Positions 1 to 64,000 of a stretch of DNA of 64,000 nt are shown here, piece after piece (position 1 is the first letter of the stretch; each line of letters opens with the position of its first letter). Position numbers and translations under genes: made by a program. The DNA comes from Stakelama marina (GTDB lineage: Bacteria > Pseudomonadota > Alphaproteobacteria > Sphingomonadales > Sphingomonadaceae). The stretch covers positions 310,001 to 374,000 of the forward strand of contig NZ_JAGRQC010000004.1 of NCBI RefSeq assembly GCF_018122655.1. Reading direction: 5' to 3'. The notes below the pieces were generated by a model, which saw nothing but the letters and a program-made list of their open reading frames with translations, was not told the DNA's origin and did not search any database.

Positions 1-128
1 GCGAGCATCGGGATGATGACCCAGTAATGCGGCACTTCCATGTTGATGCGGTAGGGCCACGGCGAAAATGCCATGGTGATGTGATAGAGGATCAGCAGCG
101 CAAAGGCGCCGATCCTTAGCCAGTCCAT
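1..128 (-). CDS. Acyltransferase family 3 protein, N-terminal fragment
   Basis: The gene runs off the left edge; only its first 42 codons are present, from an ATG at 128. The peptide opens MDWLRIGAFALLILYHI and continues with FSPWPYRIN. This is the usual first transmembrane helix of acyltransferase-3 (OpgC/OafA-like) integral membrane proteins, including the early His thought to act in acyl transfer. Such enzymes acylate surface or periplasmic glycans. The substrate cannot be told from this piece. It is divergent from ispG. The family call is fairly safe from the helix pattern but rests on a short fragment. Confidence 0.6.
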   Translation of the reverse strand, partial: MDWLRIGAFALLILYHITMAFSPWPYRINMEVPHYWVIIPML

Positions 129-273
129 TCCAAAGTGCCGCGCCGGGTGCATGGATCGGGCTTAGGTGGCGCTTTCGCGCCATGCAACGCCGATGCGTTC
201 GGCCACCGTCCCTTTCAAGCTGCCGCTGCGACCGCTATATGCGGCTTGCGCGAAGCATTTGTGAGAGATTTCC

Positions 274-1398
274 ATGTCCGTTCGACCCTGGCGCGATATC
301 GTCCGCCGGCAGAGCCGCCAGATCATGGTGGGCAACGTCCCCGTGGGCGGAGATGCGCCTATTTCGGTGCAGACGATGACCAACACCGTCACCGCTGATG
401 CAAGGGCGACGATCGACCAGATCCGCCGTTGCGAGGATGCGGGTGCGGACATCATCCGCGTTTCGTGCCCCGACGTCGAATCCACCACCGCGCTGAGGCA
501 GATCGTGCGCGCGGCGCGGGTGCCGATCGTCGCCGACATCCATTTCCACTATAAACGGGCGCTGGAAGCGGCCGATGCGGGTGCGGCGTGCCTGCGTATC
601 AATCCCGGTAATATCGGGTCCGAAGCGCGCGTGCAGGAAGTCGTCAACGCGGCCAAGGCCAATGGCTGTTCGATGCGCATCGGCGTGAATGCGGGGTCGC
701 TGGAAAAGGACCTGCTCGAAAAATATGGCGAGCCGTGTCCCGACGCGCTGGTCGAAAGCGCGCTCGACCATATCAAGCTGCTTCAGGACCATGACTTCCA
801 CGAATTCAAGGTCGCGGTGAAGGCATCCGACCTGTTCCTGGCGGTTGCCGCCTATCAACAGCTTGCCGAGCAGGTCGATTGCCCGCTGCATCTGGGCATT
901 ACCGAAGCGGGCGGCTTTGTCGGCGGCACGGTGAAGTCGTCGATCGGCATCGGATCGCTGCTCTGGTTCGGTATCGGCGACACGATCCGCGTGTCGCTCT
1001 CCGCCGAACCCGAAGAAGAGGTGCGCGTCGGTTTCGAAATTCTGAAGGCGCTGGGTATCCGTAACCGCGGCGTCCGGGTGGTGAGCTGCCCAAGCTGCGC
1101 ACGGCAGGGCTTCGACGTGATCCGCACGGTGCAGACGCTCGAGGACCGGCTCAGCCATATCCGCACGCCGATGTCGCTGTCGGTGCTCGGGTGCGTCGTC
1201 AACGGCCCCGGTGAAGCGCGCGAAACCGATATCGGTATCACCGGCGGCGGTGCCGGCAAGCACATGGTCTATCTGTCGGGCGTCACCGACCATCACGTTG
1301 CCGATGGCGACATGATCGAACACATCGTAAAGCTAGTCGAGGCAAAGGCCGCAGAGATCGAGGCCGGCGAGGCCGAGGAAATGCAGGCGGCCGAATAG
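274..1398 (+). CDS. ispG: 4-hydroxy-3-methylbut-2-en-1-yl diphosphate synthase (flavodoxin)
   Basis: IspG (GcpE) converts 2-C-methyl-D-erythritol 2,4-cyclodiphosphate to HMBPP in the cytosolic MEP isoprenoid pathway. The protein is 374 aa, the normal length for the two-domain bacterial form. The N-terminal TIM barrel begins with [20 protein letters not shown]. The C-terminal part carries the [4Fe-4S] ligands: Cys272 and Cys275 in [10 protein letters not shown], Cys307 and Glu314 in [10 protein letters not shown]. The start ATG at 274 is followed by the expected [12 protein letters not shown] leader. It stands as a single gene, followed after a short gap by a transporter gene. Identification is firm. 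Confidence 0.97.
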
Positions 1399-1453
1399 CC
1401 CCTCGATACTGGTTTCCGTTGCGCCGATTGGCGTGATCGGTCAGGGCGGTGTC

Positions 1454-2353
1454 ATGTCCCGCCCGGCTTCCCCCGCAATCGCCTTTGCCGTCGGCGTGTC
1501 CGGCATCGCCACCTTTTCGATGATGGATGCGGCGATGAAGGGGCTGGGGATCACCATCGGCGTGTATAACGCGCTGCTGTGGCGCGGCTTTCTGATCGTC
1601 GCGCTGGGTGCGGTTGTCCATTTCGCGCGGCGTCCGGCGCGGCCCCTGCCGGGAGCGATGCGGCTGCATCTGAAGCGCGGCGCGGTCGGCCTCGTCATGT
1701 CGATACTGTTCTTCTGGGGGTTGGCGCGGGTTCCGATGGCGCAGGCGATCTCGCTCAGCTATATCGCGCCGCTGCTGGCAATATTCCTCGCCGCGCTTCT
1801 CCTCGGCGAGAAGATGCGGCGGACGAGTATTATCGGGTCGCTGGCGGCGTCGGCAGGCGTTGGCGTTATCCTGATCGGTCAGGCGCGCGGCGAGCTCGGC
1901 GATGAGGCGTTTCTGGGTGCGCTGGCGATCCTGACATCGGCGATCTGTTATTCGTACAATCTGATTCTTGCGCGGCAACAGGCGCAGCGTGCGGGTCCGA
2001 CCGAGATCGCCTTCTGGCAGAGCCTGTTCGTGCTGGGCGGGCTGCTCCTAGCCGCTCCTTGGCTGGCGGTGCTGCCGCCGACGGATGCCTGGCCGAAGAT
2101 CGCGGCTGCCGCGGTGCTGGCGACGATCTCTTTGATGCTGCTCGGCTGGGCCTATGCGCGCGGGGAAGCGAGTTATCTGGCGCCGACCGAATATACCTCG
2201 TTCGTCTGGGCAGCGCTGTTCGGATATGTCTTTTTCGGCGAGTATGTCACTGGCTATACGCTTGCCGGTGCGGCGCTGATCGTCGCCGGGTGCCTGTATG
2301 CCGCGCGGCGGCGGCCCCAACCTTTTGCTGATGCGGAGACGCAATTGTCATGA
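1454..2353 (+). CDS. DMT-superfamily (EamA) transporter
   Basis: This is an inner-membrane protein of about 299 aa with ten predicted hydrophobic segments, arranged as two EamA repeats (roughly residues 5-135 and 150-285). Typical EamA stretches are visible, such as RVPMAQAISLSYIAPLLAIF at the end of the first repeat and PTEYTSFVWAALFGYVFFGE in the second. The family exports small metabolites such as amino acids or nucleobases; the substrate cannot be predicted. I prefer the ATG at 1454 (MSRPASPAIAFAVG) over an in-frame GTG at 1433. Its stop overlaps the next start as ATGA, so the GNAT gene is probably co-translated. Confidence 0.85.
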   Translation: MSRPASPAIAFAVGVSGIATFSMMDAAMKGLGITIGVYNALLWRGFLIVALGAVVHFARRPARPLPGAMRLHLKRGAVGLVMSILFFWGLARVPMAQAISLSYIAPLLAIFLAALLLGEKMRRTSIIGSLAASAGVGVILIGQARGELGDEAFLGALAILTSAICYSYNLILARQQAQRAGPTEIAFWQSLFVLGGLLLAAPWLAVLPPTDAWPKIAAAAVLATISLMLLGWAYARGEASYLAPTEYTSFVWAALFGYVFFGEYVTGYTLAGAALIVAGCLYAARRRPQPFADAETQLS

Positions 2354-2823
2354 CCCATATCCGACCCGCCGAGCCATCGGACGTGCCGACCATCCTCAAG
2401 CTGGTGAAGGAGCTCGCCGCGTTCGAGCGCGAACCCGATGCGGTCGAAGCCGATGTGGCGGCGCTCGATTTCGCGCTGTTCGAGGAGCACTCGGCCGAGG
2501 CGGTGATTGCCGAGGTGAACGGCCACCCGGTCGGCTTTGCGCTGTTCTTTCACAATTTCTCGACCTGGACGGGCAGGAAGGGGCTGTATCTCGAAGATCT
2601 CTATGTGACGCCAGAGGCCCGTGGCGGCGGGGTCGGGACGGCGTTGCTTCGGCATCTCGCCAAGATTGCCGTCGAGCGCGATTGCGGGCGGTTCGAATGG
2701 TCGGTGCTCGACTGGAACCAGCCGGCGATCGATTTCTATCGCAAGATGGGCGCCACGGGGATGGACGAATGGCGCGTCCAGCGGGTTTCCGGCGAAGCGC
2801 TGAAAGCGCTCGCCGCCGACTAG
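2350..2823 (+). CDS. GNAT-family N-acetyltransferase
   Basis: This 157-aa cytosolic protein has a full GNAT fold. The acetyl-CoA binding motif A is LEDLYVTPEARGGGVGTALL (around residues 79-98), followed by the motif-B region WNQPAIDFYRKMGATGMDEW. The N-terminus (IRPAEPSDVPTILKLVKELA) is typical of the spermidine/diamine and thialysine acetyltransferase-like branch. The substrate is not determined. The start ATG overlaps the stop of the EamA transporter (ATGA), implying translational coupling. The next gene is on the other strand. Confidence 0.85.
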   Translation: MTHIRPAEPSDVPTILKLVKELAAFEREPDAVEADVAALDFALFEEHSAEAVIAEVNGHPVGFALFFHNFSTWTGRKGLYLEDLYVTPEARGGGVGTALLRHLAKIAVERDCGRFEWSVLDWNQPAIDFYRKMGATGMDEWRVQRVSGEALKALAAD

Positions 2824-2835
2824 CGCCGTCCTGTT

Positions 2836-3285
2836 TCAGCGCGGCGGGAGCTGGCCGCGAATCGCGCCCTTGGGATAGTCGGCGGTGTGGACGTTGACAT
2901 AATAGCCGGTCGGGTTGGCGATGATCGCCGCGGCGAGTTGCTTGTCGACGTCGAGGCATTCCTTCGACGACCCCGTTACCGGCGGCTTCAACTGCAGCAC
3001 CGGAGGCCCTGCGACGCCGCGCGCGCCCTGGTGGATATGCGCGGCGGTGGGTTGGGAAATGTCCTGCACCGTCAGTTCGTAGCAGATCGTGCCGGTCGTC
3101 GCGTCGGCGGTGACTTTTGCCGTGCCGCTGCCATCGGGATCGCCGGGTCCGGGGACTTCCTGCGCGCCGATCAGGCCCATCGTCCAGGTCTTTCCGACCG
3201 TCTGCGAGATCGTGGCGCAGCCGCCGAGCAGTGCGGCGGTAGCGGACAGCGCCGCGGTCGCGGCTAGGACTGGGCGGACGGACAT
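2836..3285 (-). CDS. CHRD-domain lipoprotein
   Basis: A 149-aa exported protein. The N-terminus MSVRPVLAATAALSATAALLGGC is a lipoprotein signal with Cys23 in an LGGC lipobox. The rest, about residues 33-149, is a CHRD domain: LIGAQEVPGPGDPDGSGTA, CYELTVQDISQPTAAHIHQG and YYVNVHTADYPKGAIRGQL are classic for that fold. CHRD proteins are extracytoplasmic and their role is unclear. The start at 3285 is chosen because GGGAGA lies upstream and the signal peptide begins there; a longer in-frame ATG at 3345 would add 20 unlikely residues. It converges with the GNAT gene. Confidence 0.85.
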   Translation of the reverse strand: MSVRPVLAATAALSATAALLGGCATISQTVGKTWTMGLIGAQEVPGPGDPDGSGTAKVTADATTGTICYELTVQDISQPTAAHIHQGARGVAGPPVLQLKPPVTGSSKECLDVDKQLAAAIIANPTGYYVNVHTADYPKGAIRGQLPPR

Positions 3286-3478
3286 GGCTGGTTCTCCCGG
3301 CTGGTTACGGAGCGGAAACGAGGGCGGGCCTCGGTCGGTTCCCATGCTTAGCTTCGCACAATTCGCGGCGATGCTTTCGCAAAATTACATGGTCGTGCAA
3401 TCATGTTACGCACCAGCGGGTGTCGACCGCAAATCTAGCCGATGCCCGCCATGTAGGAAAATGATTTCAGGCGCACGG

Positions 3479-3640
3479 TCAGCCGCGGTCCCACCAGCGA
3501 TGGCGGCGGCGCGCTTCCTGGCGACTGCGACCGTGCCGGATGGCGCGTTCCTCGCGCGAGCGGGCACGAAGCACCGCAAAGGCAAGAACGCCGGCAGCGA
3601 CCAGCAACAGGATCAAGACATAGGCTATTTCAGTCCGCAT
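3479..3640 (-). CDS. Small single-pass membrane protein, hypothetical
   Basis: A 53-codon frame starts at ATG 3640, preceded at proper spacing by a strong GGGGAAG ribosome-binding site. Residues 4-24 (EIAYVLILLLVAAGVLAFAVL) form one clear transmembrane helix. They are followed by a highly basic cytosolic tail rich in Arg (RARSREERAIRHGRSRQEAR). The positive-inside pattern and good RBS argue for a real gene. I do not recognise a family. A longer frame from 3727 only adds residues without a signal. Confidence 0.5.
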   Translation of the reverse strand: MRTEIAYVLILLLVAAGVLAFAVLRARSREERAIRHGRSRQEARRRHRWWDRG

Positions 3641-3784
3641 CACACTTCCCCAAGAACAGCGCCGCCCGCGCGCTGCAGACATTCGGATAAGGCGGCATTT
3701 ACCATGAACAGGCGCTGAAAGCCGCACCCTTTTCGCAGGTGCAACATTTCGGGACGGTTCGTGCTGCCGGTGAAAGTGGCCCGG

Positions 3785-3979
3785 TCAGCCGTCTTTCGCG
3801 GCGATCTTTTCAGCTTCGTTGCGTTCGCGCTGTTCGGCGACGCGTTCGGACCGCCGCGCCATCGCGGCCCATGCCGCTTCGGAACGGAGATGGCGGTCGC
3901 GCACCGAATCGAGCGTCGCGGCATCGGCGGCGGCGCGGTCTTGTTCGGCGCGGGCGCGGAAGGTCTGGGCTTCGGTCAT
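3785..3979 (-). CDS. Small charged hypothetical protein
   Basis: This 64-aa protein (MTEAQTFRARAEQDRAAADA at the start) is almost entirely Ala, Arg, Glu and Asp. It should form a soluble amphipathic helix or coiled coil. GAAGGAT precedes the ATG at a good distance. Proteins with this MTEAQxFRxRAEQDR opening recur, as I remember, in sphingomonads without assigned function. It lies between two other small minus-strand genes, all separately spaced. Confidence 0.6.
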   Translation of the reverse strand: MTEAQTFRARAEQDRAAADAATLDSVRDRHLRSEAAWAAMARRSERVAEQRERNEAEKIAAKDG

Positions 3980-4061
3980 CGGTTATCCTTCGCGCGGTCG
4001 TTCGGGTAGGAAGGGGCGGCGCGGCGTCGTAGCGCCGGGCGCCGCCCCGAAAAGCGTGCGA

Positions 4062-4274
4062 TTACTCGGCAGGCTGGAGGTTGCACGCGGCCTGCTTGCC
4101 GCGGCGGTCAGCTTCGAGCTCGTAGGTCACGCGCTGATCCTTATCGAGCGTGCGCATGCCCGCTGCTTCCACCGCTGAGATGTGGACGAAAGCGTCGTTG
4201 CCGCCGCCATCGGGCGCGATGAAGCCATAGCCCTTGTCGGTGTTGAAGAATTTTACGGTGCCGGTGATGGCCAT
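4062..4274 (-). CDS. Cold-shock domain protein
   Basis: A 70-aa single cold-shock domain (OB fold) that binds single-stranded nucleic acid. The RNP1-like motif KGYGFIAP and the RNP2-like motif DAFVHISAV are both intact, and the protein opens MAITGTVKFFN as in CspA homologues. I take the ATG at 4274, with AAGGAAT upstream, rather than the in-frame ATG at 4379, which adds 35 non-homologous residues. The roughly 110 nt upstream without a gene would fit the long structured 5' leader usual for csp mRNAs, though I did not identify a specific cold-shock box. Confidence 0.93.
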   Translation of the reverse strand: MAITGTVKFFNTDKGYGFIAPDGGGNDAFVHISAVEAAGMRTLDKDQRVTYELEADRRGKQAACNLQPAE

Positions 4275-4467
4275 TTGGGTATTCCTTCTAGAAACGGAGC
4301 CCGGATGTCGGACGCCCTGATGCATTTCAGGCGTAGGGAAAGAAGGAAGAAGGAGCCGCAAAGCGCCAAAGACCGTCAATTTGCGACTGTAGCACCGTCT
4401 GCCATACGCGCATCGGTACGGCGTGGCAATCGCGGCCGGACGCGCGCGGGCACCGGCCGGGCGAAAA

Positions 4468-4653
4468 TCAGGTTCGGCGAATGGGAAATTTCCCCTCTGT
4501 GGGAAGCCCGGCGGCTTCGTCCTTCAACTGCTGGATCCATTCGGCGTAGAGCCCGGCCAGGCTGGCGTGCGAAGCGCGGGCAATGTCGTGCGTGGCGGCG
4601 TCGACGCTGTCGAGCGCCATGCGATGCCGCCGTTCAAGATAGATGAGGTCCAT
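4468..4653 (-). CDS. Small hypothetical protein of sphingomonad type
   Basis: This frame encodes 61 aa, starting MDLIYLERRHRMALDSVDAA, with GAGGGG upstream of the ATG. The predicted product is soluble, mostly helical and His/Arg/Ala-rich in its first half, with a conserved-looking LYAEWIQQLKDEA segment. Short proteins with the MDLIYLxxRHxxxL opening are, from memory, frequent in Sphingomonadales and uncharacterised. No signal peptide or membrane helix is visible. Confidence 0.6.
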   Translation of the reverse strand: MDLIYLERRHRMALDSVDAATHDIARASHASLAGLYAEWIQQLKDEAAGLPTEGKFPIRRT

Positions 4654-4826
4654 GTGGATCGCCCCTCTGTTGCTTAACGTAAGCGGGAGCGCGTTTTTCT
4701 TGTCTCTCAGTCACCGGCGCTTACGGTTCAGGCTGCCGGCAATGCAGATTGTATAGCAGATACAGCGCCTTATGTCGAACGAAGCGGCGCGGCCCCCAGG
4801 CAGGTTCCATTTGATCGCAGACGATT

Positions 4827-4931
4827 TTGCCAGCAACGGCTGCACTTCGCGCGCGGATCGCGCTGGGCGTGGTGCTGCTGGTGGCTCTATATGCCATGGG
4901 TGTCTTCCAGCGCATTCAGACCTCGCTTTAG
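4827..4931 (+). CDS. Possible 34-aa membrane microprotein with TTG start
   Basis: An open frame from TTG 4827 to TAG 4929-4931 would encode a short N-terminus, one strongly hydrophobic helix (ARIALGVVLLVALYAMGVF) and a polar tail QRIQTSL. The Arg before the helix and the Leu/Val/Ala composition make this look like a genuine transmembrane segment rather than a shadow frame. However, there is no good ribosome-binding site and the frame is closed by TGA at 4812. The rest of 4654-4969 shows nothing else I can support. Confidence 0.25.
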   Translation: MPATAALRARIALGVVLLVALYAMGVFQRIQTSL

Positions 4932-4969
4932 CGGGCGTCCGGCGCGGCGCCGCGCACCCGCGCCGCCGA

Positions 4970-5464
4970 TCACTGTTCTACGCAGGCATCGCGATATTTG
5001 CGGATCAGCGAGGCCAGGCGTTCGACATAGGGCGGGGCGAGCGTGACGTTCATGCAGCGCTGGTCAAAGGCATTGGGATGCCGTTCGATCACGCCCTTTT
5101 CCTCCAGCCGCTGAAGATGGCGAAGCGCCGTCGTCGGCGGGACGCCCGACCCGGCGCACAGCGTCTTGGTCGTTACCTCATGCCCCGCAATCGTCCATGA
5201 GAAGAGGTCGAGCAGCATGTCCCAGGCGGGATCGCGCATCAGATCGACGCCGAGCGTTTCGTTGCGGCGCAAGCGGATCGTGCGGATGACCTGCGCGAAA
5301 TCGCCCAGCGAGCGCAGCACCGGCGCCGATTCGCCCGACATATCGAGCGCCGCTTCGATCCTGTCGACCGCCTCTTCCGAACTGCATGCCTCGCGGTCGG
5401 TGACCTGCGTGACGAGGTTCATCAACCGCGCGCGGACCGCGGGTGAGATTTCGTCCTTCAACAT
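4970..5464 (-). CDS. Winged-helix (MarR-like) transcriptional regulator
   Basis: The likely product is 164 aa from ATG 5464. Its second half contains a winged helix: HEVTTKTLCAGSGVPPTTAL forms the helix-turn-helix and RHLQRLEEKGVIERHPNA the recognition helix plus wing. The first half is helical (AVRARLMNLVTQVTDREA) and may dimerise or sense a signal. The conserved LGVDLMRDPAWDMLLDLF stretch before the HTH recurs in sphingomonad regulators of this type, which are unassigned. The longer frame back to 5689 runs through Arg/Pro-rich shadow sequence. Targets are unknown. Confidence 0.7.
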   Translation of the reverse strand: MLKDEISPAVRARLMNLVTQVTDREACSSEEAVDRIEAALDMSGESAPVLRSLGDFAQVIRTIRLRRNETLGVDLMRDPAWDMLLDLFSWTIAGHEVTTKTLCAGSGVPPTTALRHLQRLEEKGVIERHPNAFDQRCMNVTLAPPYVERLASLIRKYRDACVEQ

Positions 5465-5926
5465 GTTGCGTGAACTTGCCAACGGCGCCCCCAAAGCTTC
5501 CCCTCGCAATCTTTTTGCAGGGGCGGGCGAGCGGGGACATAGGGTATCGTCACCGATCCGGTGCGAATTTGCAGCCTTCGCAAGGGCGTAGCGCGGAGCG
5601 GGGCGGAGCGGTGCCCATGTGCGCGGTCGAGCCCGGCTAGCGCGCGCCCTCCGGCAGGCGGTATCGAAAAGGGCGGGGGGCGACCGCAACCTTTCGCGGT
5701 GCGTGCGAAGCGGGGGCGGGTCCGGCGTCCGCCGGGTCAGTGCATTCTGCCGTTGGGGCAGGGCGGCGAAGCGTGATTTCGCGCATCATGATCCTCCCAT
5801 ATCGTCGGCCGCGAATGTGCCCGGATCGTTGGTCGTCCGGTGCTTCATCGTAGCGCTGGCCGACCGCGGCGCATGCGCTTTGCAGCGATAGTGCGCGGCG
5901 GTCGTGCTGGCGTGGCCGTGATAGTC
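5465..5926. other. Intergenic stretch with only one weak ORF candidate
   Basis: These 460 bases separate the winged-helix regulator from the next minus-strand gene. I see no RNA gene, mobile element or clear terminator. The only coding candidate is the 50-codon minus-strand frame listed separately at 5637-5789. Confidence 0.5.
5637..5789 (-). CDS. Possible 50-aa peptide with strong ribosome-binding site
   Basis: On the minus strand the sequence GGGAGGATC precedes a double ATG (MMREITLRR...), a near-ideal Shine-Dalgarno arrangement. The 50 residues that follow are Arg/Pro/Ala-rich, with no hydrophobic segment and no recognisable motif. The composition resembles a shadow frame of GC-rich DNA, so the RBS is the only real support. 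It may be a leader peptide or chance. Confidence 0.25.
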   Translation of the reverse strand: MMREITLRRPAPTAECTDPADAGPAPASHAPRKVAVAPRPFRYRLPEGAR

Positions 5927-6268
5927 TCAAGCGGTACCAACCGTTGCTGCGCCGTTCAGTTCCTCGGTCGTCTCGGTACGATGACGGACCTTTTCGGTCG
6001 CGGGGCGCAGCGCTTCGCGGTCGGATTCGTCGACCTGCGCATGCGGATCGGGGCGGAAGTCGGCGGGAGCGCGCTTCGACCCGTCGGGGTGGCGGTCGGC
6101 CTTCAGGTCGGGCGCGGCATGGCCTTCGGACGGACGGCGCGCGCGGCGCCACAGCGCGACCCCCGCAGCGGCGGAGGCGCCGACGGCAAAGACGCCGAGG
6201 CCGATGAGCGCGGTGCGCGTGCGGGTGTAGAAGGCGGCGGGCCGGGCGCGGGATTTGGTGCTGGGCAT
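5927..6268 (-). CDS. Small membrane-anchored hypothetical protein
   Basis: The product is 113 aa. A basic N-terminus (MPSTKSRARPAAFYTRTRT) leads into one transmembrane helix at about residues 20-41 (ALIGLGVFAVGASAAAGVAL). It is followed by WRRARR and a long hydrophilic tail rich in charged residues, with no catalytic motif. GAGGAACC lies upstream of the ATG. The topology would place the charged tail in the cytosol or periplasm depending on orientation. Function is unknown. Confidence 0.55.
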   Translation of the reverse strand: MPSTKSRARPAAFYTRTRTALIGLGVFAVGASAAAGVALWRRARRPSEGHAAPDLKADRHPDGSKRAPADFRPDPHAQVDESDREALRPATEKVRHRTETTEELNGAATVGTA

Positions 6269-6687
6269 GGTGTTGGGTTCCTCGGATCGTCAGCGTCGAA
6301 TGTCGGAGGGGCAACGGGCAGAGCAGGGCGCCTGTTCCGGCCTGGCTTCACAAACTTCGCGCAAATCCTTCGCGAAAATTGCCCGGCGACGAAACAAGAT
6401 TGCGCGCGCCGTTCGATGACCCCGGGGCCGCGCGGACGCGGAAGTTAGCGAAGTTAGCGACACGTCCCCCCCCTCGCTCCCGCTTCCTCGATGCAAAGGC
6501 GGCGCTGCACGGCCCGGCGGCTCGCGGTCGGCATCGACGCGGCGAGCGGGCATCGGCGGGCAGTCCTGTCGGACATGGGGCGTCCTTCCCAATCGAATCA
6601 GGGGACCGGACTTATATGCAGGAAGCTGGCGTGTAGGAAAGCCGCGCGGCCCGCCCGGCCGGCGGGTGGCGTAGTCAACCCGTTCGA
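6269..6687. other. Non-coding stretch left of the retron
   Basis: About 420 bases without a credible gene. The frames present are Arg/Pro-rich shadows. A direct repeat of the 10-mer gaagttagcg occurs near 6442-6462, similar to short tandem motifs that I recall as common between sphingomonad genes. No tRNA or integrase is visible. Confidence 0.4.
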
Positions 6688-6740
6688 CGACGCGGGATTT
6701 ACTCCCGCGTCGGGGCTATTGCATTTTTGGCAATGGCCCC
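6688..6740. other. Two adjoining hairpins at the left edge of the retron island
   Basis: The first hairpin is a perfect 10-bp stem, CGACGCGGGA at 6688-6697 pairing with TCCCGCGTCG at 6703-6712, with a 5-nt loop. The second starts at the last base of the first: GGGGCTATTGC at 6712-6722 pairs with 6730-6740 (11 bp with one G-T). Neither is followed by a clear T-tract. They sit where the GC-rich chromosome gives way to the AT-rich retron. They could be terminators, a boundary element or part of a longer leader; I cannot tell which. Confidence 0.45.
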
Positions 6741-6754
6741 GGTAGTTTGGCAAA

Positions 6755-6780
6755 TTGACTTATACGGGGGCGTTACTAAA
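6755..6780 (+). promoter_or_regulatory. Candidate retron promoter
   Basis: TTGACT at 6755-6760 matches a -35 box. An AT-rich TACTAA at 6775-6780 could be the -10, though the spacing of 14 is short. Transcription would begin near 6787, just at the start of the predicted retron ncRNA. No other promoter-like pair lies closer. Weak support from consensus only. Confidence 0.3.
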
Positions 6781-6787
6781 CTTGCTT

Positions 6788-6953
6788 CAGCTTACGCGAC
6801 TTGGTGTCACGTTTGGATACCCGTCTGGCGGTTCGCCGGACGTCACATTATTGGGAATGCTTGGGGCTCCGAAAGAGCGCGATGGCCAATCGCCCTCAGT
6901 CGGGACGCTCCGCTCGATTGCCCATCGCGCTCTTTCGGAGCATAGGTAAGCTG
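6788..6953 (+). ncRNA. Retron msr-msd non-coding RNA
   Basis: The RNA template and primer for the adjacent reverse transcriptase. The repeat arms a1 (CAGCTTAC, 6788-6795) and a2 (GTAAGCTG, 6946-6953) are perfectly complementary. After a1 the RNA continues GCGACTTGG, where a G such as 6796 or 6798 would be the 2'-branching base. An msr hairpin follows at 6822-6842 (9-bp stem, GTT loop). The msd is a long hairpin: 6866-6892 pairs with 6915-6941 over 27 nt with one mismatch, and has a 22-nt apical loop. Order and proportions parallel Ec86-type retrons. Exact ends are inferred from folding by eye. Confidence 0.75.
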
Positions 6954-7894
6954 TGCTCCCCGATTTCACAAAATACGTGAATCGGGGAGCAATTTTTGTT
7001 GAGCCGCCGACGGATTTAATTTTCCTATGTGGCGGGAAGACAAAGAAAACATCGTCAAAAATTAGTTCGATAAGAGATGCTTTTCTCAAGGCGCCTGATA
7101 ATAGCGCATTGAAGGGTAGAGAAGCATTGCTTGCAGAGGACGTGAACACGTTTCATTTGTCGAGGCCAGCATATCGCGACTTGCTCAAGTTTGAAATCGA
7201 TTTCGCGCAGGTGTGCGAGTTAATACTACTGTTTAGTGAGAGTCAAGGTAGTATTGCTGAGTTGGGGGCATTTTCGATGATGCCAGAACTTGCTTCAAAG
7301 CTCTTAGTAGTAGTGAGAGATTACTACTATCGTGACGATTCATTCATCAAGCTTGGTCCGCTACAGCATCTCAAAGGAGATTATAGCGAAAGATCAGTCT
7401 TCGTCTTAAACGACGATGAAACCGGCATGGTGAAGAACTCTATTAAGAACGTCAACTTGGTTGTGCTTAGAGACCGCTTAGTTCCGGCAATAAATGATCA
7501 TTTTGAGAGAGTTAAAGAAAGCGCCACGTTTAACCCTGAGCGGCGGGGGCATTTGATCAAAATGATGGTAGGGTTTGCCCAAGAGTTTGGAGCGTTGACC
7601 GCAGCGGAAGTTGTGCAACTGTTTTCGGACTTTGACATAGAGATGTCGGTGGAAGAGGTCGACAGGTTGATGCTTTGCGCCGAAGCGGCCCATTGGATAG
7701 TCAAAGAAACTCGGGGATTTAACGATTATTACTTTGCGCTTCCAAACGTCAGAGACGCGCTAGTATTAAAGTTTGATAAAGGCGCTCCAATATTTAATAA
7801 GGAACGACGCCGACAGGCTTTTCGAGAGCACTGGAGAACCGAAGATTTGGCCAGGTTTAATGGCATTCAGAAATTTGCGCAGGCGGCAAGATGA
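6953..7894 (+). CDS. Retron effector: NDT-like N-glycosidase with winged-helix tail (Ec86/St85 type)
   Basis: This 313-aa protein is the probable toxin arm of the retron. Residues 22-28 (LIFLCGG) and 90-108 (LILLFSESQGSIAELGAFS) match the nucleoside deoxyribosyltransferase-like effectors of type II-A retrons; Glu103 in AELGAF is the candidate catalytic residue. The FIKLGPLQHL segment that follows also resembles that family. Residues about 200-290 look like a winged helix (AAEVVQLFSDFDIEMSVEEV). GTG 6953 is the only usable start, as TAA lies at 6947-6949. The gene is AT-rich relative to its neighbours and overlaps the RT start as ATGA. In the Ec86 family the effector is held inactive by RT-msDNA and released upon phage attack. 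Confidence 0.78.
   Translation: MLPDFTKYVNRGAIFVEPPTDLIFLCGGKTKKTSSKISSIRDAFLKAPDNSALKGREALLAEDVNTFHLSRPAYRDLLKFEIDFAQVCELILLFSESQGSIAELGAFSMMPELASKLLVVVRDYYYRDDSFIKLGPLQHLKGDYSERSVFVLNDDETGMVKNSIKNVNLVVLRDRLVPAINDHFERVKESATFNPERRGHLIKMMVGFAQEFGALTAAEVVQLFSDFDIEMSVEEVDRLMLCAEAAHWIVKETRGFNDYYFALPNVRDALVLKFDKGAPIFNKERRRQAFREHWRTEDLARFNGIQKFAQAAR
6954..6997 (+). terminator. Terminator-like hairpin inside the start of the effector gene
   Basis: TGCTCCCCGATTTCAC (6954-6969) pairs with GTGAATCGGGGAGCA (6977-6991), giving 15 bp with one bulged T and a 7-nt loop. It is followed by AATTTTT. The shape is that of an intrinsic terminator. It lies immediately after the ncRNA a2 strand and within effector codons 1-13, so it could end most ncRNA transcripts and limit read-through into effector and RT. 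Confidence 0.5.
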
Positions 7895-8835
7895 GCAAAT
7901 TAATCTCCATTCTAATCGAGAGCACTGGTCTTACGGAGCGGGATGTGATGAAAATCATCTCCAATGCGCCTCGTCGCTACAAGCATTTCCGAATTAAAAA
8001 GCGCAATGGTAGCCTTCGCGACATAGCTCAGCCAGCTCGTGAGCTGAAAGCTTTGCAGAAGGTTATCGTCGAAAAATATCTGTTAGAGTTACCTGTTCAT
8101 CAAGCAGCGATGGCCTACCGCAAAGGTCGGTCGATCAGAGAAAATGCGCTCGCTCATGTGGATAACGGCCCAATCCTGAAGATGGACTTCAAGGAGTTTT
8201 TCCCATCAATTCGGGTAAGGGACTGGCAAGCGTATTGTGAAGACCGCAGTTTGTTTATGGATGGCGATGATCTGCATCACACGTCTAAAATATTATTTCA
8301 CCAATCTAAAGGCGAAAGCTACTTGAAGCTAGCGATCGGTGCGCCATCTTCGCCTCACTTGTCAAATCTTCTGATGTACAAATTTGACGCTCTTGTATCG
8401 CAATTAGTTCAGAAAGATTACGTTGCATATACCAGATATGCTGACGATCTTACGTTCTCAGCGAAGAGGACGGGATATCTGACGGGCGTTGAAAAGGCGG
8501 TGCGCAGAGCCATCAAGGAGGTTCCATGGCCGCGCTTGTCAATTAACGAGAATAAAACAGTGGTCGCAACCCCTAGGTATCACCGGCAGGTAACGGGCCT
8601 CGTGCTAACAAATGATCAGGAGGTGTCACTAGGTAGGGATAGAAAAAGGAAAATAAGCGCCGCCGTGCACCACGCGAAGCATGGAGAGCTTACTGTCGAG
8701 GCTGCGGCAAGATTGTCCGGAACGTTAGCTTTCGTGAATTCGGTCGAGCCGGAATTTCTGTTGCGGCTGGAGCGAAAATATGGTCGCGAAGTGATAGACA
8801 ATCTCAAGCAATTCCCGTGGAAGCTAGAAAAGTAA
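7891..8835 (+). CDS. Retron reverse transcriptase (St85/Ec86-like)
   Basis: The RT is 314 aa. Conserved RT blocks are in order: RIKKRNGSLRDIAQP (block 1), ILKMDFKEFFPSI with Asp99, GAPSSPHLSNLL (block 4), and YTRYADDLTFS with the catalytic YADD at 183-186. Two retron-specific marks are present: NALAH at 85-89 (the NAxxH of region X) and VTGL at 234-237 (region Y). No integrase, maturase or protease domain is attached, which excludes group II introns and most DGRs. It would copy the msd portion of the upstream ncRNA, priming from the branching G. ATG 7891 overlaps the effector stop; its TAA directly abuts the uvrA stop. Confidence 0.92.
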   Translation: MSKLISILIESTGLTERDVMKIISNAPRRYKHFRIKKRNGSLRDIAQPARELKALQKVIVEKYLLELPVHQAAMAYRKGRSIRENALAHVDNGPILKMDFKEFFPSIRVRDWQAYCEDRSLFMDGDDLHHTSKILFHQSKGESYLKLAIGAPSSPHLSNLLMYKFDALVSQLVQKDYVAYTRYADDLTFSAKRTGYLTGVEKAVRRAIKEVPWPRLSINENKTVVATPRYHRQVTGLVLTNDQEVSLGRDRKRKISAAVHHAKHGELTVEAAARLSGTLAFVNSVEPEFLLRLERKYGREVIDNLKQFPWKLEK

Positions 8836-11865
<3,030 letters not shown>

Positions 11866-11982
11866 ACGGGCTGGTTCTACTTCTGTTCCGGTGACAATGC
11901 TAGACGGGAGATAGGTAGGACGCGGCGCGCTTTCGAGGGTTCCGGCGGCGTGCGATTGCGGGGGCGATCGATGCCGCTTTCG

Positions 11983-12276
11983 TCAGTCGTCGCTGCGGCG
12001 TGTGGCGCGGCAATTGCGCCCGGCGGTCATCGGGTCGGGCTTTCGCGGCGGCTTCCAGCCCGGCGGGCGGGCGAGCTGCGCGCGGTTGGTGCCCAGCCCC
12101 ATCGCCCCTGGCTGTTGCCGGGTCAGGCCGGACGTGTCGGCGGCGGCAGCGTCGCGCGCATCGGCCCCGCCGCGCAGCAACGCGATGCGATCGCGCAGCC
12201 GCCGCGCCTCTTCGAAATCCATCGCGTCGGCGGCAGCCTGCATCCGCGCGGTGAGCGTTGCGATCATATCGTCCAT
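11983..12276 (-). CDS. UVR-motif (UvrB/UvrC-motif) small protein
   Basis: About 97 aa from ATG 12276. Residues 2-35 (DDMIATLTARMQAAADAMDFEEARRLRDRI) are a UVR domain, the helical hairpin that mediates UvrB-UvrC contact. The remainder is Ala/Arg/Pro-rich and probably disordered (LARPPGWKPPRKPDP). The position just upstream of uvrA on the same strand suggests, but does not prove, a link with excision repair; the same motif also occurs in unrelated adaptor proteins such as McsA. The in-frame ATG at 12312 would add 12 residues. Confidence 0.7.
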   Translation of the reverse strand: MDDMIATLTARMQAAADAMDFEEARRLRDRIALLRGGADARDAAAADTSGLTRQQPGAMGLGTNRAQLARPPGWKPPRKPDPMTAGRNCRATRRSDD

Positions 12277-12362
12277 GCCGCATCCAACGGGCGAACCGCA
12301 CGGAAGTGCCAAGGTCGTTGCGGTGGACGAAGGCGCGGCAGTGAGGCACGCCTTTCGGCTCT

Positions 12363-14375
12363 CTAGAACCGGAAGGCGCGGGTTTGCTGGCTGCGGTCGG
12401 TCAGCAGGCGGGCGGCTGCGGTCATTGCTTCGGCCGCGCCGTGGCAGGCGGTTGCCAGCGTGGCCGCGGGGCTGGTGTCATCGGGAGCGGGGGCATTATC
12501 GTCTTCGGCCGGTTCGGGAGCGGTGTCGGCGTTGCGCAGACGCTTCAGCCGTTCGTGCAGCGCGGTGGCGGCTTCGGCGGCGGGAGCGGGGGCCTGGGCG
12601 ACGCCCGCGCTGTCGAGCTGGCGCACGGCAAGCGCAATTTCATGGACCCAATAGCTCGTCAGCACGAGCTGGCGGTGGAGGCGGCTGCGCTGTTCGGTGG
12701 CGCGTTGCAGCGGGATCAGGCGCAGCGGCTCGATCGCGTCGCGCAGGTCGCTGAGCGTGGTTTCGAAATCGTGGAGCGCAGCCGTCAGCGTCAGCCGGTT
12801 GAGCGGCCCGCCGGGCAGCGCTTCGTCGATGACCTTGTCGATCGCATCGGCGAGGTCGTTGAACTGATCGCGCGCATGGGCGGCGGTGCTGCGCGGCAGG
12901 ACGAGCGCGGCAACGACGATGCCGGCGACCGCGCCGATCGCGGTCTCCTCCAGCCGCAGGACCATCAGTCGGTCGGTGAACTCGCCGAACGAAGAGAATA
13001 GCAGCCCGACCACGATCGTGATCCAGAATGCCATCCAGGTATAGGCCTGAAGAAAGGCGTAGAAGATGCAGAAGATCGCGACCGGCATCAGGATGATGAC
13101 GGCGCGGGTATCGCCGTTCACCGCCCAGACGATGGCCATGGCGACAAGGATGCCGCCCAGCGTTCCGACGGTGCGCTGAAGCGACTTGAACAGCGCCTGT
13201 CCGCGCGAATAGGTGCCCGTGAACATCACGAACACGGTGATGACCGCCCAGTACCAGCGCTCCGGCGACAGCGCGTTGCCGCCGATAATGGCGAGTGCGG
13301 CGGCGGCGGCGGACTGGACCGCGGGCCGCAGGATCGCGTTGGTCGGCGCGGGCGGCGGTGCATCGACCGAGCGCGCGGCGGCGTGATCGGGGGGCAGGTG
13401 CAGGGCGCGTTCGAGTTCGTTGAGCGCGTCCGCGATGTCGCCGGAATCGCCTTCTCGCGGCAACTCGTCATTGGCGACGAGCGCCGCCGACAGCCGCTTC
13501 GCCGCTGCGCGTTCCTCTGCCGAAAGGCCATCGCCGATCACGCCCTTCGCCTGAAGCGCGAGACGTTCGGCAAGGACCAGCGTGCGGATGAGCGCCTCTG
13601 CGAGCGGGCGATGCGCGAGGCGACCGCCGGGCAGGTTCTCAAGCTCGTTTTCGGCGATGCGCACGGCATCGGCGACACCGCGCAGCGACCGCCGCACGGC
13701 GAGGCTTTCCTCCGGCGCGTCGAGCGCGGCCGCAGTACGAAGCAGATGCGCCAGTCGCATACGGATCGACGCGGCCGACCAGCGCATCCGCCGCCAGGGC
13801 CGGTGCGGAACGACGAGCTGGTGGACGATCAGCGCACACGCCGCGCCGATGACGACCCCCACCCATTGCCAGTGCAGTGTGGTCGGGTCGGGTTTCAGGA
13901 ACGAGCCGAAGAAATAGCTGACATTCGCGGCGATAGCGACCGGCGCCCAGGGGCCGGCATATTGGCGCATATAGGCCATTGCACCGATGACGAGGATAAA
14001 CACCGCGTGGTTGATCCAGGGCGTGTGCAGCAGGCTGGAGAGCGTGAAGGCGGCGCCGGCGGCAGCCGCGAGCGCGGCGGTCTTGCCGATACGTGCGCGC
14101 GTCTCGTCATCGCCGATGGCGGCGCAGCAGAACACGGTCACCGGAAAGGCGATCAGGAACGACAGCACCGAAACCGAAACGACCCGCCCGACGAGCAGCG
14201 CGGTCGCGAGCGTCAGGAGGAACGCGAACATCGCGCGCGAGGCGCGCGCGGTGCGCTGCATGCCGGGATCGGCGCGGACCAGCCGCCGCCGCAGCGGCCA
14301 GGGCATGGCGTTGACGACAAGGGTGAGAAGCGTCGGCACGCCGCCTTCAATAGCCGAGGCGATGAATTGTGCCAT
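12363..14375 (-). CDS. FUSC-family inner membrane transporter
   Basis: A 670-aa protein with two blocks of hydrophobic helices, about residues 48-190 and 335-500, separated by a soluble region and followed by a helical C-terminal domain. This duplicated layout is that of FUSC/YccS/AaeB proteins, putative efflux components for aromatic acids. The second block shows the expected SPERWYWAVITVFVMFTGTYSRGQAL stretch (near residue 370), typical of the FUSC repeat. No membrane-fusion partner is encoded beside it. The substrate is unknown. It is divergent from rlpA with 52 bp between the starts. Confidence 0.85.
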   Translation of the reverse strand: MAQFIASAIEGGVPTLLTLVVNAMPWPLRRRLVRADPGMQRTARASRAMFAFLLTLATALLVGRVVSVSVLSFLIAFPVTVFCCAAIGDDETRARIGKTAALAAAAGAAFTLSSLLHTPWINHAVFILVIGAMAYMRQYAGPWAPVAIAANVSYFFGSFLKPDPTTLHWQWVGVVIGAACALIVHQLVVPHRPWRRMRWSAASIRMRLAHLLRTAAALDAPEESLAVRRSLRGVADAVRIAENELENLPGGRLAHRPLAEALIRTLVLAERLALQAKGVIGDGLSAEERAAAKRLSAALVANDELPREGDSGDIADALNELERALHLPPDHAAARSVDAPPPAPTNAILRPAVQSAAAAALAIIGGNALSPERWYWAVITVFVMFTGTYSRGQALFKSLQRTVGTLGGILVAMAIVWAVNGDTRAVIILMPVAIFCIFYAFLQAYTWMAFWITIVVGLLFSSFGEFTDRLMVLRLEETAIGAVAGIVVAALVLPRSTAAHARDQFNDLADAIDKVIDEALPGGPLNRLTLTAALHDFETTLSDLRDAIEPLRLIPLQRATEQRSRLHRQLVLTSYWVHEIALAVRQLDSAGVAQAPAPAAEAATALHERLKRLRNADTAPEPAEDDNAPAPDDTSPAATLATACHGAAEAMTAAARLLTDRSQQTRAFRF

Positions 14376-14427
14376 AGCGAAGGCATATTGGCTGGCGCGC
14401 TGGCGAGCGACGCGGTAGCGAGAACCG

Positions 14428-15036
14428 ATGGCCGGGGCGAAGGCAACAGGGCGGCGGGCTTTGCGCGGACGCTGGAGCGGCGCGGTGGCGGCGGCGCTGG
14501 CGCTGTCCGCATGCGCCGGACGCGATTACAAGCCGGTGACCGACCATCCGGTCAAGATCGGCAGCGCCTATACCGTGCGCGGCAAGACCTATGTTCCGCA
14601 TGTCGACCCCGAATATGACGTGCTCGGCTATGCCAGCTGGTACGGCAATGAATCGGGCGACATGACCGCCAATGGCGAGAAGTTCCGGCCCGATTGGGTC
14701 ACCGCCGCGCACAAGACGCTGCCGCTGCCGACCTATGCCGAGGTGACCGACCTCGACACCGGAAAGAGCATCATCGTGCGGATCAACGATCGCGGCCCGT
14801 TCGCGCGCGGCCGCATTCTCGACCTGTCGAAGGGCGCCGCCAGGGAGTTGGGCATCCTCGACAAGGGCTATGCCCCGGTGCGCGTGCGCCGTGTCGAGCC
14901 GTCGGCAAAGGATCGTGAGCGGCTGCGCGACGGCGACCGGGCAAAGGAGCCGCCACGTATATCCCCGCGCGTGCTCGCCAACCTTCGCGCTCAGCTTGCC
15001 GCCGGCGTGCGGGCAGGGATCGTCGAGGCACCGTGA
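14428..15036 (+). CDS. rlpA: Septal ring lytic transglycosylase RlpA family lipoprotein
   Basis: A 202-aa protein with a signal sequence ending in ALSACAG (Cys29 as lipid anchor). It carries a double-psi beta-barrel at about residues 65-155: GYASWYGNESGDMTANGEKF, LPTYAEVTDLDTGKSIIVRI and NDRGPFARGRILDLSKGAA are diagnostic. RlpA cleaves denuded glycan strands at the division septum in some bacteria. The C-terminal SPOR domain found in many homologues is absent, so this is the short form. The stop is followed by a convergent secreted protein gene. Confidence 0.9.
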   Translation: MAGAKATGRRALRGRWSGAVAAALALSACAGRDYKPVTDHPVKIGSAYTVRGKTYVPHVDPEYDVLGYASWYGNESGDMTANGEKFRPDWVTAAHKTLPLPTYAEVTDLDTGKSIIVRINDRGPFARGRILDLSKGAARELGILDKGYAPVRVRRVEPSAKDRERLRDGDRAKEPPRISPRVLANLRAQLAAGVRAGIVEAP

Positions 15037-15081
15037 ATGGCGGGCGCGGGCTGAAGTCCGCGCCCCGCCGGGACGGTGAGG

Positions 15082-15531
15082 TTATTTCAGCTTCAGTTCC
15101 TGAAGCAGTTCGGTGCCCATCACGCGGCGCATTTTCAGCCGGCCATTGCTCTCTTCCTCCAGCTTCTGCACCGATTTGCTCTGCCAGTCGAAATACGCCT
15201 TTCGCTGCGCGATCGATTCGCTGGCATTGGGCATGTCGTCATACATGGTGACGAGGTAGAGATCGGGCTCGCCATCGCGCTTGTGCGTGTTTTGCAGGAC
15301 CTTGTAGCCGCTGATCCAGCCCTTCGATTTCGCGAATTCCTGTTCCTTCTTCCATTCGCTGGCGAGCCACTGGACATAGGCATAGCCGCCGCCATCGGTC
15401 AGCTCGATCCCCGTCACATCCCAGAACTGCCCGGGATCGGCGGGAAAATCCTGCGCCGGTGCCGGCATCGCGATGAAAAGCGCAATCGGTGCGGCGAGCG
15501 CGATCGCCCGCCGGGTCAGTGCAACAGTCAT
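15082..15531 (-). CDS. Secreted hypothetical protein
   Basis: A 149-aa product with a clear signal peptide (MTVALTRRAIALAAPIALFI, cleavage after APA-Q). The mature part is mostly helical with many Lys and Glu: WLASEWKKEQEFAKSKGWIS, LYLVTMYDDMPNASESIAQRKAYFDWQSKSVQKLEEES. The overall shape resembles the small periplasmic proteins with ferredoxin-like folds found in Sphingomonadales, but I do not recognise a named family. It converges with rlpA. Confidence 0.65.
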   Translation of the reverse strand: MTVALTRRAIALAAPIALFIAMPAPAQDFPADPGQFWDVTGIELTDGGGYAYVQWLASEWKKEQEFAKSKGWISGYKVLQNTHKRDGEPDLYLVTMYDDMPNASESIAQRKAYFDWQSKSVQKLEEESNGRLKMRRVMGTELLQELKLK

Positions 15532-15764
15532 TGGTTCTTCTCCAAGTCATCGAATGGCCCGTGCGTCCCGATAACGCCTGCGCACGGCGCCCCACGCATC
15601 CGTTGCCGTCGCTGTTCGCGACCCGGTTGAAGAAGCTTTCGGCCTTGGACGGAGAGGAGTTTCGCACGGTCGGCCGTAGAGTCAAGCGAGCGGGCGCGGG
15701 TGCATTGCAACGCCTCGCCGAGTGTATTACATATGCCAAACACTATCGATGTCGGAGCCGCGTG

Positions 15765-16175
15765 ATGGGCAAGGAAAAGAAGAAGGCGAAGAAGCTTCCC
15801 AAATATATCGGCGGGGTGAAGATCCCGAAGGAAATCCGCAAGAAGGGCGGCAAGCTGCTCGCGCAGGTCGATACGCCGATGGCGCGCGAACTGATGGCGG
15901 CAGGGCTGATCGCTGCTGGCACTGCGATGGCGAAGCGGCACAGCGAACGCCGCGCCGAGCGCGAACGGTCGGAACGCGAGAGCTCGGACGGAGCAGGGCG
16001 GGGGGAAAGCCCCGAGGAAATGGGCGCGCGGGTCGCCGGGCAGGCGATGGGAATCGCCGGTGCGGCGATGACGGCGGCGTTCGACCGGATCTTCGGCCAG
16101 GCCGGCCCACCGCGCCCGCCCGAAGCACCCGAGCCGCCTCAGCCGCCGCAACCGCCCGAGCCGACGACGCACTAG
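15765..16175 (+). CDS. Hypothetical protein with Lys-rich head and Pro-rich tail
   Basis: The product is 136 aa. The N-terminus (MGKEKKKAKKLPKYIGGVKI) is strongly basic. The middle is Ala/Gly-rich with two weakly hydrophobic helices (ARELMAAGLIAAGTAMAKR; VAGQAMGIAGAAMTAAFDRI), and the C-terminus is a PPRPPEAPEPPQPPQPPEP tail. CGGAG lies 9 nt before the ATG. An earlier in-frame start would overlap the preceding divergent gene and is unlikely. Function unknown; the basic head suggests nucleic acid or membrane association. Confidence 0.6.
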   Translation: MGKEKKKAKKLPKYIGGVKIPKEIRKKGGKLLAQVDTPMARELMAAGLIAAGTAMAKRHSERRAERERSERESSDGAGRGESPEEMGARVAGQAMGIAGAAMTAAFDRIFGQAGPPRPPEAPEPPQPPQPPEPTTH

Positions 16176-16182
16176 GCGGGGA

Positions 16183-16650
16183 TCAGCGCGGCGCGAAAGG
16201 CAGGATCGCGCGGTAGCGCTCGGCCTCCGGCGCGCCGCGGACGGCTGCACCGTTTTTCAGCAGAAAGGCGTGGCGGACGATTTCGGCCTGTTGCTCGATA
16301 CCATAGCGTTCGAGCGGCCAGCCCGGGCGGATGGCATAATCATAGCGGCAAAAGGGATGGCGCATCAGCGGCAGGTACCAGCGGCCGCGCGTCTGTGCCT
16401 GCCAGACATGCGTCATTTCGTGGATGAACAGTCCTTGCAGGCCAAGCGGCGCGTCGGCGAAATCGTCGCGGTAGAGGCCGCCCCCGGGGTGGAAATGGAT
16501 GCAGCCCATCGGCGCCATCGTGACGCGGCGCGGCTGGAAGAATGCCCATTTGGCGTTGGCGACGCGCGCCTCGCCATAATCGATCGCATCGCCGAAGATC
16601 GACGCGGCGAGCGCGGTTTCTCCGTCGGTCAGGGGGCGTGGGCGCGACAT
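16183..16650 (-). CDS. Hypothetical protein with HExxH-like zinc motif
   Basis: About 155 aa from ATG 16650. It contains LFIHEMTHVWQAQTRGRWY, an HEMTH motif that fits a zincin-type metal site, and further conserved-looking His and Trp residues (GCIHFHPGGGLYRDDF). No signal peptide or membrane helix is seen, so it may be cytosolic. The HEMTHVWQ motif is shared with small Vgr-related or eCIS-core-like proteins, but I would not assert activity. A longer frame to 16869 has no homologous-looking N-terminus. Confidence 0.6.
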   Translation of the reverse strand: MSRPRPLTDGETALAASIFGDAIDYGEARVANAKWAFFQPRRVTMAPMGCIHFHPGGGLYRDDFADAPLGLQGLFIHEMTHVWQAQTRGRWYLPLMRHPFCRYDYAIRPGWPLERYGIEQQAEIVRHAFLLKNGAAVRGAPEAERYRAILPFAPR

Positions 16651-16726
16651 CGGTAACGATCTTTGGCAGATGGCAAGGCGGGGTGCCAGTGATATGCACG
16701 CCGGGTTCGAAGCGTAGGGGGAATGA

Positions 16727-17656
16727 ATGGCGCGACTGGTTGCACTGGGGAATGCCAAGGTCTTGAAGCCGGGCAAGCTGCGCTGGCTGCGCGCGATCGG
16801 CTGGCTGATCGCGATGGGGGTGGCGGTGACGCTGGTCTTCACGATCGTTACCGCGCTCGGCTTTGGCATTGCGGCGGGGCTTCTGGGTCAGCCGTTCGAT
16901 CCGGCGGCGCTGCGCGAGCCGGGCGGCATGGCCGCGGCCTTCGGATACAGCCTCGGCGTGGTCGGCGCTCTGCTGATCTACGCGCTGATGGTGCATCTGG
17001 GCGAACAGCGAAAGCCGTCCGAACTCTCGCCGCGCTGGCTGGTGCCCGATTTGCTCGGCGGGCTGGCGATCGGCGCGGGCATGATGGCGATCGCGGTGAC
17101 GATCATGAGCGTCGCCGGATGGGCGACGGTGACGCCGCAGCCGGTGCGCGGCATCTGGGGTGCGGTCGGGCTTTCGGTCGAATCGGGCGGGCTCGAGGAA
17201 CTGTTGTTCCGCCTCGTCCTTTTCCGGCTGTTATGGCGCGCGGCGGGCGTGTGGCCGGCGCTGGCGCTGTCGGCACTGGTCTTCGGGCTGGTGCATCTGA
17301 CCAACGAGAATTCGTCGCTGTTCGCGGCGCTGTGCATCGCGGTCGAGGCGGGCGTGATGCTCGCGACCTTCTACATCCTGACCGGGCGAGCATGGATGTC
17401 GATCGGCGTGCATGCCGGGTGGAACTTCACGCAAGGCTGGATTTTCGGCGCGGCGGTTTCGGGGACCGGCGGCTTCGCGGGCGGACCGCTGTCGACGCAG
17501 CCGGTTCCGGGCGTACCCGAATGGCTGTCGGGCGGCGCCTTCGGGCCGGAAGCGTCGCTTGCCGGACTGATCGTCGGTTGCGGCTTCGGCGCGTGGCTGT
17601 TGTGGCTGGCGATGAAGCGCGGCGTGCTCGGCGGGGGCGGTAGCGATCTTGGTTAG
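16727..17656 (+). CDS. CPBP-family intramembrane metalloprotease
   Basis: A 309-aa polytopic membrane protein with about eight helices. The CPBP (Abi/CAAX-protease-like) motifs are in the second half: GGLEELLFRLVLFRLLWR (EExxxR, around residues 154-171), FGLVHLTNENS and GVHAGWNFTQG (HxxxN). These supply the glutamates and histidines of the glutamic-type intramembrane protease site. In bacteria such proteins can act in bacteriocin immunity or signal release; the substrate here is unknown. AGGGGG precedes the ATG. Confidence 0.85.
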   Translation: MARLVALGNAKVLKPGKLRWLRAIGWLIAMGVAVTLVFTIVTALGFGIAAGLLGQPFDPAALREPGGMAAAFGYSLGVVGALLIYALMVHLGEQRKPSELSPRWLVPDLLGGLAIGAGMMAIAVTIMSVAGWATVTPQPVRGIWGAVGLSVESGGLEELLFRLVLFRLLWRAAGVWPALALSALVFGLVHLTNENSSLFAALCIAVEAGVMLATFYILTGRAWMSIGVHAGWNFTQGWIFGAAVSGTGGFAGGPLSTQPVPGVPEWLSGGAFGPEASLAGLIVGCGFGAWLLWLAMKRGVLGGGGSDLG

Positions 17657-17683
17657 CGCCGCCGTCGCCCCCTAGGCTCTTGC

Positions 17684-20251
17684 CTATCTGCCGAGCATTT
17701 CGGAGAGCGCCTGGGCGAAATTGGTGGCGGTATAGGGTTTTTGCAGCACCGGAACGTCGCCGTGGATCGCGGGAACCTCGAACTGTTCGCCATAGCCCGT
17801 CGCGAACAGGAAGGGGATGCCCGCTTCGTGTAGCGCGGCGGCGACGGGCAGGCTGTTCTCGTTGCCCAGATTGACGTCGAGGACCGCCAGCGAAAGGTCG
17901 CTCCGTTCGATCTCGCGCATCGCCTCGGCAACGGTTGCGGCGGTGACGACGCGCGATGCGCCCAGGCCGGTCAGAATATCCTCGGCATCCATGGCGATGA
18001 TGAGGCTGTCCTCGACGAGCAGGGCGGTGCCGTCGATCAGGGCCTCGGCCGAACCGGTTTCCGCGTGGCGTTCGCTCTCGCACGGGCCGTGCGCAGGCGG
18101 CGCGCCGCCGGTATCGACAACGATATGGCGTTCGGGGATGCAGAAATCGGCCTCGAACCCGGTCAGCGGGTAGCGGACATCGGCCTTGCCGCCGAGGTCA
18201 TAGGGGATCGAGCGCTGGATGATCGTGCTGCCGAAGCCCTGCCGCGTCGGCGCCTGCACCGGGGGACCGCCCTGTTCGCGCCATTCGATCCGGCAATCGC
18301 CATGCTCGTCGAGCAGCCAGTGGACGTCGATCGAGCCGCTGTCCGACAACGCGCCATATTTGGCCGAGTTGGTCATCAGCTCGTGCAGCACCAGCGCCAT
18401 CGTCGAAAAGGCCTGCGGGTGGAGCAGGATATTTTCGCCCGACAGGTTGAGCCGCGACACGCGCTGGCCGAGATAGGCCGCGGCCTCGGTTTCGATAAGC
18501 CGCTTGAGCGGGGCTGCCGACCAGTTGTCGCGCGTGATCTGGTCATGCGCCCGCGCGAGCGCTTCGATGCGCCCTTCGAGCAGCGCGACATAGGCGGCCG
18601 GATCGGCATCGGCATGGCGGCTCTGGCGGACGAGACCGCGAATCAGGCTGAGAATGTTGCGCACGCGGTGGTTGAGTTCGGCGATCAGCAGTTCCTGCCG
18701 CTCGGACGCGCGGCGACGCTCGTCGCGTGCCTCGTCGGACAGGCGCAGCACGACCTCGATCAGCGAGGCGCGCAGCATCTCCGCCACGCGGCGCTCGGAC
18801 GGGGTGAAGGGTTCGGACCGCCCCCGGACCTCCTCCTGCCATGCCTCGAAGCTCTTTCGCGGGGTGAGGCGCGCGCCGTGTTCGCCGTAGCTGGCGGGTT
18901 TGTGCGGATCGCCGGCCCAGTTGACGGTGCGGACCTTTTCCTGCCGGAACAGCAGCACATAATCGCGCGGCGACCGCGAGATCGGAATGGCGAGCAGACC
19001 GGCGGCGACGTCCGAATAGCGTTCGGCATCGGGGATCAGTCCGGAGAGATGATCGGTCGCGAACACTTCGCCGGCGGCCATCGCGTTGAGGCGGCGGACG
19101 ATCGTCGGCAACGCATCGCGCGGGGCAACCGTGCCGCTGTGCGCGACCTTGCCGTCGATCCAGATCGCGACGCCGTCGCACGGCACCGTTTCGCCCAGCA
19201 TCGAGCCGAGCCATTCGGGATCGTCGAGCAGGCTTGCATCGCCGGCTATCGCCGCGAGCAGCCGGTCGCTCGTTTCGCGCGCTCCACGTTCATAGGCCGA
19301 GAGCGCCTGGCGTTCGCGGCTTTCCAGCTTGAGCGCGAACATGTGACCGAACAGTTCGGCGATCGAGCGGCGTTCGAAATCGGGGCGACGCGCGCTGTAA
19401 TGGTGACAGGCGAACAGCCCCCATAGTTTGCCCTCGACGATGATCGAGATCGACAGCGACGCGCCGACACCCATATTGGTGAGATATTCGATATGGATCG
19501 GCGAGACCGAGCGCAGGACCGATAGCGAGAGATCGATCGGCTCGCCCTTCTCATCGCGCTGGGGCACGATCGGAACCGGCGTGTCGGCAACATCGACGAT
19601 GATGCGGAACGGCGTGCGGACGTATAGCTTGCGCGCCTGTTGCGGAATGTCGCTCGCCGGATAGCGCAGCCCCAGAAAGCTGCCGATGCCCGACCGTGCC
19701 GCTTCTGCGACGACATAGCCCGAGCCGTCGGGGTCGAAGCGATAGACCATGACGCGGTCGAACCCGGTGAGCGCTCGGATCTGGCGAGCGCCTTCGCGGT
19801 AGAAGGCGGGAAGTTCCTCGGTCGCATCGAGGCGCGACATCATCGCGCGGATGACGCTGGCCGTGTCGGCATCCGATGTTTCGGCGGAGGGTTCGCCTTC
19901 GACGATAATCAAACCGTCGGTCATGTGGACCGCGAAATCGAACGTCCGGTCGGGATGGTCGGCGTCGATCGGAAGGCCGAACACGCGCTCCACCGCATCA
20001 GCGCCGCGCAGCAACGTCAGCCGGTTGCGAAGCGCGTGGACGGTATCGCCCGGCATATGGTCGGAAAGGTTCGTGCCGAGCATATCTTCGGCGGCGGCAC
20101 CGAAAAACTCGGCCGCGTTCGCCGATACCCGTCGGATCAGCCAATCCGAAGAGAGCGCGACAAGAAAGCCGAACGACTGGATCGCACCAAGCTGGTGGAT
20201 CGGTTCGCGGTCGCAATTGGTGAGATCTACTTCGAAATCTGTGGAAGCCAC
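17684..20251 (-). CDS. Bacteriophytochrome hybrid HWE-type histidine kinase with C-terminal receiver
   Basis: A red/far-red photoreceptor kinase of about 855 aa. Domains in order: PAS with the bilin-binding Cys13 (VDLTNCDREPIHQLGAIQSF), GAF with the PASDIPQQARKLY motif, PHY, an HWE-family kinase whose H-box is LIAELNHRVRN (near 525), and a receiver with Asp near 792 (AVLDVNLG) and an FATGYG motif. I prefer GTG 20251, two bases after the heme oxygenase stop and behind GAAAGAG, over GTG 20272. Cotranscription with heme oxygenase, which makes biliverdin, supports a working chromophore. HWE kinases with receivers often feed general stress pathways in this group, but the output here is unknown. 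Confidence 0.93.
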   Translation of the reverse strand: MASTDFEVDLTNCDREPIHQLGAIQSFGFLVALSSDWLIRRVSANAAEFFGAAAEDMLGTNLSDHMPGDTVHALRNRLTLLRGADAVERVFGLPIDADHPDRTFDFAVHMTDGLIIVEGEPSAETSDADTASVIRAMMSRLDATEELPAFYREGARQIRALTGFDRVMVYRFDPDGSGYVVAEAARSGIGSFLGLRYPASDIPQQARKLYVRTPFRIIVDVADTPVPIVPQRDEKGEPIDLSLSVLRSVSPIHIEYLTNMGVGASLSISIIVEGKLWGLFACHHYSARRPDFERRSIAELFGHMFALKLESRERQALSAYERGARETSDRLLAAIAGDASLLDDPEWLGSMLGETVPCDGVAIWIDGKVAHSGTVAPRDALPTIVRRLNAMAAGEVFATDHLSGLIPDAERYSDVAAGLLAIPISRSPRDYVLLFRQEKVRTVNWAGDPHKPASYGEHGARLTPRKSFEAWQEEVRGRSEPFTPSERRVAEMLRASLIEVVLRLSDEARDERRRASERQELLIAELNHRVRNILSLIRGLVRQSRHADADPAAYVALLEGRIEALARAHDQITRDNWSAAPLKRLIETEAAAYLGQRVSRLNLSGENILLHPQAFSTMALVLHELMTNSAKYGALSDSGSIDVHWLLDEHGDCRIEWREQGGPPVQAPTRQGFGSTIIQRSIPYDLGGKADVRYPLTGFEADFCIPERHIVVDTGGAPPAHGPCESERHAETGSAEALIDGTALLVEDSLIIAMDAEDILTGLGASRVVTAATVAEAMREIERSDLSLAVLDVNLGNENSLPVAAALHEAGIPFLFATGYGEQFEVPAIHGDVPVLQKPYTATNFAQALSEMLGR

Positions 20252-20253
20252 GC

Positions 20254-20793
20254 TTACTCTTTCGCCAGCCACCTCCGTCCGGCGGCGTCGAAGCGGCGAA
20301 AGACCGATCGTGCGACGGCGACAGCGTTTGATAATTCGGCAGGTTGGTACAGTAACGAATCAAGTTTGGCCAGCAAAGTTCGCCATTTGTCGGGCGATTG
20401 ATGTAAATCAAGATAATTGCTGGGCAAGTTGTCGGGAACGCGCCGCGCCAAAAAGCGACCGCCTAGTCTTGATCCTTCGAGGACATAGAGCGTTCCGGCG
20501 ATTTCGCTGGTTCCAGCAACTTGCATCTGGTCAAGGACCGGCAACATACAGTCGAGCCGCGACAGATCGTCGAGGAGCGCGTCTCCACGCCGGCGTTCGG
20601 GCCAGTCCTCGACAAGCTGGGCTGCGCCGGCTGCATCGAGCGCGGCTTCGAGCGGCAATACGCATTCGGCATGCGCCGCGAGGAAGCGCGCATAGCTGTC
20701 GCGCTCGGCAAGATCGAACCGGGCGAACAGTGTATCGAGCGCTTCGTGCTCGGCGCGGGTGCCGGTTCTGAGCGCGGAGTGCGCGGCGTTCAG
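20254..20793 (-). CDS. Heme oxygenase (biliverdin-producing), probable CTG start
   Basis: The frame encodes a BphO/HmuO-type heme oxygenase of about 179 aa: RTGTRAEHEALDTLFARFDL with His16 as likely proximal heme ligand, ARFLAAHAECVLPLEAALDA, and the distal-helix region GTLYVLEGSRLGGRFLARRV. It would open heme to biliverdin for the downstream phytochrome. The first ATG in frame (20658) would delete the heme ligand. Between it and purB there is no ATG, GTG or TTG. A CTG at 20793 overlaps the purB stop as CTGA, mimicking the common ATGA coupling, and gives the expected length. A sequence error at that base is the alternative. Confidence 0.8.
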   Translation of the reverse strand: MNAAHSALRTGTRAEHEALDTLFARFDLAERDSYARFLAAHAECVLPLEAALDAAGAAQLVEDWPERRRGDALLDDLSRLDCMLPVLDQMQVAGTSEIAGTLYVLEGSRLGGRFLARRVPDNLPSNYLDLHQSPDKWRTLLAKLDSLLYQPAELSNAVAVARSVFRRFDAAGRRWLAKE

Positions 20794-22100
20794 GCGAACA
20801 CCCGGTCGAAGATCGTATCGACATGCTTGAAGTGATAATCGAGGTCGAAGCGCGCCTCGATCTCTTCCGCGGGCAGCGCGGCGGTTACTTCATCGTCAGC
20901 CTTTAGCAGGTCGAGCAGCGACAGTTCGCCGTCCGATTCCCAGACCTTCATCGCGTTGCGCTGGACGAGGCGATAGGCGTCCTCGCGGCTGACGCCGGCC
21001 TGGGTGAGGGCGAGCAGCACGCGCTGCGAATGGACGAGCCCGCCCATGCGATCCAGATTCTTCTGCATGCGCGCGGGATAGACGACGAGCTTGTCCATCA
21101 CGCCGTTGAGCCGCGCGAGCGCGAAGTCGAGCGTGATCGTCGCGTCGGGGCCGATATAGCGCTCGACCGACGAATGGCTGATATCGCGCTCGTGCCACAA
21201 GGCGACGTTTTCGAGCGCGGGCGTGACATAGCCGCGCACCATGCGCGCGAGACCGGTGAGGTTCTCGGTCAGCACCGGATTGCGCTTGTGCGGCATAGCC
21301 GACGAGCCCTTCTGGCCGGGCGAGAAATATTCCTCCGCCTCGAGCACTTCGGTGCGCTGGAGATGGCGGACCTCGACCGACAGGCGCTCGATCGACGAGG
21401 CGACGACGCCCAATGTGGCGAAAAACATCGCGTGGCGGTCGCGCGGGATGACCTGCGTCGACACCGGCTCGACGGTCAGGCCGAGCTTGTCAGCGACATG
21501 CGCTTCCACGCGCGGGTCGATATTGGCGAAGGTGCCGACCGCGCCCGAGATGGCGCAGGTCGCGACATCGGCGCGCGCGGCCGTCAGCCGGTCGCGGTTG
21601 CGCGCGAACTCGGCATAGGCCTCCGCCATCTTGAGGCCGAAGGTGACGGGTTCGGCATGGATGCCGTGGCTGCGGCCGATGGTGGGGGTGTATTTATGCT
21701 CCTCGGCGCGGCGCTTGAGCGTTTCGAGCAGTGTGTCGAGATCGGCGAGCAGGATGTCGGCGGCGCGCGCGAGCTGCACCGCGAGGCAGGTGTCGAGCAC
21801 GTCGGAGCTGGTCATGCCCTGGTGCATGAAGCGCGCTTCGTCGCCGACCTGTTCGGCCACCCAGGTCAGGAACGCGATGACGTCGTGCTTGGTCACCGCC
21901 TCGATCGCGTCGATCGCCGCGACGTCGATCGTCGGCTTGGTCGCCCACCAGTCCCACAGCGCTTTCGCCGCCGATTGCGGAACGACGCCGAGATCGGCGA
22001 GCGCCTGCGTCGCATGCGCCTCGATCTCGAACCAGATCGCGTATTTCGATTCGGGCGACCAGATCGCGGTCATGTCGGCGCGGGCGTAGCGGGGGACCAT
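20790..22100 (-). CDS. purB: Adenylosuccinate lyase
   Basis: PurB acts twice in purine synthesis, releasing fumarate from SAICAR and from adenylosuccinate. The protein is 436 aa from ATG 22100, preceded by CAGGAA. It has the fumarase/aspartase-superfamily signature GSSAMPHKRNPVLTENLTGL. Also present are TSSDVLDTCLAVQL and SHGIHAEPVTFGLKMAEAYA, which supply catalytic and substrate-binding residues. It opens MVPRYARADMTAIWSPESKY as in alphaproteobacteria. An upstream in-frame start at 22145 is not needed. It leads a cluster with heme oxygenase and phytochrome. Confidence 0.97.
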   Translation of the reverse strand: MVPRYARADMTAIWSPESKYAIWFEIEAHATQALADLGVVPQSAAKALWDWWATKPTIDVAAIDAIEAVTKHDVIAFLTWVAEQVGDEARFMHQGMTSSDVLDTCLAVQLARAADILLADLDTLLETLKRRAEEHKYTPTIGRSHGIHAEPVTFGLKMAEAYAEFARNRDRLTAARADVATCAISGAVGTFANIDPRVEAHVADKLGLTVEPVSTQVIPRDRHAMFFATLGVVASSIERLSVEVRHLQRTEVLEAEEYFSPGQKGSSAMPHKRNPVLTENLTGLARMVRGYVTPALENVALWHERDISHSSVERYIGPDATITLDFALARLNGVMDKLVVYPARMQKNLDRMGGLVHSQRVLLALTQAGVSREDAYRLVQRNAMKVWESDGELSLLDLLKADDEVTAALPAEEIEARFDLDYHFKHVDTIFDRVFA

Positions 22101-22362
22101 GATATTTCCTGACGGTGGATGGGCTGGCGGACCCGCTAGCACCACCCCGACCGGGCTTCAATCGGTCGTCGAGCCACTGGCAGCGTTCGATCCATCGCGA
22201 TTCCGCAACGCCGGCCGCTGGATGCTGGCAAATCCGCGCCGGACGGTGCGCGCCGGCACTCGTCAGGCGGATCGGGAAACGCCATCGCCGCATTGACCGC
22301 GATGTTCGTCACGGGGGCAACGCCGACACAGGCGTAACGTGGACCAATATGGAGACGATATC

Positions 22363-22683
22363 ATGTTGAAATATGTGCTTGCCGCCGGAGCGATCGCTGT
22401 CGCCGGACCTGCGATGGCGCAATCGACGACGGGCCAGGATATGGGCCACCATATGCAGCCCCAGGCCGCGCCGACCCAGGCTATGCCTGCGACCCCGGCA
22501 GTGCCCGCAACGCCCGCGACACCTGCCGATCCCGAAAACGACACTTCCGCGGTCCCCGCCACGCCCGCTACTCCGGCAACGGCGGCGACACCCGAAGATC
22601 CCGGCGCGAACGCGACCGAGGACGATTCGGACAACGGCACCGATGCCATGGACAATGAAACCGATCCCGAAGGCGGCGCCTGA
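22363..22683 (+). CDS. Secreted low-complexity Pro-Ala-Thr-rich protein
   Basis: A 106-aa product with signal peptide MLKYVLAAGAIAVAGPAMA (cleavage before QSTT). The mature chain has repeated PATPA units (MPATPAVPATPATPADPE; VPATPATPATAATPEDPG) and a strongly acidic C-terminus (EDDSDNGTDAMDNETDPEGG). It has no folded domain and should be extended, possibly a periplasmic linker or wall-associated peptide. GGAG lies 8 nt before the ATG. A strong terminator follows 31 bp downstream. Confidence 0.65.
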   Translation: MLKYVLAAGAIAVAGPAMAQSTTGQDMGHHMQPQAAPTQAMPATPAVPATPATPADPENDTSAVPATPATPATAATPEDPGANATEDDSDNGTDAMDNETDPEGGA

Positions 22684-22713
22684 GGCCGGGCACTGCAACG
22701 GATGACTTTTCCA

Positions 22714-22753
22714 AAGGGTCGTCGGCTCCACAACGGGGCCGGCGACCCTTTTC
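22714..22753. terminator. Bidirectional intrinsic terminator
   Basis: AAGGGTCGTCGGC pairs with GCCGGCGACCCTT, 13 bp with one G-T pair, and a short loop. It is followed by TTTT on the plus strand and preceded by AAA on the same strand, so it also works for radC transcripts arriving from the right. It sits exactly between two convergent genes. Confidence 0.85.
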
Positions 22754-22754
22754 G

Positions 22755-23438
22755 TCAGATCAGCCCCATCGCGCGCAAGCTGGCATGGCCTTCGGTGCCG
22801 ATGATGAGATGGTCGTGAACCGCGATGCCGAGCCGCTTTCCCGCATCGGCGATGGCGCGGGTCACTTCGATATCGGCGCGGCTGGGCGACGGATCGCCGC
22901 TGGGGTGATTGTGGACGAGGATGATCGCCGCCGATCCGAAGTCGATCGCGCGGCGGATGACCTCTCGCGTATAGACCGCCGCTTCGTCGATCGAACCCTC
23001 GCTCATCAGTTCGTCGCGGATCAGCATGTTGCGCGAATTGAGGTGGAGGACGCGGACATGTTCGACCGGCTGGTGTGCCATCGCGGCGCGAAGATAGTCG
23101 AGCAGCGCCTGCCAGTTGCCGAGTACCGGCCGCTCGGCGACTTCGGAGCGGACGAGCCGCAGCGCCGCCGCGTGCGCGATCTTGATCGCCGCGACCGAGG
23201 TGTCGCCCATGCCCGGCACGCGTGCGATCGCCTGCGCATCGGCGGTCAGGAGCCCGGCGATACCACCGAATTCGCGCAGCAATTCCTTGGCGAGCGGCTT
23301 GGTATCGCGGCGCGGAATGGCGAGCGCGAGCAGATATTCGACCAGTTCATGGTCGAGCAGCGTATCGCCGCCGCGGCCCAGCAGCCGCTCGCGAAGCCGG
23401 GCGCGGTGGCCGGCATTGTCGTCGCGTGGAACCCCCAT
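22755..23438 (-). CDS. radC: RadC-family JAB/MPN-domain protein
   Basis: A 227-aa protein with an N-terminal helix-hairpin-helix region (GGIAGLLTADAQAIARVPGMGDTSVAAI). The C-terminal JAMM domain has its metal site in ILVHNHPSGDPSPSRADIEV and an upstream Glu in MSEGSIDEA. Despite the name, direct DNA-repair activity of RadC has not been held up; the domain resembles deubiquitinase-type metalloproteases. This chromosomal copy is full length and free-standing. It is divergent from ydbH. Confidence 0.93.
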   Translation of the reverse strand: MGVPRDDNAGHRARLRERLLGRGGDTLLDHELVEYLLALAIPRRDTKPLAKELLREFGGIAGLLTADAQAIARVPGMGDTSVAAIKIAHAAALRLVRSEVAERPVLGNWQALLDYLRAAMAHQPVEHVRVLHLNSRNMLIRDELMSEGSIDEAAVYTREVIRRAIDFGSAAIILVHNHPSGDPSPSRADIEVTRAIADAGKRLGIAVHDHLIIGTEGHASLRAMGLI

Positions 23439-23531
23439 TGCCGCTCTGGATTAGGCTTTGCAGCGAAACTGTGCAATCGCGCGCATTTGACCTAAGGGTC
23501 GCAAATTGAAGACGTTCGAGGCGTAATTCGG

Positions 23532-26500
23532 GTGGAAGACGGCGAGACGGCGAAAATCGACGACGAGCCGGAAGCCGTTTCCGACGCGCGCGGCCGCCGC
23601 GGTGTGTCGCGCCTTGCCCGCGTCCTCGCGATCGTCGGAGCGGTGCTGGTCGTCCTGCTCGCCGGACTGTGGTTGCAGCGCAAGCCGATCGCCAACCATT
23701 TCGTGCGCAACGAACTCGAACGGCGCGGCGTGCCCGCGCGCTATCACATCGCCGAGCTGGGCCTGTCGACGCAGCGCCTGACCAATGTCGTGATCGGCGA
23801 TCCGGCGCACCCCGACCTTGTCGCCGACTGGGTCGAGGTCGATACCGATGTCGGGCTTTCGGGCGCGTCGGTGACGGGGCTTCGCGCAGGGCATGTCCGG
23901 CTGCATGGGCGGCTGTCCGGGGGCAAGCTGTCGCTGGGCGCGATCGACAAGCTGTTGCCGCCGCCGACGGGCAAGCCGTTCGCGCTTCCCGCACTCGACG
24001 TGTCGGTGGCCGATGCACGGATGCGGTTGGAGACGCCGGCGGGCACGGTCGGGCTGAAGGTCGCCGGAAGCGGTGTGCTGAACGACGGGTTTGCGGGGCG
24101 GCTGGCCGCGGTGGCCGAGCATCTCGATGCCGGCGGCTGCGCGGTCGAGCGCGCCGTCGCCTCGGTCGCGGTGTCGATCGCCGACGGGCAGCCGTCGCTG
24201 AAAGGCCCGGTCCGCGCGACCGAGGCGAAATGCGGCGACGTCGCGTTGAACCGGGCGGCGGCGAATGTCGATGCGACGCTTGGCGAAGCGCTCGACCGGT
24301 GGCGCGGAAGCACGACGATCGGCGCGGCGCTGCTGTCGATGCCCCAGGGCAAGGCGCGCAACCTGTCGGGCGACGTGACCTTCGATGGCGGGCCGCAGCG
24401 GACCAAGGGTACCGTCGAACTGGCGAGCAGGCGCTTTGCCGCGCCGCAGCTTTCGGGCGCGTCGCTCGACATATCGGGACGCTATGTCGCGGGCAGCGCG
24501 GGCAATCGTTTCGTCGGCAATGTCCATGCCGGCGGCGCCCGGCTGTCGCAGGCCGCGATCGACCGTGTCGCGGCGCTTGGCGGCGGTGCGCAGGGCACGC
24601 CGGTCGGGCCGCTGGTCGACCGGCTGACGCGTGCCGTTGCCGTGGCGGGCAGGTCTGCCGAGGTGCGCGCGGAACTAACCGCCGGCCTGACCGGACAGCG
24701 CGGCGAGATCGGCGTGTCGCGGCTGACCTTCGATGCGAGAAGCGGGGCGCAGGTCACCTTGTCGGGCGGCCGGGGCATTCGTTATCGCTGGCCCGATGCA
24801 GGGCTGACGCTCGACGGCGTGCTGGCGATGTCGGGCGGCGACCTGCCCGAAGCGGCGATCCGGCTGGCGCAGACGGCGCCGGGCGGGCCCGTGTCCGGTA
24901 CCGCGATCGTCCAGCCCTATTCGGCGAACGGCGCGCGGCTGGCGCTGACACCGGTCGAATTCAGCGCGGCGCCTGACGGCAACACCCGTTTCTCGACACG
25001 CGCGACGCTTACCGGTCCGCTCGGCAATGGTGGCGTCGACAAGCTGTCGCTGCCGCTTTCGGGATATTGGAACGGCGGTGCGCGCCTGACCGTGAACCGC
25101 AAATGCGTGCCGATGGGGTTCGACCGGCTCGCGATTTCGGGGCTGGTGCTCGACAAGGCACGCTTCACCGTCTGCCCGCAGGACGGGGCGCTGCTGCGCG
25201 TCGACGGATCGCGGATCGGCGGCGGCGCACGTATCGCCAGCCCCGACCTGACCGGACGGATCGGCAGCACGCCGCTGACGCTGGCGGCAAGCGGCTCGGC
25301 GTTCCGCTTCACCGACAACGGCTTCACGCTGAGCGACGTCGCGGCACGCCTTGGACAGGACAGCGTCACGCGGATCGATGTCGGCCATCTGACCGGCAGA
25401 ATCGCAGGCGGCGCGGTGGCGGGCAGTTTCGCAGGCGGTGCGGGGCAGATCGGCAATGTTCCACTGCTGATGTCGGACGCGGCGGGCGACTGGCGGCTGG
25501 CCGGCGGCAAGCTGACGCTGACCGGCGGGCTGAAGATCGACGACGCGCAGACCGACAACAAGCGGTTCAACACGCTTGAAAGCGACGATTTCACGATGAC
25601 GCTGGTGAACAGCGATATCAGCGCCGGCGGAGTGCTGAAGGTGCCGGACAGCGGTGTGAAGGTCACCGATGTGCAGATCGCGCACGACCTGTCCGACGGC
25701 ACCGGCCATGCCGACCTGGCGGTGCCCGGCATCACCTTTGGCGACACGGTGCAGCCGAGCGACATCACGCCGCTGACCTTTGGCGTGGTCGCCAATGTGC
25801 AGGGCACGCTGTCGGGCCACGGGCATATCGAATGGGACAGCGCCGGCGTTCGCAGCAGCGGCGATTTCCAGACGGCCGGAACCGACCTTGCCGCCGCTTT
25901 CGGCCCCGTGAAGGGGCTTTCGACCAAGGTTCATTTCACCGACCTGCTGGGCCTCGTCAGCGCGCCGGATCAGGTCGCGACGGTTGCGGAGATCAATACC
26001 GGGATCGCGGTCGATGACGGCGAGATCCGGTACAAGCTGCTGCCCGACCAGCGGGTGCGGATTGACAGCGCAAGCTGGCCCTTTGCCGGCGGCGAGCTGA
26101 CGCTCGACCCCACGACGCTCGATTTCGGCCAGTCGCGCGAGCGGCGGCTGACCTTCCGCCTGAAGGGAGTCGATGCCGCGCAGTTCGTCCAGCGCTTCGA
26201 CCTGTCGAACATCACCGCGACCGGAACGTTCGACGGCGTCCTGCCGATGATATTCGATGAAAATGGCGGGCGTATCGAAGGCGGGCATCTGGAAACGCGC
26301 ACCGGCGGCGGTTCGCTCGCCTATACCGGCGAGATCACGCAGAAGGACCTCGGTACATGGGGCAATATGGCGTTCCAGGCGCTGCGCGCGCTGCGCTATG
26401 ACGACCTGAAGATCACCATGAACGGTCCGCTGGCGGGCGAGATGGTCACGCAGATCAAGTTCCGCGGCGTGAAACAGGGGGAGGGTGCGAAGAGCAACTT

Positions 26501-26732
26501 CCTGATCCGCCGGCTGGCCAAGCTGCCGTTCATATTCAATATCCGGATCGAGGCGCCGTTCCGCCAGCTGCTCCATTCGATCCAAGCCTATTACGACCCC
26601 AGCAAGCTGGACACGTCGAAGCTGCCCGCGCTTATCGAGCAAGAACGCAAGGCGGCGCAGGCGAAGCGCGAACAGGACGCTCCGCAAGCTGACAAGCGTG
26701 TTCAGCCCGCCGAAAGCGAGGATATGCCATGA
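23532..26732 (+). CDS. ydbH: YdbH-family intermembrane phospholipid transport protein
   Basis: A 1066-aa envelope protein: short cytosolic head, one transmembrane helix at about residues 30-50 (VLAIVGAVLVVLLAGLWL), then a long periplasmic beta-rich chain of AsmA-like character ending in the YdbH domain (AQFVQRFDLSNITATGTFDG; IRIEAPFRQLLHSIQAYYDP). In E. coli YdbH spans the periplasm as a lipid bridge, docked by YnbE and tuned by YdbL; both partners follow here. Start is GTG 23532 with CGAGGCG upstream. The stop overlaps ynbE as ATGA. Confidence 0.88.
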   Translation: MEDGETAKIDDEPEAVSDARGRRGVSRLARVLAIVGAVLVVLLAGLWLQRKPIANHFVRNELERRGVPARYHIAELGLSTQRLTNVVIGDPAHPDLVADWVEVDTDVGLSGASVTGLRAGHVRLHGRLSGGKLSLGAIDKLLPPPTGKPFALPALDVSVADARMRLETPAGTVGLKVAGSGVLNDGFAGRLAAVAEHLDAGGCAVERAVASVAVSIADGQPSLKGPVRATEAKCGDVALNRAAANVDATLGEALDRWRGSTTIGAALLSMPQGKARNLSGDVTFDGGPQRTKGTVELASRRFAAPQLSGASLDISGRYVAGSAGNRFVGNVHAGGARLSQAAIDRVAALGGGAQGTPVGPLVDRLTRAVAVAGRSAEVRAELTAGLTGQRGEIGVSRLTFDARSGAQVTLSGGRGIRYRWPDAGLTLDGVLAMSGGDLPEAAIRLAQTAPGGPVSGTAIVQPYSANGARLALTPVEFSAAPDGNTRFSTRATLTGPLGNGGVDKLSLPLSGYWNGGARLTVNRKCVPMGFDRLAISGLVLDKARFTVCPQDGALLRVDGSRIGGGARIASPDLTGRIGSTPLTLAASGSAFRFTDNGFTLSDVAARLGQDSVTRIDVGHLTGRIAGGAVAGSFAGGAGQIGNVPLLMSDAAGDWRLAGGKLTLTGGLKIDDAQTDNKRFNTLESDDFTMTLVNSDISAGGVLKVPDSGVKVTDVQIAHDLSDGTGHADLAVPGITFGDTVQPSDITPLTFGVVANVQGTLSGHGHIEWDSAGVRSSGDFQTAGTDLAAAFGPVKGLSTKVHFTDLLGLVSAPDQVATVAEINTGIAVDDGEIRYKLLPDQRVRIDSASWPFAGGELTLDPTTLDFGQSRERRLTFRLKGVDAAQFVQRFDLSNITATGTFDGVLPMIFDENGGRIEGGHLETRTGGGSLAYTGEITQKDLGTWGNMAFQALRALRYDDLKITMNGPLAGEMVTQIKFRGVKQGEGAKSNFLIRRLAKLPFIFNIRIEAPFRQLLHSIQAYYDPSKLDTSKLPALIEQERKAAQAKREQDAPQADKRVQPAESEDMP

Positions 26733-26950
26733 TACGAAGAGTGAAGATGATGGGAGAAGGACGTCCGTTCCGAATCGCGGCAATTCTGACGCTTGCCGCA
26801 AGCGCGACGATGACGAGCGGCTGTGTGACGGTGAATGCGCCCGACAAGCCGATCGAAATCAACCTGAATGTCCATATCAGCCAGGAAGTGGTGTATAAGC
26901 TGGACAAGGAAATGACGAACCTGATCGACCAGAATCCGGGGATTTTCTGA
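26729..26950 (+). CDS. ynbE: YnbE-family outer membrane lipoprotein
   Basis: A 73-aa lipoprotein; TSGCVTVNAPDKP gives the lipobox with Cys32. The mature part, IEINLNVHISQEVVYKLDKE, matches the YnbE family, whose members stack beta-strands with the C-terminus of YdbH to complete the periplasmic bridge. ATG 26729 overlaps the ydbH stop; an internal ATG would give a more usual short signal, so the true start may be ATG 26747 or 26750. Its stop overlaps the ydbL start. Confidence 0.85.
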   Translation: MIRRVKMMGEGRPFRIAAILTLAASATMTSGCVTVNAPDKPIEINLNVHISQEVVYKLDKEMTNLIDQNPGIF

Positions 26951-27339
26951 TGAAGACGCGAATGAAGATTTTGACCGCTTTCGCCGCCGCAGGCGTCGTC
27001 CTGGGCAGCGCAGGCATCGCCCAGGCGCAGCGTTCGCCCGAATATGCCGCGGCGCGCAAGGCGGGGACGGTGGGCGAACGGCCCGACGGCTATCTGGGCA
27101 TTGTCGGATCGGCCACACCCGAGCTGCGCAAGCTGGTCAACGACATCAATATCCAGCGCCGCGCGGTCTATACGCAGGCGGCGCAGGCGCAGAACACGAC
27201 GCTTGAACAGGCGGCGTTCGTCGGCGGCTGCAAGGCCATCCAGCGCACCTCTCCCGGTGAGAAATACATGACCCCGTCGGGCCAGTGGACGACGCGCGGA
27301 TCGGGGGCGCCGCAGCTCGATTCGAGCTGCCCCAACTGA
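26950..27339 (+). CDS. ydbL: YdbL-family (DUF1318) periplasmic protein
   Basis: This 129-aa exported protein has signal peptide MKTRMKILTAFAAAGVVLGS with cleavage near AQAQ. The mature domain shows GERPDGYLGIVGSATPELRKLVNDIN and RRAVYTQAAQAQNTTLEQAA, typical of DUF1318/YdbL. In E. coli YdbL acts as a chaperone that regulates the YdbH-YnbE complex. Here it adds a C-terminal extension with two cysteines (GGCKAIQRTSPGEKYMTPSG...SSC) that could form a disulfide. It closes the three-gene operon. Confidence 0.88.
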   Translation: MKTRMKILTAFAAAGVVLGSAGIAQAQRSPEYAAARKAGTVGERPDGYLGIVGSATPELRKLVNDINIQRRAVYTQAAQAQNTTLEQAAFVGGCKAIQRTSPGEKYMTPSGQWTTRGSGAPQLDSSCPN

Positions 27340-27344
27340 TCCGA

Positions 27345-27386
27345 TGTGTCCCGGCGCCGCTTTCCGTAGCGGCACGCCGGGACACA
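27345..27386. other. Strong hairpin between ydbL and the ATP synthase operon
   Basis: TGTGTCCCGGCG at 27345-27356 pairs perfectly with CGCCGGGACACA at 27375-27386, and an inner CGCT/AGCG stem sits in the loop. There is no T-tract, so a classic intrinsic terminator is not assured; it may still protect the 3' end of the ydbHL message or act as a Rho-linked stop. Confidence 0.6.
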
Positions 27387-27511
27387 CCACCCGAAGGTTG
27401 ACTCGCCCGCGCGCGCTTCCTAAACGATCCAGGCATCGAGGGCGCGGCCCGCGATGAATGCTGTCGCCGCCCCTTGGAGCGGCGGCATTTTCATATCAGG
27501 ATTACAAAGCG

Positions 27512-27826
27512 TTGGCAGACGACCGCCAGAACGGAACTGACGATCTCGAAAAGCGCATCGCCGATGCCAAGGCGAAGCATGCGCACAGTTCGGGTGCGCT
27601 GCACGCCGCCGAAGGGCGGGCGGAGACGCGCGGCTGGGCCGTGGGAATCGAGTTTGTCGGCGCGGTCATCGTCGGCGCTGTCATCGGACTTCTGCTCGAC
27701 AAGTGGCTCAACACGGCACCGTGGCTGATGATCGTGTTTCTCGCACTGGGTTTTGCTGCCGGACTGCGCCGCGCCATGGCGACGTCGAAGCAGTTCGACA
27801 CCGATTTCACCAACGACGAACAATAG
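27512..27826 (+). CDS. atpI: ATP synthase subunit I (AtpI)
   Basis: AtpI assists assembly of the c-ring in the Fo sector. The protein has a charged N-terminus (ADDRQNGTDDLEKRIADAKA) and two transmembrane helices (GIEFVGAVIVGAVIGLLLDK; WLMIVFLALGFAAGLRRAM), typical of the alphaproteobacterial AtpI/AtpZ type. I place the start at TTG 27512, giving MADDRQNG as in related species, with AGGA upstream; an ATG at 27458 would add 18 atypical residues. It heads the Fo operon. Confidence 0.8.
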   Translation: MADDRQNGTDDLEKRIADAKAKHAHSSGALHAAEGRAETRGWAVGIEFVGAVIVGAVIGLLLDKWLNTAPWLMIVFLALGFAAGLRRAMATSKQFDTDFTNDEQ

Positions 27827-27840
27827 GGCCATAAAGACCC

Positions 27841-28596
27841 ATGTCCGCCAACAACCCGATGGAACAGTTCGCGATCAAGACGCTGCATCCGCTCAGCGTC
27901 TCCGGTTACGACGTGTCGTTCACCAATTCCGCGCTGTGGATGCTGATCGCGCTGGGCGTGGTCGCGGTGTTCATGGTCGTCGGCACCATCAAGCCGCAGC
28001 TCGTTCCGGGCCGCTGGCAGGCCGCGCTCGAATATGTCTATGACTTCGTCGTCGGCGTGGTCGATGAAAATGTCGGGCCGAAGGGCAAGACCTACGTCCC
28101 GCTGATCTTCTCGATCTTCGTGTTCGTGCTGGCCTGCAACCTGCTCGGCCTCATTCCGTGGGTCGGCTCGTTCACGCCGACCAGCCATATCGCCGTCACG
28201 CTGGCGCTCGCGCTCATCGTGTTCTCGATCGTCGTGATCGTCGGCCTGGTGAAGCACGGTCTGCACTTCTTCACCTTCTTCTGGCCCAAGGGCATGGCGT
28301 GGCCGCTCGCGCTGTTCATCATGCCGATCGAGGTGGTGAGCTTCCTGGTGCGCCCGTTCACGCTCGCCATCCGGCTGTTCGCCAACATGACCGCCGGCCA
28401 CGTGCTGCTGAAGGTGTTCGGCACCTTCGTCGTGTCGCTGGGTTCGTTCGGCGCGCTGCCCTATGTCTTTGGCGCGGTGCCGCTGGCGGTCAACGTCGCG
28501 CTGTCCGCGCTCGAGCTTCTGATCGCGCTGATCCAGGCCTATGTGTTCGCGCTTCTGGCGTCGATCTATCTGAACGACGCGATCAACCTTCACTAA
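27841..28596 (+). CDS. atpB: ATP synthase Fo subunit a
   Basis: This 251-aa integral membrane protein forms the proton half-channels beside the c-ring. The essential Arg is in helix LAIRLFANMTAGHVLLKVF, and the later helix ALELLIALIQAYVFALLASI with its polar Glu/Gln is intact. The N-terminus MSANNPMEQFAIKTLHPLSV is periplasmic. It lies 14 bp after atpI, within the atpI-B-E-F'-F operon, separate from the F1 genes, as is usual in Alphaproteobacteria. Confidence 0.97.
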   Translation: MSANNPMEQFAIKTLHPLSVSGYDVSFTNSALWMLIALGVVAVFMVVGTIKPQLVPGRWQAALEYVYDFVVGVVDENVGPKGKTYVPLIFSIFVFVLACNLLGLIPWVGSFTPTSHIAVTLALALIVFSIVVIVGLVKHGLHFFTFFWPKGMAWPLALFIMPIEVVSFLVRPFTLAIRLFANMTAGHVLLKVFGTFVVSLGSFGALPYVFGAVPLAVNVALSALELLIALIQAYVFALLASIYLNDAINLH

Positions 28597-28632
28597 TCCA
28601 AGCAACCTACTTTTACGAAAAGGGTATCGAAA

Positions 28633-28860
28633 ATGGACGCAGAAGCAGCAAAATATATCGGCGCCGGCCTTGCGGCGATGGGTGCGGGTCTCGCCGGCAT
28701 CGGCGTGGGCTACATCTTCGGTTCGCACGTCCTCGGCGCGTTCCGCAATCCCGATGCCGAGCCGCGCATCGCCGGCCGCCTGTTCCTGGGCTTCGCCGTG
28801 GTCGAGGCGCTCGGCCTGATCGCCGCGGTTGTCGCGCTCTACCTCGCCTTCGCGGGCTGA
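28633..28860 (+). CDS. atpE: ATP synthase Fo subunit c
   Basis: A 75-aa hairpin of two helices that oligomerises into the proton-driven rotor. Helix 1 has the Gly-rich packing motif AGLAAMGAGLAGIGVGYIFG, the loop has the conserved RNP (AFRNPDAEP), and helix 2 carries the proton-binding Glu in AVVEALGLIAAVVALYLAF. AAGGG precedes the ATG. The sodium-binding pattern is not seen, so it should be proton-coupled. Confidence 0.97.
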   Translation: MDAEAAKYIGAGLAAMGAGLAGIGVGYIFGSHVLGAFRNPDAEPRIAGRLFLGFAVVEALGLIAAVVALYLAFAG

Positions 28861-28893
28861 GCAGAGACACGAGAACGGCCGAAGGTCTGACCC

Positions 28894-29376
28894 ATGCCTC
28901 AGTTTGAACCGGCAAATTTCCTCCCCCAGATGGTGTGGCTCGTCGTCGCATTCGCGATCCTGTATTTCGGGATCGTGAAGACGACGCTGCCGCGGCTTGG
29001 GCGGACGATCGATGCCCGCGAAAATCAGATCATGGGCGACCTCGACACCGCCGGGAATGCCAAGGCAGAGGCCGACCGCATCCAGGCGGAATATGAAGCC
29101 GGCGTCGCGTCCGCGCAGGAGCAGGCGCGCGCCCGGCTGGCCGATGCCCGCAGCGAGGCGGCCAAGGCGATCGAAGCGAAGCTCGCCGAGACCAATGCCG
29201 AGCTGAACAAGAAGATGGATGCCGCCGAGGCCTCGCTGGAAGAAGCGCGAGCCAAGGCGGTGGGCGAGATCGAGGCGGTCGCCGCCGAGGCAGCCGCCGC
29301 CATCGTGGAAAAGCTGACCGGCACCCGCCCGGACGAGGCCGAGGCCAGTTCCGCGGCGCGCGCGGCGCTGGCTTGA
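28894..29376 (+). CDS. atpF2: ATP synthase Fo subunit b'
   Basis: A 160-aa stator protein: an N-terminal membrane helix (MVWLVVAFAILYFGIVKTTL) and a long charged coiled coil. Its opening MPQFEPANFLPQMVWLVVAF and LPRLGRTIDARENQIMGDLD are typical of the divergent b' copy of alphaproteobacteria and cyanobacteria. It pairs with the b subunit encoded 7 bp downstream to form the heterodimeric peripheral stalk. Confidence 0.93.
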   Translation: MPQFEPANFLPQMVWLVVAFAILYFGIVKTTLPRLGRTIDARENQIMGDLDTAGNAKAEADRIQAEYEAGVASAQEQARARLADARSEAAKAIEAKLAETNAELNKKMDAAEASLEEARAKAVGEIEAVAAEAAAAIVEKLTGTRPDEAEASSAARAALA

Positions 29377-29383
29377 GGACGTT

Positions 29384-29950
29384 ATGACCGTCGATACCGG
29401 ACATGTTGTCGCGACCACCGAAGCCAACGGGGCGGTGGAGCATGGCGAGCACGGCCCCACGCTGCTCGGCCTGAGCGCCGAGGGCTGGGTCTATGTCGGC
29501 ATCACGATCTTCCTGATCCTGGCCGCGACCGTCTTCAAGATGCCGAAGATGCTGGTGAATGCGCTCGACGCGAAGATCGCGGAGGCGAAGAGCCAGCTCG
29601 ATGAGGCGCGGGGCATCCGTGCCGAGGCCGAAGCGCTGCTCGCCGAGGCGAAGAAGCGCCACGCCGCGAGCGCGGGCGACGCCGAGGCGATCGTCGCGCA
29701 CGCGCAGGAAGAGGCCAAGGCGATGCTCGCCAAGGCCGAAAAGGACGCCGCTGAACTGACCGCGCGCCGCGCCAAGATGGCCGAGGACAAGATCGAGGCA
29801 TCCGAGCGTCAGGCGATTGCCGATGTTCGCGCCAAGGCGGTCGAGGCGGCCACCGCCGCTGCCGGGCGGATCATTGCCGAAAAGCACGGACGCGCCGCCG
29901 ACAAGGTGCTGGTCGACCGCACCATCGCGGGTCTGAACCGCGTCAATTGA
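29384..29950 (+). CDS. atpF: ATP synthase Fo subunit b
   Basis: A 188-aa stator subunit. After a polar N-terminal stretch comes one membrane helix (VYVGITIFLILAATVFKM), then an Ala/Glu/Lys-rich coiled coil to the C-terminus (AAGRIIAEKHGRAADKVLVD) that contacts the delta subunit. A longer N-terminal tail than in E. coli (about 25 residues before the helix) is usual in this order. It ends the Fo operon. Confidence 0.95.
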   Translation: MTVDTGHVVATTEANGAVEHGEHGPTLLGLSAEGWVYVGITIFLILAATVFKMPKMLVNALDAKIAEAKSQLDEARGIRAEAEALLAEAKKRHAASAGDAEAIVAHAQEEAKAMLAKAEKDAAELTARRAKMAEDKIEASERQAIADVRAKAVEAATAAAGRIIAEKHGRAADKVLVDRTIAGLNRVN

Positions 29951-30055
29951 TCCCGGTGGGCGGCGATCCGCTGCCCATCCCTTCGCGCGCCGCCTCTTTA
30001 CGGGTTTCCGGCGGCGGCGCGATTCCCATGACGAGCCCGTGTCGGGAGCCTATCC

Positions 30056-30376
30056 ATGGCATGGACGATCCTCTTCATCGCGGTATTTACCGAAATCTGC
30101 TGGGCGCTCAGCCTGAAATGGGCGGCGATGCAGGCGACGTGGCAGGCGTCGTCGGTGCCGATCCTGTTGTCGTTTCTGAACATGGGACTGCTCGCGCTCG
30201 CCATGCGCGGAATCCCCGCCGGTACCGCCTATGCGGTGTGGACCGGGCTGGGTGCCGTCGGCGTGATTATCGGCGGCGTGATCGTCTTTGGTGACAAGGT
30301 CGGCACCATTCAGGCGGTCTTCATGGCGGTGACCGTAATCGGCGTGGTCGGCACCAAATTGTTCGCGCAGGGGTGA
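30056..30376 (+). CDS. SMR-family exporter, Gdx/SugE type
   Basis: A 106-aa four-helix small multidrug resistance protein that works as a dual-topology dimer. The coupling Glu13 lies in FTEICWALSLKW. The PAGTAYAVWTGLGAVG stretch marks the Gdx/SugE branch, whose members export guanidinium or small quaternary amines, rather than the EmrE branch. GGGAG precedes the ATG. I looked for a guanidine riboswitch upstream and found no convincing match. Confidence 0.85.
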   Translation: MAWTILFIAVFTEICWALSLKWAAMQATWQASSVPILLSFLNMGLLALAMRGIPAGTAYAVWTGLGAVGVIIGGVIVFGDKVGTIQAVFMAVTVIGVVGTKLFAQG

Positions 30377-30462
30377 ACCTTTTGCCCCCGCGCCGCGCTT
30401 TGTGCCGGTGCACGATCGCGCCAGCCGTCGAAGGGCGCGAACGCGAAAAGGAGACGCGAACC

Positions 30463-31017
30463 ATGAAGGCCTTCATCACCGCTTCGCTGCTGGCAGCGCT
30501 CGCTACGCCCGCCGCGGCGCAAACCGTCTCCGACACCGCAAAGGCGCCGCGTGCTCCGTTGGAACTGGATCTCGACCGTCCTGCGGAGGCAGCGGATACG
30601 CCAGCGGCCGACAGCGATGTCCAGGCCGACGCCAAGACCGAAGGCGAGGCCGAGGCGAGCACGAGCGCATCCGATCCCGCGGCGAGCGCGGTCAACGACA
30701 TGCTCGCAGCCGACGAACAGGATGCAGCGGTCGAAAAGGCCGCGAGCGACAAGCTGGCATCTGCCTATTCGATCGACACGCCGATCATGCTGCTGGTCGC
30801 CGACAAGCGCGCCAGGGCAGTGCTCGACAAGGACATGCCCGGCCTCAGCACCGACGAGAATTACGACAAGTTCAAGACGCTTAGCCTGCGCCAGCTCCAA
30901 CCCAAGACCGGCGGCCAGCTGACCGACGAGCTGTTGCTGAAGGTCCAGACCGATCTAAAGGCAATCGGGGCCAAGCAGGGCGACGACACCGCAACGGCTG
31001 GCGGCGAGGGTCGCTGA
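30463..31017 (+). CDS. Secreted hypothetical protein
   Basis: The protein is 184 aa. It has a cleavable signal (MKAFITASLLAALATPAAAQ) and a long acidic, Ala-rich, probably disordered section (PAEAADTPAADSDVQADAKT). A compact C-terminal part follows, with SIDTPIMLLVADKRARAVLD and MPGLSTDENYDKFKTLSLRQ. Similar C-terminal segments occur in sphingomonad periplasmic proteins of unknown function. AAGGAG precedes ATG 30463; an in-frame ATG at 30373 is less likely. Confidence 0.65.
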   Translation: MKAFITASLLAALATPAAAQTVSDTAKAPRAPLELDLDRPAEAADTPAADSDVQADAKTEGEAEASTSASDPAASAVNDMLAADEQDAAVEKAASDKLASAYSIDTPIMLLVADKRARAVLDKDMPGLSTDENYDKFKTLSLRQLQPKTGGQLTDELLLKVQTDLKAIGAKQGDDTATAGGEGR

Positions 31018-31036
31018 ACCCCCGCCGCACAGGTTC

Positions 31037-32785
31037 CTAGGAGCCGGTTCGCTGGTCCGTTTCGGTTTCGCCGTCGATCTGCGGCGTCTGGTCATTGTCG
31101 CCCGAACCATCATCGTTCGCGCTATCGCTTTCGGGCGCGGTATGCACGGAAGTGCCAGCCGGTCCTTCGACCATGTTTGCCAGCGAGCTGCCGTCGAGAC
31201 CGAGTTCCTTCATCAGCCCGTCGAGCACCGGCGCCTGGGCGCGATAAGCCAGAGCCGCTGCGACGGCATCGCTGGCGAGGTTGCCGCTGCCGGAAGCACC
31301 CCCGATGCCGCCAGCCGCGACGCCGTTTCCTGACTGCCGCGTAAGCCCGTCGACCTGCACGATCTTGATCGAGTCGATCGCCTCCATCGGCTTGGCGGAT
31401 TCGCGCACCAGTTCCGGAAGTACCTTGAGAAGCGCCAGCTTGGTCTGAAGCGAGATCTGCCCGTCGGACAGAATGTTGGCCGCTTCGTTGACCGCGCGCT
31501 GGCCTGCTGCTTCGACCTCGAAGCGGACACGGTCTGCCTCGGCGCGCAATTTGGCCGATTCGGCTTCGCCTTCCGCTTCCAGCTTGGCGGCTTCTGCGCG
31601 GTTGGTTGCGGCATCGCGCTCCGCCTCCGCCTCGACCCGGACTCGGATCGCCTCGCGCTCGGCCGCCTTCGATGCCTCGATCAGTTCGATGCGCTTTTCA
31701 CGGTCGGCGATCTCGGTGTCACGCGCCGTAGTCACGGCTTCTTCGGCGGCGACTGCCTTGGCGCGCGCGTCATCGGCTTCGGCGCGCGCCTGGCTTTCCT
31801 CGCGGCTTTTGTTCTGGATCGCGATCTGCTGTTCCTGCCTGGCGATTTCGAGCGCCTTGGCCTGTTTGATCCGTGCTTCCTCGACCTGGCGGTCTGCCTC
31901 GATCTGACGGCCGTCGATCTCGCGCTTCGCCTCGATGCGTGCGGATTCGGCTTCCTGATTGCGGATAGCCTGCTGGCGGGCGACTTCGGCGGCCTGTTCG
32001 GCGCGCCTTACCTCTACCTCGCGCTCCTGATCGAGGCGTGCGAATTCATTGTCGCGCGAGATGTCGAACGACATCTTGTCGGCCTCGAGATTCTTGGTCT
32101 CGATCTGGACGCGCGTGTCCTGTTCGATGTCGTTGCGCAGCTTCTTGCGCGCCTCGATCTGCTCGGTCAGCTTGGTCAGACCTTCGGCGTCGAAGGCGTT
32201 GTTGGCGTTGAAATGTTCGATCGAGGTCTGGTCGAGCCCGGTCAGCGAAACCGATTCGAGTTCGAGACCGTTCATCGACAGGTCGTTCGACGACACCTGC
32301 TGCACCTTCTGGACGAATTCGGCGCGCTGTTCGTGCAGTTCGTTCATCGTCATGCCCGCCGCGACCGAGCGCAGCGCATCGACAAACTTGCCCTCGACAA
32401 GGTCTTTCAACGCCTCCGGGTTCATCGTTCGCTGGCCGAGCGTTTGTGCCGCCATCGCGATCGAGCCCGCGTCAGGGCGCACGCGGACGTAGAATTCGGC
32501 CTTCACGTCGATGCGCAAGCGGTCGAGCGTGATGAGCGCGTCGGTATTCTTGCGCTCCACCGCCAACCGGACGGTGTTCATGTTGACCGGCATCGTTTCG
32601 TGAAGCACCGGCAGAACGAGCGCGCCGCCGTTCATCACCACGCGTTCTCCGCCGAAGCCGGTACGGACGAACCCGACCTCCTTCGTGGCGCGGCGATAGA
32701 GCCTGGTGATCGTGATCGCGAAAATCACCAGGACAAGGAATATCGCCCCCGCCCAGATCGCGATATCAACTACACTCCCGAACAT
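31037..32785 (-). CDS. Flotillin-family membrane scaffold protein (YqiK-like)
   Basis: A 582-aa protein: N-terminal membrane helix (IWAGAIFLVLVIFAITI), a PHB/SPFH domain at about residues 40-200 (FGGERVVMNGGALVLPVLHE; LRIDVKAEFYVRVRPDAGSI), a very long Glu/Ala/Arg coiled coil of some 250 residues, then a Gly-rich flexible tail ending DQRTGS. Flotillins organise membrane microdomains. The upstream gene, 23 bp away on the same strand, encodes its usual YqiJ/NfeD-like partner. Confidence 0.93.
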   Translation of the reverse strand: MFGSVVDIAIWAGAIFLVLVIFAITITRLYRRATKEVGFVRTGFGGERVVMNGGALVLPVLHETMPVNMNTVRLAVERKNTDALITLDRLRIDVKAEFYVRVRPDAGSIAMAAQTLGQRTMNPEALKDLVEGKFVDALRSVAAGMTMNELHEQRAEFVQKVQQVSSNDLSMNGLELESVSLTGLDQTSIEHFNANNAFDAEGLTKLTEQIEARKKLRNDIEQDTRVQIETKNLEADKMSFDISRDNEFARLDQEREVEVRRAEQAAEVARQQAIRNQEAESARIEAKREIDGRQIEADRQVEEARIKQAKALEIARQEQQIAIQNKSREESQARAEADDARAKAVAAEEAVTTARDTEIADREKRIELIEASKAAEREAIRVRVEAEAERDAATNRAEAAKLEAEGEAESAKLRAEADRVRFEVEAAGQRAVNEAANILSDGQISLQTKLALLKVLPELVRESAKPMEAIDSIKIVQVDGLTRQSGNGVAAGGIGGASGSGNLASDAVAAALAYRAQAPVLDGLMKELGLDGSSLANMVEGPAGTSVHTAPESDSANDDGSGDNDQTPQIDGETETDQRTGS

Positions 32786-32808
32786 TTATTGCTCCCCGTT
32801 TCTGCGAA

Positions 32809-33447
32809 TTATCGTGTCGTAAAAGGGTTGTCGTCGAGCGCGACGGCGAAGAATGTCTCCCCGTCGCGGCGGACCATCAGAACCTGCGCCTCCTCCGCCA
32901 GAACGGCGTCGCGATCATGCGGTTCGACCATGACGTGATGCGGTTGCCCGTATCGATCGACGACGCGCGCGCGTGCCGCGGAACCCGCAGTCGCGCGGCC
33001 GATGACGATGACGCCGCGCCGACCGATCAGCGTGTCGAGGCCGACCGCGGTCGTTTCGTCGTGCGGCATGACCCGCGAAAGCGGACGGGCCAGGATTCCG
33101 GTCAGGGGCACTGCCGGAACGAGCGCGAGCAGCGCAGCGGGCAGCGGTGAGAAAGGGGCACCCGCGAGATGCGTCGCCACAGCCTGTATTCCGCTACCCA
33201 GCGCTGCGAACAGGAACAGGAGCAGCGCGAGCCACATCATCAGCGGCAATCGCCCAAGACCCAGCAACGTCAACATGCCGTCGGGAATGCTGCCGCTTTC
33301 GGGCATGTCGGCGCCCATATCGACATCGATATCGGTGTCGGCACCACCAAGCATATCGCCGAGCCCGATGAGCTGGCTGAGCGCGAGCATCAGCATCAGC
33401 GCAAGCGCTACCGCAAAGGGCAGGTTTGCCGGATCGAGCATGTTCAT
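32809..33447 (-). CDS. YqiJ-family OB-fold membrane protein (NfeD-like)
   Basis: A 212-aa protein: about three transmembrane segments (FAVALALMLMLALSQLIGLG; LPLMMWLALLLFLFAALGSG; LPAALLALVPAVPLTGILA) and a C-terminal OB-fold (GRRGVIVIGRATAGSAARARVVDRYGQPHHVMVEP). YqiJ proteins pair with YqiK-type flotillins, and this gene sits directly upstream of one. The acidic loop DTDIDVDMGADMPESG between helices is noticeable. Start ATG 33447 or the second ATG two codons on are both possible. Confidence 0.85.
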   Translation of the reverse strand: MNMLDPANLPFAVALALMLMLALSQLIGLGDMLGGADTDIDVDMGADMPESGSIPDGMLTLLGLGRLPLMMWLALLLFLFAALGSGIQAVATHLAGAPFSPLPAALLALVPAVPLTGILARPLSRVMPHDETTAVGLDTLIGRRGVIVIGRATAGSAARARVVDRYGQPHHVMVEPHDRDAVLAEEAQVLMVRRDGETFFAVALDDNPFTTR

Positions 33448-33626
33448 CTCGGCTCAGGCCGCCTGGCGAAATTGTTGAAATACGGCCCAAACACGAATCA
33501 CCCCCCGGAACATTTGTTAGCGTGGATTCTTCGCCTGCGGGGAAAAATCGGGTTCGTATCGCCGGTAATTTCCGGACGCCGACGGCGCATCCCGTTTCGG
33601 CCTTATCAGCGCGCTTCCGATCGGGC

Positions 33627-34994
33627 ATGATCGGGGCGATGCTGCGGGCTTTGCTTCTTTTTCTGGCGCTGGTGACGGGCGCGTCCGGTGCTTCTGCGCA
33701 ATTGTTGCAGAATCAGGCCGCCTCTGCGCCGCCGCAGGCGACATCGACGATCGAGGCGAAACCGGCGGGGCAGCAGGACGCGGCGATTGCCGAGCGTATT
33801 CGCGGAATCTTTTCGCAGATCGATGCGCTGACCGGTGTCACGGTACAGGCGTCGCAGGGCGTGGTGACGCTGAGCGGCACGGTGCCGACCGCGGCCGATG
33901 TCCAGAAGGCCGAGGCGATTGCCGGGCGCGTTTCGGGGGTCGTGACCGTCCAGAACCAGCTTTCGCGCAACCTTGCGGTGAACCAGAATATCTCGCCCGT
34001 GCTGGGCCAGCTCCGCGACGATCTGCGCGGGCTGGTGCGCGCGCTGCCGCTGATCGGCGTGGCACTGGCGATCGCGGTGCTGATCGCGCTGCTGGGGTAT
34101 CTTATCGCCGCGCGGGAGCGGTTCTGGCGCTGGGTGACGCCCAACAGCTTTCTTGCCGAACTGGTCCAGACATCGATCCGGTTCGTTTTCGTCATCCTGG
34201 GGCTGGTCGCGGCGCTAGAGCTGCTCGGCGCGACGGCGCTGCTGGGCGCGGTTCTGGGCGGGGCGGGGGTGATCGGTATCGCGCTTGGGTTTGCCGTGCG
34301 CGATACGGTCGACAATTATGTCTCCAGTCTGATGCTGAGCTTGCGTCAGCCGTTTCGCGCCAACGATCATGTCGTGATCGAGGGAAGCGAGGGGCGCGTG
34401 GTGCGGCTGACGTCGCGCGCGACGGTGCTGATGACGCTCGACGGAAATCACCTTCGCATTCCCAACAGCGTCGTCTTCAAGGCGGTGATCCTGAACTATA
34501 CGCGCAACCCCGAACGGCGCTTTCAGTTCGATCTGGGGGTCGATGCCGATGACAATCCGGTCGATGGCATGGCGGTAGGGCTGAAGGCGCTGCGCGACAT
34601 CGACTTCGTCCTCGACGAACCCAAGGCGAGCGCGATCATCCAGGATGTCGGCGATTCGAATATCGTGCTGCGTTTCTATGGATGGGTGGATCAGACGCGC
34701 ACCGATTTCTTCAAGGGGCGCAGCGTCGCCATCCAGACGGTGAAATCGGCACTGGAAGACGCCGGATTCGCGCTGCCCGAGCCGATTTATCGCCTGCGCT
34801 TCGATGAAGGCGCGCCACTGCCGCTGAAGGGCGTCGAGGGCGCGGGCGGGACGAAACCGGCGCCTGTAAAGGCGGAGACTGGTGCCGAAGCGCAGGACAC
34901 CGCGCCCGAAGCGCATATCGAAAAGCTGGTCGCCGAAGAACGCGCCGAAGGCCCCGAGGACGATCTGCTCGACAACAAGCGCCCGATCGAGTGA
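33627..34994 (+). CDS. Mechanosensitive (MscS-like) channel with BON domain
   Basis: About 455 aa. A signal peptide (MIGAMLRALLLFLALVTGAS) leads to a periplasmic BON domain (ALTGVTVQASQGVVTLSGTV, EAIAGRVSGVVTVQNQL). Three helices follow, the last being the Gly/Ala-rich MscS pore helix (GAVLGGAGVIGIALGFAVRD), then the beta domain (PFRANDHVVIEGSEGRVVRL; GNHLRIPNSVVFKAVILNYT) and an acidic tail. The channel should open under membrane tension; BON domains tend to bind phospholipid. Start could also be ATG 33639. Confidence 0.88.
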   Translation: MIGAMLRALLLFLALVTGASGASAQLLQNQAASAPPQATSTIEAKPAGQQDAAIAERIRGIFSQIDALTGVTVQASQGVVTLSGTVPTAADVQKAEAIAGRVSGVVTVQNQLSRNLAVNQNISPVLGQLRDDLRGLVRALPLIGVALAIAVLIALLGYLIAARERFWRWVTPNSFLAELVQTSIRFVFVILGLVAALELLGATALLGAVLGGAGVIGIALGFAVRDTVDNYVSSLMLSLRQPFRANDHVVIEGSEGRVVRLTSRATVLMTLDGNHLRIPNSVVFKAVILNYTRNPERRFQFDLGVDADDNPVDGMAVGLKALRDIDFVLDEPKASAIIQDVGDSNIVLRFYGWVDQTRTDFFKGRSVAIQTVKSALEDAGFALPEPIYRLRFDEGAPLPLKGVEGAGGTKPAPVKAETGAEAQDTAPEAHIEKLVAEERAEGPEDDLLDNKRPIE

Positions 34995-35043
34995 CCGAAT
35001 CCGCCCGCGTGACTGCGCCGCAATTCTTCCTACATTGACCGCC

Positions 35044-36984
35044 ATGCCGCCCAGCAAAGCCGACCGACCCGATCTGCCCAACGCCGCCTCGCGCTTCAAC
35101 GAGGAGAAGCAGACCTATACCGTGCGCGGGGCGGGGAAGCCCGATATCGAGGCCGGGGTGGCGGCGATCCGCAATGTGCTGAAGACGTTGCCCGCGCGGC
35201 CCGGCGTGTACCGGATGCACGATGCGCGCGGCGATGTGCTGTATGTCGGCAAGGCGCGCGCGCTGAAGAACCGCGTGACCAACTATACGCAGGTCAACCG
35301 GCTGCCGCGGCGGTTGCAGCGGATGGTCGCGCAGACGCGGTCGATGACGATCGTCACCACCAACAACGAGGCCGAGGCGCTGCTGCTCGAGGCGCAGCTC
35401 ATCAAGCGCTACCGGCCCGCGTACAATGTGCTGCTGCGCGACGACAAAAGCTTTCCCTTCATCCTGCTGCGCGCCGATCATGATTTTCCGCGCATCCAGA
35501 AGCATCGCGGCGCGCGGCGGGCGAAGGGCAATTATTACGGGCCCTTCGCGAGCGCCGGATCGGTCAACCGAACGCTCAACGCGCTGCAGAAGCTGTTCCT
35601 GCTGCGCAGCTGCACCGACAGCTTTTTCAGCAATCGCGACCGGCCGTGCCTGCTCTACCAGATCAAGCGCTGCTCGGCGCCGTGCGTGGGGCGGATCGGC
35701 GAGGATGAATATGGCGAGCTGGTCCGCGACGCGAAGGACTTCCTCGCCGGCAAGTCGACCCAGGTGCAGGCGAAGCTCGGCGCGCAGATGGAGGCGGCGT
35801 CGGAAGCGCTCGATTTCGAACTGGCGGCGATCCTGCGCGACCGGCTGCGCGCGCTGACCTTCATCCAGGGCAGCCAGGCGATCAATGCCGAGGGGGTGGG
35901 CGACGCCGATATCTTCGCGCTGGCGTGCAAGGAAGGCACGATCGGCATCCAGGCCTTCTTCATTCGTGGCGGGCAGAATTGGGGGCATCGCAGTTTCTTC
36001 CCCGCGCATACCGCCGACGTGCCCGAGGACGAGGTGATGGCGAGCTTCCTCACCCAGTTCTACGAACAGGTGCCACCGCCCAAGACGATCCTGCTCGACC
36101 GCAATCTCGAGGAAGGCGAACTGCTCGGCGAGGCGCTGGGCGAGCGCGCGGGGTACAAGGTCGCGCTGTCGGTGCCGCAGCGAGGCACGCGCAAGCGGCT
36201 GCTCGATCAGGCGAAGCGCAATGCCGAAGAGGCGCTCGACCGGCGCATGGCCGAATCGACGACGCAGGCGAAGCTGCTGCGCGAGGTCGCCGACCTGTTC
36301 GACCTCGGTGAGCCGCCCGACCGGATCGAACTCTACGACAACAGCCATATCCAGGGCACCAATGCGCTGGGCGCGATGGTCGTCGCGGGGCCGGAGGGGT
36401 TCCGCAAGAACCAGTACCGCAAGTTCAACATCAAGCAGGCGGCGACCGACGACGATTTCGCGATGATGCGTGAGGTGTTTTCGCGCCGCTTCGCCCGCGC
36501 GCTGAAGGACGATCCCGACCGCGATGCCGGCGACTGGCCCGATCTGGTGCTGATCGACGGCGGGCGCGGGCAGCTCAATGCCGCGCGCGAGGTGCTCGAG
36601 GATATGGGGATCGAGGATGTCTGCCTGATCGGCGTGGCCAAGGGGCCGCATCACGGCCGCGAGGGGCGCGAGGTGTTTCACCTGATGGACGGGCGCGAGC
36701 TGACGCTGCCGACCAATTCGCCGGTGCTGTTCTACCTCCAGCGGTTGCGCGACGAGGTCCACCGCTTCGCGATCGGCGCGCACCGGCAGAAGCGCGCAAA
36801 GGCGATGGGCGCGAGCCCGCTCGACGAGGTGCCGGGGATCGGCCCGGCGCGCAAAAAGGCGCTGCTGATGCATTTCGGCACCGCGCGGGCGGTGCGAAAT
36901 GCGAGCCTCGAGGATTTGCAGCGCGCGCCCGGCGTCAGCACCGCGGTCGCGCGCCAGGTTTACGATTTTTACCACGCCCGTTGA
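35044..36984 (+). CDS. uvrC: Excinuclease ABC subunit C
   Basis: UvrC makes both incisions in nucleotide excision repair. The 646-aa protein has all parts: N-terminal GIY-YIG nuclease (ARPGVYRMHDARGDVLYVGK), a Cys-containing middle (SCTDSFFSNRDRPCLLYQIK), UVR motif (MEAASEALDFELAAILRDRL), RNase H-like C-terminal nuclease (DRIELYDNSHIQGTNALGAM with Asp; DLVLIDGGRGQLNAAREVLE) and HhH at the end (EVPGIGPARKKALLMHFG). I take ATG 35044; the frame open to 34882 overlaps the channel gene. Confidence 0.97.
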   Translation: MPPSKADRPDLPNAASRFNEEKQTYTVRGAGKPDIEAGVAAIRNVLKTLPARPGVYRMHDARGDVLYVGKARALKNRVTNYTQVNRLPRRLQRMVAQTRSMTIVTTNNEAEALLLEAQLIKRYRPAYNVLLRDDKSFPFILLRADHDFPRIQKHRGARRAKGNYYGPFASAGSVNRTLNALQKLFLLRSCTDSFFSNRDRPCLLYQIKRCSAPCVGRIGEDEYGELVRDAKDFLAGKSTQVQAKLGAQMEAASEALDFELAAILRDRLRALTFIQGSQAINAEGVGDADIFALACKEGTIGIQAFFIRGGQNWGHRSFFPAHTADVPEDEVMASFLTQFYEQVPPPKTILLDRNLEEGELLGEALGERAGYKVALSVPQRGTRKRLLDQAKRNAEEALDRRMAESTTQAKLLREVADLFDLGEPPDRIELYDNSHIQGTNALGAMVVAGPEGFRKNQYRKFNIKQAATDDDFAMMREVFSRRFARALKDDPDRDAGDWPDLVLIDGGRGQLNAAREVLEDMGIEDVCLIGVAKGPHHGREGREVFHLMDGRELTLPTNSPVLFYLQRLRDEVHRFAIGAHRQKRAKAMGASPLDEVPGIGPARKKALLMHFGTARAVRNASLEDLQRAPGVSTAVARQVYDFYHAR

Positions 36985-37065
36985 GCATGTTGGCCGCGTA
37001 ATCTCCCTTGTCACCGGCTCGCCCGGCGCTAGGCTGGCACACGGGAGCTCAAGGGGGAATAATCG

Positions 37066-39864
37066 GTGAAATTGAAAATCGCCGCAGCGATGCTGCTGGT
37101 TTCGAGTTCGAGTGTCGCGTTGGCGAGCGAGACGCCCAAATATGCACCCGCGCCCGACTGGGTCGTAGCGGCGCCGCCGGTCGACGGCGCGAAGCTCGAC
37201 GACAGTTCGCCGATTCTGCAGACATTCGACCAGCAGGACCGGATCGAGAACGGAACCGTCTGGGAATATCGCGACACCGCGATCCGCATCAATTCGATGC
37301 AGATGCTCAATCAGGCGGGCACCGTACAGCTTCCGTGGCAGCCCGATCAGGGCGACCTGATTATCCACAAGGCGGAGATCATTCGCGGCGACCAGCATAT
37401 CGACCTGCTGGCGAAGGGCGCCAAATTCACGGTCCTGCACCGCGAGCAGCAGATGGAAAAGCTGATGCTCGACGGCGTGCTGACCGCGACGATGACGGTC
37501 GAGGGGCTGCGTGTCGGTGATGTGCTGCGCATGGTCGTTTCGACGACGCGCAAGGATGGCGCACTGGGCGGCAATGCACAGGCGCTGATGCAGTTGATGG
37601 CGAAACCGGCGCCGATCCGCTTTGCGCGGACGCGCCTGACCTGGCCCAAGACGCTCGACCTGCACTGGAAATCGCTCGCCGACGGTGTCGAGGCGAAGCC
37701 GGTGGAAAAGGACGGATACGAGATACTCGACCTTCCGGTGCCGCTGCCCAAGGAAAAGGACATGCCCAAGGATGCGCCGATGCGCTTCCACCGGGTACCG
37801 CTGCTGGAGGCGAGCACCTTTGGCGACTGGGCGCAGGTATCCGAGGTGATGGCGCCGCTCTATGCGACCGACGGAACGATCGCCGACGGCAGCGACCTTG
37901 CGCGCGAAGTCGCGAAGATCGAGCAGGCGAGCAGTGATCCGAAGGTTCGCGCCGCCGCCGCATTGCGGCTGGTGCAGGACAAGGTACGCTATCTCTTCAA
38001 GGGTATGGACGGCGGCAATTACGAACCGCAATCGCCGGCCAAGACCTGGGAGCTTCGCTATGGCGACTGCAAGGCGAAGTCGCTCCTGCTGCTGGCGCTG
38101 CTGCGCAAGATGGGGATCGAGGCCGAGCCGGTGCTCGCCAACAGCAAGCTGGGCGACCTGGTCGCCATGCGGCTGCCGAGCGCGGCGGCGTTCGACCACG
38201 TCCTGATCCGCGCGAAGGTCGGCGGCGAGACGCTGTGGCTCGACGGTACGCGCACCGGCGACCGGCTGGCCGACATGACCGATACGCCCAATTTCGACCA
38301 TGTCCTGCCGCTGCGCAGCGACGGGGCGGGGCTTCTGGCGATCCAGCTCCACCCCGACGCGCGGCCCGCGGTGGATGTCGCGATCCGCTACGACCAGACG
38401 GCGGGGCTCAGCCTGCCCACGCCGTACACCATCGCGGTAAAGCTGCGCGGTCCGCTCGCCGATATGGTGCATTCGGCCGAAACGCAGAATGACGAAGACA
38501 AGAACGAGCAGATGGTCGAATCGATCATCTCCGACTATATCGATGGCGGGGTGATGACCGATCATTCGGTCGATTACGACGCCGATGCAGCGGTCGCGAC
38601 GGTGCATGCCTCCGGCATTGTCGGCAGCCCCTGGAACAAGAAGGACAATCGCTATCAGATCGGCCTCGACCATGTCGTGTCGGGCTTCACCTTCGATGTC
38701 GATCGCGCGAAGCAGGACTGGCGCGACATCCCGGTCAATATGGGCGGGCCGTCGAGCCTTGTCGTTCATACGAGCGTAGCGCTGCCCGACAAGGGGAAGG
38801 GGTTTGCATTCGAAGGCGACAGGACGCTGCCGCAGGAAATCGCGACGACGCATTTCTCGCGCACCGCAACCATCGAAGACGGCGTGATGAAGGTCGATGA
38901 AAAGAGCCTTTCAGCGGGTGGCGAACTGCCGGTCGAGGACATCGCCGCAACGCGCGCCGCGCTTGCCAAGGCCAATGCCAACCTGCTGCGCGGTGTCGCG
39001 CCCGCCGACTATGCGGCGCGCTGGGCCGAGGTTCAGCAGGACCGCGCCGACGGACGGCTCGACGCGCTGAAGGCTGCCTATGCCAAGGCGATCGAGAAGG
39101 AGCCCGACGATGCGCAATCCTATCTGAACCGCGCATATTTCCGGTCGCAGGTCTTCGACTGGAAGGGGGCAATCGCCGATTACGACAAGGCGATCGCGCT
39201 GAACGCGACCGCCGACAATTATCTTTCGCGGGCGGCGATACGCTCGATGCTTGGCGAGCATGAGGCCGCGGTCAAGGATATCGAGGCGGCGCGCAAGCTG
39301 GAGCCGGGCGCGGCCGGCCCGGTACTGCAACTCGCCGGCGTCTATTCGGACATGGGCCAGCCCGACAAGGCGCTGGCGCTGCTCGACGAACAGCTTGCCT
39401 CGGGCGGCGACGACAAGAGCAATCTCATCACGCAAAAGGCCGAAGTGCTCGCACGCGCCGGGCGTCCGCAGGATGCGATCGCGGCGGTCGATGCCATGAT
39501 CGCGAAGAAGCCCGGCAATACGCAACTGCTCAACCAGCGCTGCTGGGTAAAGGGGACGACCTCGACCGATCTGCCGTCCGCGCTGAAGGACTGCACCAAG
39601 GCGATCGAACTGGCCGAATCGCCCGCCGGGCAGCTCGACAGTCGCGCGATGGTCTATTTCAAGATGGACCGGTATGACGACGCGCTGGCCGACCTCAATG
39701 CCGCGCTGAACCTTGTTCCCGATCTTCCGGCGAGCATGTTCCTGCGCGGTGTCATCCGGCTTCGCCAGGGCGACAAGAAGGCGGGCGAGGCCGATCTTTC
39801 GGCGGCGCGGCTGATGTCGCCGCGGATCGACGAGCGCTATGCCAAATATGGTGTAAAGCCCTGA
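37066..39864 (+). CDS. DUF3857 / transglutaminase-like / TPR periplasmic protein
   Basis: A 932-aa exported protein. Start is GTG 37066 with AAGGGGG upstream; a signal peptide (LKIAAAMLLVSSSSVALA) follows. Domains in order: DUF3857 (about 50-250), a transglutaminase-like fold with its Cys in LRYGDCKAKSLLLLALLRKM (near 335) and His in AAAFDHVLIRAK, a beta domain, and at least six TPR units from about 680 (DAQSYLNRAYFRSQVFDWKG; DNYLSRAAIRSMLGEHEAAV). Function is unproven; the family is common in bacteria with complex envelopes. Confidence 0.85.
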   Translation: MKLKIAAAMLLVSSSSVALASETPKYAPAPDWVVAAPPVDGAKLDDSSPILQTFDQQDRIENGTVWEYRDTAIRINSMQMLNQAGTVQLPWQPDQGDLIIHKAEIIRGDQHIDLLAKGAKFTVLHREQQMEKLMLDGVLTATMTVEGLRVGDVLRMVVSTTRKDGALGGNAQALMQLMAKPAPIRFARTRLTWPKTLDLHWKSLADGVEAKPVEKDGYEILDLPVPLPKEKDMPKDAPMRFHRVPLLEASTFGDWAQVSEVMAPLYATDGTIADGSDLAREVAKIEQASSDPKVRAAAALRLVQDKVRYLFKGMDGGNYEPQSPAKTWELRYGDCKAKSLLLLALLRKMGIEAEPVLANSKLGDLVAMRLPSAAAFDHVLIRAKVGGETLWLDGTRTGDRLADMTDTPNFDHVLPLRSDGAGLLAIQLHPDARPAVDVAIRYDQTAGLSLPTPYTIAVKLRGPLADMVHSAETQNDEDKNEQMVESIISDYIDGGVMTDHSVDYDADAAVATVHASGIVGSPWNKKDNRYQIGLDHVVSGFTFDVDRAKQDWRDIPVNMGGPSSLVVHTSVALPDKGKGFAFEGDRTLPQEIATTHFSRTATIEDGVMKVDEKSLSAGGELPVEDIAATRAALAKANANLLRGVAPADYAARWAEVQQDRADGRLDALKAAYAKAIEKEPDDAQSYLNRAYFRSQVFDWKGAIADYDKAIALNATADNYLSRAAIRSMLGEHEAAVKDIEAARKLEPGAAGPVLQLAGVYSDMGQPDKALALLDEQLASGGDDKSNLITQKAEVLARAGRPQDAIAAVDAMIAKKPGNTQLLNQRCWVKGTTSTDLPSALKDCTKAIELAESPAGQLDSRAMVYFKMDRYDDALADLNAALNLVPDLPASMFLRGVIRLRQGDKKAGEADLSAARLMSPRIDERYAKYGVKP

Positions 39865-39923
39865 TTCGACGAAATCGCGCCGGTCTTTGCGGAATGTTCA
39901 CCCCCGGCCGCTAGGGTCGGGGG

Positions 39924-40880
39924 ATGGCGACACGGATATTCCTTACCGTCGATACCGAACTGGCGTGGCGACACCATGCCGAGGGACGGCCGATCGACGA
40001 CATCGCCGAGCTTTCGCTCGAGCCCGCAGGCGTGGGCGTGACGTGGCAGCTCGAACAACTCCGGCGGCATGGGCTGAAGGCGTGTTTCTTCGTCGATCCC
40101 ATGCCGGCGCTGGTGTACGGCCTCGATCCGATCAAGCGCGTCGTGGAAACGATCCTTGAGGCCGGGCAGGAGGTTCAGCTGCACCTCCATGCGAACTGGG
40201 CGGGGGCGAAGATCGGCGATGGCGGCGCTGCGCATGGCCGGTTCGAACTGATCGACCATACGCGTGACGAGCAGCGCAACCTGATCGCGGGCGCGGCAGA
40301 ATTGCTGGTCGCGGCAGGCGCCAACGATCCGGTCGCCTTTCGCGCGGGAAGCTATTCGGCGTCGGACGAAACGCTGCTCGCGCTCGCCGAGCTGGGATTC
40401 ATCTACGACAGTTCGCACAACGGGTCCGAACATCCGTGGCCGAGCGCGATCGGATTGCCGGTCACGCAGATCGCACCGGTCCGCCATTGCGGGATCATCG
40501 AGGTGCCGGTCACACTGATCGAGGACAAGCCGGACAGCCTGCGCCACTTTCAGATCTGTGCGCTGTCGGCGGCGGAAATGCGCGCGGCACTCGACCATGC
40601 CGACCGCGAGGACCATGCCGCGGTGACGATCGTCAGCCACGGTTTCGAACTCGCGACGCGCGACGGCACCGCGCAGAACGGCGTTCATGTCCGGCGTTTC
40701 GAAGCGCTTTGCGAGATGCTGGCCGAACGGCGCGAAACGCTGCGCACGACGCATTTCGCCGAACGGCCGCGCCTGACGCTCGACCCCGACGATACGCCGC
40801 TCGAGCCCAATATGATGCGCACGCGGTTGCGCCAGGCCGAACAGCTCTGGTCGAACCTGGTGTCGGAACGCACCCCGTGA
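39924..40880 (+). CDS. Polysaccharide deacetylase-like protein
   Basis: A 318-aa protein of the NodB-like barrel superfamily (WalW type). It begins RIFLTVDTELAW, where the Asp of the VDTE motif stands in for the NodB TFDD. QLHLHANW gives the two metal-binding His, and FRAGSYSASDETLLALAELG matches motif 3. No signal peptide is seen. Its stop overlaps the GTG start of the CelD-like transferase, suggesting joint action on a cell-surface polysaccharide. Activity on a specific glycan is not established. Confidence 0.8.
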   Translation: MATRIFLTVDTELAWRHHAEGRPIDDIAELSLEPAGVGVTWQLEQLRRHGLKACFFVDPMPALVYGLDPIKRVVETILEAGQEVQLHLHANWAGAKIGDGGAAHGRFELIDHTRDEQRNLIAGAAELLVAAGANDPVAFRAGSYSASDETLLALAELGFIYDSSHNGSEHPWPSAIGLPVTQIAPVRHCGIIEVPVTLIEDKPDSLRHFQICALSAAEMRAALDHADREDHAAVTIVSHGFELATRDGTAQNGVHVRRFEALCEMLAERRETLRTTHFAERPRLTLDPDDTPLEPNMMRTRLRQAEQLWSNLVSERTP

Positions 40881-41794
40881 CGACCGCGTCGCCGTTGCCG
40901 CTTCAGTTCCGGATCGGCGCGCGGACGCTGATGACCGTGCCGCGCTGGCTGGTGCGCGTTCCCCTGTCGCTCGAACAGGCGCTTTCGGGGCGTGTCCCGC
41001 AACTGCCGTCGCTGCCGCCGGGTGCCGACGGATATGTCGTAACGTCGTTACCCGCCAACCAGATGCCCGCGCTTGTCGCGGCGGCTGAGGGCAAGCTGGT
41101 CTTCGTGCGGCAGCGCTATAGCCGCTATTTCGCCGATCTGTCGGCGGGTTTCGACGCGTGGTTCGCACAGCTTTCGGGCAATGCGCGCTCGCAACTGAAG
41201 CGAAAGCGGAAGAAACTGGCGGCGGCGTCGGGCGGGGCGCTTCATATCGAGCGCTTCCGCACGCCCGACGAGCTGGAGCGATTTCACGGCGTCGCGCGCG
41301 GCATATCGCGGCGGACCTATCAGGAAAGGCTGCTCGACGCCGGACTGCCCGAGGACGCGGAGTTCCTGCACGACATGGCCCGAATGGGCGCGGCGGACGA
41401 GGTGCGCGCATGGCTGCTGCATATCGGCGATATGCCCGCCGCCTATCTCTATTGTCCGGTTCATGGCCGTGACGTGATCTATGAATATGTCGGGCACGAT
41501 CCGGCCTGCAACGCGCTGTCGCCGGGGGCGGTCCTTCAGCTCGAGGCGATCCGCGACCTATGCGCGGAGGGCCGTTTTGCGCGGTTCGACTTCACCGAGG
41601 GCGAGGGGCAGCACAAGCGCCAGATGGCGAGCGGCGGCGTCGATTGTGTCGATCTGCTGCTGCTGCGGCCGAGCCTGACCAACCGGGTCGCGCTGGCCGC
41701 GCTCGGCGCGTTCGATGCCGGTGTGGCGGGTGCAAAGGCGCTTGTCGAGCGGCTTGGCCTGCAAAAGGCGGTGGCGCGCATCCGACGGGGGTGA
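40877..41794 (+). CDS. CelD/BcsL-like GNAT acetyltransferase
   Basis: A 305-aa protein whose C-terminal two thirds is the GNAT fold of the CelD/BcsL acetyltransferase type: NARSQLKRKRKKLAAASGGA, ELERFHGVARGISRRTYQER, AAYLYCPVHGRDVIYEYVGH and RFDFTEGEGQHKRQMASGGV. Family members acylate sugars or lipids in exopolysaccharide pathways. GTG 40877 overlaps the deacetylase stop (GTGA), a coupled pair. A longer upstream frame exists but lies inside the deacetylase gene. Confidence 0.82.
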   Translation: MTTASPLPLQFRIGARTLMTVPRWLVRVPLSLEQALSGRVPQLPSLPPGADGYVVTSLPANQMPALVAAAEGKLVFVRQRYSRYFADLSAGFDAWFAQLSGNARSQLKRKRKKLAAASGGALHIERFRTPDELERFHGVARGISRRTYQERLLDAGLPEDAEFLHDMARMGAADEVRAWLLHIGDMPAAYLYCPVHGRDVIYEYVGHDPACNALSPGAVLQLEAIRDLCAEGRFARFDFTEGEGQHKRQMASGGVDCVDLLLLRPSLTNRVALAALGAFDAGVAGAKALVERLGLQKAVARIRRG

Positions 41795-41825
41795 CGGGCG
41801 ATTCCGGTGCGGCTAGGCACCGATC

Positions 41826-42560
41826 ATGCAGTTGCGCGCATCCGCCATCATCCTGTCGGTCCGGTCGCATGGCGAACACGGCGCGATCGTGCGCGCGCTG
41901 ACCGAGGAGGCGGGCGTGGTCGCGGGCTATGTCCGCGGCGGGCATTCGCGGCGGCTGCGCCCCGTCCTGCAGCCCGCCAATGCGGTGACGGGCGAGTGGC
42001 GTGCGCGCAGCGACGAACAACTGGCGGGGCTGACGGTCGAACTCACAGACAGCCGCGCGCCGCTGTACGGAGAGCCGCTGGCGGCGGCGGCGCTCGACTG
42101 GGTGACGGCGCTGAGCGCTGCGGCATTGCCCGAGCGGCACCCCTATCCACGCCTGTTCGCGGCGCTGGGCGCGGTTATCGACGCGGTCGATGCGGCGCCC
42201 GCCGCGCGCGGCTGGGCGGTCGCGCTGGTGCGATACGAGCTGCTGATACTTGCCGAACTGGGCTTCGGTCTGGCGCTCGACCGCTGCACCGTCACTGGCG
42301 AGAGCGAGGACCTGGATTTCGTCAGTCCGAAGAGCGGCGGCGCCGTCAGCCGCGCGGCGGCGACGGGATATGAGGCGCGATTGTTGCGGTTGCCCGCGTT
42401 TCTGCGCGGCGGGGGCGGCGAGGCGTCGTGGGAGGATGTCATCGCCGGCCTGGCGATCACCGGTCACTTCATCGCGCGCGACCTGCTGACGGATCGGAGG
42501 GCGGAAACGCTCGCCGCGCGCGAGCGGCTGGTCGAAAGGCTGAAAAGGGCAGTTGCGTGA
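41826..42560 (+). CDS. recO: DNA repair protein RecO
   Basis: RecO loads RecA on SSB-coated DNA with RecR in recombination repair. The 244-aa product has the N-terminal OB fold ([40 protein letters not shown]) and the helical C-terminal domain ([20 protein letters not shown]). The usual second Cys-rich zinc motif is reduced: only one Cys remains in that region (LDRCTVTGE), as in several alphaproteobacterial RecO proteins. Followed closely by leuB. Confidence 0.93.
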
Positions 42561-42616
42561 GCCCCGCGCGCGCGGCATTGCGGCCTGCGGCGAATATCAG
42601 GGGGAAGGAGCAAGAC

Positions 42617-43663
42617 ATGGCGTTGATCGCGATTCTGCCCGGCGACGGGATCGGACCGGAGGTGACGGCAGAGGCGCGGCGCGTGCTGGAGGCGATCGAT
42701 CCGGCATTCGGCTTCGAAACCGAACCGGTGGGCGGCGCGGCGTATCTTGAATATGGCCAGCCGCTTCCGCCGCAGGCGCTGGAGCTTGCCAAACGTGCCG
42801 ACGCGGTGCTGTTCGGCGCGGTCGGTGATCCGCAATTCGATGCGCTTGCACGGCCCTTCCGGCCCGAAGCGGCGATCCTGGGGCTGCGCAAGGAGCTGGG
42901 GCTGTTCGCCAATCTGCGCCCGGCAAAGCTGTTCCCCGGGCTGGAAGATGCTTCGGCACTGAAGCGCGAGGTGGCGGAATCGATCGACCTCGTCATCGTG
43001 CGCGAGCTGACCGGCGACGTCTATTTCGGCGAAAAGGGGCAGCGCACGACCGCGGATGGCGAGCGCGAAGGCTATGACCTGATGTCCTATACCGAAGGCG
43101 AGGTCCGCCGGATCGCGCGCGTCGGGTTCGAAACGGCGATGACGCGCGGCCGCAAGCTGTGTTCGGTGGACAAGGCCAATGTCCTCGAAACCTCGCAATT
43201 GTGGCGCGACGTGGTGATCGGGGTGGCGGCCGACTTCCCCGAGGTCGAACTGACGCACATGTATGTCGACAATGCCGCGATGCAGCTGGTGCGCAATCCC
43301 GGCGCGTTCGACGTTATCGTGACGGGCAATCTGTTCGGCGACATCCTGTCGGACCAGGCGAGCATGTGCGCGGGTTCGATCGGGATGCTGCCGTCGGCCG
43401 CGCTCAACGGGTCTGGCAAGGGCATGTACGAGCCGATCCACGGCTCCGCGCCCGATATCGCCGGCGAAGCCAAGGCCAATCCGTGCGCCGCGATCCTGTC
43501 CGCGGCGATGCTGTTGCGGCACTCGCTGGGGCGCGGCGACGATGCCGACCGGATCGAGGCGGCGGTGGCGGACGCGTTGCGCGACGGTGCGCGCACGGCC
43601 GATCTCGGCGGATCGCTTTCGACCGGGGCGATGGGCGACGCCATCCTGTCGAAGCTGGGGTGA
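42617..43663 (+). CDS. leuB: 3-isopropylmalate dehydrogenase
   Basis: LeuB oxidatively decarboxylates 3-isopropylmalate in leucine synthesis using NAD+. The 348-aa protein has the expected [10 protein letters not shown] opening, the substrate-binding Arg residues around [31 protein letters not shown], and the signature [20 protein letters not shown]. The NAD-site motif [20 protein letters not shown] is intact. AAGGAG precedes ATG 42617. The GTG start of the next gene overlaps the stop. Confidence 0.97.
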
Positions 43664-44778
43664 ATGGCGGCCTTGAACTCGCGGTCGTCGTGCCGGTCTT
43701 CAACGAGCGGGCGAATGTAGCACTGCTGGTCGAACGTCTCGACAAGGCGTTGGCGGGGCGCCGCTGGGAAGCGATCTTCGTCGATGACGACAGTCCCGAC
43801 GGCACCGCCGAGGCCGCGCGCGATCTGGCGCTGGCCGATGCGCGGGTGCGCGTGATTCAGCGGATCGGGCGGCGAGGGCTGTCCACGGCGTGTCTGGAGG
43901 GGATGTGCGCGACCGCCGCCCCACTGGTCGCGGTGATTGACGGCGATCTGCAGCATGACGAGACGCTGCTGCCGATGATGCTCGACATGCTCGAGCAGGA
44001 CCCCGAGCTCGACCTCGTCATCGGATCGCGCTTCATGGAGGGCGGTGGAACCGGCGATTGGGACCGCGACCGTGCGGCGAAATCGGCCATCGCGACGAAG
44101 CTGTCCCGGCAGGTGCTGAAGGCCGACCTGACCGACCCGATGAGCGGGTTCTTCATGATCCGCACGGCACTGGTCCGCGACCTCGTGCCCATGCTGTCCG
44201 GCATCGGGTTCAAGATCCTGCTCGACATCATGACGGCGAGTCCGCGGCGCTTGCGCTTTCGCGAACTCCCTTACGTCTTTCGCTCGCGACAGCGGGGCGA
44301 AAGCAAGCTCGACCATGTCGTCGCGCTCGAATTCCTGATCGCGCTCTATGACCGCATGTTCGGGCGCATCGTGCCGGTGCGTTTCGCGATGTTCGCCGCC
44401 GTCGGCGGGCTGGGCGCGGCGGTGCACATGATCGTGGTCGCGTTGCTGTACACGGGGACGCCGCTGCCGTTCGTGCCATCGACCGCGATCGCGACGCTGG
44501 TGGCGATGACGTTCAATTTCTTCCTCAACAACGCGCTGACCTATCGCGATCGCCGTTTGAAGGGTGCGCGCGAGCTGTTCGACGGGTGGGTGTCGTTCTG
44601 TATCGTCTGTTCGGTCGGTGCGGTCGCCAATGTCGGTATCGCGGCGTTTCTGTACGGCGTCGAAAATGGCGGATGGGCCGTATCGGCGCTTGCCGGGATA
44701 CTGGTCGCGGCGGTGTGGAATTTCGCGCTCTCGTCGCGCTTCACCTGGGGGCGCTATGGCCGCAAGCCGGGCGTCTAG
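43660..44778 (+). CDS. GT2 polyprenyl-phosphate glycosyltransferase fused to GtrA
   Basis: A 372-aa fusion. Residues 1-235 are a dolichol-phosphate-mannose-synthase-like GT2 domain: [54 protein letters not shown] (the DxD-like site), SGFFMIR. From about 240 on are four helices of a GtrA domain ([31 protein letters not shown]). The product loads sugar onto undecaprenyl phosphate and may help flip it. GTG 43660 overlaps the leuB stop. It converges with a PMT-type mannosyltransferase, a plausible user of the lipid-sugar. Confidence 0.9.
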
Positions 44779-46067
44779 CGCCAGCTGGCCAGCCACGTCC
44801 AATGCGCAAAGGCCATCCGCCCCGATAGCGGCGATGCGGACAGGATCGGGTAGAAATAGACGAACAGCGCGATGACCGGGATCGCATACCATTCATCCGC
44901 CTGCGCCCATCGACCGCGCCCGAAATGGGCGAATGCGCCGGCGGTGGCGAGGCACAGGAAGATGCTCGAGGGATAATAGTAATAATAGAAGCCGAGCGAT
45001 TTGGGGATCACCGCCCACATCGCGAGCGACGCGATCCAGATGAGCGCAAGCCCCAGCGGCCGCATCGCACGGTCGCGCAGCCCGGCATAGAGGCAGGCGG
45101 CCAGCGCGGCGAGCCCGCCCCACATCGCCGCAGGATTGCCGAGCAGTAGGACGCCGCGCCAGGCGCCGGCGTTGATTTCGTACAGATACCAGATCGGGCG
45201 CAGGTCGAGCGACCAGCTCCACCAGGGCGACTGATAGGGATGATGGCGCAGCACCTGCGTCTGCGCCGCATACATCTGCTCCTGAAAGGGAATGAGCTGA
45301 GAGAGCGTCAGCGGGTCGTATCGGTAGAAGAATTGCGGGGCGTAGGTCGCGAAATAGACGAGGATGCTGACGAGCCCGAGGATCAGCATCGCCGACAGCG
45401 CGCCGACGCCCGGCCAATGGCGTTGGTTGCGGCCCGAAAGCGCGGCGACGATCGGGCGACCGCTTGCCCGCGCGTCGCGCAGGCGGATGGCGACGAACGC
45501 GATGAATGCGAAGGCGACATAGGGTGCGGCAGCCCATTTCGCCGCCGTTGCAAGGCCGAGCAGAACCGCGGTGAGTACAAGGCGCCAGTGCGCCCTGGCC
45601 GTCGTCGGTGCGGCCATCGACCACAGCATCGCCGCGATCGCCAGCGTCAGGAACGCCGCCATATAGGTGTCGAGCATCGCGATGCGTGCCTGGACGAAAA
45701 CCGTCTGGCTGAAGATCAGCAGCACCGCACCGAAGACGGCGGTGCGCATCCGCCCGAAAAGTTGCCACAGGACAGAGAAGCCGCCGAGGATGGTCGCCGT
45801 CCCGGCAAGCGTCGAAAATGCCCGCCAGCCGATCGGATTGTCGCCGAACAGCGCCATGCCGAGGGCGATGAATTCCTTGGCGAGAAGCGGGTGTTCCTTG
45901 TTGAACGGCTGGTTGAGCGCCAGCAGCGCGCGGGCGGCGGGCACGTAATACACCTCGTCGAACATCACCTTGTCGGGGCTGCCCAGCCGGTAGCTGAACA
46001 GCGCCTGCGCAAAGACGGCGATGATGACGGCGACCCAGAGCGGCCGCTGGCGAAGACGGTCGAGCAT
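44775..46067 (-). CDS. PMT-type glycosyltransferase family 39 protein
   Basis: An integral membrane protein of about 430 aa with many helices. After the first helix comes the family's catalytic acidic loop (SYRLGSPDKVMFDEVYYVPA; Asp-Glu pair) and KEHPLLAKEFIALGMALFGD, as in protein O-mannosyltransferases. FYYYYYPSSIFLCLATAGAF near the end is also typical. It would use a lipid-linked sugar such as that made by the convergent GT2-GtrA protein; the two stop codons overlap in a CTAG. The acceptor, protein or lipid, is not known. I choose ATG 46067 over the longer frame to 46232. Confidence 0.85.
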   Translation of the reverse strand: MLDRLRQRPLWVAVIIAVFAQALFSYRLGSPDKVMFDEVYYVPAARALLALNQPFNKEHPLLAKEFIALGMALFGDNPIGWRAFSTLAGTATILGGFSVLWQLFGRMRTAVFGAVLLIFSQTVFVQARIAMLDTYMAAFLTLAIAAMLWSMAAPTTARAHWRLVLTAVLLGLATAAKWAAAPYVAFAFIAFVAIRLRDARASGRPIVAALSGRNQRHWPGVGALSAMLILGLVSILVYFATYAPQFFYRYDPLTLSQLIPFQEQMYAAQTQVLRHHPYQSPWWSWSLDLRPIWYLYEINAGAWRGVLLLGNPAAMWGGLAALAACLYAGLRDRAMRPLGLALIWIASLAMWAVIPKSLGFYYYYYPSSIFLCLATAGAFAHFGRGRWAQADEWYAIPVIALFVYFYPILSASPLSGRMAFAHWTWLASWR

Positions 46068-46172
46068 CGCGAGCGGCTGTAGCGCGCTTTCCAGCGACAA
46101 AGAAGGGTATCGCAACCTAATAGGAGTCGTTGCCTTGACGCGACCGCGCCGCAACCGGCAAAGCTTTTCGCC

Positions 46173-47378
46173 ATGAAGCGCAAAACCGGCCAAGACCGCA
46201 GCATCACCAAGCATTGGCGCCCCGCGACGCAAGCCGTGCGCGGCGGCACCGCACGTTCAGAATGGGGCGAGACGTCGGAGGCGATGTTCCTGACATCGGG
46301 CTATGCCTATGACTGTGCGGGCGACGCTGCGGCGCGCTTTGCCGGCGATCAGCAGGGCATGACCTATTCGCGCCTCCAGAACCCGACCGTGGAGATGCTG
46401 GAGGAGCGCATCGCGCTGATGGAAGGCGCCGAGGCGTGCCGCACGATGGCGAGCGGCATGGCGGCGATGACCGCCGCGCTGCTCTGCCAGCTCGAGGCGG
46501 GCGACCATGTCGTTGCGGGCCGCGCGGCGTTCGGTTCGTGCCGCTGGCTGGTCGATACGCTGCTGCCCAAATTCGGTATCGAGACGGTGACGGTGGACGC
46601 GCGCGATCCGCAGGCGTTCATCGACGCGGCCAAGGACAATACCAAGTTGTTCTTCTTCGAAACGCCGGCCAATCCGACGATGGACGTTGTCGACCTGACC
46701 GCAGTGTGCGGCATCGCGAAGGAACGCGGCATCCTGACGCTCGTCGACAATGCGTTCGCCACGTCGGCCTTGCAGCGGCCGATGGAATTCGGCGCCGATA
46801 TCGTCGCATATTCGGCGACCAAGATGATGGACGGGCAGGGCCGCGTGCTGGCGGGAGCGGTGTGCGGGACCGAGGAGTTCGTCAACGAAACGCTGCTGCC
46901 GTTCACGCGCAATACCGGCCCGACGCTGAGCGCGTTCAACGCCTGGGTGGTGCTGAAGGGCCTCGAGACGCTCGACATGCGCATCCGTCGCCAGAGCGAG
47001 AACAGTGTAAAGATCGGCAGCTTCCTCGAAGGCCGCGTGCCGCGCATCCTCCATCCCGGACTGCCGAGCCATCCGCAGCACGACCTCGCCATGGCGCAGA
47101 TGTCGGCATGCGGATCGGTATTCTCGTTCGAGGTCGAAGGGCGCGGGCAGGCGCACGGGCTGCTCGACGCGCTGACGCTGATCGACATTTCGAACAATAT
47201 CGGTGACTCGCGCTCGCTGATGACGCACCCTGCATCGACGACGCATTCGGGCGTTGCCGAGGACAAGCGGCTGGAAATGGGTATTTCCGAAGGGATGCTG
47301 CGGATCAATGTCGGGCTGGAAGATCCGCAGGACCTGATCGACGATCTCGATGCCGCGCTATCGAAAGTGGGGTTGTGA
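46173..47378 (+). CDS. metZ: O-succinylhomoserine sulfhydrylase
   Basis: A 401-aa PLP enzyme of the Cys/Met-metabolism family that makes homocysteine from O-succinylhomoserine and sulfide. PLP Lys is in the ADIVAYSATKMMDGQGRVLA segment (near residue 215). TYSRLQNPTVEMLEERIALM, ETPANPTMDVVDLTAVC and HPASTTHSGVAEDKRLEMGI are all present. The KMMDGQGR pattern favours MetZ over cystathionine gamma-synthase. I saw no SAM-II or other SAM riboswitch in the 100 bp upstream. apaG starts within its stop codon. Confidence 0.95.
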   Translation: MKRKTGQDRSITKHWRPATQAVRGGTARSEWGETSEAMFLTSGYAYDCAGDAAARFAGDQQGMTYSRLQNPTVEMLEERIALMEGAEACRTMASGMAAMTAALLCQLEAGDHVVAGRAAFGSCRWLVDTLLPKFGIETVTVDARDPQAFIDAAKDNTKLFFFETPANPTMDVVDLTAVCGIAKERGILTLVDNAFATSALQRPMEFGADIVAYSATKMMDGQGRVLAGAVCGTEEFVNETLLPFTRNTGPTLSAFNAWVVLKGLETLDMRIRRQSENSVKIGSFLEGRVPRILHPGLPSHPQHDLAMAQMSACGSVFSFEVEGRGQAHGLLDALTLIDISNNIGDSRSLMTHPASTTHSGVAEDKRLEMGISEGMLRINVGLEDPQDLIDDLDAALSKVGL

Positions 47379-47773
47379 AGGAACTGTTCGAACATGTGGC
47401 GGAGACCGGCGCGATCGCGGTTCGCGTCGCGGTCAGCTATTTGCCCGAACAGTCCGAGCCCGAGCGCGGGCGGTGGTTCTGGGCCTATCATGTCCGGATC
47501 GAGAATGGCGGGGATCAGGCGATCCAGCTTCTGACCCGGCACTGGATCATCACCGACGGCCGCGGCGCGCGCCACTCTGTCGAGGGCGAAGGCGTGGTCG
47601 GCGAACAGCCGCGCATCGAGCCGGGCGACAGCTATGACTATGTCTCGGGCTGTCCGCTGGCGACACCGACGGGGTCGATGCAGGGCAGCTATCGCATGAT
47701 CGCCGCAGACGCATCGGTGTTCGACGTGGCGATCCCCAAATTCGCGCTGGTCGCGCCGGCGGTGACGGGGTGA
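47375..47773 (+). CDS. apaG: ApaG-domain protein
   Basis: This 132-aa protein has a complete ApaG (DUF525) immunoglobulin-like fold: WFWAYHVRIENGGDQAIQLL, LTRHWIITDGRG, VVGEQPRIEPGDSYDYVSGC and GSMQGSYRM. ApaG influences Ap4A and divalent cation levels in enterobacteria, with the mechanism unsettled. GTG 47375 overlaps the metZ stop (GTGA), so the two are coupled. A dispersed palindrome follows the stop. Confidence 0.93.
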   Translation: MKELFEHVAETGAIAVRVAVSYLPEQSEPERGRWFWAYHVRIENGGDQAIQLLTRHWIITDGRGARHSVEGEGVVGEQPRIEPGDSYDYVSGCPLATPTGSMQGSYRMIAADASVFDVAIPKFALVAPAVTG

Positions 47774-47802
47774 GCGGCGTGCGGCCAACAGATCGCGCTC
47801 AC

Positions 47803-47855
47803 CCTGAGCGTGTCGAAGGGTGGTTGCCGCCATCCGGCTTCGACAGGCTCAGCCT
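47803..47855. repeat. Dispersed palindromic repeat
   Basis: CTGAGCGTGTCGAAG pairs with CTTCGACAGGCTCAG across a loop that itself folds (GGTGG/CCATC). This CTTCGACAxGCTCAG unit is, from memory, one of the commonest intergenic repeats in sphingomonads and other proteobacteria. It lies between apaG and the LysR gene. Confidence 0.75.
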
Positions 47856-47918
47856 GAGCGCGGAGGTTCCGGGGCGGCGGTTCGGTCCTGTCGCGGGGGA
47901 GCGGCTGGAGGCGCGGAC

Positions 47919-48710
47919 GTGAAGCGCACGCATCTTCCGCTCAACGGCCTGCGCGTGCTCGACGCGGCGGCGCGGCATCTGTCGTTCACGCGCGCGGCGG
48001 ACGAACTGGCGGTGACGCCGGCGGCGGTCGGGCAGCAGATTCGCGCGCTCGAGGATACGCTGGGCGTCGTGCTGTTCCGGCGCACGACGCGCGGGCTGGA
48101 ACTGACGCCGGAAGGGGCGGCCGGACTCGATGCGCTGCGCGGCGGATTCCTGCATTTCGAGGATTCGGTGCGCGCGATGCAGGCGGGGCAGTCATCCAAG
48201 TCGCTGACCATCGCCGCACCGCGCGACCTGACGCAGAAATGGCTGATGCCGCGCCTTGCGCGCATTGCCGAGAGCGACGGTGAGATTCGCTTCGTCCTGC
48301 TGCCCGCCGACGAGGATGTCGATTTCACCGAGGCCAATCTCGACCTGGCGATCCGCTGGGGCGAGGGGCCGGGAGAACATGAGGGCGAGGCGCTGGAATC
48401 GGACGGCATGGTGACCGTCGAACGCCCCGGTGGCGGCGCCGATACGCGGATTTCATGGCCCGGCTGCATGACCGAGGAAAGCCGTTCGCTGGTGCGGGTC
48501 GGCGATGCCGGACTGGCGATCGAGGCGGCGGCGCAGGGCCTGGGCCGGACGACCGTTCCGGAACTCATCGCGCGCGCGGATGTTGCGGCAGGGCGGGTGG
48601 CGATAATCGGTGAGCCGAAACCGTTCGCCAAAGGATATTGGATGGTCGCGCCGCTTCCGCAGTGGCGCCAGCAGAAGGTGCGTGCATTGGTTGACGCGTT
48701 GGCAGCATGA
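47919..48710 (+). CDS. LysR-family regulator (GcvA-like), shortened effector domain
   Basis: About 263 aa. The N-terminal winged HTH is clear: LNGLRVLDAAARHLSFTRAA, DELAVTPAAVGQQIRALEDT, LGVVLFRRTTRGLELTPEGA, close to GcvA/AmpR-type regulators. The ligand domain is shorter than the usual 200 residues, lacking part of its middle (LDLAIRWGEGPGEHEGEALE runs straight to an acidic linker). GTG 47919 has GGAGG upstream. An earlier start at 47820 would pass through the palindromic repeat. Its stop overlaps the next GNAT gene as ATGA. Confidence 0.85.
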   Translation: MKRTHLPLNGLRVLDAAARHLSFTRAADELAVTPAAVGQQIRALEDTLGVVLFRRTTRGLELTPEGAAGLDALRGGFLHFEDSVRAMQAGQSSKSLTIAAPRDLTQKWLMPRLARIAESDGEIRFVLLPADEDVDFTEANLDLAIRWGEGPGEHEGEALESDGMVTVERPGGGADTRISWPGCMTEESRSLVRVGDAGLAIEAAAQGLGRTTVPELIARADVAAGRVAIIGEPKPFAKGYWMVAPLPQWRQQKVRALVDALAA

Positions 48711-49252
48711 TCGAGAAGCATATTCCCGTGATCGAGACCGAGCGGCTGAGGCTCCGCCCGCTCGTCCCCGACGATGCCGAGGCGGTCTATCCCAGCCTTT
48801 CGGACCACGAGGTAATGCGCTGGTGGTCGCGCCCGCCGCTCGAATCGATCGAGGAAACGCGCGAATATCTGGGCCGCGTCGATGACGATGAATGGCGCGC
48901 CTGGGCGATCACGCGCAACGACGACGATCATGCGATCGGCTGGGTATCGGTCGGCGAAAAACGGCAGGGCGATGTCTGCGAGATCGGATATTTCCTCATC
49001 CGCGAAGCCTGGGGTTCGGGCCGCGCGCGCGAAGCGGTGGCGGGCGTCATCGACTATCTGTTCAATGAGGAGAACAAGCGGCGCGTATTCGCCGATACCG
49101 ATCCCGACAATGCGGCCTCGATCGCGCTGCTCGAACGGCTGGGGTTCCAGCACGAAGGCAAGCTGCGCGGCGAATGGGAAACGCATATCGGCGTGCGCGA
49201 CAGCATGATCTACGGCATGTTGCGCGAGGAATGGATTCGTGAGCAGGCCTGA
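48707..49252 (+). CDS. GNAT-family acetyltransferase, RimJ/RimL-like
   Basis: A 181-aa GNAT enzyme: VIETERLRLRPLVPDDAEAV opening typical of the RimJ/RimL group, then EIGYFLIREAWGSGRAREAV as acetyl-CoA motif A, and NAASIALLERLGFQHEGKLR as motif B. Such proteins acetylate N-termini, antibiotics or small amines. Start overlaps the LysR stop, so the regulator may control it. The next gene begins 14 nt before its end. Confidence 0.87.
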   Translation: MIEKHIPVIETERLRLRPLVPDDAEAVYPSLSDHEVMRWWSRPPLESIEETREYLGRVDDDEWRAWAITRNDDDHAIGWVSVGEKRQGDVCEIGYFLIREAWGSGRAREAVAGVIDYLFNEENKRRVFADTDPDNAASIALLERLGFQHEGKLRGEWETHIGVRDSMIYGMLREEWIREQA

Positions 49253-49490
49253 CCTGAACGATCCCGAAGCGCGCAAGGCCTATATCCGCGAATTGCGGAG
49301 GATCGGCCGACCGCTGCGCACCTTTGCTCTGGGGATCACGCTGATCGGCGTACTGCTTGCCGCCGCGGCGCGGTACGACAGGTTGCCGCAATGGGTGCCG
49401 CTGCTCTTCATCGTGACGGGCGGCGCGTTCATGGTCGCGGCCATCGTCCAGCGGACAAGCTATCACAGGCGCCGGATGCGCGGCGAATAG
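49239..49490 (+). CDS. Small two-helix membrane protein, hypothetical
   Basis: An 83-aa product from GTG 49239. A charged N-terminal helix (DLNDPEARKAYIRELRRIGR) precedes two transmembrane segments (FALGITLIGVLLAAAARY; WVPLLFIVTGGAFMVAAIV), and the C-terminus is basic (YHRRRMRGE). The 14-nt overlap with the GNAT gene suggests co-translation. No recognised family. Confidence 0.65.
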   Translation: MSRPDLNDPEARKAYIRELRRIGRPLRTFALGITLIGVLLAAAARYDRLPQWVPLLFIVTGGAFMVAAIVQRTSYHRRRMRGE

Positions 49491-49531
49491 TTCCTTTCTC
49501 GAAACCGATCACGGCCCGCGCTTCGGCGAGT

Positions 49532-50884
49532 TCAGCGTGAGCGGGGGGCGGCGGCGCTTCCTTCGGCGTGTCCGGCACCATCATCGGCAGCGACAAGGTT
49601 CAGCGCGCGCTGCATCAGGCCGACGAATTTCGCCTGCTCTACAGCGGCATCCGGGCGGTGCCAGTTGCCGGTCACCGCATACCAGCGGCCATCCTTGCGG
49701 CGGACGAGGAAATTCGCGGCGATGACGCCGGGCTCCGACCCGCCCTTGTAGCCGATATAATCGAACCGTGCCGCGGTATCGGCGCTCACGCCCGGATTGA
49801 CGGCGAGAATCCCGAGTGCCTGTTCGTCGCCGTTGCGGCGAAGCCAATCGAGCGCCCGTGCTTCATCGCCGGGGCTTGCGAACCATTCGACGCTTTCGGT
49901 CGCAAGCGGTTGGTTGCCAAAGCCGGCGGGTTCGGGATCGGATGCGAGTATCCCGCGATTCTGGTCCAGCAGGCGCGCGCGCGCGGCGGGGTCCGAAGCG
50001 CCGCGCCACGCTGTCAGCAACTGCGCGTTGTCGGGCGACTTCAGCACAAATGCTTCGCGCGTGGTCAGCACCGGCAGCGTAGCGTCGGGATCGGCGGTGC
50101 CCATGGCGGCGACCATGTTTCCGATCCGGTCGCGACCCAAAAGCTGCATCAGCGTATCCGTCGCGGTGTTGTCGCTGACCGAGATCATCAGCGTGGCGAG
50201 GCTGTGAAGCGTCATCGGCGAACCGGCCGGCCAGTCATGGACGATGCCCGAGGGAAAGGCAGCCGGGAGAAGCGCCGTCACCTCGTCCCATCGACGCTCG
50301 CCAGCGACGATCTGGCGTGAAAGCGCGCCCAATACCCAGAGCTTGAAGGAAGAGCCGATCGGCGCCGCTTTGTCGCCGCGCCATTCCCGGACTGTTTGCG
50401 GGGTGTCGTTCCCCAGCGCGTAGATGCCGTAGCCTGCCTTGCCGGGCAGCGCCTGGAATGCGGCGTCGAGCATCGCCGGTGAGTCGTCGCGCGGTTCGGT
50501 TCCGGTGATGAACAGGCCGGTGACGCTGTGCGGGGTTGCGGGATCGACCGCGATGCGCGCGGTGGCGATTCCATGTTCATAGCCGATCCGGATCGCGGCG
50601 GCCCATGGCGACGATGGCGTGACTTTCTCTATCCCGGTGGGGGCGCCGATCGCGCTTTCGATCTGCTCCATCAACATGTCCCATTTCGCCCTGGGCACCT
50701 GTCCGCGAAAAGCGGCGGAGAAATAGCGTTGATAATCGCCTTCGCCCGCCAGGATTTCGGGAAGCTGGGCGATCCGCTGCTCGAGCGGGACAGATGCAGT
50801 CGCGGCCTGCCGCGCCGACGCACCGGCAGGCAAAAGCAGTGGTGCAAGCGATACCAGAAGCAGCAGGCAGGTTCGGCGAAGCAT
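49532..50884 (-). CDS. Exported serine hydrolase of the class A beta-lactamase fold
   Basis: A 450-aa protein with signal peptide MLRRTCLLLLVSLAPLLLPA. About 110 extra residues precede the catalytic domain. Active-site motifs are in order: SxxK in APIGSSFKLWVLGALSRQ (near 178), SDN in MISVSDNTATDTLMQLLG (near 234), and KGG in DYIGYKGGSEPGVIAANFLV where beta-lactamases have KTG. The extra N-terminal domain and the KGG variant suggest a housekeeping hydrolase or D-Ala-type peptidase rather than an antibiotic-resistance enzyme, but activity cannot be read from sequence. Confidence 0.82.
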   Translation of the reverse strand: MLRRTCLLLLVSLAPLLLPAGASARQAATASVPLEQRIAQLPEILAGEGDYQRYFSAAFRGQVPRAKWDMLMEQIESAIGAPTGIEKVTPSSPWAAAIRIGYEHGIATARIAVDPATPHSVTGLFITGTEPRDDSPAMLDAAFQALPGKAGYGIYALGNDTPQTVREWRGDKAAPIGSSFKLWVLGALSRQIVAGERRWDEVTALLPAAFPSGIVHDWPAGSPMTLHSLATLMISVSDNTATDTLMQLLGRDRIGNMVAAMGTADPDATLPVLTTREAFVLKSPDNAQLLTAWRGASDPAARARLLDQNRGILASDPEPAGFGNQPLATESVEWFASPGDEARALDWLRRNGDEQALGILAVNPGVSADTAARFDYIGYKGGSEPGVIAANFLVRRKDGRWYAVTGNWHRPDAAVEQAKFVGLMQRALNLVAADDGAGHAEGSAAAPRSR

Positions 50885-50952
50885 CGGAATCTCCCGGTTC
50901 GGCGTTGCGCCCTTATAGCCTGCCGCGATGTCGCCCGTTCAAGTCCGCCCGG

Positions 50953-52929
50953 TCAGGCGTCGATCGCCTCTTCATCCATGCGGCCGGCATTTTCCTGGAT
51001 GAAGGCGAAGCGGTGGGCGGGGTTGTTGCCCATCAGCCGGTCGACCAGATCCTTCACGCCCGCGCGTTCTTCATATTCCTGCGGCAGCATGATGCGGATC
51101 AGGCTGCGCGTTTCGGGGTTCATCGTCGTTTCGCGAAGCTGCCCCGGGTTCATCTCGCCAAGGCCCTTGAAGCGTGCGACCTCGACCTTCTTGCCCTTGA
51201 ACTCGCTCGCTTCGAGTTCGGCGCGGTGCGCGTCGTCACGGGCGTAGAGGCTCTTGGTACCGGCGGTCAGGCGGTACAGCGGCGGCTGGGCGAGGAACAG
51301 ATGCCCTTTGCGCACCACATCGGGCATTTCCTGAAAGAAGAAGGTCATCAGGAGCGTCGCGATATGCGCGCCGTCGACATCGGCGTCGGTCATGATGACG
51401 ATGCGTTCGTAGCGCAGGTTCGACGCGTCGCAATCCTTGCGCGTGCCGCAGCCGAGCGCCTGGATCAGGTCGGCGATTTCCTGGTTGGCGAGGATCTTGG
51501 CGCTGGTCGCCGAGGCGACGTTGAGGATTTTGCCACGGATCGGCAGGATCGCCTGCGTCTTGCGGTCGCGCGCCTGCTTGGCCGACCCGCCTGCCGAATC
51601 GCCTTCGACGATGAACAGCTCGGTGCCTTCGTTGCCGTCGTTCGAACAGTCGGTGAGCTTGCCGGGGAGGCGCAGCTTGCGCGAGCTGGTCGCGGTCTTG
51701 CGCTTGACCTCGCGCTCCTGCTTGCGGCGGAGGCGTTCTTCCATCCGCTCGAGGATCAGGCCGAGCAGCGCCTTGCCGCGCTCCATATTGTCGGTGAGGA
51801 AATGGTCGAAATGGTCGCGCACCGCGCGCTCGACGAGGCCTGCCGCCTCTGGCGAGGTCAGCCGGTCCTTGGTCTGCGACTGGAACTGCGGATCGCGGAT
51901 GAAGACCGACAGCATCAGCTCGCTGCCTGTCATCATGTCGTCGGCGGAGATGTCCTTCGCCTTTTTCTGCCCGACCAGTTCGCCAAAGGCGCGGATGCCC
52001 TTGGTCAGCGCGGCGCGCAGGCCGTTTTCGTGCGTACCGCCGTCGGGCGTCGGGATGGTGTTGCAGTACCAGCTATAGCTGCCGTCGGAAAACAGCGGCC
52101 AGGCGACCGCCCATTCGACCTTGCCCTGACCGTCGGGAAAATCCTGGCTGCCGGTGAAGAAGTCGGCGGTGGCGCATTCGCGGCCGTTCACCTGTTCCTT
52201 CAGATGGTCGGCAAGGCCGCCGGGGAACTGGAACACCGCCTCGGACGGCGTATCGTCGGTGATGATCGCGGGGTCGCATTTCCAGCGAATCTCGACGCCG
52301 GCGAACAGATAGGCCTTCGACCGGGCGAGCTTGTAGAGCCGCGCCGGCTTGAACTGCAGCTCCTTGAAAATCTCGGTATCGGGGGTGAACGCGGTCATCG
52401 TCCCGCGGCGGTTGGGCGTTTGCCCGAGATGTTCGAGCGGGCCGAGCGTTACGCCGCGCGAGAAATGCTGGCGATAGAGCTGCCGGTCGCGCGCGACCTC
52501 GACTACCGTGTCCGACGACAGCGCGTTGACCACGCTGACGCCGACGCCGTGAAGGCCACCCGAGGTGGCATAGGCCTTGGCCGAGAACTTGCCGCCCGAA
52601 TGCAGCGTCGAAAGGATGACCTCAAGCGCCGACTTGTCGGGAAATTTGGGGTGCGGGTCGACGGGAATGCCGCGACCATTGTCGGTGACGGTCAGGCGGT
52701 TGCCCGCCTCCAGCGTGACCTCGATCCGCGTCGCATGGCCCGCGACCGCCTCGTCCATCGAATTGTCGATGACTTCCGCGGCGAGGTGGTGGAGCGCGCG
52801 TTCGTCGGTGCCGCCGATATACATGCCGGGGCGGCGGCGCACGGGTTCCAGCCCCTCGAGCACCTCGATCGAGGAAGCGTCATAGCTGTTGTCGGCGGGC
52901 GTTTTGGACGCGAACAGGTCTTCGGACAT
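50953..52929 (-). CDS. parE: DNA topoisomerase IV subunit B
   Basis: ParE is the ATPase subunit that drives decatenation of daughter chromosomes with ParC. The 658-aa protein has the GHKL ATPase (EVIDNSMDEAVAGHA; VTDNGRGIPVD; SGGLHGVGVSVVNALS) and the Toprim domain (ELFIVEGDSAGGSAKQARDR, MTDADVDGAHIATLLMTFFF). The length and the QAILPIRGKILNVASATSAK block distinguish it from GyrB, which is about 150 residues longer in this group. Stand-alone on the minus strand. Confidence 0.95.
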   Translation of the reverse strand: MSEDLFASKTPADNSYDASSIEVLEGLEPVRRRPGMYIGGTDERALHHLAAEVIDNSMDEAVAGHATRIEVTLEAGNRLTVTDNGRGIPVDPHPKFPDKSALEVILSTLHSGGKFSAKAYATSGGLHGVGVSVVNALSSDTVVEVARDRQLYRQHFSRGVTLGPLEHLGQTPNRRGTMTAFTPDTEIFKELQFKPARLYKLARSKAYLFAGVEIRWKCDPAIITDDTPSEAVFQFPGGLADHLKEQVNGRECATADFFTGSQDFPDGQGKVEWAVAWPLFSDGSYSWYCNTIPTPDGGTHENGLRAALTKGIRAFGELVGQKKAKDISADDMMTGSELMLSVFIRDPQFQSQTKDRLTSPEAAGLVERAVRDHFDHFLTDNMERGKALLGLILERMEERLRRKQEREVKRKTATSSRKLRLPGKLTDCSNDGNEGTELFIVEGDSAGGSAKQARDRKTQAILPIRGKILNVASATSAKILANQEIADLIQALGCGTRKDCDASNLRYERIVIMTDADVDGAHIATLLMTFFFQEMPDVVRKGHLFLAQPPLYRLTAGTKSLYARDDAHRAELEASEFKGKKVEVARFKGLGEMNPGQLRETTMNPETRSLIRIMLPQEYEERAGVKDLVDRLMGNNPAHRFAFIQENAGRMDEEAIDA

Positions 52930-53063
52930 GGGTCCAGCTATAGGGTCGCAGGAGTCGGACGCGCAAGCGCCACCGGTATCGGCCGCGCCGAACCGGTGTG
53001 CGATATTTTGCGCTGGTCGCTATGCCGCGCGGTGAACGGTTGCGCGCGAGCGGCGCCAGCCGT

Positions 53064-53738
53064 TCAGCGGACGCGCGGGCCGCCATAGGGCAGCGGCGGA
53101 GGCGGGCGACGGTCGCGACGCGGAAGCTGCGCCTGATAAGCGTGGCCGCAATGTTCGACGCAATAGGGAAAGCCCGGATTCACCTTGTCGCCGCAGAAAT
53201 GGAAGTCCGGCTCGCCCGGATGGCCGATCGGCCATTTGCAGATTCGGTCGTTGAGATCGAGCAGGCTGGTCTTGTCGGCGATTTCCTCCGACGGACGTGC
53301 GGGCACAAGGCGGCGCGGCGGTGCGGGTGTCGTCGGCGGGCCCTGATCGCCCGGATTCTGACGCAGGAAGCCGCCGGGTCCGATCGAGCGCGCAACGGGC
53401 TTCTTGCTGCCTTCCTCTTCCGCATCGTCCTTGGCCTCTGCGGCAGCCGGAGCAGGCTCTGGCTTCGGCGCGGCGGCGGCAGGTGCGGCGGGCGCCGGCG
53501 ATGCCTTTGGCTTGGGCGCAGGCTTTGGCGTGGGTGTCGGTGATGCCTTTGCCGCCGGCTTGGCATCCGAATCGCCCGCCTTGACCGGCGACGGACGCGA
53601 TTTCAGACCGAGCCGGTGGGCCTTGCCGATCACGGCGTTGCGGCTGATGCCGCCCAGCTTTTCGGCGATCTGGCTGGCGGTGCTGCCCGATTCCCACATC
53701 TTGGTCAGCGTTTCGATACGTTCTTCGGTCCAGCTCAT
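53064..53738 (-). CDS. gcrA: GcrA cell cycle regulator
   Basis: GcrA is a sigma70-bound transcription factor that reads CcrM-methylated GANTC sites and controls S-phase genes in Alphaproteobacteria. The 224-aa protein has the N-terminal DNA-binding domain (MSWTEERIETLTKMWESGST, ISRNAVIGKAHRLGLKSRPS), a long Pro/Ala linker (TPTPKPAPKPKASPAPAAPA), and the C-terminal sigma-interacting part with CKWPIGHPGEPDFHFCGDKV and PYCVEHCGHAY. The linker is longer than the Caulobacter one. Confidence 0.95.
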   Translation of the reverse strand: MSWTEERIETLTKMWESGSTASQIAEKLGGISRNAVIGKAHRLGLKSRPSPVKAGDSDAKPAAKASPTPTPKPAPKPKASPAPAAPAAAAPKPEPAPAAAEAKDDAEEEGSKKPVARSIGPGGFLRQNPGDQGPPTTPAPPRRLVPARPSEEIADKTSLLDLNDRICKWPIGHPGEPDFHFCGDKVNPGFPYCVEHCGHAYQAQLPRRDRRPPPPLPYGGPRVR

Positions 53739-53814
53739 CCGTATTCCTCAAACAGCAACTCAATCGGCGATGCCGGGTTGCGGGTCTGCGCGGCAGCGAT
53801 TACGCGATGCTGCC

Positions 53815-54651
53815 ATGAACGACCAGCCCAAATCCGGCGAAGCCATGATTTCCGCGCCAGGCGAACCGAAAATCCGGAACGTCAACTGGGGCGGCCTCAA
53901 GACCCTTTATATCAAGGAGGTACGCCGTTTCTTCAAGGTGCAGCTCCAGACGGTATGGGCACCGGCGGTTACGACGCTGCTTTTCCTCGTGATTTTCACG
54001 GTCGCACTGGGCGGGCGCGGACGCCATGCGGTGATGGGCGTTCCGTTCGCCGACTTCATCGCGCCCGGCCTTATCGTGATGGGGATGCTGCAAAATTCGT
54101 TCGCCAATGCGAGCTTCTCGCTGCTCGTCGGCAAGATCCAGGGAACGATCGTCGACTATCTGCAACCGCCGCTGTCGACCGCCGAGCTGCTCGCGGGGCT
54201 TGCCGGTGGGGCGGTGACGCGGGCGTTCTGCGTGGGCGGCGCGGTGTGGATCGCGATGGCGCTGTGGCCCGGCGTCCATGCCAGCCCGATGCACCTTTGG
54301 GCGATCCTGTGGTTCGGCTTTCTCGGGTCGCTGTTCCTCGCCTTTCTCGGCGTGCTGACGTCGATCTGGGCGGAAAAGTTCGATCATGCCGCAGCGGTGA
54401 CCAACTTCGTCGTCGCGCCGCTCGCGCTGCTTTCGGGCACCTTCTATTCGGTCGAGCGGCTGGCGCCGGCATTCCAGGTGGTCAGCCACCTCAACCCGTT
54501 CTTCTATATCATCTCGGGCTTCCGCTACGGCTTTCTCGGCGTGTCCGACTCGCCCGTCGCGGTGGGCGCGGTCGTCGTGCTGGCGATCGACGTGGCGATC
54601 GGTCTGCTGTGCTACGCACTGCTCAGGACCGGGTGGAAGATCAAGAACTGA
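53815..54651 (+). CDS. ABC-2 type transporter permease
   Basis: A 278-aa protein of six helices typical of ABC-2 permeases. After a hydrophilic N-terminus come WGGLKTLYIKEVRRFFKVQL, VWAPAVTTLLFLVIFTVALG, FIAPGLIVMGMLQNSFANAS and SGTFYSVERLAPAFQVVSHL (the latter the ABC-2 signature area). It is YadH-like. The ATPase partner is not within reach in this window. The start could also be the second ATG at 53845. Followed by a secreted metalloprotease. Confidence 0.85.
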   Translation: MNDQPKSGEAMISAPGEPKIRNVNWGGLKTLYIKEVRRFFKVQLQTVWAPAVTTLLFLVIFTVALGGRGRHAVMGVPFADFIAPGLIVMGMLQNSFANASFSLLVGKIQGTIVDYLQPPLSTAELLAGLAGGAVTRAFCVGGAVWIAMALWPGVHASPMHLWAILWFGFLGSLFLAFLGVLTSIWAEKFDHAAAVTNFVVAPLALLSGTFYSVERLAPAFQVVSHLNPFFYIISGFRYGFLGVSDSPVAVGAVVVLAIDVAIGLLCYALLRTGWKIKN

Positions 54652-54696
54652 CCGGCGCGGTTCAGGCGCGGGGCGACGAACGATATCGGGGGGCAT

Positions 54697-57147
54697 ATGC
54701 GACTGGGCTTGTTGACCGCAATCGGACTGGTGCTGGCGAGCCCGGCACTCGCGGATGCTCCCAAGGACAAGCCGGTCTTTGCCGACACGGTCGCCAGCGA
54801 CGGGCTGATGCCGGTCCATGTCGATACGCAGGGCGGGCGCATCCTCCTGACGCTGCCGCCGCCGGGCGAGGACGGTGTTTCGGCGCGCTATCTCTACACC
54901 ACCTCGCTGCGCACCGGACTCGGCTCCGCGCCGACCTTTCTCGATCGCGGACGCGTCGGCAACACGCAGATCGTCGCCTTTCGCCGTATCGGCAAACGGA
55001 TCGCGGTTCAGTATGAAAACCCCCGCTTCCGCGCCAAGGGTGCCGAACGCGCCGACCCGGCGGGAAGCGGCGATTTCGCCGTTTCAACCGTGTGGATGGG
55101 CGATATCGTAAAGACGCTACCCGATGGCAGCATCGTGGTCGATATTTCCGATTTCCTGACCGCCGACACGCTCGGCATCGCCGATTCGCTGTCGCAGTCG
55201 AGCGACTTCGCGGGGACGGGCGACGCCGCGCAAGGCGCGGGCAAGGGCTTCAAGCTTGCCGACAAGCTGTCTGCCGCGGTGCCCGCGTCGGTGAAGGTGT
55301 TTCCGAAGAATATCGAGATCGACGCGGTCCAGACCTACACGTCCGACAAGCCGGGCGACGAGGTGTCGAACATCGCGCCCGATCCGCGGCAGGTGAGCTT
55401 CACCGTCCATTCGAGCTTCGTGGCGCTGCCCGGACCGGGCTTCAGCCCGCGCGCCTTCGACCCGCGTATCGGCGGCTTTTCGACGCAGGTGGTCGATTTC
55501 GCAGCGCCGCTGGGCGACGATGTGGTGCGCGATTTCGCCAACCGCTTCCGGCTCGAAAAGGTCAATCCGGGCCCCGCGCCGTCGCGGGTGAAGCAGCCGA
55601 TCGTCTATTATGTCGACAGCCGCGCACCCGCGCCGATCCGCCAGGCGCTGATCGACGGCATAAGCTGGTGGAAAAAGGCGTTCGAGGCGGCGGGCTTTAT
55701 CGACGCCTTTCAGGTGAAGGTGCTGCCCGACGACATCGATCCGATGGACGTGCGCTACAATGTCGTCAACTGGGACGACCGGGCGACGCGTGGCTGGTCC
55801 TACGGGCAGGAGATCGTCGATCCGCGCACCGGAGAGATCGTCAAGGGGATGGTCGTGCTCGGATCGCTGCGCGCGCGGCAGGACATCCAGATTTTCGAGG
55901 GGCTGGTCGGCGCCGACAAGCTCAATAGCGGCGGGCCGAACGATCCGGTCCGCGCCGCACTCGCCCGGTTGCGCCAGCTTGCCGCGCACGAGGTCGGGCA
56001 TACGCTGGGCTTTGCGCATAATTTCGCCGCGAGCACGCAGGACCGCGCCTCTGTAATGGACTATCCCGCGCCGCGTATCGGGCTGGTCGACGGCAAGCCC
56101 GACCTGTCGGACGCCTATGGCGTCGGCGTGGGCGCGTGGGACATGGCGACGGTCGACTGGCTTTACGGCGAACCCAGCGATGCGGCGGCGCGGGCCAAGG
56201 CCGCGGCGGTGGTCGCATCGGGACTGCGCTATGTGCCCGACGACAATGCGCGATCGCCCGACACGGCGCAGCGCTGGGGCGGATTGTGGGACGACGGCGC
56301 CGATCCGACCGCCGAGCTGAACCGCATGATGCGTGTGCGCGCGGCGGCGATCGAGGGGTTCGGGTTGAACGCGCTCAAGCCCGGCGAGCCGGTCGCCGAT
56401 CTGCGCCGCCGGTTCGTGCCGATCTGGCTGCTCCACCGCTACGAGGTCGTAGCGGCGGCAAAGGCGATCGGCGGCGCCGAATTCGGCTATGCGGTGAAGG
56501 GCGGGGGGCGTGAACGCGCAGTACCCGTGCCCGCCGATGCGCAGCGCGCCGCGCTCGATGCGCTGCTCGCGACGATTTCGCCCGATGCGCTGCGCGTTCC
56601 GGCGCGGCTGGTGCCGATGTTGTCGGTACCGCGTAACGGCAGCACCAACCGCCAGTTCGATATCGAGGTGTTCGACAGCTCCGGCGGTCCGCTGTTCGAT
56701 CCGCTCGTTGCCGCGGATGCCGCGACCGAGATCACGCTGAAATCGCTGCTCGCGCCTGCTCGGCTGGCAAGGGTTTCAGCGCAACATATGGTCGATGGGC
56801 AGATACCGGGCGTTGAGGAAATCCTCGACCGGCTGACATCGGCGACCCTGGGGCACGCGAACGACGCACTGTCGCAGCGTATCGCCTATCGTACCATCGT
56901 GACGCTCGCGGGCACCGAGCGGGACAAGGCGACAGCGCCGGGCGTGGCCGCGCTGATCGACCAGAAGCTTGTCGATATCGGCACGATGCTCGCGAAGCGG
57001 CGCGGCGATGCCTGGGCGGCGAGCCTGTCGCGCAAGCTGCTCGATCCGGGCGAGCGGGCGAAGCTTGCCGACGACATGCCGCGCAGCGTGCCGATCCCGC
57101 CCGCCGACCCGATCGGCGGCGGCGAGGGCGGCTGGATGGACCTCTGA
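54697..57147 (+). CDS. Zinc-dependent metalloprotease (DUF5117-type)
   Basis: An 816-aa exported protein with signal peptide MRLGLLTAIGLVLASPALA. The zincin site is LAAHEVGHTLGFAHNFAAST (HExxHxxGxxH, near residue 430), and MDYPAPR downstream is the likely Met-turn. The N-terminal region (about 60-280) fits DUF5118/DUF5117 domains of this family. C-terminal helical region ends in DPIGGGEGGWMDL. Homologues are common in sphingomonads and Bacteroidetes; natural substrates are unknown. Confidence 0.88.
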   Translation: MRLGLLTAIGLVLASPALADAPKDKPVFADTVASDGLMPVHVDTQGGRILLTLPPPGEDGVSARYLYTTSLRTGLGSAPTFLDRGRVGNTQIVAFRRIGKRIAVQYENPRFRAKGAERADPAGSGDFAVSTVWMGDIVKTLPDGSIVVDISDFLTADTLGIADSLSQSSDFAGTGDAAQGAGKGFKLADKLSAAVPASVKVFPKNIEIDAVQTYTSDKPGDEVSNIAPDPRQVSFTVHSSFVALPGPGFSPRAFDPRIGGFSTQVVDFAAPLGDDVVRDFANRFRLEKVNPGPAPSRVKQPIVYYVDSRAPAPIRQALIDGISWWKKAFEAAGFIDAFQVKVLPDDIDPMDVRYNVVNWDDRATRGWSYGQEIVDPRTGEIVKGMVVLGSLRARQDIQIFEGLVGADKLNSGGPNDPVRAALARLRQLAAHEVGHTLGFAHNFAASTQDRASVMDYPAPRIGLVDGKPDLSDAYGVGVGAWDMATVDWLYGEPSDAAARAKAAAVVASGLRYVPDDNARSPDTAQRWGGLWDDGADPTAELNRMMRVRAAAIEGFGLNALKPGEPVADLRRRFVPIWLLHRYEVVAAAKAIGGAEFGYAVKGGGRERAVPVPADAQRAALDALLATISPDALRVPARLVPMLSVPRNGSTNRQFDIEVFDSSGGPLFDPLVAADAATEITLKSLLAPARLARVSAQHMVDGQIPGVEEILDRLTSATLGHANDALSQRIAYRTIVTLAGTERDKATAPGVAALIDQKLVDIGTMLAKRRGDAWAASLSRKLLDPGERAKLADDMPRSVPIPPADPIGGGEGGWMDL

Positions 57148-57268
57148 AGGCGCGCCCATTGACGGGAGTGGCCGCGGCCCCGTAAACACGCGCTCCGGGG
57201 CGGTCCGGCAATGGCCGCCCCTTTGCGTTTCGGAGTTTTCCCTTACCCTTTTTCGAGGAGCAGTTCCC

Positions 57269-58465
57269 ATGACCATCACGCCGCTCATGCCCGTTTATCC
57301 ACGGTGCGATGTGCGTCCGGTGCGAGGCGAGGGCTGCTATCTGATCGGTGAGAATGGCGAGCGCTATCTGGATTTCGCGAGCGGAATTGCGGTCAACTGC
57401 CTGGGGCACGGCCACCCGCATCTGACCAAGGCGGTGCAGGAGCAGGCCGCGACGCTGATGCACGTGTCGAACCTGTACGGCAGCCCGCAGGGCGAAAAGC
57501 TTGCCAAGCGGATCGTCGATCATTCGTTCGCCGACACGGTGTTCTTCACCAATTCGGGCGCCGAGGCGGTCGAATGCGCGATCAAGACTGCGCGGCGCTA
57601 TCACCATGCCGAGGGGAATCCCCAGCGCCACGATCTCATCACCTTCAACTCGGCTTTTCACGGCCGCACGCTGGGGACGATTTCCGCCACCAACCAGGCG
57701 AAGATGCGCGACGGGTTCGAGCCGCTGCTGCCGGGCTTCAAATATTGCGACTTCAACGATCTCGACGCCGCGCTGGCGATGATCGACGAGAACACCGCGG
57801 GCTTCCTGGTCGAGCCGGTGCAGGGCGAGGGCGGCATCCGCGTCGCATCGGACGAGTTCCTGAAGGGTCTGCGCAAGGCATGCGACGAACACGGGCTGAT
57901 GCTGGTGCTTGACGAGGTGCAGTGCGGCTATGGCCGGACCGGCACCTATTTCGCGCACGAACAATACGGGATCGAACCCGACATCCTCGCCTCCGCCAAG
58001 GGCATTGGTGGCGGCTTCCCGCTGGGCGCGTGCCTCGCCACCGAGAAGGCGGCCAAGGGCATGGTGTTCGGCACGCACGGATCGACCTATGGCGGCAACC
58101 CGCTTGCCATGGCGGCGGGCGAAGCGGTGCTCGACGTGATGCTCGAGGACGGGTTCCTGGATCATGTGAAGGCGATGGGCGAACGGCTGCGTTCGACGCT
58201 CGAACAGATGATCCCCAATCACGACCATCTGTTCGACAGCGTTCGCGGCAAGGGGCTGATGCTTGGGCTGAAGCTCAAGGAACCGGCGGTGGCGCGCGAC
58301 TTCATGGGCTTTGCGCGCGAACATCACGGGTTGCTGCTGGTCGCTGCGGGCGAAAACGTGCTGCGCATCCTGCCGCCGCTGGTGATCGAGGAGAAGCATA
58401 TCTCCGAATTCGCCGAGAAGTTGAGCGACGCAGCTCGGGTGTACAGCCCGCCTGCCGACGACTGA
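57269..58465 (+). CDS. argD: Acetylornithine / succinyldiaminopimelate aminotransferase
   Basis: A 398-aa class III PLP aminotransferase that acts in arginine synthesis, moving an amino group to N-acetylglutamate semialdehyde. Motifs: [20 protein letters not shown] (phosphate binding), [31 protein letters not shown] (Asp to pyridine N), and the PLP Lys near 244 in [22 protein letters not shown] precedes ATG 57269. It lies 86 bp before argF with a dispersed palindrome between, and probably shares its transcript. Confidence 0.95.
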
Positions 58466-58480
58466 GATTTGGTCCACACC

Positions 58481-58508
58481 CGTTCGTGTCGAGCGCAGTC
58501 GAGACACG
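58481..58508. repeat. Dispersed palindrome between argD and argF
   Basis: CGTTCGTGTCGAGCGCAGTC followed by GAGACACG folds through CGTGTC/GACACG. The unit CGTTCGTGTCGAGCGxAGTCGAGACACG recurs, from memory, in many sphingomonad intergenic regions. Its end is 44 bp before the argF start. Confidence 0.7.
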
Positions 58509-58551
58509 CTTCTCGACGATGATCGAAGCGAACGCCCGGGGGAGTTTCGCG

Positions 58552-59496
58552 ATGACGGTTCGTAATTTCCTGAACTTGTCCGATGCCGGCGGCGAGGGTG
58601 TCGCGGCGATGATCGCCGATGCGCTCGACCGCAAGAAAGCGCGCGCCGGCTGGCCGAAGGGCAAGTCCGACGCCGATGCGCCGCTTGCCGGCCGCACGCT
58701 GGCGATGGTGTTCGAGAAATCCTCGACACGCACGCGCGTCAGCTTCGACATGGCGATGCGCCAGCTCGGCGGCAGCGCGCTGGTGCTCGATGCCGCGTCG
58801 ACGCAGCTCGGGCGCGGCGAGACGGTGGCCGACACGGCGCGTGTCCTGTCGGGCTATTGCGACGCGATCATGGTCCGCACCGACGACCATACGAAGATTG
58901 AGGAAATGGCCGAATATGCCAGCGTCCCGGTCATCAACGGCCTGACCGACGATTCGCACCCGTGCCAGATCGCCGCAGACCTGCTGACCGTGATCGAGAC
59001 GGGCAAGGCGTTGCCGGGGCTCAAATGGGCATGGCTCGGCGACGGCAACAATGTGCTGCATTCGATCGTCGAGGCGGCGGGACTGTTCCAGTTCTCGGTC
59101 GGTATCGGCTGTCCGGAAGGGTACGACCCGCAGGCGCGCTGGCTCGACGAGGCGAATGCGCGGCTGGAGGGCACCAACGCCCGCGTCGCGATCGAGCGCG
59201 ATCCGGCGCGCGCGGTGGCGGATGCCGACGTCATCGTCACCGACACCTGGATCTCGATGGGGCAGGCGCATGCCGAGGAAAAACTCGCGGCGATGATGCC
59301 CTATCAGGTAACGCCAGAGCTGATGGCGAAGGCGAAGCCCGATGCGGTCTTCATCCATTGCCTGCCCGCGCATCGCGGCGAAGAGGTGGTAGCCGAGGTG
59401 ATCGACGGTCCGCAGTCGCTGATCTGGCCCGAGGCCGAGAACCGGCTGCACGCGCAGAAATCGGTCCTGCGCTGGTGCTTCGGCCAGATCGGCTGA
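58552..59496 (+). CDS. argF: Ornithine carbamoyltransferase
   Basis: ArgF joins ornithine and carbamoyl phosphate to citrulline. The 314-aa protein has the carbamoyl-phosphate motif [27 protein letters not shown], the ornithine loop [14 protein letters not shown], and [24 protein letters not shown] lies before ATG 58552; upstream in-frame codons run into the palindrome and argD and are not used. Its position with argD and hslO is a familiar alphaproteobacterial cluster. Confidence 0.97.
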
Positions 59497-59526
59497 GTTG
59501 CAACTGCGCGATCCGATCCTATTTCC

Positions 59527-59606
59527 GTCATTCCAGCGCACGCTGGAATCTCCAGAGTTTGGCACGCGCATGCGGCACGAGATCCCGGCTTGCGCCGGGA
59601 TGACGA
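59527..59606. repeat. Composite palindromic repeat upstream of hslO
   Basis: Outer arms CGTCAT and ATGACG enclose two hairpins: TTCCAGCG/CGCTGGAA at 59531-59548 and ATCCCGGC/GCCGGGAT at 59582-59601. Both half-units (GTCATTCCAGCG.. and GAGATCCCGGCTTGCGCCGG) are widespread proteobacterial dispersed repeats. The right end, GATGACGAGGAA, contains the ribosome-binding site of hslO. Confidence 0.8.
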
Positions 59607-59616
59607 GGAATTTGAT

Positions 59617-60534
59617 TTGAGTTCTCAGCCAGTTTCCACCCCCGATATCGGCCGGGCGATCGGCTTCACCATTCCCGATCAGCATGCGCGCGGGCGCATC
59701 GCCCGGCTCGGGCCGGTCATCGACGAGATAATGGCAGCGCACGACTATCCGCCGGCGATCGAAAAGCTGCTTGGCGAGGCGCTGGTGCTGACCGCACTGC
59801 TCGGTTCGACGCTCAAGGATGTCGACGGCCAGCTGACGCTGCAGGCGCAGACGCAGAACGGCATCGTCAGCCTGCTGGTGTGCGACTACAAGGCCGGCGA
59901 GCTGCGCGGCTATGCGCAGTTCGATGCCGACAAGCTGGCCGAGGCGCCGGACGAACCGACGCTGTTCGCGCTGTTCGGCAACGGCTTTCTGGGCGTGACG
60001 TTCGACCAGGCGACGAGCGGTGAGCGCTATCAGGGCATCGTTCCGCTCGACGGCGCCTCGCTGTCCGATGCGGCGGAGAGTTATTTCCTGCAGTCCGAGC
60101 AGATTCCGAGCCTGGTTCGGCTGGGGGTGCGCCACGGCGACGACGGCAAGCTGATCGGCGGCGGGCTGTTCCTTCAGCATCTGCCCGAAGGAGAGGAAGG
60201 GCGCGAAAGGCTCCATACGCGGCTCGACCATCCCGAATGGCAGCATGTCGAAACGCTGGGCGCGACGATGAGCGCCGAGGAACTGACCGATCCGGCGGTG
60301 ACGCTGGAGGCGCTGATCTGGCGGCTGTTCAACGAAGAAACCGAAGTGAGGACGCTGAGCGCGGTCGAATTCCGCCGCGGCTGCCGCTGCGACGCGGATT
60401 ATATTTCGCAGGTTCTGGCAAAATTCCCGGCCGATGAGCGCCGCGAAATGGCCGATGAAAATGGCGTTATTTCAGTAGATTGTGCATTTTGTGCGCGCAA
60501 ATTCCCGGTCCCGGTCGAAGGGCTTGCCAGCTAG
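59617..60534 (+). CDS. hslO: Hsp33 redox-regulated chaperone
   Basis: Hsp33 is a holdase activated by oxidation. The 305-aa protein has the N-terminal domain (RLGPVIDEIMAAHDYPPAIE; QNGIVSLLVCDYKAGELRGY) and the C-terminal zinc switch with CxC at residues 256-258 (FRRGCRCDADYI) and CxxC near 289 (DCAFCARKF). I take TTG 59617 with GAGGAA upstream. The frame is open to TTG 59590, but that stretch is repeat sequence. The RBS itself lies in the repeat end. Confidence 0.93.
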   Translation: MSSQPVSTPDIGRAIGFTIPDQHARGRIARLGPVIDEIMAAHDYPPAIEKLLGEALVLTALLGSTLKDVDGQLTLQAQTQNGIVSLLVCDYKAGELRGYAQFDADKLAEAPDEPTLFALFGNGFLGVTFDQATSGERYQGIVPLDGASLSDAAESYFLQSEQIPSLVRLGVRHGDDGKLIGGGLFLQHLPEGEEGRERLHTRLDHPEWQHVETLGATMSAEELTDPAVTLEALIWRLFNEETEVRTLSAVEFRRGCRCDADYISQVLAKFPADERREMADENGVISVDCAFCARKFPVPVEGLAS

Positions 60535-60621
60535 GCGGATATTGCATCTGCGAACAGGCTTCCCACCTATAATGAACGCAGGCGTTCATTTCTGTCACGG
60601 CCTGCGCTTTGGGAGTCCTTT

Positions 60622-61041
60622 ATGGCACGAAAGATCGCGACCCGCCTTGCGGTGGCGCTGCCGGTGCTCGCATTCGGGTTCGGGCTGGGCGCGGCGCAGG
60701 CGCAAGCCCCGACGCTGAAGGCGCTCGCCGGTCTGGAGAGCGGCAGGTGGCAGCTGCGCGAAGCGGGCGGGGCCAGCGAGACGATATGTCTGCCTGACGC
60801 GACCGCGCTGATCCAGGTGCAGCACGCCGATGCGCAATGTTCGCGCTTCGTGATCGAGGATGATCCGCGCGACGCGGTCGTGCACTATACCTGCCCGGGC
60901 AAGGGGCATGGCCGGACGACGTTGAAGGTGGAAACGCCGCGCAGCGTGCATATCGAGACGCAGGGCGTCGCCGACGGGGCACCGTTCCAGCACCAGTATC
61001 AGGCGCGCAAGATCGGGCAATGTTCCCCAGCCGCACGTTAA
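60622..61041 (+). CDS. Secreted hypothetical protein (DUF3617-like)
   Basis: A 139-aa exported protein with signal peptide MARKIATRLAVALPVLAFGF and cleavage near AQA. The mature part, LESGRWQLREAGGASETICL, QCSRFVIEDDPRDAVVHYTC and ARKIGQCSPA, has four cysteines spaced as in small DUF3617-type periplasmic proteins, suggesting disulfides. GGGAG precedes the ATG. No function known. Confidence 0.65.
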   Translation: MARKIATRLAVALPVLAFGFGLGAAQAQAPTLKALAGLESGRWQLREAGGASETICLPDATALIQVQHADAQCSRFVIEDDPRDAVVHYTCPGKGHGRTTLKVETPRSVHIETQGVADGAPFQHQYQARKIGQCSPAAR

Positions 61042-61131
61042 GCCTGTGTTTACCAAGGCCGGGTAAGACTCGTCATTGCTCCTGTTTTGAGCACGCATAG
61101 TTCTCTCTTGTTGGATCTTCCCAAATCATCT

Positions 61132-61162
61132 GGGCCGCTCGCAAGGGCGGCCCGTTTTCTTT
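61132..61162 (+). terminator. Intrinsic terminator upstream of queC
   Basis: GGGCCGC (61132-61138) pairs with GCGGCCC (61147-61153), loop of 8, followed by GTTTTCTTT. It may end transcripts from the secreted-protein gene at 60622, or an independent small RNA from the 90-nt stretch before it. Confidence 0.75.
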
Positions 61163-61201
61163 CCGTTGCAGCGGCGCGCGATCGCGCCTAGCCAGCCGAA
61201 C

Positions 61202-61891
61202 ATGACCGATTCCCAATCTATTGCCGTCGCGCTCGTATCGGGCGGACTCGATTCGATGGTCTCCGCCGCGCGCGCGGTGGAGGACGGGCACCGCCTGCTC
61301 GCGCTGTCGATCGACTATAACCAGCGCCACCAGGTCGAACTCGCTGCAGCGCGGCGTATCGCCAGGGCGCTGGGCGCCGAACGGCATATCGTGCTCCCGC
61401 TCGACCTGACCGGGTTCGGCGGATCGGCGCTCACCGCCGATATCGACGTGCCGAAAGAGGGCGTGGGCGAGGATATCCCCGTCACCTATGTCCCCGCGCG
61501 CAACACGATCTTTCTGTCGCTGGCGCTCGGCTGGGCCGAGGCGGCCGGCGCGCGCGACCTGTATATCGGCGTAAACGCGATGGATTATTCGGGCTATCCC
61601 GATTGTCGGCCCGAATTCATCGCCGAGTTCGAAAGGCTTGCCGAGGTCGCGACCAAGGCGGGGGTCGAAGGCGCCCCGTTCAGGATTCGCGCGCCGCTCC
61701 AGACGATGACCAAGGCCGATATTGTGCGCGAAACCGTCCGGTTGGGCTTGGACGCGGGGATGAGCTGGTCGTGCTACGACCCCGCGCCGGGCGGGCTGCA
61801 TTGCGGACTGTGCGACAGTTGCCGGTTGCGCCACAAGGGCTTCGTCGAAGCAGGTGTGGCCGACCCGACCGCCTATGCCGAGGCGCCATGA
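61202..61891 (+). CDS. queC: 7-cyano-7-deazaguanine synthase
   Basis: QueC makes preQ0 from 7-carboxy-7-deazaguanine, ammonia and ATP in queuosine synthesis. The 229-aa protein has the ATP-binding PP-loop [46 protein letters not shown], and the zinc Cys set near the C-terminus ([20 protein letters not shown]). Start is ATG 61202. It overlaps queE by ATGA. No preQ1 riboswitch was evident upstream. Confidence 0.96.
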
Positions 61892-62520
61892 CCTATTCGG
61901 TCAAGGAGATGTTCCTGACGCTCCAGGGCGAAGGCGTGAATGCCGGCGCGCGCGCGGTGTTCGTCCGCTTTGCCGGGTGCAATCTGTGGACGGGGCGCGA
62001 GCAGGACCGGGCGACCGCGATCTGCCGCTTTTGCGACACGGACTTCGTCGGCACGAACGGTGTTGGCGGCGGCAAGTTCGCTGATGGCGAGGCGCTGGCC
62101 GAGGCCGCCGCGCGCCATTGGGGCGCGGGCCGCGACAAACGCCTGGCGGTGCTGACCGGGGGCGAGCCGATGCTGCAGGTCGACGACGCGCTCGTCGAGG
62201 CGTTGCACGGCGAAGGCTTCACCATCGCCATCGAAACCAATGGGACCCTGCCGGTTCATCCCGGCATCGACTGGGTGTGCGTCAGCCCCAAGGCGGGGAG
62301 TTCGGTGGTTCAGCGCTCAGGCGATGAGCTGAAGCTCGTCTGGCCGCAGGCGGGAACCGATCTGGACGAACTGGAAGGCTGGGATTTCCGGCATTTCCTT
62401 GTCCAGCCGATGGACAGCGAAGAAGCCGAGGCCAATCGCGAGGCCGCGATCGCGCTTGCCATGGAACGACCGCGCTGGCGGTTGTCGCTTCAGACGCACA
62501 AGCTGCTGGGGCTACGTTAG
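61888..62520 (+). CDS. queE: 7-carboxy-7-deazaguanine synthase
   Basis: QueE is a radical-SAM enzyme converting 6-carboxytetrahydropterin to CDG, the step before QueC. The 210-aa protein starts [20 protein letters not shown]. The cluster-binding cysteines show an extended Cx14Cx2C spacing (FAGCNLWTG...AICRFC) instead of CxxxCxxC, a known variant of QueE. GGEP follows in [12 protein letters not shown] 61888 overlaps the queC stop, forming a two-gene operon. Confidence 0.95.
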
Positions 62521-62539
62521 ACGCGGCCCGGCCGGCGGA

Positions 62540-63214
62540 TCAGCCGGCGGCGGGGTAGGGGCCGCAACGCTTCGTGTAATATTCGCCGTCCTTCCAGCAT
62601 TCGTCGTTGGCGAAATATATGAGGCGCGGGACTTCCCAGCCGAAACGGTCGCGGAACCGCTGTTCGCCCCACGACAGGAGGCTGCGGCGCAGCTCGTGCA
62701 TGCGGCGTTCGGCAAGGTCCTTCAACCCGCCGCGCGGGGCGAATTCGGCCTGCAGTCCGATATCGTTCGCGGTCTGGCAGAAGCTCAACTGCCCGCCGAC
62801 GGTCGAAAAGCCCGAATAAACGCGCGTGCTGTACTGATCGAGCTTGGCCTGACCGGCGCGTTTCGATCCCGCCGTGCGGTCGAAATAGTGGGCGAGCGTC
62901 TTGTAGGCGTTTTCCAGCTCATCGCTGTGATTTTCGAGCAGCGCGTTATAGTTCTCGACCGTCAGTAGCGAAGGCGCGAACTGGCACTGTAACGCCGCGA
63001 CGTTGAGCGCGGCGCGCAGGTTCCACACCAGCGCGGCGTTCAGCTCTTCGGGCGTGGCGCCGGGGAATGCCTGTCCGACCATGCCGGGTTCGGCGCCGGT
63101 GACGCGCGGGCCGGAAAGATCGACCGGCTTCAGGAAGAACTGGGCCGATGCCGGTGTTGCGGCGAAGCCAAGGGCCATGGCGCACAGCGCCGCGAAAATT
63201 CGTAGAACGCGCAT
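62540..63214 (-). CDS. Secreted hypothetical protein
   Basis: A 224-aa protein with signal peptide MRVLRIFAALCAMALGFAAT (cleavage after ASA). The mature chain is helical with paired cysteines (LQCQFAPSLLTVENYNALLE; SFCQTANDIG; DECWKDGEYYTKRCGPYPAA). The family appears sphingomonad-typical and unnamed. It converges with queE. Confidence 0.7.
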   Translation of the reverse strand: MRVLRIFAALCAMALGFAATPASAQFFLKPVDLSGPRVTGAEPGMVGQAFPGATPEELNAALVWNLRAALNVAALQCQFAPSLLTVENYNALLENHSDELENAYKTLAHYFDRTAGSKRAGQAKLDQYSTRVYSGFSTVGGQLSFCQTANDIGLQAEFAPRGGLKDLAERRMHELRRSLLSWGEQRFRDRFGWEVPRLIYFANDECWKDGEYYTKRCGPYPAAG

Positions 63215-63360
63215 ACAATCCTCTCATCCGCGACGTGCGGACCGCTGCAAAAGAGTACGGAATTTTCCATGGCTTCCCAAGCGATTTTTACCGGTCATTA
63301 GCGATAAAGCGGGCGGTCGCCGGGCTGGAAATACGGCGAGCCGCAGATCGGATCGCAGGC

Positions 63361-63395
63361 AAAACAAAAGGCCGCCCGGTCGTCCGGACGGCCTT
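63361..63395 (-). terminator. Intrinsic terminator of the Met-rich lipoprotein gene
   Basis: On the minus strand AAGGCCG pairs with CGGCCTT, with further pairing inside, followed by TTGTTTT. It stands 28 bp after the stop codon of the gene at 63423. Confidence 0.75.
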
Positions 63396-63422
63396 CCGTA
63401 TAACGTCGATGGACGAAAGGAA

Positions 63423-63677
63423 TTACATTCCGTTCGTCATCATGTCGTTGGCCATCATGTCATTCGACATCATGTCGTTCGCCATCATGGCGTCGTTGCC
63501 CATCGTGCCGTCGACCATGGACATGTTGTCGCCCATCGTGCCCATCGCATCGGTCGAATTGAGGTCGGTGATGGTGGTGTTGTCGGTCGTGGTCTCGGTC
63601 TGGCCGCAGGCCGAAACCATAAGCGCCGCACCGGCGATCATCGAACCGGTCACGACTTTGGAGATGAGTGCACGCAT
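63423..63677 (-). CDS. Met/Asn/Asp-rich small lipoprotein
   Basis: An 84-aa lipoprotein: signal MRALISKVVTGSMIAGAALM and lipobox VSAC with Cys24. The mature part is low complexity: TTTDNTTITDLNSTDAMGTM followed by repeats of a NDMM core (AMMANDMMSNDMMANDMMTN). Fifteen or so methionines among Asp and Asn could bind Cu(I) or scavenge oxidants, but this is inference from composition. Its own terminator follows. Confidence 0.7.
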   Translation of the reverse strand: MRALISKVVTGSMIAGAALMVSACGQTETTTDNTTITDLNSTDAMGTMGDNMSMVDGTMGNDAMMANDMMSNDMMANDMMTNGM

Positions 63678-63766
63678 TTAGAGCTCCCTAATCTAATGGA
63701 TTGGCTGGCTTGATCGCCGTTAATAACCCAAACCGGGCTGGACATTAATCGCTTAGGCCATCTGCC

Positions 63767-64000
63767 TCAAGAGTCGTTTTTTGCGCCGCCGGACAGGCTG
63801 GCGAGAAACTCGGCAAAGGTAAACGCCAGCGCCGCGTCAAAGGTTTCCAGCGAAATCGCATCGTTCAGCCGTTCGGCGCTGGTGACGGGAAATTCGGGAA
63901 GGCCGCAAGGGATTATTCCCCCGAAATCTGAAAGATTTGCGCTGATGTTCATCGAAAAGCCGTGCAGCGTGACCCACCGCTTTACCCGGATGCCGATGGC
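63767..64000 (-). CDS. lipB: Lipoyl(octanoyl) transferase, C-terminal fragment
   Basis: The gene enters from the right edge; 77 codons remain. RVKRWVTLHGFSMNISANLS and FGGIIPCGLPE are the C-terminal LipB motifs, with the catalytic Cys in PCG. LipB moves octanoyl groups from ACP to lipoyl domains. The C-terminus after EFLASLSGG is short and normal. Confidence 0.9.
   Translation of the reverse strand, partial: AIGIRVKRWVTLHGFSMNISANLSDFGGIIPCGLPEFPVTSAERLNDAISLETFDAALAFTFAEFLASLSGGAKNDS

Follow-up and report, generated by a model that had tools for sequence, protein, structure and literature searches.

A probable CTG start codon for heme oxygenase overlapping the purB stop codon in Stakelama marina

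A heme oxygenase (HO) paired with a bacteriophytochrome forms the known BphO-BphP arrangement, and CTG is a start codon allowed by translation table 11. Stop-start overlaps are known in which translation of the second gene is coupled to the first by termination-reinitiation at ATGA, GTGA or TTGA, and the accessible text of PMC3887535 gives the four-nucleotide overlap set as (A/G/T)TGA. The strings GTGA, TTGA and CTGA are absent from the accessible parts of PMC6728339 and PMC12548453, whose silence on CTGA is no evidence. Initiation at CUG has been described in bacteria. According to the available portion of PMC11497404, which reports cryo-EM of Escherichia coli ribosomes with CUG in the P site, CUG complexes were less stable than those with AUG, GUG or UUG, and CUG is not a common non-AUG bacterial start. 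For the E. coli gene pop a putative CTG start preceded by a Shine-Dalgarno motif has been proposed, and the authors considered CTG to be rare but sometimes used, citing earlier cases (PMC7103648, accessible part). In Mycobacterium tuberculosis reporters, CUG put in place of AUG served as a non-start and lowered expression strongly (PMC11260477, accessible part), and the accessible part of an E. coli N-terminomics study listed 628 ATG, 50 GTG and 10 TTG among 688 annotated starts (PMC13245402). The use of CUG as a non-start, together with the lower stability of CUG complexes, counts against a CTG start as far as these partial sources go. In the literature searched, most of it outside subscription papers, no CTGA overlap used as a start and no HO behind purB was found.

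The locus described here is on the minus strand of a 64,000-nucleotide stretch of the S. marina genome (contig NZ_JAGRQC010000004.1), the whole of which is referred to as the window. It encodes purB, HO and a bacteriophytochrome in that order (Table 1). The purB gene ended ...GTG TTC GCC TGA, with its stop at 20792-20790. Membership of HO in PF01126 was indicated both by the profile match above cut-off and by a proximal histidine, as His16 aligned with H26 of pa-HO (PDB 1sk7), which we take to be the heme ligand of that protein; no NCBIfam HO model matched the HO protein at E ≤ 0.001. The HO product is probably used by the bacteriophytochrome encoded next, and HO probably makes the pigment of the light sensor. 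The receiver domain of the phytochrome was C-terminal, in the same protein as the HWE kinase, and its Response_reg match of 26.6 bits was below the cut-off of 30.2.

Table 1. Features on and around the purB-HO junction of the window
Feature	Position	Strand	Remarks
purB, adenylosuccinate lyase, 436 aa	20790..22100	-	TIGR00928 496.5 bits (cut-off 326.2); PF00206 and PF10397 above cut-off
Heme oxygenase (HO), 179 aa from CTG, stop TAA	20254..20793	-	PF01126 30.2 bits (cut-off 23); phmmer to pa-HO 1sk7 E 9e-9
Bacteriophytochrome, HWE kinase and receiver domains	17684..20272	-	start GTG 20272 or GTG 20251; PF08446, PF01590, PF00360 and PF07536 above cut-off
Putative CTG start codon of HO, CTGA overlap with purB stop	20791..20793	-	sole candidate before His16; NTGA start in 32 homologous pairs, CTGA in 4
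Shine-Dalgarno-like GGGTG inside the purB C-terminus	20799..20803	-	5 nt before CTG; 16S-tail duplex -6.4 kcal/mol
Codon 16 of HO, His (CAC), presumed heme ligand	20746..20748	-	aligned with H26 of pa-HO 1sk7
Codon 46 of HO, TTG, first canonical start codon in frame	20656..20658	-	given as ATG in the original prediction

Relative to purB, HO is read in the -1 frame, which was open from just after a TGA at 20892-20890, inside purB. The original prediction had described a frame open well before a first ATG at 20658; the open frame was confirmed, while the triplet at 20658 proved to be TTG, and the first in-frame ATG was codon 83 (base 20547). Its statement that no ATG, GTG or TTG is found between purB and the histidine was borne out by the codon list, which contained none of ATG, GTG, TTG, ATT, ATC and ATA from the upstream stop to codon 45. 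When the near-cognates CTG, ATT, ATC, ATA, ACG, AAG and AGG were scanned up to codon 16, CTG 20793 was the only one to occur, and it appears to be the only plausible HO start before the presumed heme-ligand histidine. Its last two bases are the first two of the upstream TGA, and the downstream frame is set at -1, as in a stop-start overlap. HO also has the two properties by which a CUG-initiated gene may be recognised, namely the lack of any other usable start codon and a conserved N-terminus. The genome of the window encodes IF3. The same geometry had been said to recur many times in the window, which was fair: 3 ATGA and 5 GTGA in-frame overlaps were counted among 21 tandem pairs, using a crude gene model that missed the purB-HO pair itself. 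With this model a second in-frame CTGA overlap of two tandem frames was seen at 58462-58465 on the plus strand, where a GTG is located 20 bases behind the stop, so that the CTG need not be the start.

A search for HO over 295 genomes of the genus gave matches at E ≤ 1e-30 in 68, and a search of a 151-genome sample gave matches at E ≤ 0.001 in 116. Examination of 86 HO loci revealed a same-strand upstream purB in 45, and further checking added two, giving 47 pairs. An exact four-nucleotide purB-HO overlap was present in 32 of these (TTGA 19, GTGA 6, CTGA 4 and ATGA 3), which is a lower bound, as HO matches weaker than 1e-30 were taken partly and only from the 151-genome sample. Since 32 pairs share the exact overlap, the NTGA site is indicated as the HO start. 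This comparison with relatives was the check that the original prediction had itself proposed, and its placing of the start at the CTG overlapping the purB stop was upheld, with 28 homologous junctions reading TTGA, GTGA or ATGA and four reading CTGA. The window junction thus does not have the ATG, GTG or TTG found at those 28. The CTGA rows were L003 (the window), L004 (genome G039), L011 (G097) and L033 (G200).

In the other 15 pairs HO was apart from purB, by 79-90 nt in 12, 592 nt in two and 1134 nt in one, and started with ATG (11) or GTG (4). ATG was the start in 3/32 overlaps versus 11/15 spaced pairs (Fisher p 2e-5, kinship ignored). Overlap goes with weaker start codons, of which CTG is the weakest by the stability data in the accessible part of PMC11497404. 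Within 100 nt before HO, the heptamer GTGGATC was present in 9 of the 12 pairs spaced by 79-90 nt (L005, L006, L007, L008, L010, L034, L035, L036 and L037).

An order-wide pattern scan of 396 genomes, a sample outside which G039 and G200 lay, gave eight matches: the window, G097 and six purB genes ending CTGAAY with no HO at the junction. In those six, reading from CTG met a stop after only 3-21 codons, versus 179-187 codons in the four HO genes; two chance-level tblastn matches (E 0.009 and 0.005) were found in the six, away from the junction. A scan of genome contigs for related loci returned 74 stretches that fitted a pattern, none of which was confirmed as a relative.

The base preceding the purB TGA was compared in purB genes that ended in Val/Ile-Phe, one codon and TGA, which was the case in 56 of 295 genomes. 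This base was C in 32, T in 19, G in 4 and A in 1. The 23 purB genes with an overlapping HO had T (16), C (4) or G (3), whereas the 33 without one had C (28), T (3), G (1) or A (1). The latter comprised 31 with no HO by tblastn in the fetched stretch, mostly about 1.5 kb behind purB, and two with HO 592 nt away. Ignoring kinship, Fisher tests gave p 5e-7 for C (28/33 versus 4/23) and p 5e-6 for T (3/33 versus 16/23). Across the purB genes that belong to the 47 pairs, GCT made up 49 of 2608 Ala codons, with five more reading GCN; as GCT is so rare, the letter before TGA looks chosen for the start codon. The T at the purB end would on this comparison serve HO, and a CTG start appears disfavoured yet tolerated. 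At L054, L055 and L126 (G241, G242) purB ended GCT TGA as in TTG-start species and HO was 592 nt downstream with an ATG start; the T there could be left over from an overlap that has since been lost. Likewise, purB of L120 (G230, around 1504) ended GCT TGA, with no HO within the 3-kb fetched stretch, and it is possible that this genome lost HO.

The four CTG genes showed 64-84% amino acid identity over codons 2-45 and 47-57% over the rest of the protein. Over codons 2-45 dN was 0.13-0.36 versus a dS of 0.36-1.25, and dN was below dS in all six pairs of the four genes; dN and dS were calculated on 6 of the 47 rows, with two added to the four CTG rows. As codons 3-45 lie beyond the purB stop, their constraint is not accounted for by purB. 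Downstream of the CTG, canonical codons first occurred at codon 46, 121, 61 and 45 of the four genomes, so that initiation at one of them would leave out His16 and, in G200, also the EGSR motif, which was present in all 47 HO proteins. Of the near-cognates tested, only the CTG at codon 1 was common to all four within the first 16 codons. G097 alone had an additional ATG 50 codons upstream, inside purB. Judged by their codons, the four CTG HO genes are intact and constrained at the N-terminus, and are not wrecks.

The GGGTG motif was found 5 bases before the CTG in three of the four CTG genomes, the fourth having GAAGGA. The purB Arg codon at the GGGTG site was CGG in those three, compared with CGC in 24 and CGT in one of 25 TTG or GTG overlaps; CGG likewise occurred in 8 of the 28 purB genes that had C before TGA and no HO. 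No 16S gene was found in the window's own assembly or in three of five others queried, and the 16S tail used for duplex energies was read in G039. The four CTG genomes gave -6.4, -6.4, -6.4 and -9.1 kcal/mol. Duplexes of ≤ -5 kcal/mol, a threshold of our own choosing, were formed at 4/4 CTG starts versus 3/28 other overlap starts (p 0.001) and 9/31 HO-less purB genes (p 0.014), by Fisher tests that ignore kinship. Other overlap starts and HO-less purB genes did not differ significantly (3/28 versus 9/31, p 0.11). With a shorter 16S core, strong duplexes were formed in 4/4 CTG versus 1/28 other overlap starts. The strong motif reads as compensation for a weak codon, and ordinary initiation may contribute, given that such a motif is beside all four CTG starts. 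Against the reading as compensation stand the CGG codons of HO-less purB genes, the lack of a significant difference between other overlap starts and HO-less purB genes, and the relatedness of the four genomes: HO descent or exchange makes them non-independent, and two or fewer events may underlie the Shine-Dalgarno association.

In the purB tree (75 rows) the window (L003) was placed beside L049, a TTGA row (support 92/96), within a clade of 38 (100/98) and away from the other three CTG rows; a single CTG clade was weakly rejected (AU p 0.031). In the HO tree the window paired with L033 (SH-aLRT 91), and the four CTG rows were on one side of a branch with a support of just 10.9. The trees leave two readings, more than one origin of CTG or movement of HO together with its junction. 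Over the last 31 purB codons (20790-20885) the window was nearest to L013, L015, L014, L017, L046 and L011 (84-88%). L013, L015 and L014, at 87-88%, are outside the window's purB clade, in which L009 showed 84% and others 81%; the other two CTG rows showed 78 and 76%. This is a weak hint that the 3′-end of purB may have been exchanged.

HO is very probably translated from CTG 20793, as a genuine weak start with Shine-Dalgarno help and probably with help from ribosomes that end purB too. The position of the start, the C in four genomes, the N-terminal constraint and the nearby Shine-Dalgarno-like motif are what the sequences themselves indicate; from these we infer initiation at the CUG. A ribosome ending purB at UGA, or a 30S drawn to GGGUG in the last purB codons, would place the CUG, which begins one base upstream of the UGA, in the P site. 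Initiation with fMet-tRNA would put Met at position 1 and give the N-terminus Met-Asn-Ala-Ala-His. The four-nucleotide geometry fits a coupling-dependent start, and coupling to purB would follow from it. The weak codon would presumably hold HO below PurB, yet leave biliverdin sufficient for the bacteriophytochrome encoded next.

The main competing explanation is that HO is silent or decaying in the CTG genomes, its start having been lost through a purB-silent change to C. C is the commonest purB base without HO and is depleted under an overlapping HO, so it may be unselected here, with little or no HO made. This is nevertheless improbable, as the four frames have stayed intact over long branches, dN is below dS in codons 2-45, EGSR is retained in all four, and all four have the strong Shine-Dalgarno-like motif. 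It is far less probable that ribosomes slip by -1 near the purB end, yielding a minor fraction of PurB-HO fusion. The HO frame is indeed the -1 frame, and was open for 21-63 codons before the CTG in the four genomes, but in none of them did the final 30 purB codons contain an X XXY YYZ heptamer, and in 12 relatives an HO from this family has its own ATG or GTG start 79-90 nt past the end of purB; the frameshift was rejected. Simpler YYYZ runs were seen near the purB end in three of the four CTG genomes, and none in the window.

Translation from TTG 20658, the first canonical codon in frame, would give a 134-aa protein from which the conserved N-terminal part with His16 was removed, and in G200 the corresponding codon is 121; this start was rejected and is scarcely credible. 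Hardly any weight can be given either to an error at base 20793. The window is known from a single assembly, but the same CTGA recurs in G039, G097 and G200, so the C is not a one-genome error, and this candidate was also rejected.

A further reading, possible but on balance doubtful, builds on translation from CTG 20793: the junction may be an evolved low-output setting in which start letter and Shine-Dalgarno strength are traded off, with the CTG module retained in several lineages. A strong motif would then accompany CTG, most TTG and GTG starts would have a weak one, and the purpose would be to keep a light-sensor enzyme at a level far lower than that of the housekeeping enzyme encoded ahead of it. 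One homologous junction that has all four NTGA letters is a natural matched series, in which the effects of start letter and Shine-Dalgarno motif on the output of an overlapping gene can be compared. Additionally, a gene finder limited to ATG, GTG and TTG would cut HO at codon 46, losing the presumed heme-binding histidine, or would miss HO.

Compared with known systems, the purB-HO junction shares with stop-start overlap coupling the four-nucleotide overlap, the -1 downstream frame and a Shine-Dalgarno-like motif in the upstream gene. The 28 purB-HO overlaps with a canonical start are ordinary members of this class, and the window differs from them by the first letter, C; C is, from the junctions compared, a well-supported candidate for the fourth start letter of this known junction class. 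With CUG initiation in bacteria it shares the codon, which here is recurrent in four genomes at one homologous junction and is fused to an upstream stop. With BphO-BphP it shares a PF01126 protein, a sequence relative of pa-HO, encoded directly before a phytochrome kinase, but differs in that HO is directly behind purB and overlaps the purB stop.
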